Positions 1 through 64,000 of a stretch of 64,000 nucleotides of DNA are shown here, one piece after another (within the stretch, counting starts at the first letter, position 1; each line of letters starts with the position of its first letter). The translations under genes and the position numbers were made by a program. A model generated the notes under the pieces. The model had not been told where the DNA came from. It searched no databases and saw only the letters and a list, made by a program, of their open reading frames with translations. The stretch spans positions 129,518-193,517 of the forward strand of contig JAUVXD010000001.1 of the NCBI GenBank assembly GCA_030603805.1, in the 5' to 3' direction. The DNA comes from Acholeplasmataceae bacterium (GTDB lineage: Bacteria > Bacillota_I > Bacilli_A > Acholeplasmatales > Acholeplasmataceae).

Positions 1-1571
1 ATCTTGATCTTAGGCTCAGTACCACTAGGTCTAAAGGTAATCCAAGTTAAATCTTCATAATAATACTTTAAGACATTAGATTTTGGAAGATCAAGCTTGG
101 TTGAAACACCATGTGACACACGAACACCTTTATCGATATCGTCAAAAGCAACGAGCTTTTGATTCATCAAGATAGGTGGATGTTTCTTAAAATGAGTCAT
201 CAAAGACTTCATTTTTTCAAGGCCTGATAGTCCTAGGAGTGTAATACTTTTGGTATACTCATAATAATAGCCGTATGTGGTATATATTTCATTTAAATAG
301 TCTACCAAAGTCTGACCTTGTTCATGACAGTAATTGGCGATTTCTGCAAGCATATAGACAGCTTGAACGGCATCTTTATCTCGAACAAAGTCTTTAACTA
401 ATGAACCATAAGATTCTTCACAACCAAAGACATATTCGCCTAAATTTTTATGATGTTCTGCTTTTTCTCCAATGAATTTAAAGCCTGTGAGTGTTGTAAC
501 AACGTGCATGCCATAAGATTCTGCCATGACTTTGATGAGATCTGTTGTGACGTTGGTTGTATACACATAGCCTTTTTTTGGCAGTTTGCCTAGCTTTTTT
601 CTTTGAGTAAGGATGTAATAGAGTTCAATAGCTGCCGTTTGATTACCAGTAAGTAATTGAAATTTGTCATCATGGCGCACAGCAATCCCAAGACGGTCTG
701 CATCTGGATCGGTGACAAGCACCAAATCTGCACCAATTTGATTGGCGTATTCAATCGTTTTCTCATAAGCTTCTTTATCCTCAGGATTTGAAGATTTGGT
801 ATGAGAAAATGCTGGGTCGATGATCATTTGTGGTTCATAAGGATAAACCAAGTAGCCTTCTTTTCTTAAGAAACTAGGAATAATGGGTCCACCAGTGCCA
901 TGAAGTGGCGAGTAGACAATTTTTAAATCTTTTTTGACACTATTGATTTTGATGGTCTTAACTTCTCTTAAATAGATTTGATCAAAATCACTTTTAACAA
1001 GATGAATGAGATCATTATCAATGGCATCAATTTCAAAAGGATTTTCGATTTTGTTAATTTCATCAATGACATGTTCAGCATCGATTAAGTTAAGTTGAGC
1101 ACCAGTATGATCATAAGCCTTAAATCCATTATAAGTCTTTGGATTGTGAGATGCTGTAATCATAATACCACCTGCAGCCTTAAAATGGCGGACTGCAAAA
1201 GAAAGCATGGGTGTTGGACGTAGGTTTTCAAACAAATAAGATTTGATGCCACAAGCGGCTAAAACCATGGCCGCTTCTTTAGCAAAGACTTGTGAGTAGT
1301 GTCTATTGTCATAAGAAATGGCAACACCACCAGGATGATTCAATTTTTTTAAGTATCTGGCAAATCCTAAGGTTGCTTTACGAATGGTATAGACATTGAC
1401 ACGGTTGGTACCTACACCCATTAAGCCACGCAAGCCACCGGTGCCAAAAGAAAGATCGCTATAAAAAACTTCTTCGATTTGTTCTTCATTTAAGCTGATC
1501 AATTCTTCAAGTAAATTCGGGTCTAAATCTTGTTGATTCAGCCAAAACTGATATTTTTTCAAATAAGACAT
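1..1571 (-). CDS. pgcA: Phosphohexomutase (phosphoglucomutase/phosphomannomutase), C-terminus cut by window edge
   Basis: Interconverts hexose 1- and 6-phosphates in the cytoplasm through a phosphoserine. The reading frame is open from the ATG at 1571 to the window edge, about 523 codons. Visible hallmarks are the active-site serine loop TASHNP, the metal-binding DPDADRLG, the sugar-binding GCEESYG and, close to the edge, the phosphate-binding FRPSGTEPK. PgcA-type enzymes are about 560-580 residues, so only some tens of residues are missing. The start has GGTGAT a few bases upstream. A TATAAT at 1590-1595 could serve as its own -10 after the coaX terminator, but its -35 is poor. Glucose versus mannose preference cannot be read from the sequence; the symbol follows the Bacillus enzyme of this length class. 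Confidence 0.93.
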   Translation of the reverse strand, partial: MSYLKKYQFWLNQQDLDPNLLEELISLNEEQIEEVFYSDLSFGTGGLRGLMGVGTNRVNVYTIRKATLGFARYLKKLNHPGGVAISYDNRHYSQVFAKEAAMVLAACGIKSYLFENLRPTPMLSFAVRHFKAAGGIMITASHNPKTYNGFKAYDHTGAQLNLIDAEHVIDEINKIENPFEIDAIDNDLIHLVKSDFDQIYLREVKTIKINSVKKDLKIVYSPLHGTGGPIIPSFLRKEGYLVYPYEPQMIIDPAFSHTKSSNPEDKEAYEKTIEYANQIGADLVLVTDPDADRLGIAVRHDDKFQLLTGNQTAAIELYYILTQRKKLGKLPKKGYVYTTNVTTDLIKVMAESYGMHVVTTLTGFKFIGEKAEHHKNLGEYVFGCEESYGSLVKDFVRDKDAVQAVYMLAEIANYCHEQGQTLVDYLNEIYTTYGYYYEYTKSITLLGLSGLEKMKSLMTHFKKHPPILMNQKLVAFDDIDKGVRVSHGVSTKLDLPKSNVLKYYYEDLTWITFRPSGTEPKIK

Positions 1572-1607
1572 AAGTTATCACCTTTTTTAATTATACACTA
1601 TTTTTGA

Positions 1608-1636
1608 ACAAAAATAACCAGTTCGGACTGGTTATT
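1608..1636 (-). terminator. Rho-independent terminator of coaX
   Basis: A perfect 10-bp stem (1613-1622 with 1627-1636) and a 4-base loop are followed on the minus strand by a T-rich run. The 5' arm includes the coaX stop codon. It separates coaX from the mutase gene. Confidence 0.85.
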
Positions 1637-2390
1637 TACGAAGATTTTCATTACGATTAAAGATTGAGAGTAATCCTTTGAGGACGAGATCAGGATCTCT
1701 TTCAAGTGGATGCTTACAAAGCGGTGCAATAATGCCAGATAGACCACCAGTCAGTACCACATCAAAAGATTCTTTAACTTCATCTTTGATTCTATCAATT
1801 AAGCCATCGACTTGAGCAGCAACCCCATAGGTGACACCAGATTGCATACAAGCAATGGTATGTGTTCCTAAGACTTTTTTAGGCACTTCAATATCAATAT
1901 CAGGTAAAAGTGCCGTATGACCAACTAATGCTTTAATGGAAATATTGACACCTGGTGTGATAATGACACCTAAAATCATCTTGTTTTTCACATAGATGTA
2001 TTTAATGGCTGTTCCTAAGTCAACAATTAACACAGGCTTATCATGCTTTTCGACACCAACAGCATCACAAATCAAATCAGCCCCAACTTCTCTAGGGTTA
2101 TCTGTTTTGACATTCAGTCCAGTTTTGACACCTGGACCTACGATTAAAGGTTCCATTTGGAACACTTTATCTGCAATTTCCTTTAATTTTTCTGTGATTC
2201 TAGGAACAACAGATGAAATAGCGATGTGATGAATGGATGTCTTATCAAAAAGACTTTTCATTTGAATCCAATATTCATCTGCGGTTTTCGCAACTTCTGT
2301 GTTCAAACGATAAGTTTCTAAAATGGATTGTCCATCGGATAAGCCTATCGTAATTTGGGTGTTTCCAACATCAAACAATAAAATCATCAT
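1632..2390 (-). CDS. coaX: Type III pantothenate kinase
   Basis: Phosphorylates pantothenate, the first step of coenzyme A synthesis. The protein is 252 residues, normal for CoaX. It begins with the ASKHA phosphate loop DVGNTQITIG, and carries GPGVKTGL, the DLGTAIK motif and the late TGGLSG glycine motif. Two ATGs are adjacent at the start; either could be used. The gene lies 8 bases after an ECF-type S component and shares its promoter, which suggests import and phosphorylation of the same vitamin are coupled. It ends in a terminator. Confidence 0.96.
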   Translation of the reverse strand: MMILLFDVGNTQITIGLSDGQSILETYRLNTEVAKTADEYWIQMKSLFDKTSIHHIAISSVVPRITEKLKEIADKVFQMEPLIVGPGVKTGLNVKTDNPREVGADLICDAVGVEKHDKPVLIVDLGTAIKYIYVKNKMILGVIITPGVNISIKALVGHTALLPDIDIEVPKKVLGTHTIACMQSGVTYGVAAQVDGLIDRIKDEVKESFDVVLTGGLSGIIAPLCKHPLERDPDLVLKGLLSIFNRNENLRK

Positions 2391-2398
2391 GTCACAAC

Positions 2399-3160
2399 CT
2401 AACGTTTATTTTTAACTTGCTCCAAAGCGTATAAAATGGGTGTACCAATAAATGCAGCTAAAATGGCTTCGACTAAACCATTAGAAACCGCGATAGATAA
2501 AATCAAACCAAAGAGTTCACTAGATGGAATATAGGTGGTTACTAAATTATATTCAAATAAAACCATCGCTCCAAGCACTAAGAATGTGTGAAATACTGTG
2601 GCTAGAATTAATGTTGAAGGCATTAAAATTAAAGAATCTTTCTTTTGAATGAAGGCGTAATATCCTGTGATAAAACCGACATTGATGATAAAAAATAAGA
2701 GCGTAATCAACGTTTCATTCCATGTGGTAAATGAGATAATTGCTTGTCCAGCATAATAGATGCCTAAAGATGTAATTAAAACAACGATTGCAAAAATCCA
2801 AATGTTGGAATGCTTAACTTTCTTTTCAACGAGTTTAAAAAGTTCAAGCAAGTAAATAGCGGCAATCACAAATAAAACTCTAGGCAAAATCGATACAAAT
2901 GGATTCACGAATGCGGCATCGAGAGGTCCTGTTGGGGAGGTTGCTGCACGAATAAGTGAGCCAAGCCCAAAGAGTGCACCTAAACTTAAACTATATTTTT
3001 TTGGCAACAAAAAAGCACCAATCAACACAGGAATGTGAATTAGGGTCAATGCGACTGGACCGAGGGTAATAAACCCAATTTGCGGTACGAATGTCATGAC
3101 CAGAATAATCGCTGCAAAGACAGATGCAAGGGTTAAATCTTGAACATTATTGTTTTTCAT
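2399..3160 (-). CDS. ECF transporter S component, probably for pantothenate
   Basis: A 253-residue integral membrane protein with about six hydrophobic segments and few charged residues outside the N-terminal third. The segment PVALTLIHIPVLIGAFLLPK and the later ILPRVLF resemble substrate-binding S components of energy-coupling-factor vitamin transporters. It carries no ATPase; a shared EcfAA'T module would be encoded elsewhere. The strong SD AAAGGAG precedes ATG. The direct coupling to coaX makes pantothenate the likely ligand (inference from context; a PanT-like protein). Other vitamins cannot be excluded. Confidence 0.8.
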   Translation of the reverse strand: MKNNNVQDLTLASVFAAIILVMTFVPQIGFITLGPVALTLIHIPVLIGAFLLPKKYSLSLGALFGLGSLIRAATSPTGPLDAAFVNPFVSILPRVLFVIAAIYLLELFKLVEKKVKHSNIWIFAIVVLITSLGIYYAGQAIISFTTWNETLITLLFFIINVGFITGYYAFIQKKDSLILMPSTLILATVFHTFLVLGAMVLFEYNLVTTYIPSSELFGLILSIAVSNGLVEAILAAFIGTPILYALEQVKNKR

Positions 3161-3207
3161 TTTTTTCTCCTTTTTAGGCCACTAGGGGTCCCATAAGTTA
3201 CAGTTAT

Positions 3208-3236
3208 ATTATAAAACTTTTATATTGTAATAGCAA
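3208..3236 (-). promoter_or_regulatory. SigA-type promoter of the S component-coaX operon
   Basis: On the minus strand TTGCTA, 17 bases, then TATAAT, about 45 bases upstream of the start codon. Confidence 0.7.
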
Positions 3237-3243
3237 TCATCTA

Positions 3244-3267
3244 GAAAAAAAAGGAGCCTAAACTCCT
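3244..3267 (-). terminator. Terminator of the 280-residue lipoprotein gene
   Basis: A stem AGGAG/CTCCT (3263-3267 with 3252-3256) is followed by eight T on the minus strand. The stop codon of the gene lies in the loop. Confidence 0.75.
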
Positions 3268-4100
3268 GTAAAAGTAATACCAATAATCACCATTTGGTCT
3301 AATATGGCATTGTATGCTTCTAAGTCAAATCCTTCAACCCATACTCGGATGATGAGTTTTCCGTAATATTGGGCACCACTGTGATCATTTTGGTTAGCCT
3401 CAAGAACAAATAATTGATGGTCAGTAAATGTTGTCTGCGTTGGGACAACACTAATTTCATTTCCACCACCAGGTATGTCTCCAGATTTGGCATGATAGTA
3501 GCTCATCATACCCTTAAGTTGATTGATGTTCGGAAGATAGCCAGCACCTAAAACAGTATTAAAAGTTGATTCAGGAAGTTCAAAAGTAGAAATATAATCA
3601 TTGCCTTGAAACGAAACTCTAATTGCACTCGCAAGTTGAACAATCATTGTTTGACCTGAACTGATGGCATTGCCAAAAGAATCAGTAAATGAAACATCAG
3701 CAACCCACTGTTTGTGAATTGAGGTTATGGTCATATTATTTAATGAGATCGACTGATAACTATTTGACCGAATATGAATGGGTAATTCAATATAGCCTTG
3801 TTGAGTTGGATGAAGTTCTGTTAGCCCTAAACTGTAGAAGTCAACCCCATTTTGACTTGTCACATGATTGAAATTAAACAATCCATAAGTCTTTTTCATG
3901 TAATCATTTAATGTAGATGGTGTCAGGGTAGTCACCCATTTGAAGTTTTTTGGTGATGAATCACGAGCATCGATTGCGATTTCTATACCTGTATCACCAA
4001 TGATTTGGAACTGAGCAGGTTGAATGACTGCCTTCATTTGACAAGATGCCAGCAAAACAGAAAAAATAAGAATCAAAACGATTAAACTTTTTTTACACAT
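3258..4100 (-). CDS. Lipoprotein of unknown function
   Basis: A 280-residue protein with a lipoprotein signal peptide ending in the lipobox LLASC (Cys20), so it should be anchored on the outer face of the membrane. The rest is beta-rich and hydrophilic, with no catalytic motif or named domain that I recognise. A strong SD (GGAGGGG) precedes ATG. It stands alone between two terminators, apparently as a single-gene unit. Adhesin, ligand-binding or structural roles are all possible. Confidence 0.85.
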   Translation of the reverse strand: MCKKSLIVLILIFSVLLASCQMKAVIQPAQFQIIGDTGIEIAIDARDSSPKNFKWVTTLTPSTLNDYMKKTYGLFNFNHVTSQNGVDFYSLGLTELHPTQQGYIELPIHIRSNSYQSISLNNMTITSIHKQWVADVSFTDSFGNAISSGQTMIVQLASAIRVSFQGNDYISTFELPESTFNTVLGAGYLPNINQLKGMMSYYHAKSGDIPGGGNEISVVPTQTTFTDHQLFVLEANQNDHSGAQYYGKLIIRVWVEGFDLEAYNAILDQMVIIGITFTGV

Positions 4101-4191
4101 GTTACCCCTCCGTTTTCTTTACATTATACAAAAAAATACTGAGCAAATTATTTCATAATCAAGAAATTGCTCATTTTAATGCTTAATTAAA

Positions 4192-4222
4192 CAAAAAAGT
4201 ACTATGAATACTCACAGTACTT
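4192..4222 (-). terminator. Terminator of the trmB-peptidase-aldo/keto reductase operon
   Basis: A stem AAGTACT/AGTACTT (4216-4222 with 4197-4203) is followed on the minus strand by six T, 45 bases past the reductase stop. Confidence 0.75.
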
Positions 4223-4265
4223 ACATGAATTTAAAGTTTATCGTCAAATAGAGTTAAACTATTTT

Positions 4266-5105
4266 TTACCCTTTGTAAGGTCCCCAAGGACTATTATCTG
4301 GATCAGTATAAACACGCTTACCGCGATTGAGCTCATTGATTTTTTTCATATCCTCATCAGATAAGTTAACATATTGCGCATTAAAGTTTTCTTCAATCCG
4401 CTCTTTTGTCACAGATTTTGGAATCATGATCACATCTCTTTGCAAGCCCCATGAAATGACCACTTGAGCAATCGATGCATGATACTTTGATGCAATCTCG
4501 CTTAATCCTTCACCCCAAATACCTTCAAAAATGCCACCTTTCATGAATGGACCGTAGGATTCAATGGCAATCCCTTCTTGGTCTAAAAATGCTTTTAAAG
4601 GTTCTTGAGAGAGTCCTGGATGCAGTTCAACTTGATTGACCATGGGTTTGATCTTCGCCGTTTCATAAAGATCTAGTAGATGATGTCTTTGGAAATTAGA
4701 GACACCAATCGCCTTGCACTTACCAGCTTCATAAAGTTCTTCAAATAATGCCCATGTTTGTTGATTAATTTTTTTATCATGATTGGGCCAGTGAATTAAA
4801 TAAAGATCGACATAATCTGTACCTAATTTTTCTAATGATTCTTCAAACTGAGCACGCATCTTTTCAATAGTTGAATGTCCAGCTTGTTTGGTTGTAATAA
4901 AAATTTCAGATCTTGGGATCTTAGCATCCTTAATTGCTTGACCCACAGATGCTTCATTTTTATACATTTGAGCAGTATCAATATGGCGATATCCAACCTC
5001 AAGTGCATACTTCACCGTTTCATAGGCGCTACTGCCATCTTGGACTAAAAAAGTACCTAAACCAAGTAAGGGCATTTGAACGCCATTAGATAAGACTTTA
5101 ATCAT
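4266..5105 (-). CDS. Aldo/keto reductase
   Basis: A 279-residue cytoplasmic (alpha/beta)8 NADPH-dependent reductase of the 2,5-diketogluconate reductase/glyoxal reductase type. The tetrad is visible: Asp in HIDTAQ, Tyr in QMYKNE, Lys in ITTKQ and His in LIHWPNH. The nucleotide-binding IPKSV and KERIEEN motifs are present near the C-terminus. The gene overlaps the upstream peptidase by 4 bases (ATGA), so the two are translationally coupled. The substrate cannot be deduced; small carbonyl detoxification is a common role in this family. Confidence 0.93.
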   Translation of the reverse strand: MIKVLSNGVQMPLLGLGTFLVQDGSSAYETVKYALEVGYRHIDTAQMYKNEASVGQAIKDAKIPRSEIFITTKQAGHSTIEKMRAQFEESLEKLGTDYVDLYLIHWPNHDKKINQQTWALFEELYEAGKCKAIGVSNFQRHHLLDLYETAKIKPMVNQVELHPGLSQEPLKAFLDQEGIAIESYGPFMKGGIFEGIWGEGLSEIASKYHASIAQVVISWGLQRDVIMIPKSVTKERIEENFNAQYVNLSDEDMKKINELNRGKRVYTDPDNSPWGPYKG

Positions 5106-6160
5106 GAGTTTGCCTCCTTTAGGACTTGAATTTGCTTTGGATTTAATTTTTTCAAAACTGTAAATAGCATTTTCTTAGCAGCAGCTAAATCTCTGGTGTC
5201 CATCATCGCAGCTGTTGAGTGAATATATCTTGCAGGTAGTCCAATCGTTGTTGCAAGAATTCCTTGATGCATATCTAAGGCTTTGGCAGCATCTGTGCCC
5301 CCTAAAGACATAAAATGTTGGTAAGGAATGTGGTGTTTCTTAGCCACATTGACAAAGAAATTGAGTAATCCTTGGTGCATGATATTTTTAGGGTCATACA
5401 TCCGAATTAGAAAGCCTTTACCAAGTCCACCCATTGCATCCTTATCCAATGCATCATTGACTGGTGATGCATCAAGTGCAATAAAGATATCAGGCATAAA
5501 TTGATTAACAGAGGTTTCTGCACCTCTGAGTCCCACTTCTTCTTGAACGGTAGCGCCGCAAACCAAAGTAAAGGGGAGTTCAATATCATGAAACTTTTCA
5601 ATGGTTTCTAAAGCAAGGCCACATCCATATCGGTTATCAATCGATTTTGCAATCAAGCGATATGGATTTTTAGTTTGAGCGAAAGGATTATCAAATAAAA
5701 TCATATCTCCTAAGCGCACACCATAACTTAACGCTTCTTCTTTACTCGAGGCACCTATATCTAAAATTAATTCAGAAATCGCTGTATTTTGTTCCTTCTT
5801 TAAATGTGGTGGAATCCCACCAACCACACCTTTAATGACACCAGATGTTGTATGGACATTTAACACTTGAGAAACAAAGATTTCTCCATTGAGTCCACCG
5901 ATATTTTGCATTTTAATCATGCCTTGTTCTGTGATTGCAACAACCATTAAACCAACTTCATCCATATGACCTGCAACCATGACGACAGGTGCATTTGGAT
6001 CTTTTGCTTTTTTAATGGCGAAAATAGAACCCAAACGGTCTGTTTCAATTTGGAAATTTGGATATTTTTCCATAAATTTGCGCATATAATCTCTGACCTT
6101 ATGCTCATATCCGCTGGTCCCCTCAAGGTTAAATAAATCTGTGTAAAGTTTTCTAATCAT
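5102..6160 (-). CDS. M42 family metallo-aminopeptidase
   Basis: A 352-residue zinc or cobalt aminopeptidase of the tetrahedral TET type (glutamyl/deblocking aminopeptidase, formerly annotated as endoglucanase). Metal and catalytic motifs are in order: GHMDEVGLMV, SIDNRYGCG, VQEEVGLRGA, LDASP and the late IHSTAAM. The length is typical. It overlaps trmB by 8 bases upstream and the aldo/keto reductase by 4 bases downstream. It probably trims peptides in the cytoplasm, in line with a scavenging lifestyle (inference). Confidence 0.95.
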   Translation of the reverse strand: MIRKLYTDLFNLEGTSGYEHKVRDYMRKFMEKYPNFQIETDRLGSIFAIKKAKDPNAPVVMVAGHMDEVGLMVVAITEQGMIKMQNIGGLNGEIFVSQVLNVHTTSGVIKGVVGGIPPHLKKEQNTAISELILDIGASSKEEALSYGVRLGDMILFDNPFAQTKNPYRLIAKSIDNRYGCGLALETIEKFHDIELPFTLVCGATVQEEVGLRGAETSVNQFMPDIFIALDASPVNDALDKDAMGGLGKGFLIRMYDPKNIMHQGLLNFFVNVAKKHHIPYQHFMSLGGTDAAKALDMHQGILATTIGLPARYIHSTAAMMDTRDLAAAKKMLFTVLKKLNPKQIQVLKEANS

Positions 6161-6761
6161 GTTTTCTTACCCTCCCTGTTAGCTGATAAATGGGTCCTAT
6201 TTGTCGTTTTTTGACCTCGTACTCGGTCATATATGTCGATTCTGGTAAATCGAGATTGCAATCCATAATATCAAATGCACTTTCCATGGTTTCAATACTG
6301 TCATGAAAAAAATCGACGTGATCAGTTCGAAACTGGATGAATGCACCTTCTTTTAAAATGTGTTGATAAGTGGATAGAAAACTTGGTGCTGTTAGTCTTC
6401 TTTTATGATGTCTCTTTTTCGGCCAGGGGTCAGAGAAATTTAAGTAGATGCCATCTATAACCGAAGACTCAAAATAAAGATCTAGGTTTTCTGCATCACC
6501 TAAAATAATCATCAAATTATCGAGCTTAAGCTCATTTTTCTTCTCTAAAATGCGATAGCAAACATTAATGTTCATTTCCATCGCAATCCATAACTCTTCT
6601 GGATGATTTAAAGCCTTTGCGGCAATAAATTGACCCTTACCACTTCCAATCTCAAGATATGTTTTTCGGTTAGGATCCAGTTCGATTAAATTGGGGCTGA
6701 TGTTGACACCATAAGCACTTAAAAGCTCAGGCGTTGCGTATTTCACCTTTTTTTGTCTCAT
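6153..6761 (-). CDS. trmB: tRNA (guanine46-N7)-methyltransferase
   Basis: Makes m7G46 in the variable loop of tRNAs. The 202-residue protein has the SAM-binding EIGSGKGQF and the family signature NFSDPWPKKRHHKRRL, followed by the conserved FRTD. The SD before ATG is weak. It is the first gene of the operon with the peptidase and reductase, 66 bases downstream of ptsH. The unrelated TrmB-family regulator at 16.2 kb only shares the name. Confidence 0.96.
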   Translation of the reverse strand: MRQKKVKYATPELLSAYGVNISPNLIELDPNRKTYLEIGSGKGQFIAAKALNHPEELWIAMEMNINVCYRILEKKNELKLDNLMIILGDAENLDLYFESSVIDGIYLNFSDPWPKKRHHKRRLTAPSFLSTYQHILKEGAFIQFRTDHVDFFHDSIETMESAFDIMDCNLDLPESTYMTEYEVKKRQIGPIYQLTGRVRKHD

Positions 6762-6776
6762 AGGGTTTATGTATAA

Positions 6777-6805
6777 AACTAAAGCGGCAGCATAACCACC
6801 ACTTT
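6777..6805 (-). terminator. Possible weak terminator after ptsH
   Basis: A 7-bp stem with one G-T pair (6799-6805 with 6781-6787) and an 11-base loop is followed by only four consecutive T. Readthrough into trmB is likely. Confidence 0.35.
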
Positions 6806-6827
6806 GTATCTTTCTCCATAAATTTCG

Positions 6828-7097
6828 TTAAGCCAATCTGCCAAGCCCTTCGTTCAAGATAAAATCTGTTAAAGCTTCAATCGCTTTCTCAGAATCACTA
6901 CCTGAGACAATAACTTTCACGATTTCACCTTTATAAATACCCAAGGACATTAAGCCCATAATGGATTTTAAATTCACAGTTTTTCCCATGGCTGTTAAAT
7001 TGATGTCTGAATTAAATGTCATCGCAAGATTGACAAGTCTTGTTGCAGGTCTTGCATGAATACCATATTCCGATGTAATTAGAAATGCTTGTTCCAT
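6828..7097 (-). CDS. ptsH: Phosphocarrier protein HPr
   Basis: Relays phosphate from PEP via Enzyme I to sugar-specific EIIA proteins. The 89-residue protein has the phosphorylated histidine in GIHARPAT (His14) and the regulatory serine in LKSIMGLMSLG (Ser45), so it keeps both the transport site and the HPr kinase site. Enzyme I is not beside it. It starts 2 bases after the EIIB-like membrane protein and shares its promoter. An HPr-kinase-like protein is encoded at 48.9 kb. Confidence 0.97.
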   Translation of the reverse strand: MEQAFLITSEYGIHARPATRLVNLAMTFNSDINLTAMGKTVNLKSIMGLMSLGIYKGEIVKVIVSGSDSEKAIEALTDFILNEGLGRLA

Positions 7098-7099
7098 AA

Positions 7100-7462
7100 T
7101 TATTCCTCTCCGATGTGTTCATTCAAATATGAGACGACATCTTTCGTATGATGTTTGATGAGTATGGTCAGTTCTTTCCCTTTTAAGATGGCGGGGGACT
7201 CTAAAGATTTCAAAGTTTCTGGTTCAACCTGTTTGATATTTTTTACCGTAACTTTGAGTCTTTGATGCTCATGGCTCACAGTCTTCAAGTTGGTTTTGCC
7301 ACCTAAGGCACTTAAGAGTTTTTCCATGTAGAGGGTATCGATTTGAGTTTGCTTCTTAGGCTTTGTTTGCTTCTTGTTTTTAATAATGATGAACAAAATC
7401 AGTAACACGAAGACGATGCCAAATGCGATTAAAACATAGGGGTTAGTAAGCCATTTTGGCAT
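7100..7462 (-). CDS. Membrane-anchored EIIB-like domain protein lacking the phosphorylatable Cys
   Basis: A 120-residue protein: one transmembrane helix (about 8-28), a basic linker, then a domain (about 45-117) that follows the glucose-type PTS EIIB pattern: LLSALGGK, a short spacer, the active-site loop, then VKNIKQVEPETLKSL. Classical EIIB has HCxTRL in the loop; here it reads SHEHQRL, so Glu65 replaces the cysteine. I chose the ATG at 7462, with SD GGAGG 7 bases upstream, over a GTG 15 bases earlier that lies inside the SD region. It is co-transcribed with ptsH. A role as HPr-interacting or regulatory protein is inference. Confidence 0.8.
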   Translation of the reverse strand: MPKWLTNPYVLIAFGIVFVLLILFIIIKNKKQTKPKKQTQIDTLYMEKLLSALGGKTNLKTVSHEHQRLKVTVKNIKQVEPETLKSLESPAILKGKELTILIKHHTKDVVSYLNEHIGEE

Positions 7463-7485
7463 ATGAAATACCTCCACACATATAG

Positions 7486-7514
7486 ATTATATCTATAATT
7501 CATCTTTTTTTCAA
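7486..7514 (-). promoter_or_regulatory. SigA-type promoter of the EIIB-like-ptsH unit
   Basis: On the minus strand TTGAAA, 17 bases, then TATAAT, ending 24 bases before the start codon. It abuts the queA stop codon, and no terminator is visible after queA. Confidence 0.8.
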
Positions 7515-8531
7515 TCATTTTATCAACATTGCATCACCAAATGAGAAGAATCGATATTCTAATTCAACTGCAAGATGATAGGCTTTCTTCGTAAATTCAG
7601 TGCCTGCAAGTGCACTCACAAGCATCAATAAGGTCGATTTAGGTAAATGAAAATTCGTAATCAGTTTTGAAACGACTTTAAACTGATAACCTGGGTAGAT
7701 AAAGATACCTGTATCAAAGGTTCCAGGCATAAATTTTCCATTAAAATTACTTTCAAGAGTTCTCAGTGATGTGGTTCCCACACAAACAATTTTTTTACCT
7801 AAGGATAAGGCATGGTTCAATCTGTTTGCACTCTCTATGGGCATGGTATAGGTTTCTTCATGCATATGATGATCCCTTATGTTTTCTGCTTGAACAGGTT
7901 TAAACGTACCAAGGCCGACATTTAATGTGATTGGAATGATGTCTATGCCTTTTGCTTTAACTTTCTTTAGCAGTTCCTTGGTGAAATGTAGTCCTGCAGT
8001 CGGTGCTGCAGCACTCCCTGGATCTTTGGCATAAACCGTTTGATATCGATTTTGATCTTTTAGCTGTTCTGTAATATAAGGTGGGAGTGGCATGGTGCCA
8101 AGCGCTTGTAAAATCTCGATAAAAATACCCTCATAATGCATTTGAAACACACGAATGCCTTCATCTTTAATCCCGATACATTCAGCTGTTAAAAGGGTGG
8201 AGAACTTGATTTTTGACCCAATTTTCACGCGTTTCGCAGGTTTTGTCATGGCTTCCCATATGTTTTTTTGAGTTTCTTTAAGTAAGAGAACTTCAATGGC
8301 TGCATCTGTATCTGTTTTTGAGCCTAATAGACGTGCAGGCAGTACCTTGGTATCATTAATGACAAGCACATCTTGATCATCAAGTTCATCTAAAATATCA
8401 TAAAAATGCTTATGATGAATCGTTTCATCACATCGATTTAAAACCATCAGTCTAGAGTGGTCTCTTTTTTCTGAAGGATGTTGTGCAATCCTATCTTTGG
8501 GTAGGTAAAAATCAAAATCACTAACTTTCAT
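7515..8531 (-). CDS. queA: S-adenosylmethionine:tRNA ribosyltransferase-isomerase
   Basis: Adds the epoxycyclopentanediol precursor from SAM to 7-aminomethyl-7-deazaguanine in tRNA (queuosine pathway). The 338-residue protein starts [18 protein letters not shown], and has RDHSRLMVL, the PTAGLHF motif and VGLGTFKPV. The ATG at 8531 is preferred over an upstream TTG; it overlaps the last codons of ruvB by 11 bases, so translation is coupled. The ruvA-ruvB-queA order is common in Firmicutes. Confidence 0.96.
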
Positions 8532-9537
8532 CTTCAAATAATCCTTTATAGTATTTAATGCCTAAAGCTTCATAGGCTTTTTGTGTGGCAACTCTGCCAC
8601 GGGCAGTACGTTTAATATAACCTTCCATGAGTAAATAAGGTTCGTAAACGTCTTCAACGGTCGTGATTTCTTCACTGATGGTTGCGGCTATCGATTCAAT
8701 GCCTACAGGACCTCCTGCAAACTTTTCAACGATACTTCGTAAATATCTGTAATCGGTATGATCTAGACCGTTATGATCAATACCAAGTTTGGAAAGTGCA
8801 TGATTGGTAATCTTTTCTGTTACCGTCCCATCTCCAATAATTTCTGCAAAATCTCTGACACGTCGAAAGAGACGATTGGCAATTCTTGGTGTTCCTCGAC
8901 TTCTTCTCGCAAGTGCTGTGACTGCATCACTTTCAATAGGATTATTATAAACTTTCGCCGTTCTTGAGACAATCTTCATGAGATCTTCAACTTCATAATA
9001 TGAAAGTCTTAAGACAACACCAAAACGATCTCTCAGTGGTGCAGATAAATCACCAAATCTTGTGGTTGCACCAATTAAAGTAAATGGGGGTAAATCAATA
9101 CGAATCGATCTTGAATCATGATCTTTACCAATCACAATGTCTAAGACATAATCTTCCATAGCAGCATATAAGACTTCTTCAACAAATCGAGGTAATCTGT
9201 GAATTTCATCAATAAAAAGCACATCACCAGGATTTAAAGAAGATAATACCGCAGCTAAATCACCACTGCGCTCGATTGCAGGGCCAGAGGTGATTTTGAT
9301 TTGGACACCAAGTTCATTGGCAATAATTTGTGCCAAAGTCGTTTTTCCTAAACCAGGTGGTCCATAGAGTAAGATATGATCTAAAGCTTCTTTTCTTTTA
9401 AGTGCAGCCTGAATATAGACAGAAAGCATTTCTTTAATATCTTTCTGGCCAATATATTGGTCTAAGGTTTGTGGACGAAGGGATTGATCCTCATCCTCCT
9501 TGATGGACATGGCTGTAACAATGCGTTCTTTATCCAA
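8521..9537 (-). CDS. ruvB: Holliday junction branch migration ATPase RuvB
   Basis: Hexameric AAA+ motor that drives branch migration with RuvA. The 338 residues include [13 protein letters not shown], Walker [13 protein letters not shown], Walker [10 protein letters not shown], sensor 1 GATTR, and the C-terminal winged helix. It starts at TTG, 10 bases after the ruvA stop and with AGGTGG upstream; this start gives the N-terminal length usual in the family, while the next ATG has no SD. Confidence 0.96.
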
Positions 9538-9547
9538 GGGACACCAC

Positions 9548-10102
9548 CTATTTTATGAGTAATTTGAGTGCTTGTTTAATCATGACCTCAACCGGCTGGT
9601 CTTGATCAATTTTCTTCATCACTTTCTTAATTTCAACTTTAGAATACCCAAGGGCACTTAAGGCATCTTCAACATCATTTTTGTGTGTTGGTATGAGCTC
9701 TGAATCATCTTCAACAAGCTTACCTTTGAGGTCTAAAATGATTTGTTGAGCACTCTTAATACCAATGCCTGGAAACTTGGTCAAATATTTGGCATTGCCT
9801 TCTTCAATCGCTAAAATGATATCAGAAATGGCATCTGTTGCAAGAATGGATAATGCACTTTTAGGTCCAATACCAGATACCCCAATGAGTCTAATGAATA
9901 AGTCTTTCGATTCGATACTTTTAAATCCATAAAGGTTATTGATATCTTCTCTCACGTAGTGATGGGTATAAATTCTTGTGGTTTCCCCTAAGTGATAACT
10001 ATAGGGATTTGGGGAAATAATTAAGTAACCAATGCCTTGATTTTCAATGACCAGATAGCTTGGTTTGATTTCTTTGATTTGTCCTTCTATATAGGCATAC
10101 AT
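9548..10102 (-). CDS. ruvA: Holliday junction DNA helicase subunit RuvA
   Basis: Binds the four-way junction as a tetramer and loads RuvB. The 184-residue protein opens with [12 protein letters not shown], has the helix-hairpin-helix pair [13 protein letters not shown] and [19 protein letters not shown], and the C-terminal RuvB-binding three-helix domain. I start at ATG 10102 (GGTGAT 4 bases before) instead of GTG 10111, giving the usual MYAYI beginning. First gene of ruvAB-queA. Confidence 0.95.
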
Positions 10103-10135
10103 GGTAATCACCCATCCTTTGACATATTACTTTTC

Positions 10136-10144
10136 ATTATAACA
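10136..10144 (-). promoter_or_regulatory. Extended -10 promoter of ruvA-ruvB-queA
   Basis: TGTTATAAT on the minus strand, about 33 bases upstream of the ruvA start; no good -35. It diverges from the coiled-coil gene promoter less than 50 bases away. Confidence 0.55.
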
Positions 10145-10180
10145 TTTTCTCACCTCTTTTTCTATCATATCCCCTGATTA

Positions 10181-10189
10181 TGATATAAT
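10181..10189 (+). promoter_or_regulatory. Extended -10 promoter of the coiled-coil gene
   Basis: TGATATAAT on the plus strand. The predicted start of transcription would leave a leader of only about 16 bases, with the SD near the 5' end. Confidence 0.5.
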
Positions 10190-10211
10190 TATTTCAGGAC
10201 GTGATGAACAT

Positions 10212-13200
10212 TTGAAGCTCGAATATTTGAAGTCTTTTGAGACTGAACTCAAGCAAATTTTAAGCATTGATAAAAAATACCTGCCAATCTCTAAGAAGTT
10301 GGGGGTTGTTTTGCGTGATCTTCAACCGTTCTTATCTAAAATCAATACCATTGAGAGCAAGCATAAAGAATCATTTGTCTTAGAGAGTGTGAATGTCCAT
10401 AAGACATATGCAGAGAATTTAGAAAACTATCAAAAATCATTAAAATTGATTATTGAGAAAAATAACCAAGAAGTTGAGAAGAGTCAAAAGCTCAAAGTTC
10501 AACTGACCCATGAACTGAATCATCATCTTAAGATGCAACTAGATGAACTTGATCAAAAAATTACGGTGATTCTTCAAGATTCCCAAGAAAAACTAGGGAA
10601 AGCTGATCAAACTTTAAAAAGAGAACTTGCAGCGATTCATAAGACAATGACAGAATCCAGAAAGACGTATCAAAATGTCTCGATGGAGATTGAAAAAGAA
10701 AAAGAGCTTGCAGTGACTCAACTGCGTGCAGCTTATGATCAAAAGATTGAAGCTTTAAAAATAGAACTTGAACGTAATCAAGCTGTTTATCAAGAAAAAT
10801 TATCGTCCATTAAAGCTCAAGCTTTAGTCAATACAGAAGAGCATAACGATTCTTATCTCACCATTAAAAATACGTATACTCAGCTGAGTATTTCATTAAA
10901 TAAGAAAATTAATGAGCTTAAGAAAAAACAACAAACTCTACTTGCTAATTTAGAAAAAGATCATCAAAAGGCGATTAAACCTGTGATAGAGTCGATTGAT
11001 AAACTTAAAGAAAACTATCAACTCGCCTTACAAAAATCTTTGCAAGATTATACAGAAAAACTCACAAGCCTCAATGTGATTTTTGATGTTCAAAAAACAT
11101 CGTATGAATCTAAAAAAGAACGTATTATACATGAAGGTAACGAAGCTATAACCCTATTAAACAGCAAATTATCCGCTTATAAAGAAACAATCTCAAAAGA
11201 GAAACTCACCACGTCTAGAGCACTCCGTGATGAAATGAAGTCTTTAGAAACAGATCGTGAAAAAGAAAAGAAAAATCATGATTTGACCAATCAACTTAAT
11301 GCACTCGATGCCGATTTAAATAAGCAAATTTTAAGAACCAATAAAGATATCACCGAAAAGAAAAAAGAGACCCATCGCAGGCTTTTCCAACTTGATCTTG
11401 CACATTTACGTGAAGTCAATGAATGGCGCTTAAAAAAAGTGCTTTATGAATATGAAAAAAAACAAGATACTGCAAAAATTGACCTCAACTATAACCACAA
11501 CATCAACGCATCCGAGCTACAACTCAAACTGATTGAATTTAAAAATCAAGCCGAAAAAGAGATTTTACTTCAAAAACATAATCAAGATCTTCTACCATTA
11601 GAATATCAACTCCAAATCGCTGCATCCATTCAAGAAAGAGAATTAAATCTACTCGCCAATGATGCGCATTTAAGTATCGCAACCTCTAAATTTGAGGAAA
11701 GTCAAATCGAGTACGAACTTAAAAAACAAGAGGCTTTAAGCCAATTTGAAGAAGATAAGGCTAAAGCATTATTTGGTGCAGATATGCAAGTGTTATCCAC
11801 CAACATTCAGCTAGAACTTGAAAAAGAGAAAGTCAAAAGAGACTATGTGATTGCCGAACAAGAACTTAGAATTGAGCTTAACCAAGCCATTTTTAATCGA
11901 TCTAAGCTCTTAATCGAACATGAGCAAAACCAAGAAATCTATAAAATAGAATCAGAGCGTGAGTTAATCTATATTGAAAATAGATACAAACTCGATGCCA
12001 TCAAATCCAATGCGCTTGCAGAAGAACAAAAGCGCACGTTTGTCGTGAGTGAAGCTAGATATAAACATCAACAACGACTCTCTAACGAAAAAGCGAATCG
12101 ATTATTAAAAACATACTTAAATGAACTCTCATTTAATCAACTTCAAACCGAAGATTTTATGACGGTATGTCGAAAATTTTATCAAAGTTTAACAGATTTA
12201 AAGAAAACTGCCATTGAACTTTATCATCTACCTTCACATCCTGAAGTCTTTAAAGATGTTTTAAAGATGATGAAATCCTATCTGCCACAATTTCAAGCAT
12301 CAATGATTGAAGAACTTGAGCATTATCAAGCACTCAATCAAGAAATATATGTCAATAAAATTGAGGATTTGACAGGATATAAATACATGCTAAAGCATGA
12401 AAACACCATGAATTATTACGGTCAAGAAATCGCTAAAATCAAAGAGAAAAAAGCATCAGTTGAGCGAGATATCCAATCACTTGAGGAACAGTTTTTCAAA
12501 TATCAAACAGAGCTTGAACGCAACCATGCCTTTATCAATCAACTGACGAAGATTAGTTATGAGATTAAGCATAATGAACTGAGAAGTGAACATAAACATC
12601 AGGATTTAAAGGAAAATCAAAAACTTTTATCCAATCACGAACATGAAGTCAAACGGATTAAGCAATCATTATCAAAAATTGAAAAAGATATTGATGAAAA
12701 ACACTTACTAATTGCACCACTAGACAAAGAAATTGCTTTATTATCACAAAAACAAGATTTACAAGAAAAAGAACTTGAAGTCAAAAAACATAAAGAGGCT
12801 GCTGTTTTCTACCGTTTCTTAAATAAGAATCAAAAGATTTATCAAGAACTATCGATGGATATGGCACACTTCTTAGAAAAACTTTCCTTCTTCTTCGATG
12901 CACTCTCACAAGAAGTCTATTTGACAGATACGGTCTTAAATGTTGAGATTAAGAAGTTTGAACGACATGCATCACTTTTTGAACTCAAACTTAACAGACA
13001 CCAACAAGCATTTTTAAATTTGATGCTTGAGTTCTATCACAAAAATGAAAAAGAACAAGCCATGCTCATGAAAGACTTTAAGCGCTCAACGATTGCACTG
13101 ATGAAGAGCTTAAGTCAAAACTATAATAATACCTTATCTAAAGCACTTCATGACCAAACAAAGAAAAACCATGAAGAACAAAGACAAAATCAAAATGAAA

Positions 13201-13811
13201 AGGATAAAGTCAAGAAAAAATTAGAACTCGAGATAATCTCTTATCAAAAGAAATTATCGATTGATTTATCTGTGATTAAATCATTAGAATCAAAGATTGC
13301 AGAAACTGGTGATAAAGCACTCCTTGAACTTAAGATTCTTAACGAAAACCAAATTTCAATTGCCAATCAATACCAAAATGAGCATTTGCATAAAGTCAGT
13401 ATGATGCTTGATCAATACAAAAAAACATTATCTCAAATTGAGCTAAATAAGCATCAAGCAGAAAAGAATCAACAAGGTTTAGAAAACTCATTAGAAGCTA
13501 AAAATCAAGTGATTCTAACGAAGTATCAAACCAATTATCAAAAGCATCTTTCAAATCTTAAGTCAAAAACCCTACATTACGAAGAAGAGATGGGTAAACT
13601 CAAAAAATCCATTGCTGAACGTGAAAAAGCACATGAAGAAACCTTAAAGCGCATGAATGAAAAGCGTGAAGAAGAGCTTAGAAATATCTTGTATCACTTG
13701 AAAAAGTTTACATCTTCAACAAAATCTGAACAAAATCAGGTCATGAGTAAAGAGGTTAGACTTCTTAAAAAAACGAATCGTTCTAAAATTAAAATGCTGC
13801 ATCTATCGTGA
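10212..13811 (+). CDS. Giant coiled-coil protein of unknown function
   Basis: A 1,199-residue protein, almost wholly Lys/Glu/Gln/Leu-rich heptad-type helix, with no signal peptide, membrane segment or Walker motif. The likely start is TTG: AGGAcGTGAT, nearly the full anti-SD complement, sits 6 bases upstream, and the next in-frame Met is over 100 residues in. Less charged stretches near residues 1-60 and 640-730 may be globular or hinge points. It is the only plus-strand gene in the first 46 kb, set between ruvA and obg. A cytoskeletal, scaffold or chromosome-linked role is conceivable; none can be shown. It is not SMC, since ATPase heads are missing. Confidence 0.9.
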   Translation: MKLEYLKSFETELKQILSIDKKYLPISKKLGVVLRDLQPFLSKINTIESKHKESFVLESVNVHKTYAENLENYQKSLKLIIEKNNQEVEKSQKLKVQLTHELNHHLKMQLDELDQKITVILQDSQEKLGKADQTLKRELAAIHKTMTESRKTYQNVSMEIEKEKELAVTQLRAAYDQKIEALKIELERNQAVYQEKLSSIKAQALVNTEEHNDSYLTIKNTYTQLSISLNKKINELKKKQQTLLANLEKDHQKAIKPVIESIDKLKENYQLALQKSLQDYTEKLTSLNVIFDVQKTSYESKKERIIHEGNEAITLLNSKLSAYKETISKEKLTTSRALRDEMKSLETDREKEKKNHDLTNQLNALDADLNKQILRTNKDITEKKKETHRRLFQLDLAHLREVNEWRLKKVLYEYEKKQDTAKIDLNYNHNINASELQLKLIEFKNQAEKEILLQKHNQDLLPLEYQLQIAASIQERELNLLANDAHLSIATSKFEESQIEYELKKQEALSQFEEDKAKALFGADMQVLSTNIQLELEKEKVKRDYVIAEQELRIELNQAIFNRSKLLIEHEQNQEIYKIESERELIYIENRYKLDAIKSNALAEEQKRTFVVSEARYKHQQRLSNEKANRLLKTYLNELSFNQLQTEDFMTVCRKFYQSLTDLKKTAIELYHLPSHPEVFKDVLKMMKSYLPQFQASMIEELEHYQALNQEIYVNKIEDLTGYKYMLKHENTMNYYGQEIAKIKEKKASVERDIQSLEEQFFKYQTELERNHAFINQLTKISYEIKHNELRSEHKHQDLKENQKLLSNHEHEVKRIKQSLSKIEKDIDEKHLLIAPLDKEIALLSQKQDLQEKELEVKKHKEAAVFYRFLNKNQKIYQELSMDMAHFLEKLSFFFDALSQEVYLTDTVLNVEIKKFERHASLFELKLNRHQQAFLNLMLEFYHKNEKEQAMLMKDFKRSTIALMKSLSQNYNNTLSKALHDQTKKNHEEQRQNQNEKDKVKKKLELEIISYQKKLSIDLSVIKSLESKIAETGDKALLELKILNENQISIANQYQNEHLHKVSMMLDQYKKTLSQIELNKHQAEKNQQGLENSLEAKNQVILTKYQTNYQKHLSNLKSKTLHYEEEMGKLKKSIAEREKAHEETLKRMNEKREEELRNILYHLKKFTSSTKSEQNQVMSKEVRLLKKTNRSKIKMLHLS

Positions 13812-13826
13812 TGCAGCTTTTCTTTT
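13796..13826 (+). terminator. Terminator of the coiled-coil gene
   Basis: Perfect 8-bp stem GCTGCATC/GATGCAGC (13796-13803, 13810-13817) then TTTTCTTTT. The 5' arm lies in the last codons. Confidence 0.9.
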
Positions 13827-13827
13827 G

Positions 13828-13852
13828 ATAAAGAAAAAGGACGATTGTCCTT
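13828..13852 (-). terminator. Terminator of obg
   Basis: Stem AAGGAC/GTCCTT (13847-13852 with 13837-13842) with a 4-base loop, followed by TTTCTTT on the minus strand. It faces the convergent terminator at 13796-13826. Confidence 0.85.
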
Positions 13853-15104
13853 ATTCGATAAATTCAAATTCATAATCAAAGATTCGAATGGTATCACCAT
13901 TTTTTGCGCCTTCCTTGCGGAGTGCCTCATCAACACCTAAACTTCTAAGTTGTCTTGCAAAACGTTTTACAGCTTCATCTTTGGTAAAATCTGTTCGCTC
14001 AAACAAGAGTTTGAGTTTGTTTCCCGAAAGATCAAAACCTGTTTCTGATTTTGTTAAGATAAAATCAGGTTCTGTTTCTTCTAGGGTGTATGTCTTACTA
14101 TAAACAGGTGTGTGATCCATAACGACAGGTGCTTTTTTAAGCTCATCTAAGGTGAGATATAAGAGTTGGTCTATATCTTTTTTCTGATGGGCTGAAATCA
14201 CAACAAACGGTCCTTGAATATGATCTTTTAGAAACTTAATTTTTGCTTCAGTCCCTGGCATATCCATCTTGTTTGCAACCACAATCTGGGGACGTTTTAA
14301 GAGTTCTTCATTATACATTTCAAGTTCGTGATTGATTTTTAAGTAATCGTCATAGGGGTTTTCTCTTGTTAGATCTAACACATGAAGAAATACGCGACAT
14401 CTTTCAATATGTTTTAAGAAACGAATACCTAAACCAAGACCTAAATGCGCATTTTCAATTAAACCAGGTAAATCTGCAAGCACAAACGATTCTTCTTTAA
14501 CCTGCACCATTCCTAAATTGGGTTGTAAGGTTGTAAAAGGATATTCTGCAATCTTGGGTCTCGCATTAGAAACTACCGAAATTAATGTGGATTTACCAAC
14601 GGATGGATATCCAATTAAGCCCACATCTGCTAAAACCTTGAGTTCAACTTTGATTTTACGTGTGACACCAGGATCTCCATTTTCAGCAAAGTCAGGTGCT
14701 GGATTTCTATGGGTTGCAAACGCCATATTACCACGTCCACCTTTACCCCCTTGTGCAACAACAAGCTCTTCACCATGTTTGGTGATTTCACCAATTTTTT
14801 GAGATTTATCTTCGGTATATACAATGGTGCCTAAGGGGACACGAACATAGGTATGGGGTGCATTTGCACCATGCATGCCTTTAGTTTTACCGTTCACGCC
14901 AGGACCTGCTTTAATATGTCTTTGGTATCTTAAATCGATTAAGGTCGACTTACCTTCATCACCAACAAAAATAACGGAACCACCGTTTCCGCCATTGCCG
15001 CCCCATGGGCCGCCATATTCTACATATTTTTCTCTGCGATAGACAGCAATACCGTTTCCACCGCGACCGCCGAATACCTCGACGACAACTTCATCTACAA
15101 ACAT
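13851..15104 (-). CDS. obg: GTPase Obg (CgtA), late 50S assembly factor
   Basis: Essential GTPase acting in large-subunit maturation and stress control. The 417 residues hold the glycine-rich Obg fold (GGRGGNGIA, GGPWGGNGG), the G domain with GYPSVGKST (G1), the switch-region YPFTTLQPN, DLPGLIE (G3) and NKMD (G4), and a C-terminal OCT domain as in Firmicutes Obg. SD GAGGT precedes the ATG. It follows rpmA, separated by a terminator hairpin that must be leaky or accompanied by another promoter. Confidence 0.97.
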   Translation of the reverse strand: MFVDEVVVEVFGGRGGNGIAVYRREKYVEYGGPWGGNGGNGGSVIFVGDEGKSTLIDLRYQRHIKAGPGVNGKTKGMHGANAPHTYVRVPLGTIVYTEDKSQKIGEITKHGEELVVAQGGKGGRGNMAFATHRNPAPDFAENGDPGVTRKIKVELKVLADVGLIGYPSVGKSTLISVVSNARPKIAEYPFTTLQPNLGMVQVKEESFVLADLPGLIENAHLGLGLGIRFLKHIERCRVFLHVLDLTRENPYDDYLKINHELEMYNEELLKRPQIVVANKMDMPGTEAKIKFLKDHIQGPFVVISAHQKKDIDQLLYLTLDELKKAPVVMDHTPVYSKTYTLEETEPDFILTKSETGFDLSGNKLKLLFERTDFTKDEAVKRFARQLRSLGVDEALRKEGAKNGDTIRIFDYEFEFIE

Positions 15105-15125
15105 TTTTTTCTACCTCTTTTGCAC

Positions 15126-15151
15126 AAAAAAAGGATAACTAGGTTATCCTT
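15126..15151 (-). terminator. Terminator between rpmA and obg
   Basis: Stem AAGGATAA/TTATCCTT (15144-15151 with 15131-15138) plus seven T on the minus strand, starting at the rpmA stop codon. It would set ribosomal protein expression above obg. Confidence 0.8.
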
Positions 15152-15422
15152 CGTAAACGGATACTTGCGTACGCGAACGGCCTTTTCTTTCGTATTTGAT
15201 CACACCGTTGATCATTGCGAATAATGTATCATCGCCGCCACGTCCAACATTCTCACCTGGATGAATTTTAGTGCCTCTTTGGCGATAAATGATAGAACCT
15301 GCAGTTGCAAATTGACCATCACTTAACTTCATACCGAGTCTCTTCGAATGGGAGTCGCGACCGTTACGGCTGGAACCTGTCCCTTTTTTCGATGCGAATA
15401 ACTGTATATTTAATTTAAACAT
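15144..15422 (-). CDS. rpmA: 50S ribosomal protein L27 with N-terminal prepeptide
   Basis: The 92-residue protein starts with [10 protein letters not shown] before the [14 protein letters not shown] core. This is the Firmicutes-type extension removed after the FA pair by the protease Prp, whose gene lies 1 base upstream. The mature N-terminus reaches toward the peptidyl transferase centre. Length and internal motifs ([17 protein letters not shown]) are normal. Confidence 0.98.
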
Positions 15423-15423
15423 G

Positions 15424-15738
15424 TTATCCCTCCTTCTGATTTTTTATATATTTCGGATATTGTTTTTCTAAATCAAGCAAAGTATATTCTAAGTTTTCTA
15501 AGAGTTTGATGACTGTATCATCATGTTTCTTTAGAGTTGCTTTAAAATATCCTTCTTTAACATCTAAATGAATCGCATCATTTAGCTTTAAATGTAGGAT
15601 CGCATTGGCTGTCACAAGTGTTGCTGCAGACACGGCTGCGCAAACGATGTCTTGTCCATGCTTGGCATATCCTGCATGCCCAGTGACGAGAATCTCGTTT
15701 AGTTTCCCGTTTGGTTTGGTAAATCTCGTCTCAATCAT
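15424..15738 (-). CDS. prp: Ribosomal-processing cysteine protease Prp
   Basis: Cleaves the L27 prepeptide. The 104-residue protein has the catalytic His in VTGHAGYA and Cys in [10 protein letters not shown], as in the YsxB/Prp family. It sits between rplU (1 base away) and rpmA (1 base away), the conserved Firmicutes arrangement. Confidence 0.96.
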
Positions 15739-15739
15739 A

Positions 15740-16048
15740 TTAAGCGACTACGGATTCGATAACGAGCTTGGTATAAGCTTGACGATGTCCTTGCTTGCGA
15801 CGGTAGTTCTTTCTGACCTTGTACTTGAAAACGATGATCTTTGGACCACGACCGTGTTTCACTACTTTGGCAACGACTGATGCTCCGTCGACGGTTGGCG
15901 TACCAATGACTGTTTTTTCGCCACCGACCATTAAGACTTCGGTAAATGTGTAGGTTTCGCCAGCTTCAACATCTAGTTTTTCAACATAGATTTCTTGACC
16001 TGCTTCAACTCTCACTTGCTTACCGCCTGTTTTAATTACTGCGTACAT
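15740..16048 (-). CDS. rplU: 50S ribosomal protein L21
   Basis: The 102-residue protein starts [18 protein letters not shown] and ends with the family motif [15 protein letters not shown], binding 23S rRNA and L20. First gene of the rplU-prp-rpmA(-obg) operon; SD AGGAGG before ATG. Confidence 0.98.
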
Positions 16049-16135
16049 GTTGCATTCCTCCTTTTATTTTTGATTTGAAGACACACTATCTAAGGTAGCG
16101 TAAAAGCATTTATAACCTGTCCTATGTGGTACAAC
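16049..16135 (-). promoter_or_regulatory. Structured 5' leader of rplU (probable L21 leader)
   Basis: Between the promoter and the rplU SD the minus-strand RNA can form CTATGT/ACATAG and ACGCTA/TAGTGT hairpins. Firmicutes rplU operons carry a known structured L21 leader at this place. I assign it by position and pairing, not by a covariance match. Confidence 0.5.
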
Positions 16136-16141
16136 ATAGAT

Positions 16142-16170
16142 ATTTTAACGTAGTTAGACCTTAAAGTCAA
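16142..16170 (-). promoter_or_regulatory. SigA-type promoter of the rplU operon
   Basis: On the minus strand TTGACT, 17 bases, TAAAAT; one of the best -35 matches in the window. Confidence 0.85.
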
Positions 16171-16194
16171 TAAAAATCGTTTAAAAGCGAAGGA

Positions 16195-17019
16195 TTATGA
16201 GCCTTTTTTGTTTGAAAACCCTTGTAGACCACCTGTTTTAATCATTCGCTCAAATTTAGTGTCAAAAAAGAGTGATGGATAGAGATTAAATATCGATGTT
16301 TTCATTTCATTTTTAAGTCTAAGTAGATAAATATCATGGTGGATATGCTCTGTAATAATGGAAACCATCAGTTGATTTTTAGTCAGTGTTCCTGTCCATG
16401 TGTTTAAAGATTTATTATGATTAGCTACTAAAACTTGCTTGAGGTCAATGACAAGCATCATGCGTGATTGATCAGGTGATGAAAACCCATGAGCATAGAT
16501 ATGGACATTAGTTCGATGATAATCAAAAGCTTTAAATGAAAAGATGTAGACATCAACACCTTTTCTTTCAAGATGTGAAAATGCATCATCAAACTGATGG
16601 ATATCCATATCAGTATTGATATAGACTTCTTCTTCAGCTCCATATAAAAGTGTTCTAATCTTTCCTAAAATGCTAAAGTAGCCTGAAATGTTAAGGTATG
16701 GTTCTCTAGGTTCTTCTTTGATTGTATATTTTAAAAGATCCTTAAGTTCAGTCACATGTTTTTGATAGACTGATGATAACTGTGATAAAAGTGCTTCTGG
16801 GTCTTCTGCAAAAAAAAGATCTTTAACACCGTTTTCCATAAGGAGTAGACCACGTTGATACATAGCGTTGATTGTTGCATAAATTGATGTCCTAGAAAGG
16901 TGAAGATCTTTGGCAATTTGAAAAACCGTTTGACCAGGATTTTTAAGAAGGTATAAATAGATTTGTGCCTCATTTTCAGAAAAATGAATCTTTTTGAGTA
17001 AGCTTAGAATTTGTTCCAT
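16195..17019 (-). CDS. TrmB-family transcriptional regulator
   Basis: A 274-residue DNA-binding protein. Residues about 12-63 form the TrmB-type winged helix (FSENEAQIYLYLLK, TSIYATINAMYQRGLL), followed by a coiled segment and a ligand-sensing C-terminal domain of the kind that binds sugars or nucleosides in this family. I use the ATG at 17019 with SD GGAGA rather than a TTG ten codons earlier. It follows the nucleoside transporter genes in the same direction but after a strong terminator, so it is probably a separate unit; control of that transporter is inference. Its upstream region holds the palindrome GTTATGATAAC (17051-17061) and TTGTACAA (17042-17049). Confidence 0.88.
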   Translation of the reverse strand: MEQILSLLKKIHFSENEAQIYLYLLKNPGQTVFQIAKDLHLSRTSIYATINAMYQRGLLLMENGVKDLFFAEDPEALLSQLSSVYQKHVTELKDLLKYTIKEEPREPYLNISGYFSILGKIRTLLYGAEEEVYINTDMDIHQFDDAFSHLERKGVDVYIFSFKAFDYHRTNVHIYAHGFSSPDQSRMMLVIDLKQVLVANHNKSLNTWTGTLTKNQLMVSIITEHIHHDIYLLRLKNEMKTSIFNLYPSLFFDTKFERMIKTGGLQGFSNKKGS

Positions 17020-17062
17020 ATATAAGTCTCCGTTGTTTTTATTGTACAACGTTATGATAACA

Positions 17063-17090
17063 TAAAAAAGCGGTTGGTTTCAACCGCTTT
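17063..17090 (-). terminator. Terminator of the nucleoside ABC transporter operon
   Basis: Perfect 10-bp stem (17081-17090 with 17067-17076), loop AAAC on the minus strand, followed by a T tract, 3 bases after the last permease gene. Confidence 0.9.
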
Positions 17091-17093
17091 CAT

Positions 17094-18326
17094 TTATCTT
17101 TTACCTTGATCGTAAATTTGACCTAATGCTTTTGGAACTGAGGATTTTTTTGAGAATATGGCAAGCACGATGAGTGTTGCAATAAAGGGAATCGCATTGT
17201 AAATATCTGATCTTAAGTTTAAATTTTCAAGGAATTCAACTTCACGATAATAGAGTGCTAAGGTTCTCATAAAGCCAAAGAACATCGCTGCAAGGATAAT
17301 ACCTTTGGGTTTCCAATTACCAAAGATTAAGACGGCAATCGACAAGAACCCAAACCCGGCAACCGTCGTACTGTATGCTTTAGAGGGTAGGACATATAAA
17401 ATACCACCCATACCCGCTAACATCCCTGATAAAGTTACGGCAATAAAGCGTGTTCGATAAATATTAACACCTAATGAATCTGCAGCTTGTGGGTTTTCTC
17501 CACAGGCTCTAAGTCTTAAACCAAATCTCGTACGATATAAGAATATTGTCACAATCACGAAAATCAGTAAAGCCAAATATAGTGTTAGATAGGTGTTTGT
17601 GAAAAACATTTGTCCAATGACTGGAATATTTGAGAGTACTGGTACTTCTCTAATTTGCATATTGGTTTGAATGTAATAGTTTGCTGAACCTCTTAAGACA
17701 CGTGAGGTGAATATTGAAAATGCTGGAGCGAAGATATTGAGAGCTGTTGCAGAAATGATTTGATTCGATTTTAAATAGACGGCTGCATACGCATGAATCA
17801 TCGAATAAAGTGCGCCAACACCACCACCGACCATAACGGCCATTAAGAAAATAAAATGTTTTTGAACTTGAATATTTCTAATAACCAAAGTTACAGGAAT
17901 AGCAAGGATCAGTGCAGCAACAAGTTTCATCCAAAATTTGATTTTGATAGATTTTAATCCCTTCTTTTCTCTATAAATATCATATAAGAAGAGCATGGTT
18001 AATACGAGTGCCATCATAAATGCTGTACTTACCAAGAAAATAATGAAGACTGTGAAATTCGAATAAGGGAAAGCTTCTAAACCTGTAATAAACCAAATGC
18101 CTAGAAAAGCACCCATAATCATAATCCCTTCAAGCGCAATGTTGGTTACACCACTTCTTTCAGAAATGAGACCACCCAGTGCAACGATTAAAAGAATTGG
18201 AAAAGAGGTTGTCATGGATTGAACCATTTGATAGAACAAAGAAAGTCCAGTTGCAAAATGAAGAATTAAAAGTAAAACGTATATCCCAGCAAAAATGCTA
18301 CCATAGAGAACTAATTTCTTTTTCAT
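17094..18326 (-). CDS. nupQ: Nucleoside ABC transporter permease (NupQ-like)
   Basis: A 410-residue BPD_transp_2-type permease with roughly ten membrane segments, including GGLISERSGVTNIALEGIM and the family loop FGLRLRACGENPQAADSLG. With the partner permease it forms the channel of a BMP-dependent nucleoside importer. The start overlaps the partner gene stop by 4 bases. The region around residues 125-165 holds a charged cytoplasmic loop. Confidence 0.9.
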   Translation of the reverse strand: MKKKLVLYGSIFAGIYVLLLILHFATGLSLFYQMVQSMTTSFPILLIVALGGLISERSGVTNIALEGIMIMGAFLGIWFITGLEAFPYSNFTVFIIFLVSTAFMMALVLTMLFLYDIYREKKGLKSIKIKFWMKLVAALILAIPVTLVIRNIQVQKHFIFLMAVMVGGGVGALYSMIHAYAAVYLKSNQIISATALNIFAPAFSIFTSRVLRGSANYYIQTNMQIREVPVLSNIPVIGQMFFTNTYLTLYLALLIFVIVTIFLYRTRFGLRLRACGENPQAADSLGVNIYRTRFIAVTLSGMLAGMGGILYVLPSKAYSTTVAGFGFLSIAVLIFGNWKPKGIILAAMFFGFMRTLALYYREVEFLENLNLRSDIYNAIPFIATLIVLAIFSKKSSVPKALGQIYDQGKR

Positions 18327-19504
18327 TTTTCTTCACCTCCAAGTTTCGTAGAGGCTTTCTTTTCTCTTCGTCTCTCAAGGAATGCTTTAATACTTTCTTT
18401 GTTACGTTTTAAAAACATTTGAACAGCTGCAGAAATTGCAATCGAGTAAATAATAATTGCAACCACCATATCAACTAACTCTTTGGTATATGAATAAAGT
18501 TGCATATAATAACCACCCATACGGATGTTGGCCAAAAATATACCAGCAAATAGTGCGCCTATCGGTTCACCTAAGCCAAGAAGTGCGACCGAAATCCCAT
18601 CGAAACCTTCTGTAAATATATGAAAATCTGCAATCGTTTTGGATTGAACGAGATATAAAATTGATCCACCAAGACCTGCAAAAACACCGGAAATGGTCAT
18701 AGCAGTAATGATATTTGCCTTCGTATTCATCCCTGCATATTTACTACCTTCAAAGCTAAAACCTGAAGCTTTTAAAGAAAATCCTAAGGTTGTCTTATGT
18801 ATGATGATATGTGCTATGATAATGACACCAATCGCGATAAAAATTCCGATATTTGCAGTTGAATTTGGGAATAACCAAGGAATTCTAGGCAGTGCTGCAC
18901 TATTGGCGACCGGACGTGATGTTGAATTTGTTCCTGCACCTTGTGATAAAAACGTAATCACCATGGTCGTAAAAATATAAAGTGCAATATAATTCATCAT
19001 AATCGAGGTTACAACCTCATTCACATTTCTGGTTGCTTTTAAGATTCCAGGCACAAATCCCCAAAGGGCACCTGCAACAATCCCAACAAATAATCCAAGT
19101 AAAACGTGTTGTAAAGGTGGTAGATTGAGCATGATTCCGACAAATAAGGATGCGAGTGCACCAATCATCATTTGACCAGATGCACCAATGTTAAATAAAC
19201 CTGTTTTAAATGCGAATGCGACAGATAAACCAGCGAGCATAATCGGCGCTGCCATTTCAAGCATATCACCGACTCCAGAAATGCCACCTGTAAATCCTCC
19301 TGCAATTAAAGTCAGTAATGCTGGAAAAGCATCATAAGCATCAAAGATCAGCATGATGATTAAACCAACAAGTAATCCAACACCAATGGAAATCAGTGAA
19401 GGTTTAATGACTTGAAAGCCTTGATTCAATCCTTGTTTTAATTTGGTTGCGAAAGGTTTCATTTCTTGCGATTTGTTTTCTTTAATTGATTTTTGATCAC
19501 GCAT
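18323..19504 (-). CDS. nupP: Nucleoside ABC transporter permease (NupP-like)
   Basis: A 393-residue membrane permease with FKTGLFNIGASGQMMIGA, the conserved membrane motif of this group, and FSLKASGFSFEGSKYAGM before the C-terminal helices. I start at ATG 19504 (SD GAGGTG) rather than GTG seven codons upstream. It overlaps the ATPase gene by 8 bases and the next permease by 4. Confidence 0.9.
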   Translation of the reverse strand: MRDQKSIKENKSQEMKPFATKLKQGLNQGFQVIKPSLISIGVGLLVGLIIMLIFDAYDAFPALLTLIAGGFTGGISGVGDMLEMAAPIMLAGLSVAFAFKTGLFNIGASGQMMIGALASLFVGIMLNLPPLQHVLLGLFVGIVAGALWGFVPGILKATRNVNEVVTSIMMNYIALYIFTTMVITFLSQGAGTNSTSRPVANSAALPRIPWLFPNSTANIGIFIAIGVIIIAHIIIHKTTLGFSLKASGFSFEGSKYAGMNTKANIITAMTISGVFAGLGGSILYLVQSKTIADFHIFTEGFDGISVALLGLGEPIGALFAGIFLANIRMGGYYMQLYSYTKELVDMVVAIIIYSIAISAAVQMFLKRNKESIKAFLERRREKKASTKLGGEEK

Positions 19505-21020
19505 GTTTTTCACCTCGCTTAGCACCTGACATATAAAGACCTAATTCGTTGATGGTAACTTTCTTTGGATCAAATTCTCCAACAATTTCACCTTCATAAA
19601 TCACAAGGATTCGGTCAGATAAATTCATAATTTCTTCGATTTCAAGAGAAACTAGTAAAACACCTTTACCTGTTCTTCTTTCTTCAATCAACTGTTTATG
19701 AATATATTCAATCGCACCAACATCAAGACCTCTTGTCGGTTGAACCGCAATTAAGACATCATGTGCACGTGAAATCTCACGACCTAAAATTGCTTTTTGT
19801 TGATTACCACCTGACATCGAGCGGACAGTCGTTTTAGCACCACGTTCACTGCGGATATCAAAACGTTCAATCAGTTCATTTGCGTTTCGATTGATCGCAT
19901 CAAATTTTAAAAATTGGTTCTTTTGAAAATTCTTTTGATAATAATTTTGAATGACTAGATTGCTTTGTAAATCATAATCTAAGACGACCCCATGCTTGTG
20001 TCTATCTTCAGGAATATGAGAGAGTCCTGCCTCATATTTTTTTCTAATGGTATATTTAGAGATGTCATGACCATGAAGTAAGACTTCGCCTTCATCAATT
20101 GGTGTAAGACCTGTGAGTGCTTGAACGAGTTCTGTCTGTCCATTGCCATCAATACCGGCAATGCCTAAAATTTCATGCTGATTCACTTTAAATGAGACCT
20201 CTTTAACGGCATGACGACCACGACCATGAACAGATAACTGTTTGACTTCAAAAATGGTATCTCCGACTTTTAAGTCTTCTTTATCGACAGTAAAACTTAC
20301 TTCACGTCCAACCATCATTTCTGCCATTTGATCTGTTGTTGTGGATTTGACATCGACAGTACCAATCATTTTGCCACGTCTTAAAATCGTGCAACGGTCT
20401 GCCACTTGTTTAATTTCATTGAGTTTATGAGTAATAAGAATGATGGTTTTGCCTTCTTTCGCAAAGTTCTTCATAATACCCATCAGCTCATGAATTTCTT
20501 GTGGTGTTAAGACTGCGGTAGGTTCATCAAAAATCATGATTTCACTATCGCGATAAAGCATCTTTAAAATTTCAACACGTTGTTGTTGACCGACGGTGAT
20601 ATCATTAATTAGGGCATCTAAATCGACCTTTAACTTATACGTGTTGATGATATGATTAAGTTTTTCAACCGATTTTTCATATTTAACAAAGCCACGGTGT
20701 GTATCTTCAAAGCCTAAAATAATGTTATCTAGGACATTAAAGACTTCGACCAGTTTGAAATGTTGATGGACCATCCCAATACCTAAACGATTGGCATCAT
20801 TAGGGTTATTGATTTCTACTTTTTGTCCATCTATTAAGATTTCACCTTCATCAGGTGTATAGAGTCCAAAAAGAATCGACATTAACGTCGATTTTCCTGC
20901 GCCATTTTCTCCGAGTAAGGCATGAATTTCTCCAGGTTTTACCTGAAAATTCACTTGATCATTTGCAACCAGCGTACCAAAACGCTTGGTGATGTTTTTC
21001 ATTTCTATTTTGTAAGCCAA
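19497..21020 (-). CDS. nupO: Nucleoside ABC transporter ATPase, tandem nucleotide-binding domains (NupO-like)
   Basis: A 507-residue protein with two fused ATPase domains, as in sugar/nucleoside ABC importers. The first has Walker A GENGAGKSTLM, signature VGQQQRVEI and FDEPTAVLTPQE. The second has a degenerate Walker A (IDGNGQTELV) and SGGNQQKAILGREIS. I choose the TTG at 21020: SD AGAGGTGAT lies before it and the protein then starts MAYKIEMKNITKRFG, as in NupO proteins; the GTG three codons upstream lies inside the SD. Confidence 0.93.
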   Translation of the reverse strand: MAYKIEMKNITKRFGTLVANDQVNFQVKPGEIHALLGENGAGKSTLMSILFGLYTPDEGEILIDGQKVEINNPNDANRLGIGMVHQHFKLVEVFNVLDNIILGFEDTHRGFVKYEKSVEKLNHIINTYKLKVDLDALINDITVGQQQRVEILKMLYRDSEIMIFDEPTAVLTPQEIHELMGIMKNFAKEGKTIILITHKLNEIKQVADRCTILRRGKMIGTVDVKSTTTDQMAEMMVGREVSFTVDKEDLKVGDTIFEVKQLSVHGRGRHAVKEVSFKVNQHEILGIAGIDGNGQTELVQALTGLTPIDEGEVLLHGHDISKYTIRKKYEAGLSHIPEDRHKHGVVLDYDLQSNLVIQNYYQKNFQKNQFLKFDAINRNANELIERFDIRSERGAKTTVRSMSGGNQQKAILGREISRAHDVLIAVQPTRGLDVGAIEYIHKQLIEERRTGKGVLLVSLEIEEIMNLSDRILVIYEGEIVGEFDPKKVTINELGLYMSGAKRGEKHA

Positions 21021-21045
21021 AGAAATCACCTCTCATGTTTAGAAA

Positions 21046-21069
21046 ATGGGGAAAGCGAACTTTCCCCAT
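21046..21069 (-). terminator. Intercistronic hairpin between the binding protein and ATPase genes
   Basis: Perfect 10-bp stem ATGGGGAAAG/CTTTCCCCAT with a TTCG tetraloop, followed by TTTTC. The weak T run suggests partial termination or mRNA 3' protection, which would make the binding protein more abundant than the ABC parts. Confidence 0.65.
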
Positions 21070-21102
21070 GGTTTCTAAGCAATGTTTTGTTTAAAAAAGT
21101 TT

Positions 21103-22236
21103 TTAAGCTGTTGGAGCTCCGAAAATTGCATCAAGTAATGCTGTTGAAGCAGTGAATCCTTGAGCTGTAATAAATGCAGACATCGTCGCACGGTCTGTTG
21201 GAACAACAATTGTACCGTTAGATACTGCAGCTAAAATTGTGTTGTATTGAGCCACTGTAAATGTGCTAAATCTCCAAGAAGCTGTTTCAGTTGGAAGACC
21301 AACAGCACCTTCTGCAGCACCTAAAGTGATAGAAACGCCACCAGTAAATTCATCATTGAAGAAATCTTCTAAAGCAGATTGAACAGCAACTGCTAAGCCC
21401 TTCATTGCTGAAGTTAAAACTTTGTCATTTAGGTTAGATTGGTCAACGTCAACACCAACCATCCATTTGCCTGTGTTTTCAGCAGCTGTCATAACAGATA
21501 GACCAGCGCCACCTGCAGCAGCGTGAATGATATCAACGCCTGCATTGAACCATGAAGTTGCTTGTGTAACGATTGCATCATCTGGAGCAAATGTGTTTAA
21601 GTAAGCATAACGGTTCGCTGGGAATGAGAATGATGTTAAGTTCATTTCTTTAGCAGCATAGTAAGCACCAGCAACATAACCAGCACCAAATCTTACAACC
21701 GCTGGAACAGCCATACCACCCATAAAGCCTAAGACATCATGACCATCTTTAACAGATGCATAACCTGCAAAGAATCCTGATTGTTCTTCTTGGAAGAAAA
21801 TCGATAATGTATTTGCACCAATGGTGAAGTCAATTGCTGCACCATCATAAGTTGCCATTGTACCCCAGTCAGCCACGTTGTGTGGTGATCCATCGATTAA
21901 GATGAATTTGACATCTGGATATAAGGTTTGTGCTTTGTGAACGCTATTTTCAAATAAGAAACCTGGAGTAACAATAATTTCAGCGCCACCCTTAACTGCT
22001 AAGTCAATTGCTGCAACATAAGCATCAAGTGTAATTGCAGTTGGTTTGTAGTATTTGTAAGTTTTGTTGTTTTCTTGAGCAAACTCTACAATACCTTCCC
22101 ATGTTCCTTGGTTAAAGGAACGGTCATCGATGTCACCTGAGTCAGTGATCATGGCAATTTGGTAAACTCTAGGACCACAAGCAGCAAGTACTGCAGCAGT
22201 AACTAGTAAGACAAATGCGAATAAAATCTTCTTCAT
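21103..22236 (-). CDS. nupN: BMP-family nucleoside-binding lipoprotein
   Basis: A 377-residue extracytoplasmic binding protein. The signal peptide ends in lipobox AVLAAC (Cys20); the mature part has DSGDIDDRSFNQGTWEG, typical of basic membrane protein/PnrA family purine nucleoside receptors, and the VGVDVDQSN loop. It is the first gene of a binding protein-ATPase-permease-permease operon arranged as in Bacillus nupNOPQ. Guanosine or related nucleosides are likely ligands by homology; specificity is not proven. Confidence 0.92.
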   Translation of the reverse strand: MKKILFAFVLLVTAAVLAACGPRVYQIAMITDSGDIDDRSFNQGTWEGIVEFAQENNKTYKYYKPTAITLDAYVAAIDLAVKGGAEIIVTPGFLFENSVHKAQTLYPDVKFILIDGSPHNVADWGTMATYDGAAIDFTIGANTLSIFFQEEQSGFFAGYASVKDGHDVLGFMGGMAVPAVVRFGAGYVAGAYYAAKEMNLTSFSFPANRYAYLNTFAPDDAIVTQATSWFNAGVDIIHAAAGGAGLSVMTAAENTGKWMVGVDVDQSNLNDKVLTSAMKGLAVAVQSALEDFFNDEFTGGVSITLGAAEGAVGLPTETASWRFSTFTVAQYNTILAAVSNGTIVVPTDRATMSAFITAQGFTASTALLDAIFGAPTA

Positions 22237-22301
22237 TCTTTCTTTCTCCTCTTTTATTTTTTGAAAGCTTCATGAAAAGGCTTTCTAGATCTAACAATAA
22301 T

Positions 22302-22330
22302 AGTTTACCCACTTTTTATGTTTTTTTCAA
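22302..22330 (-). promoter_or_regulatory. SigA-type promoter of the nucleoside transporter operon
   Basis: Minus strand TTGAAA, 17 bases, TAAACT. The leader can form a GAAAGC/GCTTTC hairpin (about 22263-22285). I saw no purine-riboswitch core. Confidence 0.75.
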
Positions 22331-22334
22331 GGTT

Positions 22335-22376
22335 TAAATATTAATATTTATGAAATTGGTGCTTATCGACGATAAG
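22335..22376. promoter_or_regulatory. Two palindromes upstream of the nucleoside transporter promoter
   Basis: TAAATATTAATATTTA (22335-22350, perfect) and CTTATCGACGATAAG (22362-22376, 7-bp arms around one base) lie just upstream of the -35. They are candidate operators; the protein that binds them is unknown. Confidence 0.4.
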
Positions 22377-22416
22377 TTCAATCAATTCTTTCATTTTAAT
22401 TAAGATGTAGGACAAA

Positions 22417-22438
22417 GAAAAAACTCCATCAAGGAGTT
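22417..22438 (-). terminator. Terminator of the DUF697-like gene
   Basis: Stem AACTCC/GGAGTT (22433-22438 with 22422-22427) with six T on the minus strand, beginning at the stop codon. Confidence 0.8.
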
Positions 22439-23390
22439 ATTCTTCTAAATCTTCATTGACTTCTGCTTCAGCTTTTTCGGGTTTCTTAAAAAGGTTAATG
22501 AGTTTCTTAGGTAAAATCATGAAAGCTTCTCCAATGACAGCGGGAAGCAATTTAGCTGCTTCAAGGAGTGCACCACGACGAATTTCTTCTTTCGTGATTT
22601 CTTTGGCATCACTGAATAAGAATTTTCTGGTTACAATCCCAATTCTTAAGGTGAGCAAAGCATTAGAAATGCCTTGTGTGACAGAGGATAATACAGGTTT
22701 AACTAAAGGCACTTCACTTAATGTGTTCATTGTTGATTGAGGAAGCACTTGAGAGATATCCATATTTTCTAATCCTTCAGCAATCAAAGCAGTTGAAAAG
22801 ACATTGACTGTGAGTTTTGCTAAGTTTTTATATGAAGGCCTAAACCCACACATCACAACCAGTTCCTTAATCATTTTAAGATTGACGACAATGACTGTGT
22901 AAAAATCAAGTCTGCCATTTTGAGAAATTGCTGTTGAGATCATCACGGTCTTTGCGTTCTTCTTAATGACTTCATTCATCTTCTTTTTAATATGTTTGGT
23001 AAATGTGTGATTTAAAGAGAGTCTTAAGTCCTCTGCATTTGAGTTTAGAGCATCTTTAAGTCTCACCTGTTCTTCTTCAGGTAAATCTTCAAATTCTAAT
23101 AGTCTTTTAGCGACGCGTTTATAAAGAAAGTAATTTTTCTTATCGGTTTCATCTAAGGTTGTCGATACTGAAAAAGTGGGTGAAAAGACGATAATATTTA
23201 CCGGTCTAATGATTAAAATATAAACTAAAATGGCTGCAATACCGTAAAATGCATATTCGACATAAGGGTGAATGGTTCTTAAGCGATCTCCAACATCTAA
23301 AACACTGGATAACAAGATGAGAATAAATAATAGAATGAATCCGATGGCAATCGCGTACCAGAATAATTTGGTCGAGTCTTTCTTTTTCAT
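22437..23390 (-). CDS. Two-helix membrane protein with a DUF697 (YcjF)-like domain
   Basis: A 317-residue protein with two N-terminal membrane helices (about 10-30 and 42-65) and a cytoplasmic helical domain. The part around residues 150-250 (NGRLDFYTVIVVNLKMIKEL, later GISNALLTLRIG) resembles the DUF697/YcjF family, often found with GTPases. The C-terminus is acidic. It is a single-gene unit between radC and the nucleoside transporter. Function is unknown. Confidence 0.75.
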   Translation of the reverse strand: MKKKDSTKLFWYAIAIGFILLFILILLSSVLDVGDRLRTIHPYVEYAFYGIAAILVYILIIRPVNIIVFSPTFSVSTTLDETDKKNYFLYKRVAKRLLEFEDLPEEEQVRLKDALNSNAEDLRLSLNHTFTKHIKKKMNEVIKKNAKTVMISTAISQNGRLDFYTVIVVNLKMIKELVVMCGFRPSYKNLAKLTVNVFSTALIAEGLENMDISQVLPQSTMNTLSEVPLVKPVLSSVTQGISNALLTLRIGIVTRKFLFSDAKEITKEEIRRGALLEAAKLLPAVIGEAFMILPKKLINLFKKPEKAEAEVNEDLEE

Positions 23391-23413
23391 GGTAACTCAC
23401 TTCCTTTGAAATG

Positions 23414-23422
23414 ATTATAGCA
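23414..23422 (-). promoter_or_regulatory. Extended -10 promoter of the DUF697-like gene
   Basis: TGCTATAAT on the minus strand, 24 bases upstream of the start and just after the radC stop; no clear -35. Confidence 0.45.
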
Positions 23423-23442
23423 TGATTTGATAAATTTCGATG

Positions 23443-24126
23443 TCAAAGCCTTGATAATTTTTGACTCTTAATCGAATAGAACTCGTTGTGTCCAATGATG
23501 ATGTGATCCATGATGTCAATCCCCATGAGTTCACCCGATTTTTTTAAAAGTTCAGTAGCTTTTATATCCGCTAGTGATGGTAGTGCATCACCTGTCGGAT
23601 GATTATGAACAAAAAGTAGGGCTGCACACGCATGCTTAACCGCTAATTTAAAGATTTCTCTTGGGTGAATGAGTGTTTGATTCATGGTGCCAATAAAGAT
23701 GGTTTCTTTTTTGATGATCTCTGATTTGGTATTTAAATAAAGCACAACAAAGTGTTCTTGTTCTAAATGTCCAATTTCAGGATACATTAGTTCATACACA
23801 TCATGTGAGGTTCTAATCACATGTTTCATCGTTTTGGGAAGAGATGCCAATCTTCTTCCAAGTTCAATGGCAGCAATCAAAGTGGTTGCTTTAGCTGCTT
23901 TAATCCCATCAATTTGCATCAATTCTTCTGGTGTAATTCGCTTTAAATCAGATAAGGATTCTAAATGATAAAGCACTCTTTTAGATAATTCTATGACGGA
24001 TAAATCTTTCATACCCGTTCTTAAAAGTAAAGCAATCAATTCTTCATTAGATAAATAAGAAACCCCTGAAATGAGTAATCGTTCTCTAGGTCTTTCTGTT
24101 TTTGGCATTTCCTTAACTAAGTACAT
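23443..24126 (-). CDS. radC: RadC (DUF2466) JAB/MPN-domain protein
   Basis: A 227-residue protein with an N-terminal helix-hairpin-helix (PEELMQIDGIKAAKATTLIA) and the C-terminal JAMM-type metal motif HNHPTGDALPSLAD. The biochemical role of RadC is still unsettled despite its name. I start at ATG 24126 (MYLVKEMPKTERPRERLL) with SD GAGGAG, close to the usual length; the longer frame runs back into guaA. The SD is in the 3' arm of the guaA terminator. Confidence 0.93.
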   Translation of the reverse strand: MYLVKEMPKTERPRERLLISGVSYLSNEELIALLLRTGMKDLSVIELSKRVLYHLESLSDLKRITPEELMQIDGIKAAKATTLIAAIELGRRLASLPKTMKHVIRTSHDVYELMYPEIGHLEQEHFVVLYLNTKSEIIKKETIFIGTMNQTLIHPREIFKLAVKHACAALLFVHNHPTGDALPSLADIKATELLKKSGELMGIDIMDHIIIGHNEFYSIKSQKLSRL

Positions 24127-24130
24127 AAGT

Positions 24131-24161
24131 AAAAACTCCTCTACCTTAAGATAGAAGAGTT
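24131..24161 (-). terminator. guaA terminator whose 3' arm contains the radC SD
   Basis: A 10-bp stem with one G-T pair (24152-24161 with 24134-24143) and loop of 8, followed by TTTTT on the minus strand. The arm GAGGAGTT doubles as the radC ribosome-binding site, so folding both terminates guaA and hides the radC SD in readthrough RNA. Confidence 0.8.
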
Positions 24162-24175
24162 TGATCATCATTACT

Positions 24176-25702
24176 TTATTCCCATTCAATGGTTGCAGGT
24201 GGTTTGGATGTAATATCATAGACCACGCGGTTAATGCCTCTCACTTCATTGGTCATTCGGTTCGAAATATGCTGAAGCATATGATAAGGAATTTGTGCGA
24301 AATCTGCAGTCATCCCATCAACTGAAGTGACTGCTCTTATGACTAAGACATAATCGTAAGACCGATTATCACCCATCACACCAACTGTTTTAATAGGTGT
24401 TAAGACGGTAAAATATTGCCAGATTAAATGATCGAGCCCAAATTTAACAAATTCTTCTCTTAAAATGGCATCACTTTCAGAAACGATTTTGATCTTTTCC
24501 TCTGTAATATCACCTAAAATTCGAATGGCAAGTCCAGGACCCGGAAAGGGTTGTCTTCTTACAATACGTTCAGGTAGACCAAGTTCTAATCCAAGAGCAC
24601 GCACTTCATCTTTAAATAAGGTATTCAATGGTTCAATTAAGATCAGTTTCATATCTTTAGGCAAACCACCGACATTATGGTGAGATTTAATCGTTTTTGC
24701 AGTTTTTGTACCCGATTCAATCACGTCTGTGTAAAGTGTACCTTGAGCTAAAAACTGAGCATCCGATAAGGATTTCACTTGTTCTTCAAACACTCGAATG
24801 AATTCAGTGCCAATGATTTTTCTTTTTTCTTCTGGATCACTGACTCCTTTAAGTTTGCTTAAAAACCGTTCTTTAGCATCAACTGTGATTAAGTTCATCT
24901 TAAACTGATGTTTAAATGTATCATCGACATCTTTCGCTTCATCTTTTCTAAGGAGGCCGTGGTCGACAAAAATTGGAGTAAATTGATCTTTTAGAATATG
25001 ATTTAAAAGTGCAGCAACTACACTAGAATCAACGCCTCCAGAAAGTGCACAAATCACATGTCCATCTTGAACCAAATCTTTAATTTCTTTAGTTTTTTGT
25101 TCAATAAAATAGGACATCGACCATGTTTTTTCACAGCCGCAAATATCTGTAATAAACCTATCTAAAATGTCATTACCATACGTGGTATGTCTGACTTCAG
25201 GATGAAACTGAATGCCATAAATATGTTTTCTTGAATGCATCATCATCGCATAAGGCGTATGAAATGATTTTGCAACCCCTATAAAGTCTTTCGGCAAGAC
25301 CTTCACTTGATCGCCATGACTCATCCAAACATCAAAATGATTCGGTAAATCTTTGGTCAGTGGATTTTCATGTAAGATATCGATATTGGTTAAACCATAT
25401 TCTTTTTTATCGTGTGTGACGACGATACCACCTAAGGTATGGCTAATGAGCTGCATCCCATAACAAATCCCTAAAACAGGGATAGAAATATTTAATAAAT
25501 CAAAACCAAGTTTGGGGGCTTCGGTTTCATAAACAGAATGCGGACCACCTGATAAAATGATCCCTTTAAGCCCAAGTTCTTCATTTATATTAAATTCAGT
25601 TGGATGTTTTAACTCAGCATAAACGCCCAGTTCTCGAATTCTTCTAACGATTAATTGGTTATATTGACTCCCATAATCGAGGACAACAATTTTCTCATTC
25701 AT
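24176..25702 (-). CDS. guaA: GMP synthase (glutamine-hydrolysing)
   Basis: Converts XMP to GMP. The 508 residues comprise the class I glutaminase (Cys80 in GICYGMQL, later FHPEVRHT), the PP-loop ATP pyrophosphatase (SGGVDSS) and the C-terminal dimerisation domain ending [15 protein letters not shown]. It overlaps guaB by 8 bases, so IMP-to-GMP conversion is encoded as one unit. Confidence 0.98.
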
Positions 25703-26828
25703 GATAATTGGGAGCCTCCTGGATGTTATCTACATCGTGAGGATGGGACTCTTTTAAACCAGCATTACTGATTTTAACAAATTGCGCTTTTTCTTTCATT
25801 TCCAAAATGGTTTCACACCCACAATAGCCCATGCCTGAACGAAGTCCTCCCATCATTTGATAAATGACATCGTTGATCGAACCTTTATAGGGCACAGTCG
25901 CTTCAATGCCTTCAGGGACTAATTTCTTAAGTTCTTTGACACCACCTTGGAAATAACGATCTGATGAACCCTTCTTCATGGCCGTGAGGGAACCCATACC
26001 CATATAACTTTTAACCTTTTTACCGCCTAATTCGAAAACATCTCCTGGTGTTTCCTCAGTACCCGCAAGAAGACCTCCAAGCATGACACAGTCTGCACCC
26101 GCAGCCAGTGCTTTAGGAATATCACCTGAAAGTTTGATGCCACCATCCGCAATCACACCAATTTCATATTGCTTGGTCACTTGATAGACATCATTGACTG
26201 CAGAAAGCTGTGGCACACCAACACCAGAGACGACTCTAGTTGTACAAATGGAACCTGGACCGACCCCCACTTTAATCGCAGATGCACCTGCATAGATTAA
26301 ATCAATAGCAGCTTGTGCAGTCACCACATTACCACCAATAATATCTAAGTTCGGAAAAAGGGTATGAATTTGCTTCACGGTATCTAAAACACCTTTAGAA
26401 TGTCCATGGGCTGAATCGACTGCAATAATATCGACACCAGCCTCATAAAGCGCATTAACACGGTCATAAACATCTTTTCCTACACCCACAGCAGCACCAA
26501 CTCTGAGTTTTCCGTCATGGTCAACACAAGCATTTTCCAAAAGTTCCTCTTTTGGATAGTTTTTAACTAATTTGACCATCTCTGCTTGATCATGAATGGA
26601 CAAATTCTTGTGCAAAATCCCCATACCGCCAAGTTTTGCCAGTGCAATCGCCATTTGGACTTCTGTGACTGTGTCCATCGCAGCAGATAAAACAGGAATA
26701 CCGAGTTTAATTTTTTTCGTGAGTTTGGTCTCTAAGTTGACATCAATAGGTACAACTTTTGAAAATGCAGGAACTAACAATAAATCATCAAACGTATAAG
26801 CTTCCTTAATCACTTTTCCATTCATCAT
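25695..26828 (-). CDS. guaB: IMP dehydrogenase lacking CBS domains
   Basis: Oxidises IMP to XMP with NAD+. The catalytic barrel is complete: [17 protein letters not shown], the Cys loop GPGSICTTR and the flap SSDRYFQ. At 377 residues it is about 110 shorter than usual. The gap falls after [12 protein letters not shown], where the two CBS (Bateman) domains should be; a short linker runs straight into [11 protein letters not shown]. The sequence is clean, so this is a natural domain loss, as in a few other bacterial IMPDHs, and not a frameshift. Allosteric control by purine nucleotides through CBS would be absent. Confidence 0.96.
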
Positions 26829-26851
26829 GGTTACTTACCCCTTATTAGTTT

Positions 26852-26880
26852 TTTATAGTTTAACAGGTCTTAGACCTAAA
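26852..26880 (-). promoter_or_regulatory. Putative guaBA promoter with a palindromic operator in its spacer
   Basis: Minus strand TTTAGG, 17 bases, TATAAA. The spacer is nearly filled by AGGTCT-A-AGACCT (26865-26877), a perfect 6-bp inverted repeat well placed to block RNA polymerase. The -35 match is weak. Confidence 0.45.
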
Positions 26881-26920
26881 TGGTAGATAAAATTTAGAGA
26901 ATACGTTTTCTATTATGAAA

Positions 26921-27598
26921 TTAGATCGGTAAATAGATGATTTGAAAGAGTAAAAAGATTGATATCATAAAGCCAATCATCCAAAAATCTTCTAAGAATG
27001 CATACATAGGAGCCACCTCACTGGGGACTTCTCTTAAAAAGAGATGATTTGCATCGATTAAGAAATTGATGGGATACATGATGAGTGCATAAATGAATAA
27101 AATTAAACTTGATTTTAAGATATCTTTATAAGTAATCGTAAACTTTGAAACGATTAAAAGATACAAGTTACCGAGCATGAAAAACCCATGATTTCCAAAA
27201 TAATGAATGAATCTGAAATGTGGGAAGCTGAATGTTTGATCTGCAACAATCAAACTGATCAAAGCACCTGCTATTGCCCATGGGAAAATGATTTTGAAGA
27301 CTTTTTCGTTTTTGGTCCAAAGCGTATAAGCTGTGACATACATTGAGATTGCACAGACACCGAAAGGTAAGAGGCTCGTTTGAAACCCTCCACGAGAAAG
27401 TGACCAAGCATAAAACGTCCATTCTAAAACAATCATCAAGATTGCAATACTTCTACGTAAGATGAGATCAATTCTCGGTGTGATTCTGTTTTTGAAAATG
27501 ATAATACCAATAAAAAGTAGCAAAAAGAATACTAAAGCTATACTATGCTCTATACCGAACCATTGAAATGTTTCATAGAGATTATCAAATAAAAACAT
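26921..27598 (-). CDS. YwaF/TMEM164-type integral membrane protein
   Basis: A 225-residue protein with about seven membrane helices. The stretch LLPFGVCAISMYVTAYTLW and the later FSFPHFRFIHYFGNHG match the YwaF (TIGR02206) pattern, whose eukaryotic relative TMEM164 is a Cys-dependent lipid acyltransferase. The Cys and the HYFGNH histidines are kept here. I start at ATG 27598 after AGGTGG; an ATG four codons earlier overlaps that SD. It follows the trpB terminator. A lipid-related role is only inference. Confidence 0.75.
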   Translation of the reverse strand: MFLFDNLYETFQWFGIEHSIALVFFLLLFIGIIIFKNRITPRIDLILRRSIAILMIVLEWTFYAWSLSRGGFQTSLLPFGVCAISMYVTAYTLWTKNEKVFKIIFPWAIAGALISLIVADQTFSFPHFRFIHYFGNHGFFMLGNLYLLIVSKFTITYKDILKSSLILFIYALIMYPINFLIDANHLFLREVPSEVAPMYAFLEDFWMIGFMISIFLLFQIIYLPI

Positions 27599-27633
27599 AA
27601 GCCACCTCATCGTCTTTTACTCTCATTATATGA

Positions 27634-27664
27634 TAAAAAAGAAGAAACTAAACCGAAGTTTAGT
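27634..27664 (-). terminator. Terminator of trpB
   Basis: Stem ACTAAAC/GTTTAGT (27658-27664 with 27647-27653), TTCG loop, then TTCTTCTTTTTT on the minus strand. Confidence 0.88.
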
Positions 27665-27672
27665 CCCTTTTT

Positions 27673-28848
27673 TTAGTCATGAAGTTTTTGACCTCGGTAC
27701 TCGGCAACTTGTTTCACATCTTTATCGCCTCGGCCTGATAAATTAATCACTAATATTTGATCTTTTCTCATGTGAGGTGCGACCTTAATGGCTTGTGCAA
27801 CTGCATGTGAGGACTCAATCGCTGGAATAATGCCTTCTTTTTTTGCTAAATACTCAAATGCACGCACAGCTTCTTCATCAGTGATTGCCACATATTCAAC
27901 GCGACCATCTTCTTTAAGCTTGGCATGTTCAGGTCCCACACCGGGATAATCTAGTCCTGCTGAAATCGAGTGGACTGGAGAGATGGATCCATCATCTTCC
28001 AAGAGGACTAGCGTTTGCATCCCGTGAATGACACCTGTTTTTCCTAAAGTCATGGTTGCTGCATGCAACTTGGTTTCAACACCTAAGCCACCACCTTCAG
28101 CACCAATCAATCTTACATTTGGATCATCAATAAAGGCATAAAATGCACCAATCGCATTTGAACCACCACCAATACATGCAATCACTGCATCAGGGTTTCG
28201 ACCTTCTAAGTCTAATAATTGTTCCTTAATTTCATATCCAATGACACTTTGGAAATCCCTAACCATGATGGGATATGGGTGAGGACCTACCGCTGAACCG
28301 ATGAGATAAAAAGTATCCTCTAGTTCCTCGCTCCATGTGATCAGTGCACTATCGACTGCTTCCTTAAGGGTTTTTAGTCCCAACTCAACAGAAACAACTT
28401 TCGCACCTAAGAGTTCCATCCGGTAAACATTGAGGGCTTGTTTTTTAATATCGACAGCACCCATATGGATTTCACATTCAAGTCCAAAGAGGGCTGCGGC
28501 TGTTGCTGTTGCTACGCCATGTTGGCCAGCACCTGTTTCTGCAATCAACTTCTTTTTACCCATACGCTTTGCGAGTAAAGCTTGACCAAGCACATTGTTG
28601 ATTTTGTGAGCACCGGTATGATTTAAATCCTCGCGCTTTAAGTAAATTCGCGCACCACCTAAATCTTCAGTCATGTTTTTTGCATAGTATAGAAGACTAG
28701 GTCTATTGGCATAATGGTTTAAGTAATATGATAACTCCATCTTAAACTCTCTATCAAGCTTATACGTGTTATAAGCCTCTTCAACTTCTTTGACCGCTTT
28801 TAAAATGTGGTCTGGGACAAACTGTCCGCCAAACTTGCCAAACTCCAT
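27673..28848 (-). CDS. trpB: Tryptophan synthase beta chain, without a trpA neighbour
   Basis: Condenses indole with L-serine to tryptophan using PLP. The 391 residues start [12 protein letters not shown] and carry the PLP lysine in HTGAHKINN (Lys82), [12 protein letters not shown] and the phosphate-binding GGGSNAIG. It looks like the usual TrpB1 subfamily, not TrpB2. I start at ATG 28848 after GAGGAAAAAG; the longer frame reads into the T-box terminator. There is no trpA or other trp gene nearby: it is flanked by its leader and a terminator. It may salvage indole or use a distant alpha chain. Confidence 0.95.
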
Positions 28849-28897
28849 CTTTTTCCTCGTTTTCTGTCTTTCCTTTGAGTACTTGTACTTGGGAAAC

Positions 28898-29178
28898 AAA
28901 AAAAGCTATTCGTCATGCATATCTAAAGATATGTCTTGGGACGAATAGCTCGTGGTGCCACCCAATTTTAAGAATTTCAATCAATTCTCCTTAACAAAAT
29001 ACGCCATCATTGAAGACTTAATATTTTTGCTCTATAACGGGAGCTCCCGGCTCAAGCTACTTTTATGTTCACCCTGCTTCTCATGAGGCCATTCACGCTT
29101 AATTCATAGACTCGTCTTCCACCATCACGAGCTCGCTAACTCATCTTTAAGCGTTACTTTACTCAATCATCGAATTTA
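28898..29178 (-). promoter_or_regulatory. T-box leader of trpB, tryptophan specifier
   Basis: Fills the 388-base gap upstream of trpB. On the minus strand it has a Stem I with the apical GATGGTGGAAGAC element, GAATGGCCTCATGAG on the 3' side of Stem I (TGG, the Trp codon, as specifier), the T-box GGGTGGCACCACG (28952-28964) and a terminator stem AGCTATTCGTC/GACGAATAGCT (28940-28950 with 28904-28914) followed by seven T. Uncharged tRNA-Trp should stabilise the antiterminator and switch trpB on. Confidence 0.92.
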
Positions 29179-29183
29179 GGTTT

Positions 29184-29212
29184 ATTATACACACTTCACT
29201 ATGCTAAATCAA
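29184..29212 (-). promoter_or_regulatory. SigA-type promoter of the trpB T-box transcript
   Basis: Minus strand TTGATT, 17 bases, TATAAT. Confidence 0.88.
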
Positions 29213-29236
29213 TAGAGAAGCAAAGAAATTTATCTT

Positions 29237-30367
29237 TTATGATCCTGTTTTTACGTTATTGACCATTAAGTTAAGCTTTGAAATAATTGCTTGATCTAAA
29301 TTGGCGAGTGGAATACCTCTAAAATCTGGGGTATCCTCATAATATTCCATATAAGCTCTAGCCCAGTTTTTTTCCCAGTCTTCATCACCTGTGTATCCTA
29401 CAATCATATCGTAGGTCACTTGAAGTGGTGTTGCATAACCAATGACTGATGCATTTAAATACGCCATTTCAGGATCTAAAAAGAAATCAATAAATTTATG
29501 CGCCAAATCGACATGTCGTGCATTTTTTGGAATCACAAAGGCGTCCATAAAGGCCAAAGTCGTATCTGGAATAAAAATATCATAGGTAATCTCATCATAT
29601 GAGATGCCTTCACCTAAATCCACATAAAGCATATCTAAGAAATCTCCAGTCCAAACAAAAGCAAGATCTAAGTTGTTTGCTGCGATACTTTTTTTGAGCT
29701 GATCATCGGCCCACGTAATGAAATTAGCATTTTTGATGGTATCAAAAGCAAGTGTTAATTGAGCTTCATTAAAGGAGTTAGGATCGATATCGTTATAAAT
29801 CATGGCAGCTGCATAAGCAAATTGTGCGGTATCATACATGCCGGTTCTTGTGCCTTCTGGTCTCAGTGATGGATTAAAATATGCTTGCCATTGATGGGTC
29901 TCTAAAGCTTCTTTTAAACCAGGTTTTAATTTGTTATACATGAGCCCAAATGTTCCCCAAAAATATGGGACATGATAGTTTTCTGTGCCTTCTAGCATGG
30001 TACTTCTAATACTTTCAAGCCCCTGTAAATAAGGATTATTGATGGGATCATAGTTTTCAAGCTGATCGAAATCTATTTCTTGAAGGAGTCCTTTGACCAT
30101 CATTTTTTCAATCATATAATCACTTGGAAGAATTAAATCATAAGCGGTTGTCCCACTTTTAAGTTTAGAGTAGAAAAGTTCATTGGAGTCTGCAATCGAA
30201 ATCGAGACTTCAACGCCATACTTTTCTTCGAAAAGCATGACCACTTCATCATTGATATATTCACCCCAGTTTAAGATTAAGAGTTTATTTTTCATGGTGC
30301 AAGCAGATAGAAATAAAGTTCCAAATAAGAGGATGAGTAAAACCATCGCATATTTAATGTTTTTCAT
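29237..30367 (-). CDS. potD: Spermidine/putrescine-binding lipoprotein
   Basis: A 376-residue periplasmic-type receptor anchored as a lipoprotein (lipobox LFLSAC, Cys23). The mature start KLLILNWGEYINDEVV and the later SDYMIEKM and DAFVIPKNARH are typical of PotD/PotF. It overlaps potC by 14 bases and is last in the potABCD operon. I find no clear terminator before the trpB promoter. Confidence 0.95.
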   Translation of the reverse strand: MKNIKYAMVLLILLFGTLFLSACTMKNKLLILNWGEYINDEVVMLFEEKYGVEVSISIADSNELFYSKLKSGTTAYDLILPSDYMIEKMMVKGLLQEIDFDQLENYDPINNPYLQGLESIRSTMLEGTENYHVPYFWGTFGLMYNKLKPGLKEALETHQWQAYFNPSLRPEGTRTGMYDTAQFAYAAAMIYNDIDPNSFNEAQLTLAFDTIKNANFITWADDQLKKSIAANNLDLAFVWTGDFLDMLYVDLGEGISYDEITYDIFIPDTTLAFMDAFVIPKNARHVDLAHKFIDFFLDPEMAYLNASVIGYATPLQVTYDMIVGYTGDEDWEKNWARAYMEYYEDTPDFRGIPLANLDQAIISKLNLMVNNVKTGS

Positions 30368-31220
30368 TGGGCTTTCCTTTCTTATTTAAGATGTGATAAA
30401 GGTATAAGATACCAACTGTCATTAAAGTAAGCAACGTCGAAAATGCATAAACTGAAGGTGTTAAAGAACGTCGACCAATCGAACCATAGACCCAAATGGA
30501 TAAATTATCGAAACCATTGCCTGTGGTGTAGTATGATATGACGAAGTCATCCACACTCATGGTGAATGCTAAAAGCATACCTGAGAAAATGCCTGCAGTA
30601 ATCGCTGGAACGATGACTTTATAAAGCGCACGATAAGGTTTAACACCTAAATCAAGTGCAGCATCCATTAAATTAGGATCTGTTTCCTTAAGCTTTGGAA
30701 GCACACTTAAAATGACATAAGGTAGCGTGAAAAATAAATGCGCCATAATGAGGGTAATCGGTCCAAAAATATAAGGAAATACTGGAAGTAATAATGAGAA
30801 TACAAGCATTAATGAAATCCCTGTAACAATATCAGCATTGAGTAAGGGGATATTGTTAAATAGCATAATTTTTTGTCTAGTTTTCTTCTCAAATGAGTAA
30901 ATCCCAACAGCAATCAGCGTCCCTAAGATGGTTGAAAGGAGGGTTGCAATCATCGATGTGACCATGGTGTTTTGAATGGCATTTGCTAAGGATCTAACTT
31001 CAAACATTTGAACATACCACTTCAAGGTAAATCGACCAAATGAAGTCACTGAAGGCGATGAGTTGACTGATTGGATCGCAAGTACGATCACAGAAAGATA
31101 TAACATCAAAAATGTCAAAGAAACGATCGCGATTTTAAAGATTCGATAAGCTTTTCTTAGAATGGGATAGTCTTTATATCCATATTCTTCTAAGGTTGCA
31201 CGTGGATAGTTTGTCATCAT
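30354..31220 (-). CDS. potC: Spermidine/putrescine ABC permease
   Basis: A 288-residue permease with about six helices and the EAA-type loop MDAALDLGVKPYRALYKVIV, which docks on the ATPase. Two ATGs are adjacent at the start; the stop of potB overlaps them (ATGA). Pairs with PotB. Confidence 0.94.
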   Translation of the reverse strand: MMTNYPRATLEEYGYKDYPILRKAYRIFKIAIVSLTFLMLYLSVIVLAIQSVNSSPSVTSFGRFTLKWYVQMFEVRSLANAIQNTMVTSMIATLLSTILGTLIAVGIYSFEKKTRQKIMLFNNIPLLNADIVTGISLMLVFSLLLPVFPYIFGPITLIMAHLFFTLPYVILSVLPKLKETDPNLMDAALDLGVKPYRALYKVIVPAITAGIFSGMLLAFTMSVDDFVISYYTTGNGFDNLSIWVYGSIGRRSLTPSVYAFSTLLTLMTVGILYLYHILNKKGKPNEKH

Positions 31221-32041
31221 AATAAAGTCTCTCCTTCCTTATCAACTTTTGATACCGTCAGTAAAGCACCTAAAATGAAGAGTAAAATCACAATCGCAAG
31301 CAGTGATCCAAAATTATAATCCATGTTTCTAAATGCTTGCTCAATCACATTACCTATGAGTAAGATATTACCCGCACCTAAAATCTCAGGAATTGCAAAT
31401 CCACTCATTGAAGGTAAAAAAACTAAAATAGAGCCGGTTGCAACACCTTTAAGTGAAAGCGGGAAAATCACTTTCCAAAACTTTTCAATGGGTGTTAGTC
31501 CTAAATCGAGTGCAGCTTCTTCTAAAGAGTAATCAATTTTTTCTAACGCTGTATAAATGGGTAAAATCATGAATGGCAAATAGGTAAAGACCAATCCAAT
31601 AATGACAGCGGGTGGTGTCCCAATGATATCAATACCAAGTCCTGTACCAAAGATACTTGTTAAGATGTTATTAGATTGCATCAAGTTAAAAAGTGCTTCA
31701 GTTCTCAGTAATAAGTTAGACCACATAGGTAAAATGAAAATGGTTAAAATAAGAAATTTATTCTTAAATTTGGACTTAAAGACTGTATAAGCCACAAAAT
31801 ATCCTAATATTAAGCAAATGAGGGTTGTGATGCCTGCATAAAATAATGAGTTACCAAACGCGACTAAGGTCGATCTTTCTAAAAGCATTGAAAATTGGTC
31901 AAATGTGAAATAACCTTCTTCAAACGATAAACCTTCAGAAAAAGCAAAGGATAAAATCAGCATGACAAGCATCGGTAAAATCGCAAGCAGTCCAAGCCAA
32001 ACAATATAAGGCTTAGCAAGTATTTTAAACGACTTGATCAT
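31217..32041 (-). CDS. potB: Spermidine/putrescine ABC permease
   Basis: A 274-residue permease with six predicted helices and the EAA loop LEEAALDLGLTPIEKFWKVI. It overlaps potA by 17 bases and potC by 4, indicating translational coupling. Confidence 0.94.
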   Translation of the reverse strand: MIKSFKILAKPYIVWLGLLAILPMLVMLILSFAFSEGLSFEEGYFTFDQFSMLLERSTLVAFGNSLFYAGITTLICLILGYFVAYTVFKSKFKNKFLILTIFILPMWSNLLLRTEALFNLMQSNNILTSIFGTGLGIDIIGTPPAVIIGLVFTYLPFMILPIYTALEKIDYSLEEAALDLGLTPIEKFWKVIFPLSLKGVATGSILVFLPSMSGFAIPEILGAGNILLIGNVIEQAFRNMDYNFGSLLAIVILLFILGALLTVSKVDKEGETLL

Positions 32042-33146
32042 CTTTAGATACCTTCATTAAATGAACCTCATAAGGGTCAACTGCAAGTCCAATGGCATCT
32101 CCCACTTGATAAGATTCATAGGTGTTGACATTGAGTTCTAATCCACCAACATCGACAGAGAGTTCATTATGAACACCTTTAAAGATGGCAGATGTGACAA
32201 CCCCTTTAAGTTTAGCCTTCTCAAGATCAACAACATCCCAGTCTTCAGGTCTTATGACGACATCGACAGCTTCTAAATCGTTAAAGATATACCCAGTGCA
32301 CTTGAATTCTGTATCAAGAAACTTCACTGTATCTTTCTTTAAATAAGTTCCAGAAATGATATTGGTTTCACCAATAAAATTCGCTACATAACGATTGACT
32401 GGTTCATTATAGATTTGCTTAGGTGTACCGAGTTGTTCGATAATACCTTCTTTCATAACCACAATTCGGTCACTCATCGTCATCGCTTCTTCTTGGTCAT
32501 GGGTGACAAAGATGAAGGTGATGCCGAGTTTTCTTTGCATATCTTTGAGTTCATATTGCATGTTTTGACGTAGTTTTAAGTCAAGGGCAGCTAATGGTTC
32601 ATCTAAGAGTAAAATTTGAGGCTTATTGACGACTGCACGAGCTAATGCGACACGTTGTGCTTGTCCACCTGAGATTTGTGTAATCTTTCTGTTTTCAAAT
32701 CCTGTAAGTTTGACAAGCTTTAATGCGTCTTTAACAGCTTCATCAATCTTTTGTGCAATAACTTTCTTCAGTGCTTTTTTATCTTCCATGGGTGCGATAT
32801 TAAAAAATTTCAGCAAATAAGCTTCATCTCTGTTTTTTAATCCAAAAGCAACATTTTCATAAATGTTTAAATGAGGAAAGAGGGCATATTTCTGAAATAC
32901 TGTATTGATAGGCCTTGCAAATGGAGGTAGGTCGTTAAAGATTTTTCCGTTAATGATGATTGAGCCTTCATTGGGTGTTTCAAAGCCACCAATCATTCTA
33001 AGTGTTGTAGTCTTGCCGCAACCAGAAGGTCCGAGCAAGGTGATAAATTCATTTTCAAAAATGGTGAGATTCAAATCTTTGACGATCACATCTTCGTCGA
33101 ATATCTTGGTGATGTGTGATAATTCAATAATCACTTTTTTGTCCAC
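32025..33146 (-). CDS. potA: Spermidine/putrescine ABC ATPase
   Basis: A 373-residue ATPase with Walker A GPSGCGKTTTL, signature ISGGQAQRVALARA, LLDEPLAALDLK and the H-loop FVTHDQEEAMT, followed by a TOBE regulatory domain. A lysine-rich insertion lies around residues 105-135, between the Q-loop and the signature. It starts at GTG with SD GGAGG 8 bases upstream, first in potABCD. Confidence 0.95.
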   Translation of the reverse strand: MDKKVIIELSHITKIFDEDVIVKDLNLTIFENEFITLLGPSGCGKTTTLRMIGGFETPNEGSIIINGKIFNDLPPFARPINTVFQKYALFPHLNIYENVAFGLKNRDEAYLLKFFNIAPMEDKKALKKVIAQKIDEAVKDALKLVKLTGFENRKITQISGGQAQRVALARAVVNKPQILLLDEPLAALDLKLRQNMQYELKDMQRKLGITFIFVTHDQEEAMTMSDRIVVMKEGIIEQLGTPKQIYNEPVNRYVANFIGETNIISGTYLKKDTVKFLDTEFKCTGYIFNDLEAVDVVIRPEDWDVVDLEKAKLKGVVTSAIFKGVHNELSVDVGGLELNVNTYESYQVGDAIGLAVDPYEVHLMKVSKDDQVV

Positions 33147-33182
33147 TTTAAAAACCTCCGTTTATTTGATTTACAATCGAGA

Positions 33183-33210
33183 ATTATATACCTTTTTTTT
33201 GAAATTGCAA
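33183..33210 (-). promoter_or_regulatory. Promoter of potABCD
   Basis: Minus strand TTGCAA, 16 bases, TATAAT, 36 bases upstream of the GTG start. The remaining bases to 33337 show no further structure. Confidence 0.75.
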
Positions 33211-33337
33211 TAGATTATTCTAAAATCATAAATCATTTTTTTTATCATAGCGATAACCGCTTTATAAAGGGCTCCAATTGAGTTTATAGACGCTTAGAAA
33301 TCTAAACCGTTTTCATAAGCATTTTATATATATAAAA

Positions 33338-33362
33338 GAAAAAACTGCACACGATGTGCAGT
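33338..33362 (-). terminator. Terminator after the 235-residue membrane protein
   Basis: Perfect 8-bp stem ACTGCACA/TGTGCAGT (33355-33362 with 33344-33351) followed by six T on the minus strand, about 67 bases past the stop codon. Confidence 0.85.
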
Positions 33363-33428
33363 CAGATGATTTCATATATTTGTTTAAAAATATTCAATAA
33401 AGTAACGATTGAGATATAGTATGAATTT

Positions 33429-34136
33429 TTAAGATTTGAAGAGTTTAATAATGAATGGCAAATGCGTTAACGATAGGAGGAATATAAAGACCATGTATAA
33501 ATCAAAATTGAGGTTATAGTATTGAGAACCAAAAGGTGTATTTACAGTCGATAGATACATGAAAATTAAAGACAGAATACTGATGAAGAATAGATATTGG
33601 CTCTTTTCAACTTTTTTAATCAGTTGTGAGGATACCGAAATCAGATAAACAAATGTGATAAAGAGTGGAATCAGTAAAAAGAGCAAGTTGGTTTTAACCA
33701 TGAGGACATAGAGTAGTAAGATCCAAAAACTAAGAACATTTGTAAGCATAAATTTTTGAAAAATTTCAGGTAAAACGAGAACTTCTTGTTTCTTTTGAGT
33801 TTGATAGGCGACATAAATACCATAAACATAAAGGATGGGTGTCAATATGAGCGCATAGGGGAAAAGATACGTCAAAAGAATCAATATCGAGGATAATCCT
33901 AAAATTAAGTGATAAAGAACATGCTTTTGTCCGAGTCTTCGAGTGGATAGATAGAAAAAGAAAGTGATGAACACATTCAATATTATAGATAAGATGGGAT
34001 ACATATGCTCATTATTAAAACTTTGGACAAAACCGATCACGGTCGATATAGTTAAGGTCAACACAAAGGATATGAGTAATGTCCACTGTAATTTCTTTGT
34101 ATCGATGACAAACGTTTTTTTACCTTGTTTTTTCAC
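33429..34136 (-). CDS. Polytopic membrane protein of unknown function
   Basis: A 235-residue protein with about seven hydrophobic helices after a short basic N-terminus. No family motif is recognised. The best start is GTG 34136 (SD AAGGAG 10 bases upstream); a longer reading frame to 34169 lacks an SD. It stands alone between folC and the pot operon. Confidence 0.7.
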   Translation of the reverse strand: MKKQGKKTFVIDTKKLQWTLLISFVLTLTISTVIGFVQSFNNEHMYPILSIILNVFITFFFYLSTRRLGQKHVLYHLILGLSSILILLTYLFPYALILTPILYVYGIYVAYQTQKKQEVLVLPEIFQKFMLTNVLSFWILLLYVLMVKTNLLFLLIPLFITFVYLISVSSQLIKKVEKSQYLFFISILSLIFMYLSTVNTPFGSQYYNLNFDLYMVFIFLLSLTHLPFIIKLFKS

Positions 34137-34220
34137 AGATGTTTTTCTCCTTGATTGTATAAAAATCAAAACTAAACGATAAGAATCTATTCTTGAAACC
34201 TTAATGCTTTATGATATCAC

Positions 34221-35445
34221 TCAAAACTTCAGTTTTTTAATAAAGCCCACAAAATGAAGTGATCCAGTAATCAGTAAAATCTCGTTAGGTTCTAACTGAT
34301 TTTTTATTGTCTGAATGGCGAGTAAGGGGTCTTCTATGTAATGATGATTGGAACTTAACATGGGTCTTAAATCAACAAATCTGGAATCTGGAAAAGTTGT
34401 GACATAGATTTTTTGACTAAAGGCTTCAATGATTTTAAGCATGCCAGCAATATCTTTATCTCCTAATGCACTAAATAGGACAATGATCTTATAGTCTTTA
34501 AAGGTTGTTTTGGCACTTTCTTTGAGTGCTTCTAGTGCATGGGTATTATGGGCACCATCGATATAAACTTGTGGTGATATTTCTTCTAATCTACCCGCCC
34601 AAGAAGTCTTTTTCAATCCTTTTTGAATCGTTTGAACTTGTATATTTGGAAATAAATATTTGATGGCACGAATTGAAATAAGTGCATTTAAAAACTGATA
34701 TTTCCCAATGAGTCCTGAGGTATATAAATCATCTTGATACATAAAAGATACAGGTAAATCTGATAGAATTTGGATGTCACTTAGTGTCAAGAATTCATAA
34801 CTGTTTCCACGTTCATGAAGATAGCTTCTAAAATAGTCATGAAGTTCAGGGTCAACGGTTGTAATTAAATGATTACCAGGTTTTAAAATGCCTAATTTAT
34901 TAAAGGCAATGGACTCTAAAGTGTTTCCAAGCTGTTTCATATGATCAAACCCAATCGATGTAATTAGAGATAAATCATAGTTTAAGACATTAGTAGCATC
35001 CAGTAAGCCACCTAAACCAACTTCCATCACCATCACATCGACATTCATTTTCTTAAAATATAAGAAACTCATTAAGGTTAAAAGTTCGAAAAATGCTAAA
35101 GGTTCAGCAAATGTTTTTTCAAACGTTTCATTAAACTGATAAATGATTTCAATCAGTTCTAAAAGATCATGATCACTAATTTCTTCAAATTGAATGCGAA
35201 GTCTTTCATTAAAGCGCACCAAATAAGGTGAGGTATAGGTGCCCACCTTATATCCGGCTTCGATTAAAATATGTGAAAGATAACTCGCTACAGATCCTTT
35301 ACCATTCGTCCCTGCAATATGGATCTTCTTGATTTTTGATAAATCAATGCCTAGCATTTGATACGCACGTTCCATACGGATGAGGTCTGATTTTGGTCTG
35401 AATTTGATTCTTGTTTCGATCCAGTGGATCGCATCACTTAATTGA

Positions 35446-35453
<8 letters not shown>
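34221..35453 (-). CDS. folC: Folylpolyglutamate/dihydrofolate synthase
   Basis: Adds glutamates to folates (and in some species makes dihydrofolate). The 410 residues include the Mur-ligase-type P-loop GTNGKGSVASYLSHI, YTSPYLVRFNERL, VGLGGLLDATN and DGAHNTHA. It overlaps valS by 8 bases and is the third gene behind the Val T-box; valS-folC linkage is common in Firmicutes. Confidence 0.95.
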
Positions 35454-38008
<2,555 letters not shown>

Positions 38009-38025
<17 letters not shown>

Positions 38026-38560
38026 TTTTCTTTTTCTCCTTGTAAGTCTCAATTTTGAGTTCATACATCATGATTGGGACCATGATGCCTAAATAGTTTT
38101 TTCTCTCTTCAACATGGGTATAGGTGAACCCAGTTTTTTCAATCACACGTCTTGAACGGATATTCTCCACATAATGTCCACATAAGATGGCATCAAGCTC
38201 TAAGACTTGAAAAGCATAATCTTGGATCGCATCAACAGCCTCAGCAGCAAGTCCTAATCCCCAGTAGGTATCATCAAGGGCGTAACCCACTTCTTTTTTA
38301 TTCGCTAAAGCATTTTCTAAATTCCCTGAATGAAGACTCACCGTACCGATGATTTGATCGCTACTTTTTAAGGTCATTGCCCAGGTATCTTCTTCAGACA
38401 TCATCAGTTTCAAGATTCTAAAAGATTCCTCCACGGTTTCATGAGGTTTCCAGCCAGCTGATGGTCCGATGTTTGGTTTTTTACAGTAGGCATGAAAGTG
38501 ATCAAGATCCTCAAATTTAAGGGGTCTTAAAATCATGCGTGGTGTGACTAAAATTCTCAT
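38009..38560 (-). CDS. GNAT N-acetyltransferase, RimJ/RimL type
   Basis: A 183-residue acetyltransferase: MILRPLKFEDLDHFHAY at the N-terminus, then VGYALDDTYWGLGLAAEAV with the acetyl-CoA loop, and NIRSRRVIEKTGF near the C-terminus. I start at ATG 38560 with GAGGTG upstream. It is the first gene after the Val T-box, co-transcribed with valS and folC. Its substrate is unknown; protein N-terminal acetylation and small-molecule acetylation are both possible. Confidence 0.88.
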
Positions 38561-38577
38561 ATGCACCTCAAATAAAT

Positions 38578-38803
38578 AAAAAAGTCCTTAAAAAAATCTA
38601 AGGACGAATGATCGCGGTACCACCTTAGTTCTAGAATAAAAATTCTAGCCCTCAATCTCTTTAACGCAGAGTGACGCACAAAACTACTCAAAAGTTCATC
38701 TTGCGAGCTCCAAGGCGACCTTCATGATAGCTTATCAGATGTTGCACCAACCCATCTGTCTCTATGAAAAGCTTCATCACTACTCTTCCTCTTCATGGCT
38801 TCT
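38578..38803 (-). promoter_or_regulatory. T-box leader of GNAT-valS-folC, valine specifier
   Basis: On the minus strand: Stem I with the GGTTGGTGCAACATC apical element, GAAGGTCGCCTTGGAG with GTC (Val) as specifier, the T-box AAGGTGGTACCGCG, and a terminator stem GTCCTTA/TAAGGAC (38599-38605 with 38584-38590) followed by T. It fills the 280-base gap upstream of the acetyltransferase gene. Confidence 0.92.
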
Positions 38804-38809
38804 ATGATG

Positions 38810-38838
38810 ATTTTAGCATATCTTATGTTGCTTTACAA
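38810..38838 (-). promoter_or_regulatory. SigA-type promoter of the Val T-box transcript
   Basis: Minus strand TTGTAA, 17 bases, TAAAAT. It begins 4 bases after the zupT stop, with no zupT terminator visible, so zupT readthrough would enter the T-box. Confidence 0.8.
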
Positions 38839-38842
38839 GGTA

Positions 38843-39640
38843 TTAGACAAATATGAGTAAAGAAGCTGCCATAATCATCATCCCTAAGATTAATCCATAG
38901 ATGGCAATATGGTGTTCGCCGTATTTTTCTGCGGTAGGCAGGAGTTCATCTAACGAGATATAGACCATAATACCCGCAACCGATGCAAACACAAACCCAA
39001 ACAAAGAAGGTCCTAAAAACGTGTAGAGTAAGAAAAATCCGATGATGGCTCCGAGAGGTTCAGCTAAACCCGACCATAATGCAAACCCAAAAGCCTTCTT
39101 TTTAGAATTAGTCGCATGATAAATCGGTACAGCCACTGCAATACCCTCAGGCACATTATGAATCGCAATCGCAACAGCAATACTAATCCCAATCGCAGGA
39201 GATTCTAATGCTGCAATAAAGGTTGCTAAACCTTCTGGAAAATTGTGAATGGCGATGGCAAGTGCTGAAAAGATACCCATTCTGAGTAAGTGTTGTTGTT
39301 CATGATCTTTATCAAAGATATTTCTTCCATCAAGCTCATGAGGGTTTTCAGCTTTAGGGACAAACTTATCTATTAACGCAATTAAAAATACACCAGCAAA
39401 AAACCCAACTGTTGTAAAAAGATATCCAAGCTTGGTGCCATAAATTTCTTCTAAAGAATTAAATGCTTTAGGAAAGATTTCAATAAAGGAAACATAAATC
39501 ATGACACCAGCAGATAACCCCAGTGCAAATGCTAGAAATTTTTTTGATGCAGCTTTCTTATGAAAAGCGATTAATCCACCAATACCCGTGGATAATCCTG
39601 CAAATAAAGTCAGTAAAAATGGAAATAGGTATGTACTCAT
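38843..39640 (-). CDS. zupT: ZIP-family metal transporter (zinc importer)
   Basis: A 265-residue membrane protein with eight predicted helices and the two metal-binding helices HNFPEGLATF and HNVPEGIAVAVP. A charged, His-containing loop (residues about 95-120) lies between helices 3 and 4. Imports Zn2+ and perhaps other divalent metals. I start at ATG 39640 with SD AAGGTGAT. Confidence 0.94.
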   Translation of the reverse strand: MSTYLFPFLLTLFAGLSTGIGGLIAFHKKAASKKFLAFALGLSAGVMIYVSFIEIFPKAFNSLEEIYGTKLGYLFTTVGFFAGVFLIALIDKFVPKAENPHELDGRNIFDKDHEQQHLLRMGIFSALAIAIHNFPEGLATFIAALESPAIGISIAVAIAIHNVPEGIAVAVPIYHATNSKKKAFGFALWSGLAEPLGAIIGFFLLYTFLGPSLFGFVFASVAGIMVYISLDELLPTAEKYGEHHIAIYGLILGMMIMAASLLIFV

Positions 39641-39690
39641 CAAAATCACCTTCTTATCACAATATTAAGGCATACCATAAAATCATATTA

Positions 39691-39719
39691 AGTATAACAT
39701 GCATTATCATTGGTGTCAA
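39691..39719 (-). promoter_or_regulatory. SigA promoter of zupT
   Basis: Minus strand consensus TTGACA, 17 bases, TATACT. The spacer holds the near-palindrome ATAATGCATGTTAT, a possible metalloregulator site. Confidence 0.88.
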
Positions 39720-39720
39720 G

Positions 39721-39749
39721 AAAAAAGAAAAGGGACTTAGCGAGTCCCT
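39721..39749 (-). terminator. Terminator of the serine protease gene
   Basis: Perfect 7-bp stem AGGGACT/AGTCCCT (39743-39749 with 39731-39737), then TTTTCTTTTTT on the minus strand. Confidence 0.88.
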
Positions 39750-39752
39750 CAA

Positions 39753-40868
39753 TCAATTTTCAAGTGTGGGTATGATGGATAACAAAATATCGATTTGAAT
39801 GGCAAAATGTAAGCCTTCAATACCTTCACCTATATATTCATCGACATAGCTCATGTCATTTAAACCAATGAGTTTCCCATAAATATCAACGAGTGCACCC
39901 CCACTATTCCCTGGATTTATAGGTGCCGTATGTTGAATCATGATGGTATCCATCCCATAATCATCAGACATCGGACGATCGATTTTTGAAATGATTCCCA
40001 TGGAAACAGAGTTTGATAAATCCAAAGGACTACCAATCGCATAAACCATCTGACCAACCTTCAGACTTGTTTTTGAACCCATCTCGATGACTCTAAAGTT
40101 TTGAGTTGAAGTAAATGTTAAGACTGCCATATCATGTAAAATGGAAACGCCTTTTAATGTGACTTGATTTCTATTGATTTTGACTTCACCTTGAGGGGTA
40201 AAGATCGTTAATGAGATTTGATTGGATAAGTATCCACTGACCACATGTTCATTGGTTAATACATAATAGGTATTCCCTACTTTTTTATAGATGACTCCAG
40301 AACCACCACCATCCACTTGAGATCCCTGATAAGTTTCAACCATCACAACAGATTGTCTCACTTGTTCAAGCATCGTCGACACATGGGCTTCAAATAGTGC
40401 AACCACATCGATATTGGTTAAGATTGCAGCAATTATACTTGCTTCATCAATGACTTCACCACTTGATATTAATGTTGTCACAAGATTGGTAATAGCCTGT
40501 TGGTCTGCAATCATCAGCTCTTGATCACCTAAAATGGCATCAATAATTGCTCTAATTTCAGATTCAGATAAAGCAATTTGATCCCACTTAGCATAGAGTA
40601 TAGTGTTGGCATCTACCCCAGCATTAAATGCCATAGGATACATTAAATTCGCATCCAAGTACCATCCTGAAAAGACATAACCTTCTTTCGTTGAGACTTG
40701 AAGTGGGATGAATGATTGATTGGCTTTTACAGTCATGACATCAACAGGGGTACCCCCATTGGTATTAAACGTGACTGAGTAAGTCTCTTCTGACGCAAAA
40801 AGCCCTTCGCAAGCGAAGAGCGTTAATAATAATGTCGATAAAACCATAAGTGATAAAATTTTTCTCAT
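39753..40868 (-). CDS. Surface lipoprotein: InlB-type B-repeat fused to an HtrA-like serine protease
   Basis: A 371-residue protein. The signal peptide ends in lipobox LTLFAC (Cys20). Residues about 28-96 form a Listeria-Bacteroides (InlB B-) repeat with FNTNGGTPV and GYVFSGWYLD. A helical linker follows, then a trypsin-like domain with His208 (TNEHVV), Asp246 (HDMAVL) and Ser322 (GNSGGAL). No PDZ domain is present. Anchoring plus triad imply a surface protease for quality control or host proteins (inference). SD AGAGGA; 9 bases after the DegV gene, so co-transcribed. Confidence 0.92.
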   Translation of the reverse strand: MRKILSLMVLSTLLLTLFACEGLFASEETYSVTFNTNGGTPVDVMTVKANQSFIPLQVSTKEGYVFSGWYLDANLMYPMAFNAGVDANTILYAKWDQIALSESEIRAIIDAILGDQELMIADQQAITNLVTTLISSGEVIDEASIIAAILTNIDVVALFEAHVSTMLEQVRQSVVMVETYQGSQVDGGGSGVIYKKVGNTYYVLTNEHVVSGYLSNQISLTIFTPQGEVKINRNQVTLKGVSILHDMAVLTFTSTQNFRVIEMGSKTSLKVGQMVYAIGSPLDLSNSVSMGIISKIDRPMSDDYGMDTIMIQHTAPINPGNSGGALVDIYGKLIGLNDMSYVDEYIGEGIEGLHFAIQIDILLSIIPTLEN

Positions 40869-40877
40869 GAAATCCTC

Positions 40878-41726
40878 TTATTCTTCCAAATACGCAATAC
40901 CTACAGTCTCTTGACCAGCATGTGCTGAAATGACACAGCCCATTTCAGATTCAATGAGATGGGTGATTTTCATATTTGAAGTGATGTGTTGTTTTAAAAA
41001 CTGAATACTTTTTTGTGCCAAACTATGGGTAATGACCATCAAATTTTTATCAATAGGCTTTTCGCTTGTCTTGATGTTTGAAACCAAATGTTTGATTTGT
41101 TTTTCGATTCGACCGATGGGTTTCTTATAAATACTGACAACGCCATCTTGCACGGTGATGATGGGTTTAACACCAATCATTCGACCAAAAAATTTCTGTG
41201 CTGATGTCATTTTACCACCTGCATGCAAATAGTCAAGTGCAGGTATGATATAAAATGATTTAACTTTAGGTACATAGGCTTCTATCATCATTTTAATGTC
41301 ATAAGCTGACTTACCTTGATTTCTGAGTTCTATGGCTTTAAAGATGAGTAATGAAAGTCCAGCCGAAAGATTTTTTGAGTCTACAATAAAAATTCGATCA
41401 GGATTAATAGAGTTTTTTGCAATTTCAGCGGATTGAAGCGATCCAGATAAATTTGAACTAACACCGATATATAAAATATCATATCCACGCGCAAGAAACT
41501 TTCTAAAAGCAACATTAAAATCTGTGGATCTTAGTCCTGAGGATCGCGCCATAATACCTGTTTCTTTGACTTTTTGATATAAAAGCTCAGGTGTCATATC
41601 CACACCATCCAAAAATACCTCTTCATCAAAGCGTATAAAAAGGGGGATTGTTTGAATATCATGCTTGAGTTGTAGCTCTTTGGAAATGTCTGAAGTGGAG
41701 TCTGTAAGAATTAATACTTTGTTCAC
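40878..41726 (-). CDS. DegV family fatty-acid-binding protein
   Basis: A 282-residue two-domain protein with ILTDSTSDI at the N-terminus and SSNLSGSLQSAE, which line the fatty-acid carboxylate site in DegV/FakB proteins. In Firmicutes these present fatty acids to the kinase FakA. The kinase is not nearby. The start is GTG with only a weak SD. Exogenous fatty acid uptake would suit a scavenging membrane lifestyle. Confidence 0.92.
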   Translation of the reverse strand: MNKVLILTDSTSDISKELQLKHDIQTIPLFIRFDEEVFLDGVDMTPELLYQKVKETGIMARSSGLRSTDFNVAFRKFLARGYDILYIGVSSNLSGSLQSAEIAKNSINPDRIFIVDSKNLSAGLSLLIFKAIELRNQGKSAYDIKMMIEAYVPKVKSFYIIPALDYLHAGGKMTSAQKFFGRMIGVKPIITVQDGVVSIYKKPIGRIEKQIKHLVSNIKTSEKPIDKNLMVITHSLAQKSIQFLKQHITSNMKITHLIESEMGCVISAHAGQETVGIAYLEE

Positions 41727-41793
41727 AATAAATAACCCTGTGTTGCCAGAGCAACTCTTTCTTAATTACTTCCATGCAGTGTTCTGTATTGAT

Positions 41794-41802
41794 ATTATAG
41801 CA
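41794..41802 (-). promoter_or_regulatory. Extended -10 promoter of the DegV-protease unit
   Basis: TGCTATAAT on the minus strand, 68 bases upstream of the GTG. The leader holds a small GTTGC/GCAAC hairpin (about 41743-41756). The rest of the gap to 41966 shows only the engB terminator. Confidence 0.55.
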
Positions 41803-41913
41803 ATTAATTTCAAAAATTAGTCGAGATATGATAATATTTTCTATTTTTTATATAAATAAACTATTGTTTTAAACTATCTGTATCAGCTTATATGCCTATG
41901 GATCTTCGAAAAT

Positions 41914-41937
41914 AAAAAAATGATACCTAGGTATCAC
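41914..41937 (-). terminator. Terminator of lon-engB
   Basis: The 16-base perfect palindrome TGATACCTAGGTATCA (41921-41936) followed by seven T on the minus strand. Confidence 0.85.
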
Positions 41938-41966
41938 TTTCAAAAATTGATGGATAAAAACCCATT

Positions 41967-42545
41967 TTATGATTGGATTGTCGTCAGGATATGTGTTATG
42001 ATTTGATCAATGTTTTCTTTAGTAACACTCGAGTAAGCATAAAAGTCATTTGGAAATCCAAGTTTTTCTTTAATGAGTTTTTCTTGCTTAAACTGGTGAG
42101 TCTTGGGGACTTTATCCTTTTTGGTTGCAACCACTAAAACTTTTCGATCTAATTGACGAATAAATTCATGCGTGAAGATATCGTCTTCAGTCGGTCCAAC
42201 CTTAAAATCAACAAGTAAGCAAATGATTTTCAAATGATCTGATTTCATGATGAAATTTTCGATCATTAAAATAAAATCATCCTTCATCGATTTAGAACGT
42301 CTGGCATAACCATAACCTGGAGCATCCACTAAATAAAAAGATTCATCAATATTATAAAAATTCAAGGTTAATGTCTTACCAGGAGTATTGGATATACGTG
42401 CTAAGTTCTTACGATTCGTGAGCGCATTGATAAAAGAACTCTTTCCCACATTAGATCTTCCTAAAAGTAAAACTTGTGGGAGGAGAACTTCAGGTTGATC
42501 TTTAAGATCGACGATTGACTTGACATATCTAGCTTGTTTAATCAT
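41967..42545 (-). CDS. engB: Ribosome-assembly GTPase EngB (YsxC/YihA)
   Basis: A 192-residue TrmE-Era-EngA-YihA-type GTPase needed for 50S biogenesis. G1 GRSNVGKSSFINAL, the switch NTPGKTLTLNFY, G3 DAPGYGYA and G4 TKKDK are visible. It follows lon, the standard Bacillus order, and is separated from it by a leaky-looking terminator. Confidence 0.96.
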   Translation of the reverse strand: MIKQARYVKSIVDLKDQPEVLLPQVLLLGRSNVGKSSFINALTNRKNLARISNTPGKTLTLNFYNIDESFYLVDAPGYGYARRSKSMKDDFILMIENFIMKSDHLKIICLLVDFKVGPTEDDIFTHEFIRQLDRKVLVVATKKDKVPKTHQFKQEKLIKEKLGFPNDFYAYSSVTKENIDQIITHILTTIQS

Positions 42546-42559
42546 AATGACCCCTTAAA

Positions 42560-42585
42560 ATGAAAAGCAGTCCGAAGACTGCCTT
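42560..42585 (-). terminator. Terminator between lon and engB
   Basis: Stem GCAGTC/GACTGC (42577-42582 with 42567-42572) with a TTCG loop, then TTTTCATTTT on the minus strand. Confidence 0.7.
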
Positions 42586-42594
42586 TATTATACT

Positions 42595-44913
42595 TTATTT
42601 TAGTGCATATTGGAAGACATCCGTGACGTTTTCAACGGGAATGATCTTTAGTGCATCTCTGACTTCTTTTGGAATATCATCGACATCTTTTTGATTATCT
42701 TTAGGAATTAATATCGTTGTTAAACCACTTCGATGCGCAGCAATCGATTTTTCTTTCAGACCGCCAATTGGAAGCACATACCCTCTTAAGGTAATTTCAC
42801 CGGTCATACCAACATCTTTTTTGATAAATCTTTGAGTGACAGCAGAATAAATAGCGGTTGCAATGGTGATGCCTGCTGATGGACCATCTTTAGGTACTGC
42901 GCCTTCAGGTACATGCACGTGGAAATCATTTTGATTGAAGATATCTTCATCAATCTCAAAACTCTTTGCACGAGATTTAATATAAGAAAGTGCGGTTTGT
43001 GCAGATTCTTTCATGACATCGCCTAACTTACCTGTTAAAACTAACGAACCTTTACCTTTATAGTAAGTGACTTCTACAGGGAGTGTATCTCCTCCAAAAG
43101 CTGTGTAAGCAAGTCCGGTTGCAACACCAATCTGTTCTTTTTCATCCGCGAGATTATGGACAAATTTCTCTTTGCCAATAAACTTTTCTAAGTTATCAAC
43201 TGTAATATGAACGCTTGGAACTTTCGTTAAAAGAATTTCTTTCACAGATTTTCTAATCAGTGCACCGATGTAACGGTTGAGTTCACGTACCCCGGCTTCA
43301 CGCGTGTATTTTTGAATGATGTGGTAAATTGATTCATCTGTGATGGAAAATTGATCTGTGGTCATGCCATGTGCTTTAAGTTGTTTCTTAAGCAAATGAC
43401 GCTTTGCGATTTGGAACTTTTCTTGTTCAGTATAGGAAGAAAGTTCCACAATTTCCATACGGTCTCTAAGTGGTGCAGGTACATTTTCAAGGTAGTTTGC
43501 GGTTGTAATGAATAAAACTTGTGATAAATCATAAGGCTCTTCTAAATAATGGTCAGAAAACTTAGCGTTTTGCTCTGGGTCAAGTACTTCAAGCATGGCT
43601 GATGCAGGATCACCTTTATAATCTGAGGACATTTTATCAATTTCATCCAGTAAGAAGACAGGGTTTACCGTTTTTGCATCTTTCATACCTTTTAAAATAC
43701 GACCAGGCATTGCACCAATATAGGTTCTTCTATGGCCTCTAATCTCAGATTCATCTCTGACGCCACCTAAGGATTGTTTTACAAACTTACGATTGAGTGC
43801 TTCTGCAATTGAAATGGCAAGGGATGTTTTACCAACCCCTGGAGGCCCTGCAAAACACAAAATGGTTTGTGGATTTCTTCTGGTCATAATTTTGACTGCG
43901 AGATATTCGATAATACGTTCTTTGACATTTTCTAAACCATAATGGTTTTCATCTAATTTATCTTTAACCTTCTTTAAATCGTAATTGTCTTTAGACGCCT
44001 TTTTCCAAGGTAGGTCAACAAGTAAATCTAAATAAGTCTTAATAATGTTAGATTCAGCCATCGCTTGAGGCGTTGATTGATAACGATTAAGCTCTTGAAG
44101 TGCTTTTTCTTCAATCGCTTTAGGCATTTTAGCAGCTAAAATCTTACGTCTCAGCTCATCGATTTCCTCTTCTTTTTTAGCTTTATCCCCAAGCTCATTT
44201 TGAATGGCTCTCATTTTTTCTCTTAAATAATACTCTTTTTGATTTTCATCAATCGACTTCTTAATGTCATCATTGATTTTTTGTTCCAAATCAACAATCA
44301 TTTTTTGCTTGCTAATATCTTCTAAGAGCATCTTTAAACGGACATTGAGTCTATTTTCTTCTAAATAGCGATACTTCGTCTGATCCGCAGATTTGAGGTT
44401 AAACACCACAATATCACATACTTTTTCAGTCGATAATCCTTGCTGTACTTTTTCTAAAACATTATTGTTTGAGACTAAGATGGTTTGTGCGTGATTCGCA
44501 ACTTCTTGAACAATGAGCTTCACTAAAGTGACTTCTTCATCAATATTTCCAGAAATGGTTTCTTGTTCTTCATATTCGACAACAAAATAGGGGTCAGTTA
44601 AAAAATATTCTTTGACCTTGATTCTAGAGATGACTGTAAATTTCACTTTATAGGCTTCATTGGGAAGCTTAATCTTCATTTGAACCTTAACGAGCGCGCC
44701 ATAAGGCTCTAAATCGTCAACCGTTGGTTCTTCAATTAATGGGTTTTTTTGTATCAGTACGATAGCATAGGATCCGAAGTTCTTTTCTGCTTCTTCCACA
44801 GCCTTTAAAGAGATCTTACGACCCACTTCAATTCTAAAATCATTATTGGGAATTGGTATGGTGCCGCGAACGACTAAGGCAGGTAAGCTTTTTGATAGTT
44901 CCATGGTTTTCAC
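42595..44913 (-). CDS. lon: ATP-dependent protease La
   Basis: A 772-residue LonA protease: N-terminal substrate domain, coiled-coil linker, AAA+ module (Walker A GPPGVGKTSLA, Walker B FLLDEIDKM) and the Ser-Lys protease domain with the catalytic Ser in KDGPSAGIT (about residue 676) and the Lys in GGLKEKSIAAH. It degrades misfolded and regulatory proteins. A CIRCE-like operator overlaps its promoter, suggesting HrcA heat-shock control. SD AAGGATG. Confidence 0.97.
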   Translation of the reverse strand: MKTMELSKSLPALVVRGTIPIPNNDFRIEVGRKISLKAVEEAEKNFGSYAIVLIQKNPLIEEPTVDDLEPYGALVKVQMKIKLPNEAYKVKFTVISRIKVKEYFLTDPYFVVEYEEQETISGNIDEEVTLVKLIVQEVANHAQTILVSNNNVLEKVQQGLSTEKVCDIVVFNLKSADQTKYRYLEENRLNVRLKMLLEDISKQKMIVDLEQKINDDIKKSIDENQKEYYLREKMRAIQNELGDKAKKEEEIDELRRKILAAKMPKAIEEKALQELNRYQSTPQAMAESNIIKTYLDLLVDLPWKKASKDNYDLKKVKDKLDENHYGLENVKERIIEYLAVKIMTRRNPQTILCFAGPPGVGKTSLAISIAEALNRKFVKQSLGGVRDESEIRGHRRTYIGAMPGRILKGMKDAKTVNPVFLLDEIDKMSSDYKGDPASAMLEVLDPEQNAKFSDHYLEEPYDLSQVLFITTANYLENVPAPLRDRMEIVELSSYTEQEKFQIAKRHLLKKQLKAHGMTTDQFSITDESIYHIIQKYTREAGVRELNRYIGALIRKSVKEILLTKVPSVHITVDNLEKFIGKEKFVHNLADEKEQIGVATGLAYTAFGGDTLPVEVTYYKGKGSLVLTGKLGDVMKESAQTALSYIKSRAKSFEIDEDIFNQNDFHVHVPEGAVPKDGPSAGITIATAIYSAVTQRFIKKDVGMTGEITLRGYVLPIGGLKEKSIAAHRSGLTTILIPKDNQKDVDDIPKEVRDALKIIPVENVTDVFQYALK

Positions 44914-44934
44914 ATCCTTTTTTTATCTAATTTA

Positions 44935-44962
44935 ATTATATCACACAAGACTCAATTTGCAA
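44935..44962 (-). promoter_or_regulatory. Promoter of lon
   Basis: Minus strand TTGCAA, 16 bases, TATAAT, with an extended TGA before the -10. The -35 lies within the CIRCE-like element. Confidence 0.75.
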
Positions 44963-44982
44963 TCTATATGCATGAGTGCCAA
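44956..44982 (-). promoter_or_regulatory. CIRCE-like element (HrcA operator) at the lon promoter
   Basis: Minus strand TTGGCACTC, 9 bases, GATTGCAAA. Against the consensus TTAGCACTC-N9-GAGTGCTAA, the arms match 8 of 9 and 7 of 9 with exact spacing. It covers the -35 of lon. CIRCE control of lon is known in mollicutes; HrcA itself is not in the window. Confidence 0.65.
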
Positions 44983-44997
44983 TTTTGTTTTTTTAAA

Positions 44998-45018
44998 GAA
45001 GGGAACTAAGTCCCCTTC
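44998..45018 (-). terminator. Terminator of tig
   Basis: A 9-bp stem with one G-T pair (45010-45018 with 44998-45006), followed by a short TTT on the minus strand. The T tract is poor. Confidence 0.5.
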
Positions 45019-45019
45019 A

Positions 45020-46300
45020 TTACTTTTTGACTGCGGAGTCAATGATGAATTGGTAAGCCTTGTTCATTGCAACATCATTGGTGAGTGCTGTTTCTGGAAT
45101 GTATTTTTTAATGTCTTCAACGGGCATGTTGTAGCGTTTAGAAAGTTCTTCATATTTTTCGATAAGTTCAGCTTCAGTTGCACCAAAGCCTTCAGCTTTA
45201 GCGACAGCTTCGATTACTAACGTTGTTTTAACTCTCTTTAAGGATTCTTCTGCGATTTGTGCCTCGAAAGTTTCCTTATCAACACCTGAAAGTTGTAAGA
45301 ACATATCCATTTCTAAACCATATTGTTTTGCTTGTTGTTCTACATTTTCTTTAGCAGCCTTAATTTCATCTTCAACCATTTCTTCTGGAATGTCGATTTC
45401 AATTGATCCTAAGAGTTTTTCCATCACTTCATGGGTGATTTGGTTTTTCGCTTCGGTTTCTTTTTGTGCTTGTAAGTCTTTTTTCGTTGACGCTTTAAGT
45501 TCTTCAACGGTAGTCACACCTTCTTTATTTAATGATACAACGAATTGATCATTAAGTTCAGAAGCAGATTTTGATTTCACTTCGTGAAGTGTAATCTTAA
45601 AGACCACAGGTTGACCAGCTAAATTCTTTGCTTGATAGTTTTCTGGGAAGGTTACATGAATCTCTTTAGATTCACCTGGATTCATCCCAACCATTTGTTC
45701 TTCAAAGCCTGGAATGAATTGACCTGAACCAATTTCAAGGGAATAGTTTTCTGCTTTGCCACCTTCAAATGGCACATCGTTTAAGAAACCTTCAAAATCA
45801 AAGATAGCTGTATTCCCGAGTTCAAGTGCACCTGTCTTAGGTTCTAATTGGCTATTTTGAGTCAGTAAAGATAAGATGGCTTTATCGACATCAGCATCTG
45901 TGACTTCACTACTCACATCTTTGACTTCAATCCCTTTATATGTGCCTAATGTAAATTCTGGTTTCACTGGGGCAATAATAGAAACTTCAAATGTTTCACC
46001 GCGTTTCACATTTTTGAAATCAACGTCAACTTTAGGTTGACCAACGATTTCATAATCTGGATGGTTTTGTGCATCATGATACTTGTGGTGAAGGACGTGG
46101 TTTAATGCATCTTCAAATAAAGATTCAACGCCAAACTTAGTTTCATAAATGTTTCTAGGTACTTTACCTTTTCTAAAACCTTTGATTTCTACATCTTTTT
46201 GAACATGATCGAACGCATGGTCTAAGCCATGTTCGAACTCATGTGGGGTAACGTCAAATGTATATTTGACACGATTGGTTGATAGTTTTTCTACTTTCAT
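45020..46300 (-). CDS. tig: Trigger factor, ribosome-bound chaperone
   Basis: The 426-residue protein has the ribosome-docking signature GFRKGKVPRN at the N-terminus, an FKBP-type PPIase domain (NTAIFDFEGFLNDVPFEGG and FIPGFEEQMVGM) and a long helical C-terminal chaperone domain. The typical tig-lon order is kept, though each has its own signals. Confidence 0.96.
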   Translation of the reverse strand: MKVEKLSTNRVKYTFDVTPHEFEHGLDHAFDHVQKDVEIKGFRKGKVPRNIYETKFGVESLFEDALNHVLHHKYHDAQNHPDYEIVGQPKVDVDFKNVKRGETFEVSIIAPVKPEFTLGTYKGIEVKDVSSEVTDADVDKAILSLLTQNSQLEPKTGALELGNTAIFDFEGFLNDVPFEGGKAENYSLEIGSGQFIPGFEEQMVGMNPGESKEIHVTFPENYQAKNLAGQPVVFKITLHEVKSKSASELNDQFVVSLNKEGVTTVEELKASTKKDLQAQKETEAKNQITHEVMEKLLGSIEIDIPEEMVEDEIKAAKENVEQQAKQYGLEMDMFLQLSGVDKETFEAQIAEESLKRVKTTLVIEAVAKAEGFGATEAELIEKYEELSKRYNMPVEDIKKYIPETALTNDVAMNKAYQFIIDSAVKK

Positions 46301-46345
46301 AATAAGCTCCTTATTGATTGATAAATATTTGGATAGACCTGTATT

Positions 46346-46354
46346 ATTATAACA
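46346..46354 (-). promoter_or_regulatory. Extended -10 promoter of tig
   Basis: TGTTATAAT on the minus strand, about 46 bases upstream of the tig start; the -35 is weak. Confidence 0.5.
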
Positions 46355-46389
46355 TAATTTTTATTGAGTTAAAGAGAATTGGTAAAACA

Positions 46390-46418
46390 TTGAAGTTTTT
46401 GTAAAATTAAGTTAAAAT
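46390..46418 (+). promoter_or_regulatory. SigA-type promoter of the GNAT-like gene
   Basis: Plus strand TTGAAG, 17 bases, TAAAAT, diverging from tig. Confidence 0.75.
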
Positions 46419-46445
46419 AGACATAATGAAACGAGGTGTAGATTC

Positions 46446-47567
46446 GTGATAATAATTAAAGAAGTCAAAACTTGGCTAGATGGTATTCGTTTTACAGAGT
46501 TTCCAAACAAAATGTATAAAAAGAATTTGTTTTATGTCCCTGCTTTATCTATGGATGAAAGAAACGTTTTTAATGAAAAAACAAATCCTGTATTTGAATA
46601 TTGTGAAGCTAAGCGTTGGCTTGCGTATCATAACGGTAAAATTGTCGGAAGAATTGCAGGTATTATTAATCATAAACTTAATGATGCCTATAAACTCAAG
46701 ACAGCAAGATTTACAAGACTTGACATGATTGATGATCTTGAAGTGACCAAAGCTTTAATTGATGTTGTCACCAAGTGGGCATTAGATAAGGGCATGAACC
46801 GTTTAATTGGACCGATTGGATTTACCGATTTAGATCGCCAAGGATTATTGGTTGATGGATTTGATCAACTCAATATGTTTATCACCATCTATAATCATCC
46901 CTATTACATGGAACATTTAGAAAAGCTTGGTTTTGTTAAAGATGTCGATTGGACAGAAAAACAAATTATGTGGCCAGTTGAAATTCCTGAAAAAGTCAAG
47001 CGTGGTGCCGAAATCGCGAGAAAACGTTATGGGTATGAACTGATTAAATGTAAGACGAAAAAAGATGTTTTTAAATACATCTATGAAGCCTTTGATATGT
47101 ATAACGTGGCCTTTAATGAACTTTATGGCTTCTTTCCCATTACTCAAAAGGTGATGGACTATTATATTAAGCAAATGATTCAACTGGTTCAGTTAAATTA
47201 TCTATGGTTTGTCTTAGATAAGGAACAAAAAGTAGTAGGTTTTACCGTCATTATGCCAAGCTTAGCTGAAGCAAACAAAAAAAATAATGGGCACTTATTC
47301 CCATTTGGATGGATCAGAATACTCAAAGCTCTTAAGAAATACGATGTGATTGACTTATATTTTATCGCAATCGATCCCAAGCACCAAGGTCATGGGATTA
47401 TCGCGATGATTTGGGAAGATGGTATTTTAGAAGGCATTAAGCATCAGGTGAGATATGCAGAAACCGGACCTGAACTTGAACTCAATGATGCCATTCAAAA
47501 CCAATGGAAAAACTTTGAATTTATTGAACATAAACGCAGACGTTGCTATCAAAAAGACATTGTATAG
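46446..47567 (+). CDS. GNAT-fold N-acetyltransferase-like protein (YghO type)
   Basis: A 373-residue protein starting at GTG with GAGGTG 8 bases upstream. The N-terminal part (FYVPALSMDERNVFNEKTNP, WLAYHNGKIVGRIAGIINH, IGPIGFTDLDRQGLLVDGF) and the C-terminal part (LYFIAIDPKHQGHGIIAMIW, with a pyrophosphate-binding-like QGHG) follow the pattern of large GNAT-related proteins such as YghO. Substrate and role are unknown. It is a single-gene unit on the plus strand closed by a strong terminator. Confidence 0.8.
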   Translation: MIIIKEVKTWLDGIRFTEFPNKMYKKNLFYVPALSMDERNVFNEKTNPVFEYCEAKRWLAYHNGKIVGRIAGIINHKLNDAYKLKTARFTRLDMIDDLEVTKALIDVVTKWALDKGMNRLIGPIGFTDLDRQGLLVDGFDQLNMFITIYNHPYYMEHLEKLGFVKDVDWTEKQIMWPVEIPEKVKRGAEIARKRYGYELIKCKTKKDVFKYIYEAFDMYNVAFNELYGFFPITQKVMDYYIKQMIQLVQLNYLWFVLDKEQKVVGFTVIMPSLAEANKKNNGHLFPFGWIRILKALKKYDVIDLYFIAIDPKHQGHGIIAMIWEDGILEGIKHQVRYAETGPELELNDAIQNQWKNFEFIEHKRRRCYQKDIV

Positions 47568-47572
47568 AAATT

Positions 47573-47604
47573 GAGGGAAGCCAGCCGGCTTCCCTCATTT
47601 TTTA
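47573..47604 (+). terminator. Terminator between convergent genes
   Basis: Perfect 11-bp GC-rich stem (47573-47583 with 47588-47598), loop AGCC, then TTTTTTAG on the plus strand. It may also slow transcription from the minus side, though that T run is short. Confidence 0.88.
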
Positions 47605-48666
47605 GTCTAGTAGGAGATACTTCTTATTTCCAAGCAAAATTCTAAGGAGTGCAATACCGATAATACCACCAATAAACCCTAAGAGGTTAAATGAAATGGT
47701 AACAACCACCATCGATAAGAGTAAGTATAAAATACGTTTATGCCCATCTGCTGTCATGATTTCTTTTTCTTCGCTATTTTCAGCTTGGATTGAAATAATC
47801 CATTGGACAACAAGTAATAAAATCAGGTTGATAAAACTCGATAAGAAGATAATTTGGATATCATTCATGACATTATCTAAGACTCGAAGCATTAATGATA
47901 GAATCATGAAATTAACAAACCAAATGACCATGGCATAAAAGGACATTAAAAGACCTGAAAATAAGACATTGAGTGATAAGGTTTTAATCTGTTTTTTGTT
48001 GATTTTTTTACGGTGAATGACAATTTTAAAAAGTGTATAGATGAGTTCTGCAAAAAAGCCCATTAAAAAACCCATCCATGCGACTGTCCAAAGCGTGGTA
48101 AAGAAGATATTCCCATTGGACTTTCTTAAGCTTGTGCGCACGATTTGATCGTAATTTTGAGTCCGATAAGTCGTCTCAGATTGCCCAGCAGCAATCAAAT
48201 CTCTTTCTGCATTCGTCACTAAAATTAAGTTATTGGGATTCGCAACTTCTGGCATCCCTTGACCTTCAATAAAATGGATGGAATATCCATTAGGATCATT
48301 TGGGTTAACCCCTGCAAGCTTCCCACCAGATTCGATATGGTTGAGTTGGGATGTTGAAAGTTGAGTCGGATTGTTAGGATTTCGATAATTGAGACCATCG
48401 CCACCCAGTTTTAAATCGGTACGAATATAAAGTTCATGTATATTACGGTAATTGGGACCCCCACCGATATCATTTGACCATAGTGGTTTTCTCGCATAAA
48501 CTGCTTTCGCATCTTGAAGCGCATTAAAAAGATTCCAGTTCGTATTTAAACCAGAAACACTGTGATTATACAGTCTTGGGGTGATGGCGAGCGTTTGAAC
48601 TGGTGTCTTTGCCGGATACTTGGCAGCCACCAGAATGTTTTGTACTTTATCTTTGACTTCTGTCAT
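47602..48666 (-). CDS. Orphan protein with soluble N-terminus and four to six C-terminal membrane helices
   Basis: A 354-residue protein with no recognised family. Residues 1 to about 185 are hydrophilic and rich in Asn, Gly, Pro and Tyr (SNDIGGGPNYRNIHELYIRT, GGDGLNYRNPNNP); then hydrophobic helices follow (FFTTLWTVAWMGFLMGFFAE and later ones), with a charged loop near residues 290-300. There is no signal peptide, so the N-terminal part should be cytoplasmic. Start at ATG 48666 with SD GAGGTG. It is the only minus-strand gene in this stretch. Confidence 0.75.
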   Translation of the reverse strand: MTEVKDKVQNILVAAKYPAKTPVQTLAITPRLYNHSVSGLNTNWNLFNALQDAKAVYARKPLWSNDIGGGPNYRNIHELYIRTDLKLGGDGLNYRNPNNPTQLSTSQLNHIESGGKLAGVNPNDPNGYSIHFIEGQGMPEVANPNNLILVTNAERDLIAAGQSETTYRTQNYDQIVRTSLRKSNGNIFFTTLWTVAWMGFLMGFFAELIYTLFKIVIHRKKINKKQIKTLSLNVLFSGLLMSFYAMVIWFVNFMILSLMLRVLDNVMNDIQIIFLSSFINLILLLVVQWIISIQAENSEEKEIMTADGHKRILYLLLSMVVVTISFNLLGFIGGIIGIALLRILLGNKKYLLLD

Positions 48667-48873
48667 GATGAACACCTCGTTTTGTGATACTTCTATTGTA
48701 CTATATTCTCTTCAACTTTTATCGATAAATAATACTTAAAATCATTCTGTAAGAGAATGTAAAATTTTCAGAAAACGGTATGATGTGGTAAAATAAGTTA
48801 ACTATGATTATAAATCATAAGAAATAACCAAGAAAATATCATTTTGAGTACTTGGTTAAGAAATGAGGTCATG

Positions 48874-50577
48874 ATGAAAAAATTCCATTTAACAGAGAAC
48901 TACGCACTCATTAATTTTGAAGCATCGATTTGTGATTCTGAACTATCTATTATCCAATCAAAGAGCTTTGAGGCTGTCTTTATTCAGTTTATAAGAAAAA
49001 TGAGACAAGATAAACATATTCTTGTCGATGATCTTAAAGGGATTAGAACATCTCAAATGATTGATTTTTATCGATTGCTGATGATTTATGATTTTCAAAC
49101 GCTCATTAAAAAACAACCCCAGTTGTCTTTTTTTGCGAAAAAGAGAGAATCTTTTTATTTACTCACCGAAACATTTTATGATTATTGGAGAAAGATTGAA
49201 CGCTTTGGTTTGATGAGTTCAAATAAACTCTATCACTCTTCTTCTAAAACACCAGAGCTCATTCAAGCCTCTGACTTGTTTAATCAACGTGTACTCTATC
49301 TTTACCGGACGATTGCACAAAACCTTTTAGGACACGAATTTCATGTCCTAAGACAACTTCCAGCAGGTGTTAATGCCAATCTTTTACTCATTAATCACAG
49401 GTTTACCTATAAGGAAGCGTATGCCAGTCTTCAAAATGTTGGATTCGTCTCGACACTACTTACACGTCCTCCTTTTATGATTTATTCAAAAAGTAATACA
49501 AGAACAGGACTTTTCCAAGAGATTTTTGAAAATCCTCTTTCAAAACTCTCACTCAATAAACTCCATTACATAGCTTTTCCGATTTGGATAGGAAAATTGC
49601 TTGCATTTGTTTATGTTCATCGTGATTTTTTGCATCATGGCGTTGGTTTATCCAATCTTTTTGAACCTGCTGATTTTGAATCATTTAAAGATAGAAAGCC
49701 AGATATCTTATATGTCTATGGCATAAGAGAACACGAATATGACTGTACGTATTATCATGATGTTGATGAAAAACTCTACATTGGATTTGTCAGTCGAGCA
49801 GATAAAAATGACTACTTTGGATATTTAAAAAAGATGCTTTTGACCTTGCATAACGTGCATCAAATCGATCAAAAGAAATTACCCATTCATGGGGCAATGG
49901 TCAATATTATATTAAAGAATAACCAGCAAAAAAATATTGTTGTGATAGGAGATTCAGGTGCAGGGAAATCTGAAACACTTGAAGGTTTAAGAATTATCGG
50001 AAGTGATTATATTAAATCCATGCGTGTCGTCTTTGATGATATGGGAACCTTTGAAGTTAAAGGCAACCATGTGATTGCTCAAGGCACTGAAATTGGTGCA
50101 TTTGTAAGACTTGATGATTTAGAAAGTGGCTATGCTTACCAGGAAATGGATCGTGCGATATTCTTAAATCCTGATAAAACAAATGCACGTGTGATTTTAC
50201 CGATTTCACAATATAACTTTGTGGTTAAAGATCATAAGGTCGATATGCTTTTTTACGCCAACAACTATTTAGAATCCACTGAAGGTTTAAGAAAATTCGA
50301 TAAAATGGCGGATGCTTTAGAAGTTTTTAGAAAAGGTGAAAGGTTTGCTAAAGGCACGACTTCTGAAGTGGGTTTAGTTTCTAGTTATTTTGCAAATCCA
50401 TTTGGTGCTGTTCAAAGAAAAGATGAAAATGATCAGATTTTAGTTGAAGTCTTTGAAAAACTTTATCAACAAAAGGTTTTTGTCGGAGAGTTATATACAC
50501 AGCTTGCAAGACCAGGTTTAGAAATGGTTGGTCCACAGATTGCAGCTAAAAAATTGCTTGATTATTTAACTAAATAA
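48874..50577 (+). CDS. HPr kinase/PEP carboxykinase-superfamily P-loop protein with a large N-terminal domain
   Basis: A 567-residue protein. The region 335-395 resembles the HPr kinase core: His339 in PIHGAMVNI, Walker A GDSGAGKSET (359-368) and the acidic pair Asp388-Asp389 in VFDDMGTF. True HprK is about 310 residues and has a different N-terminal domain; here about 330 residues of unknown fold precede the core, and a C-terminal region of about 130 residues follows it. I start at the second of two ATGs (48874) for SD spacing. An AACCAAG/CTTGGTT repeat lies upstream. Substrate unknown: HPr, another protein, or a small molecule. Confidence 0.82.
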   Translation: MKKFHLTENYALINFEASICDSELSIIQSKSFEAVFIQFIRKMRQDKHILVDDLKGIRTSQMIDFYRLLMIYDFQTLIKKQPQLSFFAKKRESFYLLTETFYDYWRKIERFGLMSSNKLYHSSSKTPELIQASDLFNQRVLYLYRTIAQNLLGHEFHVLRQLPAGVNANLLLINHRFTYKEAYASLQNVGFVSTLLTRPPFMIYSKSNTRTGLFQEIFENPLSKLSLNKLHYIAFPIWIGKLLAFVYVHRDFLHHGVGLSNLFEPADFESFKDRKPDILYVYGIREHEYDCTYYHDVDEKLYIGFVSRADKNDYFGYLKKMLLTLHNVHQIDQKKLPIHGAMVNIILKNNQQKNIVVIGDSGAGKSETLEGLRIIGSDYIKSMRVVFDDMGTFEVKGNHVIAQGTEIGAFVRLDDLESGYAYQEMDRAIFLNPDKTNARVILPISQYNFVVKDHKVDMLFYANNYLESTEGLRKFDKMADALEVFRKGERFAKGTTSEVGLVSSYFANPFGAVQRKDENDQILVEVFEKLYQQKVFVGELYTQLARPGLEMVGPQIAAKKLLDYLTK

Positions 50578-50640
50578 ATGATCGTCTTTAAGGTGTGCTA
50601 ATCATCAGAAAAAAAGCAAGATTAATCTTTCATTTGTCTA

Positions 50641-50649
50641 TGATATAAT
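50641..50649 (+). promoter_or_regulatory. Extended -10 promoter of the 230-residue protein gene
   Basis: TGATATAAT on the plus strand, 30 bases upstream of the start, followed by SD GGGGG. Confidence 0.55.
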
Positions 50650-50679
50650 GATTATAAATAGACACAGGGGGTCAATTGA

Positions 50680-51372
50680 ATGAATGATTTATTAGGCTTA
50701 TGGTTTGGTTTTATCGGTATTGTCGTAGGTGCAATCATCACATTTGTTACTGAAATCATCGTTAGAAAAGGTCAAATGAAATTTGATATGTCTAAAGAAG
50801 TTAGAAAAACATTGATGGAGCTCAATGATCGATTAGTTAAACTTCAAAATCAAGTATTGCATACATTTGATACTTGTGATCGAAAAGCTCATCATGAGAA
50901 TATCATCCTATTGAAGGCATATCATTGGGAAATTATGGATTGCTACAAAACCTATCGAATACATTTAGGTGACTTGAAAGCATATGAACTTAATTCAGCA
51001 ATCTTTGAGTATTATTACAAACAGGCAGTAAGTCAAGGACAACAGGTATCATTAGGATTCTCAGATTATATGCATGGGTATACTGGACTGAAAAACGCTG
51101 TGGGGTTAATGATTAATGCTGTTCGATTTGAACTTGTGAAAATCAACCAATTAAAAAAGATTAAAAAAGTTGATATATTCAAAAGAAATGAAGAGTATTT
51201 GAAATATGCCTATCATATCGATGAATGGTTAAAATTAGAAGAGGTCGTATTCATGAAAAATGAGTATGTAAAAGATGAATCAAACTTTGACCCAGTATTT
51301 AAGGCAATCGCTGTTGTCATCAATCGCATTGAACCATATCTTAAAGAAAGAATGGCCGTTAAAGTCAAATAA
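50680..51372 (+). CDS. N-terminally anchored protein of unknown function
   Basis: A 230-residue protein with one N-terminal membrane helix (about 5-27) and a helical, mixed-charge cytoplasmic or exposed body. No known motif. It has a good SD and its own promoter. It follows the HPr-kinase-like gene at 100 bases and ends in a two-way terminator. Confidence 0.78.
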   Translation: MNDLLGLWFGFIGIVVGAIITFVTEIIVRKGQMKFDMSKEVRKTLMELNDRLVKLQNQVLHTFDTCDRKAHHENIILLKAYHWEIMDCYKTYRIHLGDLKAYELNSAIFEYYYKQAVSQGQQVSLGFSDYMHGYTGLKNAVGLMINAVRFELVKINQLKKIKKVDIFKRNEEYLKYAYHIDEWLKLEEVVFMKNEYVKDESNFDPVFKAIAVVINRIEPYLKERMAVKVK

Positions 51373-51381
51373 AAAGGAAAA

Positions 51382-51413
51382 AGCATCATCTTAATCGATG
51401 GTGCTCATTTTTT
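51382..51413. terminator. Bidirectional terminator
   Basis: Stem AGCATCATC/GATGGTGCT (51382-51390 with 51397-51405, one G-T pair). T-rich runs follow on both strands (CATTTTTT on plus, TTTTTCCTTTTT on minus), serving the 230-residue protein gene and manA. Confidence 0.8.
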
Positions 51414-51421
51414 ATGATGCT

Positions 51422-52345
51422 CTATGCCCAAGAAACGATGAGTTCCAAATCACCTATAAGTTCGATCTTTGGTACATTGGCACATACAATAAAGTGATCG
51501 CCTTTTTTGATTTTTTCACCATTAATGGTACCTGATCCTTCAAGCACACTAAACAATTTATAATAATCATTATTGAGTTCGAAATGATCATGTATGACCC
51601 ATTTTTGAACGGTGAAAAATTGATTGCCGACAAAATGAGTAATATGTGAAGTCGAAAAATTCATTTCTTTGATATCAAGTACTGGATTTTGATGAGGAAT
51701 CTTGGATACTTCGATGGATTTGTCGATATGAAGTTCTCGAGGCTTGCCTTTGTCATCTAAGCGATCATAATCATATAGTCGGTAAGTGGTATCTGATGAT
51801 TGTTGAGTTTCAAGAATTAAAATGCCTTTACCAAGTGCGTGAATGGTTCCTGAAGGCACATAAATAAAGTCACCTTTTTTAACAGGTTTTTTAATGAGCA
51901 AATCATGCCACTGATTGTTTTCAATCATCATTTTGAATGCTTCTTTAGAAGTTGCATGATGGCCATAGATAATATAGGCATCATCTTCTGCATCTAAGAC
52001 ATACCAACACTCTGTTTTTCCTAAATCATTTTCAACGCTTAAAGCGTATAAATCATCTGGATGCACTTGAACTGATAAATCATCATTTGCATCTAAAATT
52101 TTTGTAAGAAGTGGAAAACGATCATAAGGAATATGATTAAAAAGTTCTTTATGAGACCCAAAGACCTGACTTAAAGGTAAGCCTTTGAACCTTCCTTCTT
52201 TAATGATGGATTCTCCATTGGGATGTGCTGAAATAGCCCAGCATTCGCCAGTTTTCAAATAGGGGAGTTGATAACCAAATTGCTTAAGTTTTTGTCCACC
52301 CCAAATACGCTCTTTAAATACTGGGGCTAAAAATAATATGTCCAT
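51422..52345 (-). CDS. manA: Mannose-6-phosphate isomerase, class I
   Basis: Converts mannose 6-phosphate to fructose 6-phosphate, feeding glycolysis. The 307-residue cupin protein has ERIWGGQKL, GECWAISAHPNG, the zinc-binding VQVHPDD and PSGTIHALG. It lies at the 3' end of the glycan locus and has its own promoter within the end of the previous gene, so it can be expressed with or apart from the locus. Confidence 0.96.
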   Translation of the reverse strand: MDILFLAPVFKERIWGGQKLKQFGYQLPYLKTGECWAISAHPNGESIIKEGRFKGLPLSQVFGSHKELFNHIPYDRFPLLTKILDANDDLSVQVHPDDLYALSVENDLGKTECWYVLDAEDDAYIIYGHHATSKEAFKMMIENNQWHDLLIKKPVKKGDFIYVPSGTIHALGKGILILETQQSSDTTYRLYDYDRLDDKGKPRELHIDKSIEVSKIPHQNPVLDIKEMNFSTSHITHFVGNQFFTVQKWVIHDHFELNNDYYKLFSVLEGSGTINGEKIKKGDHFIVCANVPKIELIGDLELIVSWA

Positions 52346-52377
52346 AAAATACGTCCTTATCTACTTATCTATAGTCT

Positions 52378-52405
52378 ATTATATGCGAAATCTATGGATT
52401 TTCAA
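52378..52405 (-). promoter_or_regulatory. Promoter of manA
   Basis: Minus strand TTGAAA, 16 bases, TATAAT; the -35 overlaps the stop codon of the Gfo/Idh gene. Confidence 0.75.
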
Positions 52406-53424
52406 AAAGATTTCAGGGCATTCTCTATTGTTTCTAATACTTTTCTAACCTCACTATTTTGGATAAACAGAGGCTCTTTACCATCTAAATAGGCGGTTAC
52501 GTGATCATAAAAAGCATATGGAATCACGTCATGAACAGGTAGATTCACCTTTGTTAATGCATCATCTCTAGGTGGCGCCATGGTCTTTGTAAAGCCATTT
52601 CCAGCTTTGACTGGTTGATGGATGGTCTCACTTAAGGGGACATTCAAAAGGTTCATGTAGCCATTCACTTGGAAATCTTCAATCAATGCTGTTCCATGTG
52701 TGCCTTTGATATACCATCTGGGTAACTTGATAAAGTTTGTGGTCTCTACTTCCACTAAAGCGGTTGATTGATCTTCAAATTTAATCCATAATTTGAATCC
52801 ATCATCGACTTCATACCCAAGAACTTTTGAGAAATGTACTTGGATATCTATGATGGGTAGTTTTTTGATGAGATAGAGTTGATCAATTAAATGTACTCCC
52901 CAATCGTAGAGCATCCCACCACCATGTTTTTTGATACATCTCCAGTCACCAGGGATGCCATTACCACCATGGACTCTAGATTCAATATGAAAAACATGAC
53001 CAATCAGTTTTTGATCAATAATTTCTTTTGCAGTGATGTAGTCATTATCCCATCGTCTACTTTGATGCACAATGAGTTCTTTTTGATATGTTTTCGCACA
53101 ATTGAGCATTTGATCAAATGTAGACAATGATAAAGTTACAGGTTTTTCGCAAATGACATGTTTCCCACGATAAAACGATTGAATCGCAATATCTGCATGG
53201 GTATCATTAGGGGTTGCAATAATCACAATATCAACTGCTTCATCTGAAAGTAAATCATCTAAAGATTGATAGGCGTGGATTTGATTTTTTTCAGCAAGCT
53301 GATTACGTTCATGTCTTAAGTCATAAACCCCTTTTAAAACCATTTGTTTTGTGTGTGGAATTTCTTTTGCATGGTAACTGCCCATACCGCCATAACCCAC
53401 AATAGCAACGCCATATATTTTCAT
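52402..53424 (-). CDS. Gfo/Idh/MocA family oxidoreductase
   Basis: A 340-residue NAD(P)-dependent enzyme with the Rossmann motif VGYGGMGSYHAKEI, then the family lysine motif VICEKPVTL and HQSRRWD in the active-site region. These enzymes oxidise or epimerise sugars and cyclitols. It overlaps the sugar isomerase/epimerase gene by one base (TGATG type), suggesting a two-step handling of a released sugar, such as conversion to a keto form and back. The exact substrate is unknown. Confidence 0.92.
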   Translation of the reverse strand: MKIYGVAIVGYGGMGSYHAKEIPHTKQMVLKGVYDLRHERNQLAEKNQIHAYQSLDDLLSDEAVDIVIIATPNDTHADIAIQSFYRGKHVICEKPVTLSLSTFDQMLNCAKTYQKELIVHQSRRWDNDYITAKEIIDQKLIGHVFHIESRVHGGNGIPGDWRCIKKHGGGMLYDWGVHLIDQLYLIKKLPIIDIQVHFSKVLGYEVDDGFKLWIKFEDQSTALVEVETTNFIKLPRWYIKGTHGTALIEDFQVNGYMNLLNVPLSETIHQPVKAGNGFTKTMAPPRDDALTKVNLPVHDVIPYAFYDHVTAYLDGKEPLFIQNSEVRKVLETIENALKSF

Positions 53425-54383
53425 CAGAGATATCCTTTCATATCATCGGTAACCATGATATCCTTTAAGTTCTTAACGGCTTTATTAAAGCCTTCTTCAA
53501 TGCTCATTAGGGCATCTTCATGTTCAATACTAATGACATGATCATAGCCATAGATAGAAAGTGTATCAAGCATTTCTTTCCAATGAGATAGATCATGCCC
53601 GTGTCCAACGGTTCGAAAATACCAAGATCTATGTTTTAGGTCACCATAAGGTTGCATATCTAATACACCATGAAGGTTTATGTTTTGTTGATCTAAGTAA
53701 GTATCTTTGGCGTGGACATGAAATATGGCATGTTCTTTCCCCAGAATCTTGATTGCTTCTACCGGATTAATACCTTGCCACCAAAGATGCGATGGATCAA
53801 AATTGACGCCAATCCAATGATTAGTATGATGTCTTAGTTTAAGTGCAGTGTAAGGTGAGTGGACTGAAAAGCCACCATGCATTTCAATGGCGATTTTTAC
53901 TTGATTCAATTCTGCAAGCTTTGCAATCTCTTTCCAATAAGGAATGATTTTTTCTTCCCACTGCCAGGTATATAAATCTTTATAATGTTCTGGCCATGCA
54001 ACAACCGGCCAAAAAGCATGCTGACTCGATCCATCTCCAGGTGTTCCTGAAAAACAGTTGACCACTTTAACCCCACATAATGCTGCCAATCGAATCGTTT
54101 TTCTAAGCAAATCATCATAAAATGCCTGTGCTTTAGGGTCTGGTGATAACGGATTACCATGACAGCTAAAACCACTGATTTCAATCCCTCTAGATTCAAA
54201 TTTATGGAGGTATTGTTCACGCAGAGTTTCACTACCTAAAAGTAGATCAAGTGGACAATGATTGTTTCCTGGATAGCCACCACTTCCAATTTCAACGGCC
54301 TTTAGCCCAGCTGCTTGGATTTTATCTAACATAACTTCAAGCTCTAAAGATGAAAAAATAGGATTAAACACACCGAGTTTCAT
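53424..54383 (-). CDS. Sugar phosphate isomerase/epimerase (xylose-isomerase-like TIM barrel)
   Basis: A 319-residue AP-endonuclease-2-type barrel. Metal ligand positions are seen in IAIEMHGGFSVH, VNFDPSHLWWQG, FHVHAKDT and VISIEHEDALM. It is close to IolE/IolI-like and hydroxypyruvate-isomerase-like proteins that work beside Gfo/Idh enzymes. It follows the GH85 gene, with a hairpin between them. Confidence 0.9.
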   Translation of the reverse strand: MKLGVFNPIFSSLELEVMLDKIQAAGLKAVEIGSGGYPGNNHCPLDLLLGSETLREQYLHKFESRGIEISGFSCHGNPLSPDPKAQAFYDDLLRKTIRLAALCGVKVVNCFSGTPGDGSSQHAFWPVVAWPEHYKDLYTWQWEEKIIPYWKEIAKLAELNQVKIAIEMHGGFSVHSPYTALKLRHHTNHWIGVNFDPSHLWWQGINPVEAIKILGKEHAIFHVHAKDTYLDQQNINLHGVLDMQPYGDLKHRSWYFRTVGHGHDLSHWKEMLDTLSIYGYDHVISIEHEDALMSIEEGFNKAVKNLKDIMVTDDMKGYL

Positions 54384-54419
54384 TTAATATCAACCTTTCA
54401 TCAGAGATTTTATAGAATG

Positions 54420-54449
54420 AAGACCAAAACCAAAGCTGGTTCTGGTCTT
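54420..54449 (-). terminator. Intercistronic hairpin after the GH85 gene
   Basis: An imperfect 13-bp stem (AAGACCA-AACCA with TGGTT-TGGTCTT) and a 4-base loop, followed on the minus strand by a poor T run. More likely an mRNA-protecting or attenuating hairpin than a full terminator. Confidence 0.5.
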
Positions 54450-54472
54450 ATTTAGTCTTCTAAAATTTAAAC

Positions 54473-57400
54473 TTACGCAATTCTACCAAAGACAACAAGT
54501 TCATAAATACGTGCGGCATTATCTGATCCACCATTGATCACGACAATTTTGACATAACGTGCTTCAACTGGTGTGACAGGATGTTCTGTACGGTCGAGTG
54601 TATTATTGGTCACATGAACAACAGTTGTCCAGTTGATGTTATCCAGTGATACTTGAATTTGGAATTCTACTGTGTTATAGCTCTTTTGTTCAACAGCACC
54701 TGCATGATAGACTCTAAAGTGGCTCATGTAGTAAACATCCGTGAAGTCAATCGTTACAAACTTATTACCTGGTGAAGATGCTGTGGTTTCACACCATTTG
54801 GTTGAGAAGAAATTACCATCAATTAAATATCTTGGATGCTCAGCAGGCACAACAAAACCTGAGAAATCAGAAACACGCGCGTTTCCTGTAATGTTGGTGA
54901 CTCTCGATGCTGCTTCTGAGACGACAATGACATGATCAAGTTCTAAAATATCACTACCAAATTGGTTGGTCGATGTGAGTTTAACTCCATAAACGCCTTG
55001 ATAAGGATAAGTTACTGTCACGGTGCCATTTTGGTTATAAACGATATGATTTTCACTCACACCTGGAAACTCCCAAGTCAGTGTTTCTGCAACCGGAGAC
55101 TTCATCGGTGTAAAGGTCACACTTTGTCCAGCACGAATCAAAGATGTTGAAACAGAGAAGCGTGCACGACCACCAACAATTGGATCTGTCCAAGTAAAGA
55201 TCATTTCAGAGACTGCGAGTGTTTGACCTAAGCCATCAACCGCACGAACAACGACTGTAGATGCATCAATATGCTGTCCATTAACAAGTCTTTCCAAATT
55301 CTTGATATAGGCGTGATGTGCATAAGTCGAGGTGAGGTATTTGAGTGTTCCCTCTTCATTTTCATAGAAAATTTCATACAAAATGAACCCAGCAACTGTT
55401 AAATCTAAAGGTGTCCATGTGATGCGAGCATCTGCATAAATACCATATTGGAATCCAGCTTCAACTAATGTTAAACCTAGAATTTCGGTTTGTTCAGTGA
55501 CAATATGAATACCGCGATAAACGCTCATTTCACCAAGTCTTAAATCATAATTGACTTCAACATCAGATTCAACTAAATAGCCAATCGAAGTCATTTTCTT
55601 ACCTGCATGTGCACCTAGTGCAAAAGTATCTCTAACCCATGTATTGGTGATCTCAGGTGTTAAGGTTAAGTAATGAACTTCATCATACCAACCGTTTTCA
55701 TTTTCAAAGGTGATTCTCACTTTATTGGTTACACCTAGATCATTTGTTTTATACGTTAAATCAAAGTGCGTATCTTCATGTATGTCTAAATAAGTCATAT
55801 AGACTTGAAATTCAGTGGCATTATCTTGGTTTAAGACACCATGAATATTAAGGTTGCTACCCTTTTGATAAGCATCTTGGTAGTTAAAGTTAATATTGAG
55901 CGGTGCACCTGAGCCATGAGAATCCCTAATCCAACGCCAAGTTGGAAGTAAATCTTGAATGGATAGATTATTCCATCCTTGCGTATAGCTTGTAACAACT
56001 TCACCATCTAAATAATATTGATGACCATTACCAGTTGAAAAATTGGTATGGAAATGATCTCCAACAATGGCTGTTTTTTCATTGACAAAGCTTGAAATAC
56101 CATACCATGCATTTGGACGATTAACTAAATCAACTTGAGATAATCTTGGATCGCCTTCAGGTCCAACCCACATGTTTTGAGCATTGATTGTAAAACGCTC
56201 ATAGGTTCTTGGGTTAGGTGGTTGATTATCTTGGAAGAATGTCCAGCTTGACATGTAAAAACCGATGGATACTAAGGGTTGATTGTTGGCATCAAAATAT
56301 CTATTCCATTGCCATGGTGTTTGTGTGCCAGAAGAGCGTGCAATACCATATTGTTGGGTATCGAAGCCAGCATAAAGGTCATAAGGACTTCTACCGACGG
56401 CTATAGCAGCTTGTGCAGCTTGACTCATTTGACGACCTGCACCATAACGGCCATCCCATCTAAAGTCTAAGAACATACTGTTATGGACAACTTGGTCTTC
56501 GTGTTGGAAAAACATCATATTATTGTTATTTAAGGTACCTTGCCATGTAATGCTTCCTGAAGTGATCATGGAGTCATACCATTGAATTTCCATATCGAGT
56601 CCACGGGTACGAATTAAGTCTTGCATATATAAGCCCATCAAGTGGAAATCGGTTGCAATTTCTGCATTACCACCTGCAGTTTCTAAATTGATGAACCATC
56701 CATCAAATCCATAGTATTCTGCAATATCAATTAAAATTTTACCGACGATATAATTGCCTTGCTCATCTTTTCTAACCAAAGCTCTTGTTTCTGCAATGTC
56801 TCCACCATAAACAACAGGCTTCATAAAGATATTGCCTAAAATCTTAACGCCATTCTTATGAAAGACATTGATGACATCTTGTGTGGGTGAGACGATATTA
56901 CCTGCACCTGACCATGTCACCGCTAAATCCATGTATTGGAAATATTCAATAGTATATTGATGAAATCCTTGGAATAGGGGAACACCACTATCAATTTCAG
57001 TTATTTGGTCTAGGATTGCAACCTTAACGTCCTTGTTCGCATTTGGATTCATCGACTGACCCATGACTCTAGGTTGTAATGGAATCACGCCTGTATTGAC
57101 ATATGGATCATTAGCATGTGGTACCCAGTTATGAACACTTACTGCATTAAAAAACATTAAAGTTGGAGTTACGTGCATCACTTCATTTAAACCTGTATCC
57201 ATCGTTGCTGAACTTGGCATAATGGTGACTTCTCTGAATTTCGTAATGAAATTGCCATCCACATCCGTTACTTCAAAGACAATTTTATAATAACCAGGTA
57301 ACCCAAGGTATTCGACTTCAACATCTTGACCATTGAGTACTGTTATTTCAACACGACTTGAAATATCCCAACCTAAAACATCAGTAACATTGACGCCATC

Positions 57401-58111
57401 CATAAAGTTGAAACTTGAGACGTTTCTCACGTTAATGACTTTTTCAGGTTCAGCAATCACCATCACTGGCGTTCCAATTACAGGTTCAACCACCAATTGA
57501 TAAGGATTTGATAAGGTAATATTACCTTGTTCATCTTGTGCTTCAAAGACGATTTCATAGGTATTTGAAATACCAAAGATGGGTTCGCCATGAATACGCA
57601 TGAGAGACGTGATGTTATCACCTTTATAGTCTTGTGCAGTGATATTGAAATAAGACATGATGTTTCCAGAAAAACCACGGGAAACAACAAGTTCAAAATC
57701 TGTAGGTAGACCAAGAATCACGGGTTGACATTGCTCAAGCGGATTTTTAGTCTCACAAATCCAACTTGGTGCAGCACCGCCATCCATGGCTATCTTAAGC
57801 TCATCGAGTTTTTCTTTTGCTTGAAGTAGCATCGTATTGAGAGACTCTGTTGAAAGCTGTTCATCTAAAACATCTTTCCAATCATCAACAACAGAAGCTG
57901 CATAGACTTGATAAGCTTCACTATAGGTTGATGTGTTTAAATAGCCTTCAAGTTCGATTTTTGCTTCTAGAATATAGTCTTGAAGTGTCTTTTCGACAAT
58001 GGTAGGATCCGAAGGTATTGGTTCTGTTGGTTCTGATGGATCCTCGCTTTTGCAGGCTGCAATCGTCATTAACGATGCCAGTAAAAATAATAGACTGAGT
58101 ATTTTTTTCAT
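54473..58111 (-). CDS. Surface-anchored GH85 endo-beta-N-acetylglucosaminidase, multidomain
   Basis: Cleaves between the two GlcNAc residues of the N-glycan core. A 1,212-residue lipoprotein (lipobox TIAAC, Cys20). Order: acidic/Pro linker, a helical segment (40-110), beta-sandwich (Big-like) domains (130-300), the GH85 barrel (about 310-650) with the catalytic Asn475 and Glu477 in GWFINLETAGG, a galactose-binding-like module (about 740-890), an Fn3-like segment, a PKD-like domain (about 995-1070) and a C-terminal F5/8-type (CBM32-like) domain with DGNFFSTKW and ARYVKIVV. Catalytic spacing N-x-E is as in EndoA/EndoD. Release of oligosaccharides at the cell surface for the neighbouring ABC permeases is inference. 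Confidence 0.93.
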   Translation of the reverse strand: MKKILSLLFLLASLMTIAACKSEDPSEPTEPIPSDPTIVEKTLQDYILEAKIELEGYLNTSTYSEAYQVYAASVVDDWKDVLDEQLSTESLNTMLLQAKEKLDELKIAMDGGAAPSWICETKNPLEQCQPVILGLPTDFELVVSRGFSGNIMSYFNITAQDYKGDNITSLMRIHGEPIFGISNTYEIVFEAQDEQGNITLSNPYQLVVEPVIGTPVMVIAEPEKVINVRNVSSFNFMDGVNVTDVLGWDISSRVEITVLNGQDVEVEYLGLPGYYKIVFEVTDVDGNFITKFREVTIMPSSATMDTGLNEVMHVTPTLMFFNAVSVHNWVPHANDPYVNTGVIPLQPRVMGQSMNPNANKDVKVAILDQITEIDSGVPLFQGFHQYTIEYFQYMDLAVTWSGAGNIVSPTQDVINVFHKNGVKILGNIFMKPVVYGGDIAETRALVRKDEQGNYIVGKILIDIAEYYGFDGWFINLETAGGNAEIATDFHLMGLYMQDLIRTRGLDMEIQWYDSMITSGSITWQGTLNNNNMMFFQHEDQVVHNSMFLDFRWDGRYGAGRQMSQAAQAAIAVGRSPYDLYAGFDTQQYGIARSSGTQTPWQWNRYFDANNQPLVSIGFYMSSWTFFQDNQPPNPRTYERFTINAQNMWVGPEGDPRLSQVDLVNRPNAWYGISSFVNEKTAIVGDHFHTNFSTGNGHQYYLDGEVVTSYTQGWNNLSIQDLLPTWRWIRDSHGSGAPLNINFNYQDAYQKGSNLNIHGVLNQDNATEFQVYMTYLDIHEDTHFDLTYKTNDLGVTNKVRITFENENGWYDEVHYLTLTPEITNTWVRDTFALGAHAGKKMTSIGYLVESDVEVNYDLRLGEMSVYRGIHIVTEQTEILGLTLVEAGFQYGIYADARITWTPLDLTVAGFILYEIFYENEEGTLKYLTSTYAHHAYIKNLERLVNGQHIDASTVVVRAVDGLGQTLAVSEMIFTWTDPIVGGRARFSVSTSLIRAGQSVTFTPMKSPVAETLTWEFPGVSENHIVYNQNGTVTVTYPYQGVYGVKLTSTNQFGSDILELDHVIVVSEAASRVTNITGNARVSDFSGFVVPAEHPRYLIDGNFFSTKWCETTASSPGNKFVTIDFTDVYYMSHFRVYHAGAVEQKSYNTVEFQIQVSLDNINWTTVVHVTNNTLDRTEHPVTPVEARYVKIVVINGGSDNAARIYELVVFGRIA

Positions 58112-58133
58112 TATGTTCTCCCTTCAATATGGT

Positions 58134-59138
58134 TTAGCACAGTGGACACGGTGCCAGAATTTCCTTAATTTTAAATGTGTCTTCTACAAAGATCCAAATG
58201 CCTAATACGGGATCAAAGTAAATTATGGATTCAATCTGAACATATCTGCCATCTAAGTCCAGATCATAGGATGCAGAAATATCAATGGTATAAAAATAAT
58301 CAACATCACTTAACTGATAATTTTCGATATAACCTTCAATAATAACAGCTCTTGCAAACATTAAGATGTTATCAAGTGAGGTGTTCGCCAAATCACTTAA
58401 ATTTGTATGGATATATTCTGGCTCATCAAAACCGGTGATATCAATCCATTCAATTGTTGACATTTTTGGATCCACAATGAGTTTAGGTACATGATTGTCA
58501 TAAACTAAAACACCAGAGATGTGGTAATACTGATCTTGAGCTAAGACTAAAACACCTAAGAGCCCTTCAACTAAAATGAAGGCATCTTCAGAAAATATCA
58601 CAGCTTGATTTTGTCCGTTCATTGCAACAACCATACCTGAAATGCCAAAAAATGACGTCATTTCATAGGAACCATTTGAATCCTTGTCCTCTGTATGAAG
58701 ACCAATGACTGCAAGTGCTGTTCGTACAGTTTCATAGTCAACCACTGGCTTTTCTATGGGCTCTTCATCATCAATAATTAGAGCTTTCGCTGTGACGGTA
58801 TAGGTCTTGTTATACATAAACCCACCATAAATCATCGTTGCACGCAAAGTAATCTCAATATCGACATTCGGTCTTTTAAAAACACCATAATCACTGATAA
58901 TGCTTCTTTCACTACTTGTCCAAATAATTTCTAGACCAGGAATGGTTTCAAAATTTAAAGGTAATAAAATATTGGCTTCCACAGTTTCATGCGTTACAAA
59001 AAGTGGGTCTAAAAGTTGTGTTGCAGCAAGAAAAGCATAGCTTGCTCTTTCTTCTGGTGTTAAAGGTTCTGGTTTTGTTTGACATGCACTTAAAAGGATT
59101 AAACCGAATAAAATGATCCATCCTAAAGTTTTTTTCAT
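58134..59138 (-). CDS. Lipoprotein with Ig-like and OB-like regions
   Basis: A 334-residue lipoprotein (lipobox LLSAC). Residues about 45-125 resemble an atrophied bacterial Ig domain (LPLNFETIPGLEIIWTSSER). The later SFFGISGMVVAMNG...HISGVLVYDN part looks like an OB-type barrel as seen in surface proteins. I start at the second ATG (59138), 6 bases after GGGTGG. It sits 22 bases upstream of the GH85 gene in the same unit. Glycan or glycoprotein binding is a guess. Confidence 0.78.
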   Translation of the reverse strand: MKKTLGWIILFGLILLSACQTKPEPLTPEERASYAFLAATQLLDPLFVTHETVEANILLPLNFETIPGLEIIWTSSERSIISDYGVFKRPNVDIEITLRATMIYGGFMYNKTYTVTAKALIIDDEEPIEKPVVDYETVRTALAVIGLHTEDKDSNGSYEMTSFFGISGMVVAMNGQNQAVIFSEDAFILVEGLLGVLVLAQDQYYHISGVLVYDNHVPKLIVDPKMSTIEWIDITGFDEPEYIHTNLSDLANTSLDNILMFARAVIIEGYIENYQLSDVDYFYTIDISASYDLDLDGRYVQIESIIYFDPVLGIWIFVEDTFKIKEILAPCPLC

Positions 59139-59155
59139 AAACATCCACCCTTTCT

Positions 59156-60256
59156 TTAGAATTCCTTAATTTCAAGTAATAGCACGTATTTAAGTTTTGT
59201 AGAGTTTCTCAAGAAATAAATCAAACTTAAGAATATGAATGTGAAAAAGATGATCCATAAATAGTATTTGGAATAGTCATAAGTTAAGACACTCGATCCG
59301 GAGAGTCTATATGAAATAAAAATGATTAATCCGTACCACAAGAGAATCCCTTGATAAATCTTACCTAAATGCTGGAGTGATGCGATAGGTTTTATGATAT
59401 TTCTTTGTATTAAATAAGCAAGTTGAACTAAAATGGCAAAATTGAGCACATAAATCACAAATGTTTGAAATGATAGAATGATTGTTTGAACCGTTTGTGA
59501 GCTTGAACTAAAAAAATCTGAGCGATTGAGCATGAAAAATAGACTGGTGATTAAAAGAGCAAAAAGTGTATATGTTGCATTTCTAACGATAATCTTATGA
59601 CTAATCGCCTCAATATTAAACACATAATGTCTTAAAAGCACACCTGTCGCAAAGAAAATCAAATTATAAAGCATTAGATTCTTCTCAACTAAAAATATAT
59701 AAATCATGCCAAGTTCTAATCTAAATGTTTGGGGTAGTAAAATCACAGTTAAACTTAGTAAACTTACCCAAAGTAACACATAGAAATACTTTTTCATATC
59801 TTGAACGTAACGTGTAAAGACATAAAGAATCAGGCTATAAAAAGGCATAGCGATGAAAAATGATAATCTAAAGAAAGCATCATAACTATGTCTTAAGATA
59901 TATTTTGGATACTCTTTGAAAAGATAATCAACAAAACCATAAGTTTCAATTTGTCCACTATAGATTAAAAAGGCATAAATTGTCACTGCAATGACATAAG
60001 CAACTATAGGCCTAAATGCGTAACTTTTGAACCAAGACAGCCAAGATAAGTCTTTCATCTTCTTGTAATCATGGGCATAACCGATAAACCCAATAAAAAG
60101 TGGAATGGTAAAAATGGATAGGAAAAACTTGACAAATATTTGATCTTTGCTGCCTTGGATATAGGCATCCAGTAAGATAAAAATAGTCATTAATCCAATG
60201 AGGGTTAAATATGTTTTTGGTTTTTGAATCTCTTTTTGTCTCAATGTTTTTTTCAT
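59156..60256 (-). CDS. Polytopic membrane protein of the glycan locus, unknown function
   Basis: A 366-residue protein with about ten hydrophobic helices and a basic N-terminus. The topology recalls membrane acyltransferases, but their signature motifs are absent. Start at ATG 60256 with SD AGGAG; the longer frame reads into the permease gene end. Its place between the ABC permeases and lipoproteins suggests a role in the same pathway. Confidence 0.75.
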   Translation of the reverse strand: MKKTLRQKEIQKPKTYLTLIGLMTIFILLDAYIQGSKDQIFVKFFLSIFTIPLFIGFIGYAHDYKKMKDLSWLSWFKSYAFRPIVAYVIAVTIYAFLIYSGQIETYGFVDYLFKEYPKYILRHSYDAFFRLSFFIAMPFYSLILYVFTRYVQDMKKYFYVLLWVSLLSLTVILLPQTFRLELGMIYIFLVEKNLMLYNLIFFATGVLLRHYVFNIEAISHKIIVRNATYTLFALLITSLFFMLNRSDFFSSSSQTVQTIILSFQTFVIYVLNFAILVQLAYLIQRNIIKPIASLQHLGKIYQGILLWYGLIIFISYRLSGSSVLTYDYSKYYLWIIFFTFIFLSLIYFLRNSTKLKYVLLLEIKEF

Positions 60257-60263
60257 AAAGCTC

Positions 60264-61253
60264 CTATCCGACAATGCCAGATCGTTCAAAGGATTGAACA
60301 AACTTACGTTGAACTATAAAATAAAGAATAAGTAAAGGTGTAATGAATAAGACTTTTGCAGCTCCTTGAGCAGCACCTAGAAGTAGTGGATTGGCTTGAG
60401 TGCCTTGAGGTTGAAGGGTGAGTTCATTAAAGGCATTGGAAACCCAAGTGGTGGTTTGAAATCTTTGTCCTAAAAATTGAGCCAGCAATCCTGTGTTTTC
60501 TGCAAAAAGACCGGTATAGAAGGTATCTCCATAATTCCATACAAATGAGAATACACCTACGGTGAGCATAATTGATGCTGTGTTCGGTAAAATAATTTGG
60601 AAAAATGTTCTAAAGTAGCCACATCCATCAATGAGTGCTGCTTCTTCTAATTCCTTAGGTAGACCACGATAATACTGTCTAAACAAGAAAATGAATAGGC
60701 CGGATCTAAATCCCATTCCTAAAGCTGACATGAGATAAATGACACCTGTTTTGCCTAAGAGATTTAATGGAGAACCAGAAAGTCCTTCAATAATCCCTAA
60801 GATATCAAAGCTTTGGAAATGAAAGTATTGAGGAAGCATAATGACTTGAGGTGGCACAATGATGGTTAGGATGACAAAGAGAAATAACAAATTGTGTCCT
60901 TTAAAATTTGCATGTGCAAATCCATAACCAACGATTGCTGAAGCGAAGAGCTGAACCATCATCATGGACGTCGAAAATAAGAAGGTTTTGCCTAATGCTG
61001 TCCAATAATTTAATAGATGGGATGCAATATCAAACGATAATGTGCCAAATTTTAAGGGAATCCAAATCGAATTGGGTCGACCCAAATAATTATAATCTGT
61101 GATTGCTGGTAAAATGCTTTCAATTAATGGGTATAAAATAACAAATGAAATCCCTAAAATGAGTAGGGTTCTAAAAAAGCCAATGGTTAAGCCTCGAACC
61201 ATTTTCTTGGTTTTATAGGTGTTTAATCTTTTGACGACTAAATTACTGTTCAT
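60264..61253 (-). CDS. Sugar ABC transporter permease (MalG/CUT1 type)
   Basis: A 329-residue permease with six helices and the CUT1 EAA loop ELEEAALIDGCGYFRTFFQI. Start at ATG 61253 (SD AAAGGGGG); it overlaps the preceding permease by 11 bases. Together they form the membrane channel for an oligosaccharide. No ATPase is in the window, which is usual for CUT1 systems that share an MsmX/UgpC-like ATPase. Confidence 0.92.
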   Translation of the reverse strand: MNSNLVVKRLNTYKTKKMVRGLTIGFFRTLLILGISFVILYPLIESILPAITDYNYLGRPNSIWIPLKFGTLSFDIASHLLNYWTALGKTFLFSTSMMMVQLFASAIVGYGFAHANFKGHNLLFLFVILTIIVPPQVIMLPQYFHFQSFDILGIIEGLSGSPLNLLGKTGVIYLMSALGMGFRSGLFIFLFRQYYRGLPKELEEAALIDGCGYFRTFFQIILPNTASIMLTVGVFSFVWNYGDTFYTGLFAENTGLLAQFLGQRFQTTTWVSNAFNELTLQPQGTQANPLLLGAAQGAAKVLFITPLLILYFIVQRKFVQSFERSGIVG

Positions 61254-62169
61254 AGTGCTTAGCCCCCTTTCTAACAAGCGCTAGGATTAGACCTAAGAGT
61301 GCCATGGTTAAGAGTAAGAAAATCACAGAAATGGCAGAACTTAAACCAGGTCCAGCGGTTAAATCGGTAAATGCTGTATCAGAAATGACTTTTGTGATTG
61401 GTGAACGGTATAAGACATCAACAAACGTATAAACAATGGTTGTTATGATAATGGGCACAATCATCGGCAACGTAATCTTCCAAAAGCTTTCATACTTTGA
61501 TGCACCTTCAATATCAGCAACCTCATAGAGGGTTGGGTTAATCGATTGAAGAGCTGCAAGGAAAATTAAGATTTGAACACCGGAAAATGAGATGATATGA
61601 AAGACTTCAACCACAGCATTTTCTAAGACATTCATCATGCCTACAGGGATGCCACTGCGTTCAAATAAGAATCCAATATCTAAGAGTTTAAAAATGGGTT
61701 GTGTCGAAATGGTTGAAGCTAGGAAATTGCTCATTGCATCTGAGACAGATAAATTGGCTAAAACACCTAAACCAAAGATAATGGGGAGGAAAAAGATCGT
61801 TCGAACTAAACCCCTACCTTTAAATTTCTGATTAAGCAAAATGGCAATGAGGAGCGAAAATATAATGATAATCGGCATTTCAATTAAAGTCCCTGAAATG
61901 GATTCATACATCAATCGTAAGAAGGGATAAACCGTACCATTCAAATTATACGTAAAGCTTGTAAAAAGTCTTTGATAGTTATCAAAACCAATGGGTGTCA
62001 TTTGCATGCCACTTGCTGATGGCACAATGTAATGAAATGAATAAATCACTGTTTCAATGACAGGCTTTATGAATAAGACTAAAAACCCAATCAGCCAGGG
62101 TGAGATAAATAAAAGATTATAGAGTTGTTTTTTCTGATTAAGGGTGAGTCTCTTCTTTTTGCCTTTCAC
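61243..62169 (-). CDS. Sugar ABC transporter permease (MalF/UgpA type)
   Basis: A 308-residue permease with six helices, PWLIGFLVLFIKPV at the start and the EAA loop LYEVADIEGASKYESFWKI. The best start is GTG 62169 with GGAGG 5 bases before; a TTG four codons earlier lies in the SD. It begins 1 base before the stop region of the DUF5696 gene. Confidence 0.92.
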   Translation of the reverse strand: MKGKKKRLTLNQKKQLYNLLFISPWLIGFLVLFIKPVIETVIYSFHYIVPSASGMQMTPIGFDNYQRLFTSFTYNLNGTVYPFLRLMYESISGTLIEMPIIIIFSLLIAILLNQKFKGRGLVRTIFFLPIIFGLGVLANLSVSDAMSNFLASTISTQPIFKLLDIGFLFERSGIPVGMMNVLENAVVEVFHIISFSGVQILIFLAALQSINPTLYEVADIEGASKYESFWKITLPMIVPIIITTIVYTFVDVLYRSPITKVISDTAFTDLTAGPGLSSAISVIFLLLTMALLGLILALVRKGAKHYEQ

Positions 62170-62170
62170 A

Positions 62171-64000
62171 TTATCCTCCAAGGATTTGGTATTGATAGGG
62201 TTCTACAGTATGTGTTAAATAAGTTTGTGTTTGATGGGTCATATTAATTAAAAGTTTCTGATCAGTCAGATATGTCACCAGCACAAGTCCTGATGCCAGC
62301 GTTTGATGATTTTTGATGATGCTTGTGCCTAAGGTTGCATAAATATCTTGAAGTAAGATGCTATAAGCAATAATCTCATCTTTCCAAACATCAAAAGATG
62401 TTGCATACATGTAGTTAAAATATGAACTTGACTTAGTTACACTGCTATTCACATAAGTTAGATCATAAGCTAGACCAGAACCAGATGCAAGTGCACTTAA
62501 AAACATCAAATCACTGGGTTTAATGCCCTTGGTGTTGGTGCTTTCAAGACGATATCGCATATGACCGTTTAAGATGAGTTGATAAAACGGAATGGAATAA
62601 CTAAACATGTAATTGACTGAGCTTTGATAAGGCAGATCAGATACACTAGATGCATAAGGGATTGCATGCATAAAGGGTCTTCTTAAGGTGAGATCATAAG
62701 AATGCTCTAAACGAGCAAGTGCATCATTGATGACGCCTTCAACAAGTGAAGGTGTTGTACCATCTCGCCCAAAGTCTGCTGTAAAGGTGTTTCCTAAATC
62801 TCTTAATTCTAAAGCAGTGACACCAAGGGTTGATTGTTTTAAGAATTGATCGACAAATGAAGTGATATAACTTGGATTCATTAAATAATAAGTTCCAAGA
62901 TCAGCACTTTCCTTCATCAACATACGAGATAAATCGTAGGGATAAAAAGCTCTTGTATAATCGCCAATCAGTTTTGCAGCATGTCTTTGACCATGAAACC
63001 CGTTTGAATTTTCATAAACATGAAGTATTGGAACATCTAAATTTAGACGAATATCTTCTGATGTTGCATAGCTTAATAAGTTATTAAAATCTCTTCTTGA
63101 GCCTAATGCACGTTCAAGGTTTAATGAGGTCATAGGTTTTCCAAGCATGCCACCTTCTGACCATCCTTGATAGGTATAAGAGTTAACATATCCTGATAAA
63201 CTTTCCATAATAAGCTTCGCATCCCTAAAGGATGTTAGAGCAATCATTTTTTCATAAGGTATACCGATAAAAAACGCACGATCCTTAATGGCACCAATCA
63301 AGTTGATATGAATATCAGGTATATAGTTTTCTTTGGGTTTTTCACCAAAGAGATAATCTTGATAGGATTCAACCATATTCATATAGGTGATATCATCTGT
63401 TTTTTCTAATAAACGATATCTCACTTGATAATCGATTTCATTTAAGGGTTTAGAATACATATCAATGACGACACCAGATAAGCTAAATGCATCTTTATGC
63501 CTGTAAATAATCGTGGGATAAATGGCATTGAGTGCATTATTTGAGGATGCTCGTCTGATTTGAAGTAAAGATTGCATCGCACCAGATTCAATAATGCCAA
63601 AGATTCCAAAGTTTTCTTTTGCGAGTCCAAAGACTGGCATTAAAATACTTTCTTGATCCAAATAAGGTGTGTAATGTGTTGATAACAAGGATCTAGCATC
63701 ATAGAACCCTTTGGTATATCTTGTATAGTTAAAATCAGGGCGACTGAGTTCAACAATGGCACCACTACCATCAGGAACAAACATAAAGGCATCACTATGA
63801 TTTTGAGTACTAAAGAAATAGGGTAGTAAATCAATATCTTGAATAAATAAGGATTCCTCATCATTAAAGGATAAGGATTCTTCTTTAATTTCTGGTAGAA
63901 CAACTCGTGCTATGAAATCGCCTTGATCAAGCTTATATTCCACAGGAATTTTAAAGCTTGGGATTTCAATAAAATTATTTCGAATGTTAAATGCACGATT
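62171..64000 (-). CDS. DUF5696 protein, N-terminus outside the window
   Basis: The frame is open from the window edge (64000) to 62171: 609 residues of the C-terminal part. A GTG at 63943 is not the real start, since coding continues upstream without a stop. The sequence (FMFVPDGSGAIVELSR, YTQGW-like SYTYQGWSEGG, LNLDVPILHVYENSNGF, ALELRDLGNTFTADFGRD) matches DUF5696 proteins, which have a glycosidase-like barrel pattern and often lie beside CUT1 permeases. Role in the cell is unknown; extracytoplasmic glycan handling is inference. Confidence 0.85.
   Translation of the reverse strand, partial: NRAFNIRNNFIEIPSFKIPVEYKLDQGDFIARVVLPEIKEESLSFNDEESLFIQDIDLLPYFFSTQNHSDAFMFVPDGSGAIVELSRPDFNYTRYTKGFYDARSLLSTHYTPYLDQESILMPVFGLAKENFGIFGIIESGAMQSLLQIRRASSNNALNAIYPTIIYRHKDAFSLSGVVIDMYSKPLNEIDYQVRYRLLEKTDDITYMNMVESYQDYLFGEKPKENYIPDIHINLIGAIKDRAFFIGIPYEKMIALTSFRDAKLIMESLSGYVNSYTYQGWSEGGMLGKPMTSLNLERALGSRRDFNNLLSYATSEDIRLNLDVPILHVYENSNGFHGQRHAAKLIGDYTRAFYPYDLSRMLMKESADLGTYYLMNPSYITSFVDQFLKQSTLGVTALELRDLGNTFTADFGRDGTTPSLVEGVINDALARLEHSYDLTLRRPFMHAIPYASSVSDLPYQSSVNYMFSYSIPFYQLILNGHMRYRLESTNTKGIKPSDLMFLSALASGSGLAYDLTYVNSSVTKSSSYFNYMYATSFDVWKDEIIAYSILLQDIYATLGTSIIKNHQTLASGLVLVTYLTDQKLLINMTHQTQTYLTHTVEPYQYQILGG

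Follow-up and report, generated by a model that had tools for sequence, protein, structure and literature searches.

The gene analysed here lies in a 64,000-nucleotide stretch of DNA (the window) and encodes a degenerate, membrane-tethered EIIB-like protein that, judged from its alignment, is unable to carry the usual phospho-cysteine. Family searches indicate that it is a member of an old family of small membrane-anchored EIIB-like proteins, which extends throughout the mycoplasma-related class. Sequence comparison makes it quite probable that the domain serves as a non-catalytic membrane adaptor; its identification with a binding partner of the SRP receptor FtsY, which draws on a published prediction and one crosslink for a mycoplasma protein, is more tentative. 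We give an even chance to the whole explanation, i.e., a catalytically dead, membrane-anchored EIIB-fold adaptor (pseudo-EIIB) with FtsY as its most likely partner.

The EIIB-like gene and ptsH form an apparent two-gene unit

The features of the locus are collected in Table 1. A GGAGG motif 8 nt 5′ of the ATG renders the alternative 125-aa reading from a GTG at 7477, given in the list of open reading frames, less likely. The TTGAAA-17-TATAAT element is the top promoter-like match of the region in a consensus scan, whose 26 matches overall compare with 18.7 expected and which therefore lends consensus-level support only. Together with ptsH, which encodes HPr, and the hairpin behind it, the element and the EIIB-like gene look like a two-gene unit, in which the promoter and the terminator are consensus matches only. 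The operon with ptsH that an earlier note on this DNA had claimed is thus borne out by the 2-nt gap, the promoter-like site before the pair and the terminator-like hairpin after it. Divergent from ruvA lies a 1199-residue ORF (window 10212-13811, plus strand), whose sequence suggests a very long coiled-coil protein.

Table 1 Features of the EIIB-like locus (window positions)
Feature	Position	Strand	Basis or remark
EIIB-like CDS, 120 aa	7100..7462	-	Starts at ATG 7462, with GGAGG 8 nt before it; TAA stop at 7102-7100
Single TM helix, residues 8-30	7373..7441	-	AF2 helix and sequence
Glucose-type EIIB-like domain, residues 43-118	7109..7336	-	PF00367; profile search against PDB sequences; Foldseek
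Glu65 codon GAG, at the phospho-Cys position (Cys421 of E. coli PtsG)	7268..7270	-	Alignments
Codon of Arg68, which corresponds to Arg424 in E. coli EIIB-Glc	7259..7261	-	Alignments
Promoter-like TTGAAA-17-TATAAT, 5′ of the EIIB-like gene	7486..7514	-	11/12; consensus scan
ptsH (HPr, 89 aa)	6828..7097	-	PF00381, E 1.8e-27; begins 2 nt past the EIIB-like stop
Phosphorylatable His of the adjoining HPr	codon 7056-7058	-	Present
Ser46 equivalent of the adjoining HPr	codon 6963-6965	-	Present
Terminator-like hairpin, 11 pairs and T-rich tail, 3′ of ptsH	6781..6805	-	Consensus scan
queA, conserved as the upstream neighbour throughout the family; ruvB and ruvA behind it	7515..8537	-	Named from sequence; synteny
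trmB-type tRNA methyltransferase gene, downstream neighbour	6153..6761	-	Named from sequence; synteny

The protein is predicted to carry a single-helix anchor and a glucose-type EIIB fold

The AF2 model of the protein (mean pLDDT 87.8) contains one TM helix, followed by a Lys-rich linker that would place the remainder in the cytoplasm by the positive-inside rule, and an α/β domain that begins at residue 43. As a single sequence, the protein matches Pfam PF00367 with an E-value of 2.6e-5 and 24 bits, slightly below the curated cut-off of 27 bits, and the NCBIfam glucose-PTS models with E-values down to 7e-7, covering part of the model length. A profile of 30 relatives retrieved E. coli EIIB-Glc along the full length of the domain with E-values of 2e-10 to 4e-10 (76 positions at E 2.4e-10), and Foldseek superposed the AF2 model onto the EIIB-Glc structures 3bp3, 1o2f and 3bp8 with target-normalised TM-scores of 0.81-0.84. 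The similarity exceeds chance, and the modelled fold is that of glucose-type EIIB. Both the EIIB pattern and the single-helix anchor that had been read from the letters therefore stand, the single-sequence match to PF00367 being backed by the family-profile match to EIIB-Glc. The position behind ruvAB-queA and the one N-terminal TM helix had also brought YajC into consideration; this identity was rejected, as the Pfam YajC match (E 0.13) covers the TM helix and linker only and the EIIB match is far better.

The position of the phospho-cysteine is occupied by glutamate

Alignment of the loop SHEHQRLK with DACITRLR of E. coli EIIB-Glc pairs Glu65 with Cys421, Arg68 with Arg424 and Lys70 with Arg426. 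The Glu of SHEHQRL, which the earlier note had proposed to stand in place of the phosphorylated Cys, falls exactly on that position. Among 97 small members of the family, the phospho-Cys column holds E in 45, D in 13, K and N in 9 each, S and T in 6 each, V in 4, I in 3 and C in 2; thus, 95 of the 97 lack the Cys, and realignment restores none, whereas 13 of 15 permeases carry it. The Arg68 column is R in 30/30 sequences of the alignment A1 and in 85/97 of the family, while the equivalent of Arg426 is usually Lys. All 19 sequences of the source genus share an invariant E-H-Q-R loop between variable flanks. The family thus resembles the EIIB of glucose permeases (E. coli PtsG; PF00367, TIGR00826) in fold, in the core residues G-N-R and in the order of elements, and differs from it by the absent phospho-Cys, the usual Lys for Arg426 and a one-helix anchor instead of a fusion to EIIC. 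Among open-licence papers, we found none that reports this loss of Cys, which is weak evidence.

The earlier note had also suggested that the Glu might mimic the phosphorylated state. The acidic residue found in 39 of 48 members of the same order, and invariant in the genus, speaks for such a mimic, which a family-wide reading loses with K, N, S, T, V or I in 37/97 members. A universal phosphomimic is thereby ruled out, and the idea, as judged from these columns, fits only some lineages.

A class-wide family with a single predicted loss of the cysteine

Homologues were present in 39 of 41 genomes in a search of relatives. A class-wide search gave matches in 269 of 296 genomes, some of them permease EIIBs, and a phylum-wide draw gave matches in 225 of 245, all from the same class and again including true permease EIIBs. 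In the nearest genomes the order ruvB-queA-EIIBlike-ptsH-trmB-M42 peptidase recurs, and in more distant ones the EIIBlike-ptsH pair; a scan for related loci reached only two close relatives. Outside the taxonomic order, none of the shared neighbours (Maf, transketolase, NAD kinase, FtsW and others) was consistent as a functional hint. Five phytoplasma-like genomes (g21) are without a credible family member, which would make the adaptor role dispensable there if FtsY is kept. Five loci were excluded as probable fragments of permeases, namely L080, L087, L092 and L100 (short frames in Spiroplasma-like genomes) and L088 (a frame at a contig edge).

The tree was built without the phospho-Cys column, and the 75-residue domain gives it poor resolution with many forks unresolved. 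A branch with an SH-aLRT of 95 has the Cys-less members on one side; among the small members also falls L096, a permease that lacks the Cys and whose own branch is very long. Two small Cys-bearing proteins, L138 and L081, group with the permeases, and the earliest-branching Cys-less members (L105-L108 and L137) all carry Glu. We infer from this topology that the Cys gave way, probably to Glu, in a single event at the root of the family and that the position drifted thereafter. L138 (G093) is a small Cys-bearing EIIB that apparently has two TM segments and adjoins ptsH; it possibly represents an ancestral form of the pair.

The lost catalytic Cys, the usual Lys in place of Arg426 and the missing transporter domain would also suit the remnant of a lost glucose permease, decaying and without function. 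Such a remnant is hardly credible, given that most sampled loci throughout the class have an intact frame and a preserved domain core, that the EHQR loop is invariant in the genus and that the gene has its own promoter-like site.

Relation to HPr and the PTS across genomes

Of the 95 members sampled, 53 form a tight pair with ptsH, the gap having a median of -1 nt. So close a pairing in roughly half of the sample points towards a role connected with HPr, for which FtsY binding does not account by itself. In the HPr-linked form of such a role, the pseudo-EIIB would bind HPr at the membrane according to the phosphorylation of His15 or Ser46 and relay the carbon status to a membrane partner, with Glu or Asp imitating phospho-Cys. 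We regard it as unlikely, although several observations beyond the pairing are in its favour. An acidic residue stands at the Cys position in 45 of the 53 ptsH-paired members as opposed to 13 of the 42 unpaired ones (raw Fisher p 8e-8). In a phylogeny-aware test, however, this association loses its significance, with no more than 3 independent pairs behind it, and we rejected it as proof of a role with HPr. Ser46 is kept in all 65 HPrs at family loci, also where His15 is lost: the HPrs paired at L102 and L104, each the sole HPr found in its genome (G133 and G153), have Gln for His15, and that at L071 has Cys. Thus, it is not phosphotransfer that keeps the pair together.

Crh of B. subtilis likewise has Gln for His15 and keeps Ser46. 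This likeness, which counts in favour of the HPr-linked adaptor, belongs to the HPrs of L102 and L104 and not to the EIIB-like protein; the HPr of the source locus is unlike Crh in that its His and Ser46 sites are both present. Also against the HPr-linked adaptor is that EIIB in the textbook PTS docks EIIA and EIIC, not HPr.

Counterevidence also comes from genomes without HPr. Nineteen of the 95 sampled members reside in genomes without any HPr gene, in which the pseudo-EIIB is nevertheless kept; all of these genomes are at least 93% complete except G020 (77%). In G021, a one-contig genome of 99% completeness, neither an HPr nor an EI/PPDK-type match was found, and the EIIB-like gene remains between queA and trmB with ptsH gone. 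In addition, only 6 of the 40 genomes searched have EIIA-Glc, the natural partner of this type of EIIB. The HPr/EIIA docking sensor put forward by the earlier note thus cannot be the general function of the protein. Five genomes of family f3 of the order (G030, G033, G035, G037 and G039) have EI-like proteins of only ~500 aa with weaker EI scores.

The PTS inventory of the source genome

The source genome contains three HPr genes. Besides the one at the EIIB-like locus, HPr-2 lies with a lone EIIA-Glc, a GntR-type regulator and EI (ptsI) in a locus without EIIB or EIIC (L168:4507-7644; G000 C34), and the third lies between tpiA and a cupin-type regulator, near pgk (L169:1626-1871; G000 C20); gene names given here without a family search were read from the sequences. 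The genome also has a fructose-type set of EIIA, EIIB and EIIC, in which the usual Cys is intact. We found no other glucose-type EIIB in this genome and no EIIC-Glc, the sole EIIC-family match belonging to the fructose-type set.

This inventory bears on two further explanations. The domain might bind and regulate the lone EIIA-Glc as a decoy or partner, passing no phosphate onward. Lacking a second EIIB-Glc, a genome in which EIIA-Glc stands with ptsI and the second ptsH would accommodate this, but the absence of EIIA-Glc from 34 of the 40 genomes searched makes it improbable for the protein. Alternatively, the domain might remain an active phosphocarrier that uses another residue and serves a transporter in trans. 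His66 and Glu65, invariant in the 19 genus sequences, would be candidate residues, and the fructose-type set a recipient; neither is conserved across the wider family, however, and with no EIIC-Glc or other EIIB-Glc partner at hand and the fructose system having its own EIIB, we consider this very improbable.

The mycoplasma protein MG_129 and FtsY as a candidate partner

A single-TM, Cys-less, EIIB-like protein encoded outside permease genes is of the type of MG_129 and MPN_268, and the protein of the source genome fits this type. The ORF 156,214-156,573 of genome G345, which we take, by its position, to be MG_129 of M. genitalium, matches the family profile with an E-value of 1.2e-16; Thr occupies its Cys position, and Gln replaces the Arg. 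MG_129 and MPN_268, known as 'orphan PTS EIIB protein', resemble the family in being small, in their single TM helix and Cys-less loop, and in not being fused to a permease. MG_129 differs from the source protein in its Thr for Glu and Gln for Arg, and in that ptsH (MG_041) lies elsewhere in the M. genitalium genome.

A 2026 study employing pooled AlphaFold3 predictions (PMC13047044) reports, in the parts drawn on here, a predicted MG_129-FtsY complex with an ipTM of 0.496 and a PtsH-FtsY complex at a separate interface with an ipTM of 0.317, and cites one FtsY-MPN_268 crosslink that spans 33.4 Å. The same parts state that M. genitalium has no lone EIIC or EIIA, and they term MG_129 a PTS EIIB with no mention of the Cys loss.

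In the explanation that we prefer, a Cys-bearing tethered EIIB beside ptsH would have lost its Cys at the family base, and the domain would now bind proteins on the cytoplasmic side as a membrane-held module, outside PTS phosphotransfer, with FtsY as its most likely partner. The pairing with ptsH suggests that HPr ancestrally modulated the adaptor function or took part in it, as it may to this day wherever the two genes have stayed together. Two observations, the persistence of the family where the PTS is absent and its independent and ancient pairing with ptsH, agree better with the FtsY proposal than with a PTS sensor and lead us to favour a non-catalytic membrane adaptor. FtsY itself we name with some reserve, at somewhat less than an even chance, since the link consists of a modest-confidence prediction and a single crosslink, both for the mycoplasma protein. 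An extension, to which we attach only a slim chance, would have the pseudo-EIIB anchor, with HPr where paired, dock FtsY and couple the carbon or energy state to membrane-protein targeting, PTS-less lineages keeping the anchoring alone.

The 'orphan PTS EIIB' of minimal genomes would accordingly be a member of a class-wide family that lost its catalytic residue family-wide and is kept without a PTS, and this retention makes a role outside the PTS testable. The ancient pairing with ptsH would add genomic evidence for a link between FtsY, PtsH and MG_129 that has so far been based on structure prediction. If true, a domain of the PTS had already been co-opted for the targeting of membrane proteins before the mycoplasma genomes were reduced.

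EIIB-like domains with roles other than transport are known from the Mga/AtxA regulators (PCVRs), in which EIIB-Gat-like domains, some of them Cys-less (Type I Mga), serve protein contacts (PMC11537053). Unlike the present family, these are galactitol-type domains inside DNA-binding regulators and not membrane proteins. In the source genome, the FtsY ORF is short (320 aa); counting against the FtsY link, its gene does not adjoin the EIIB-like gene.
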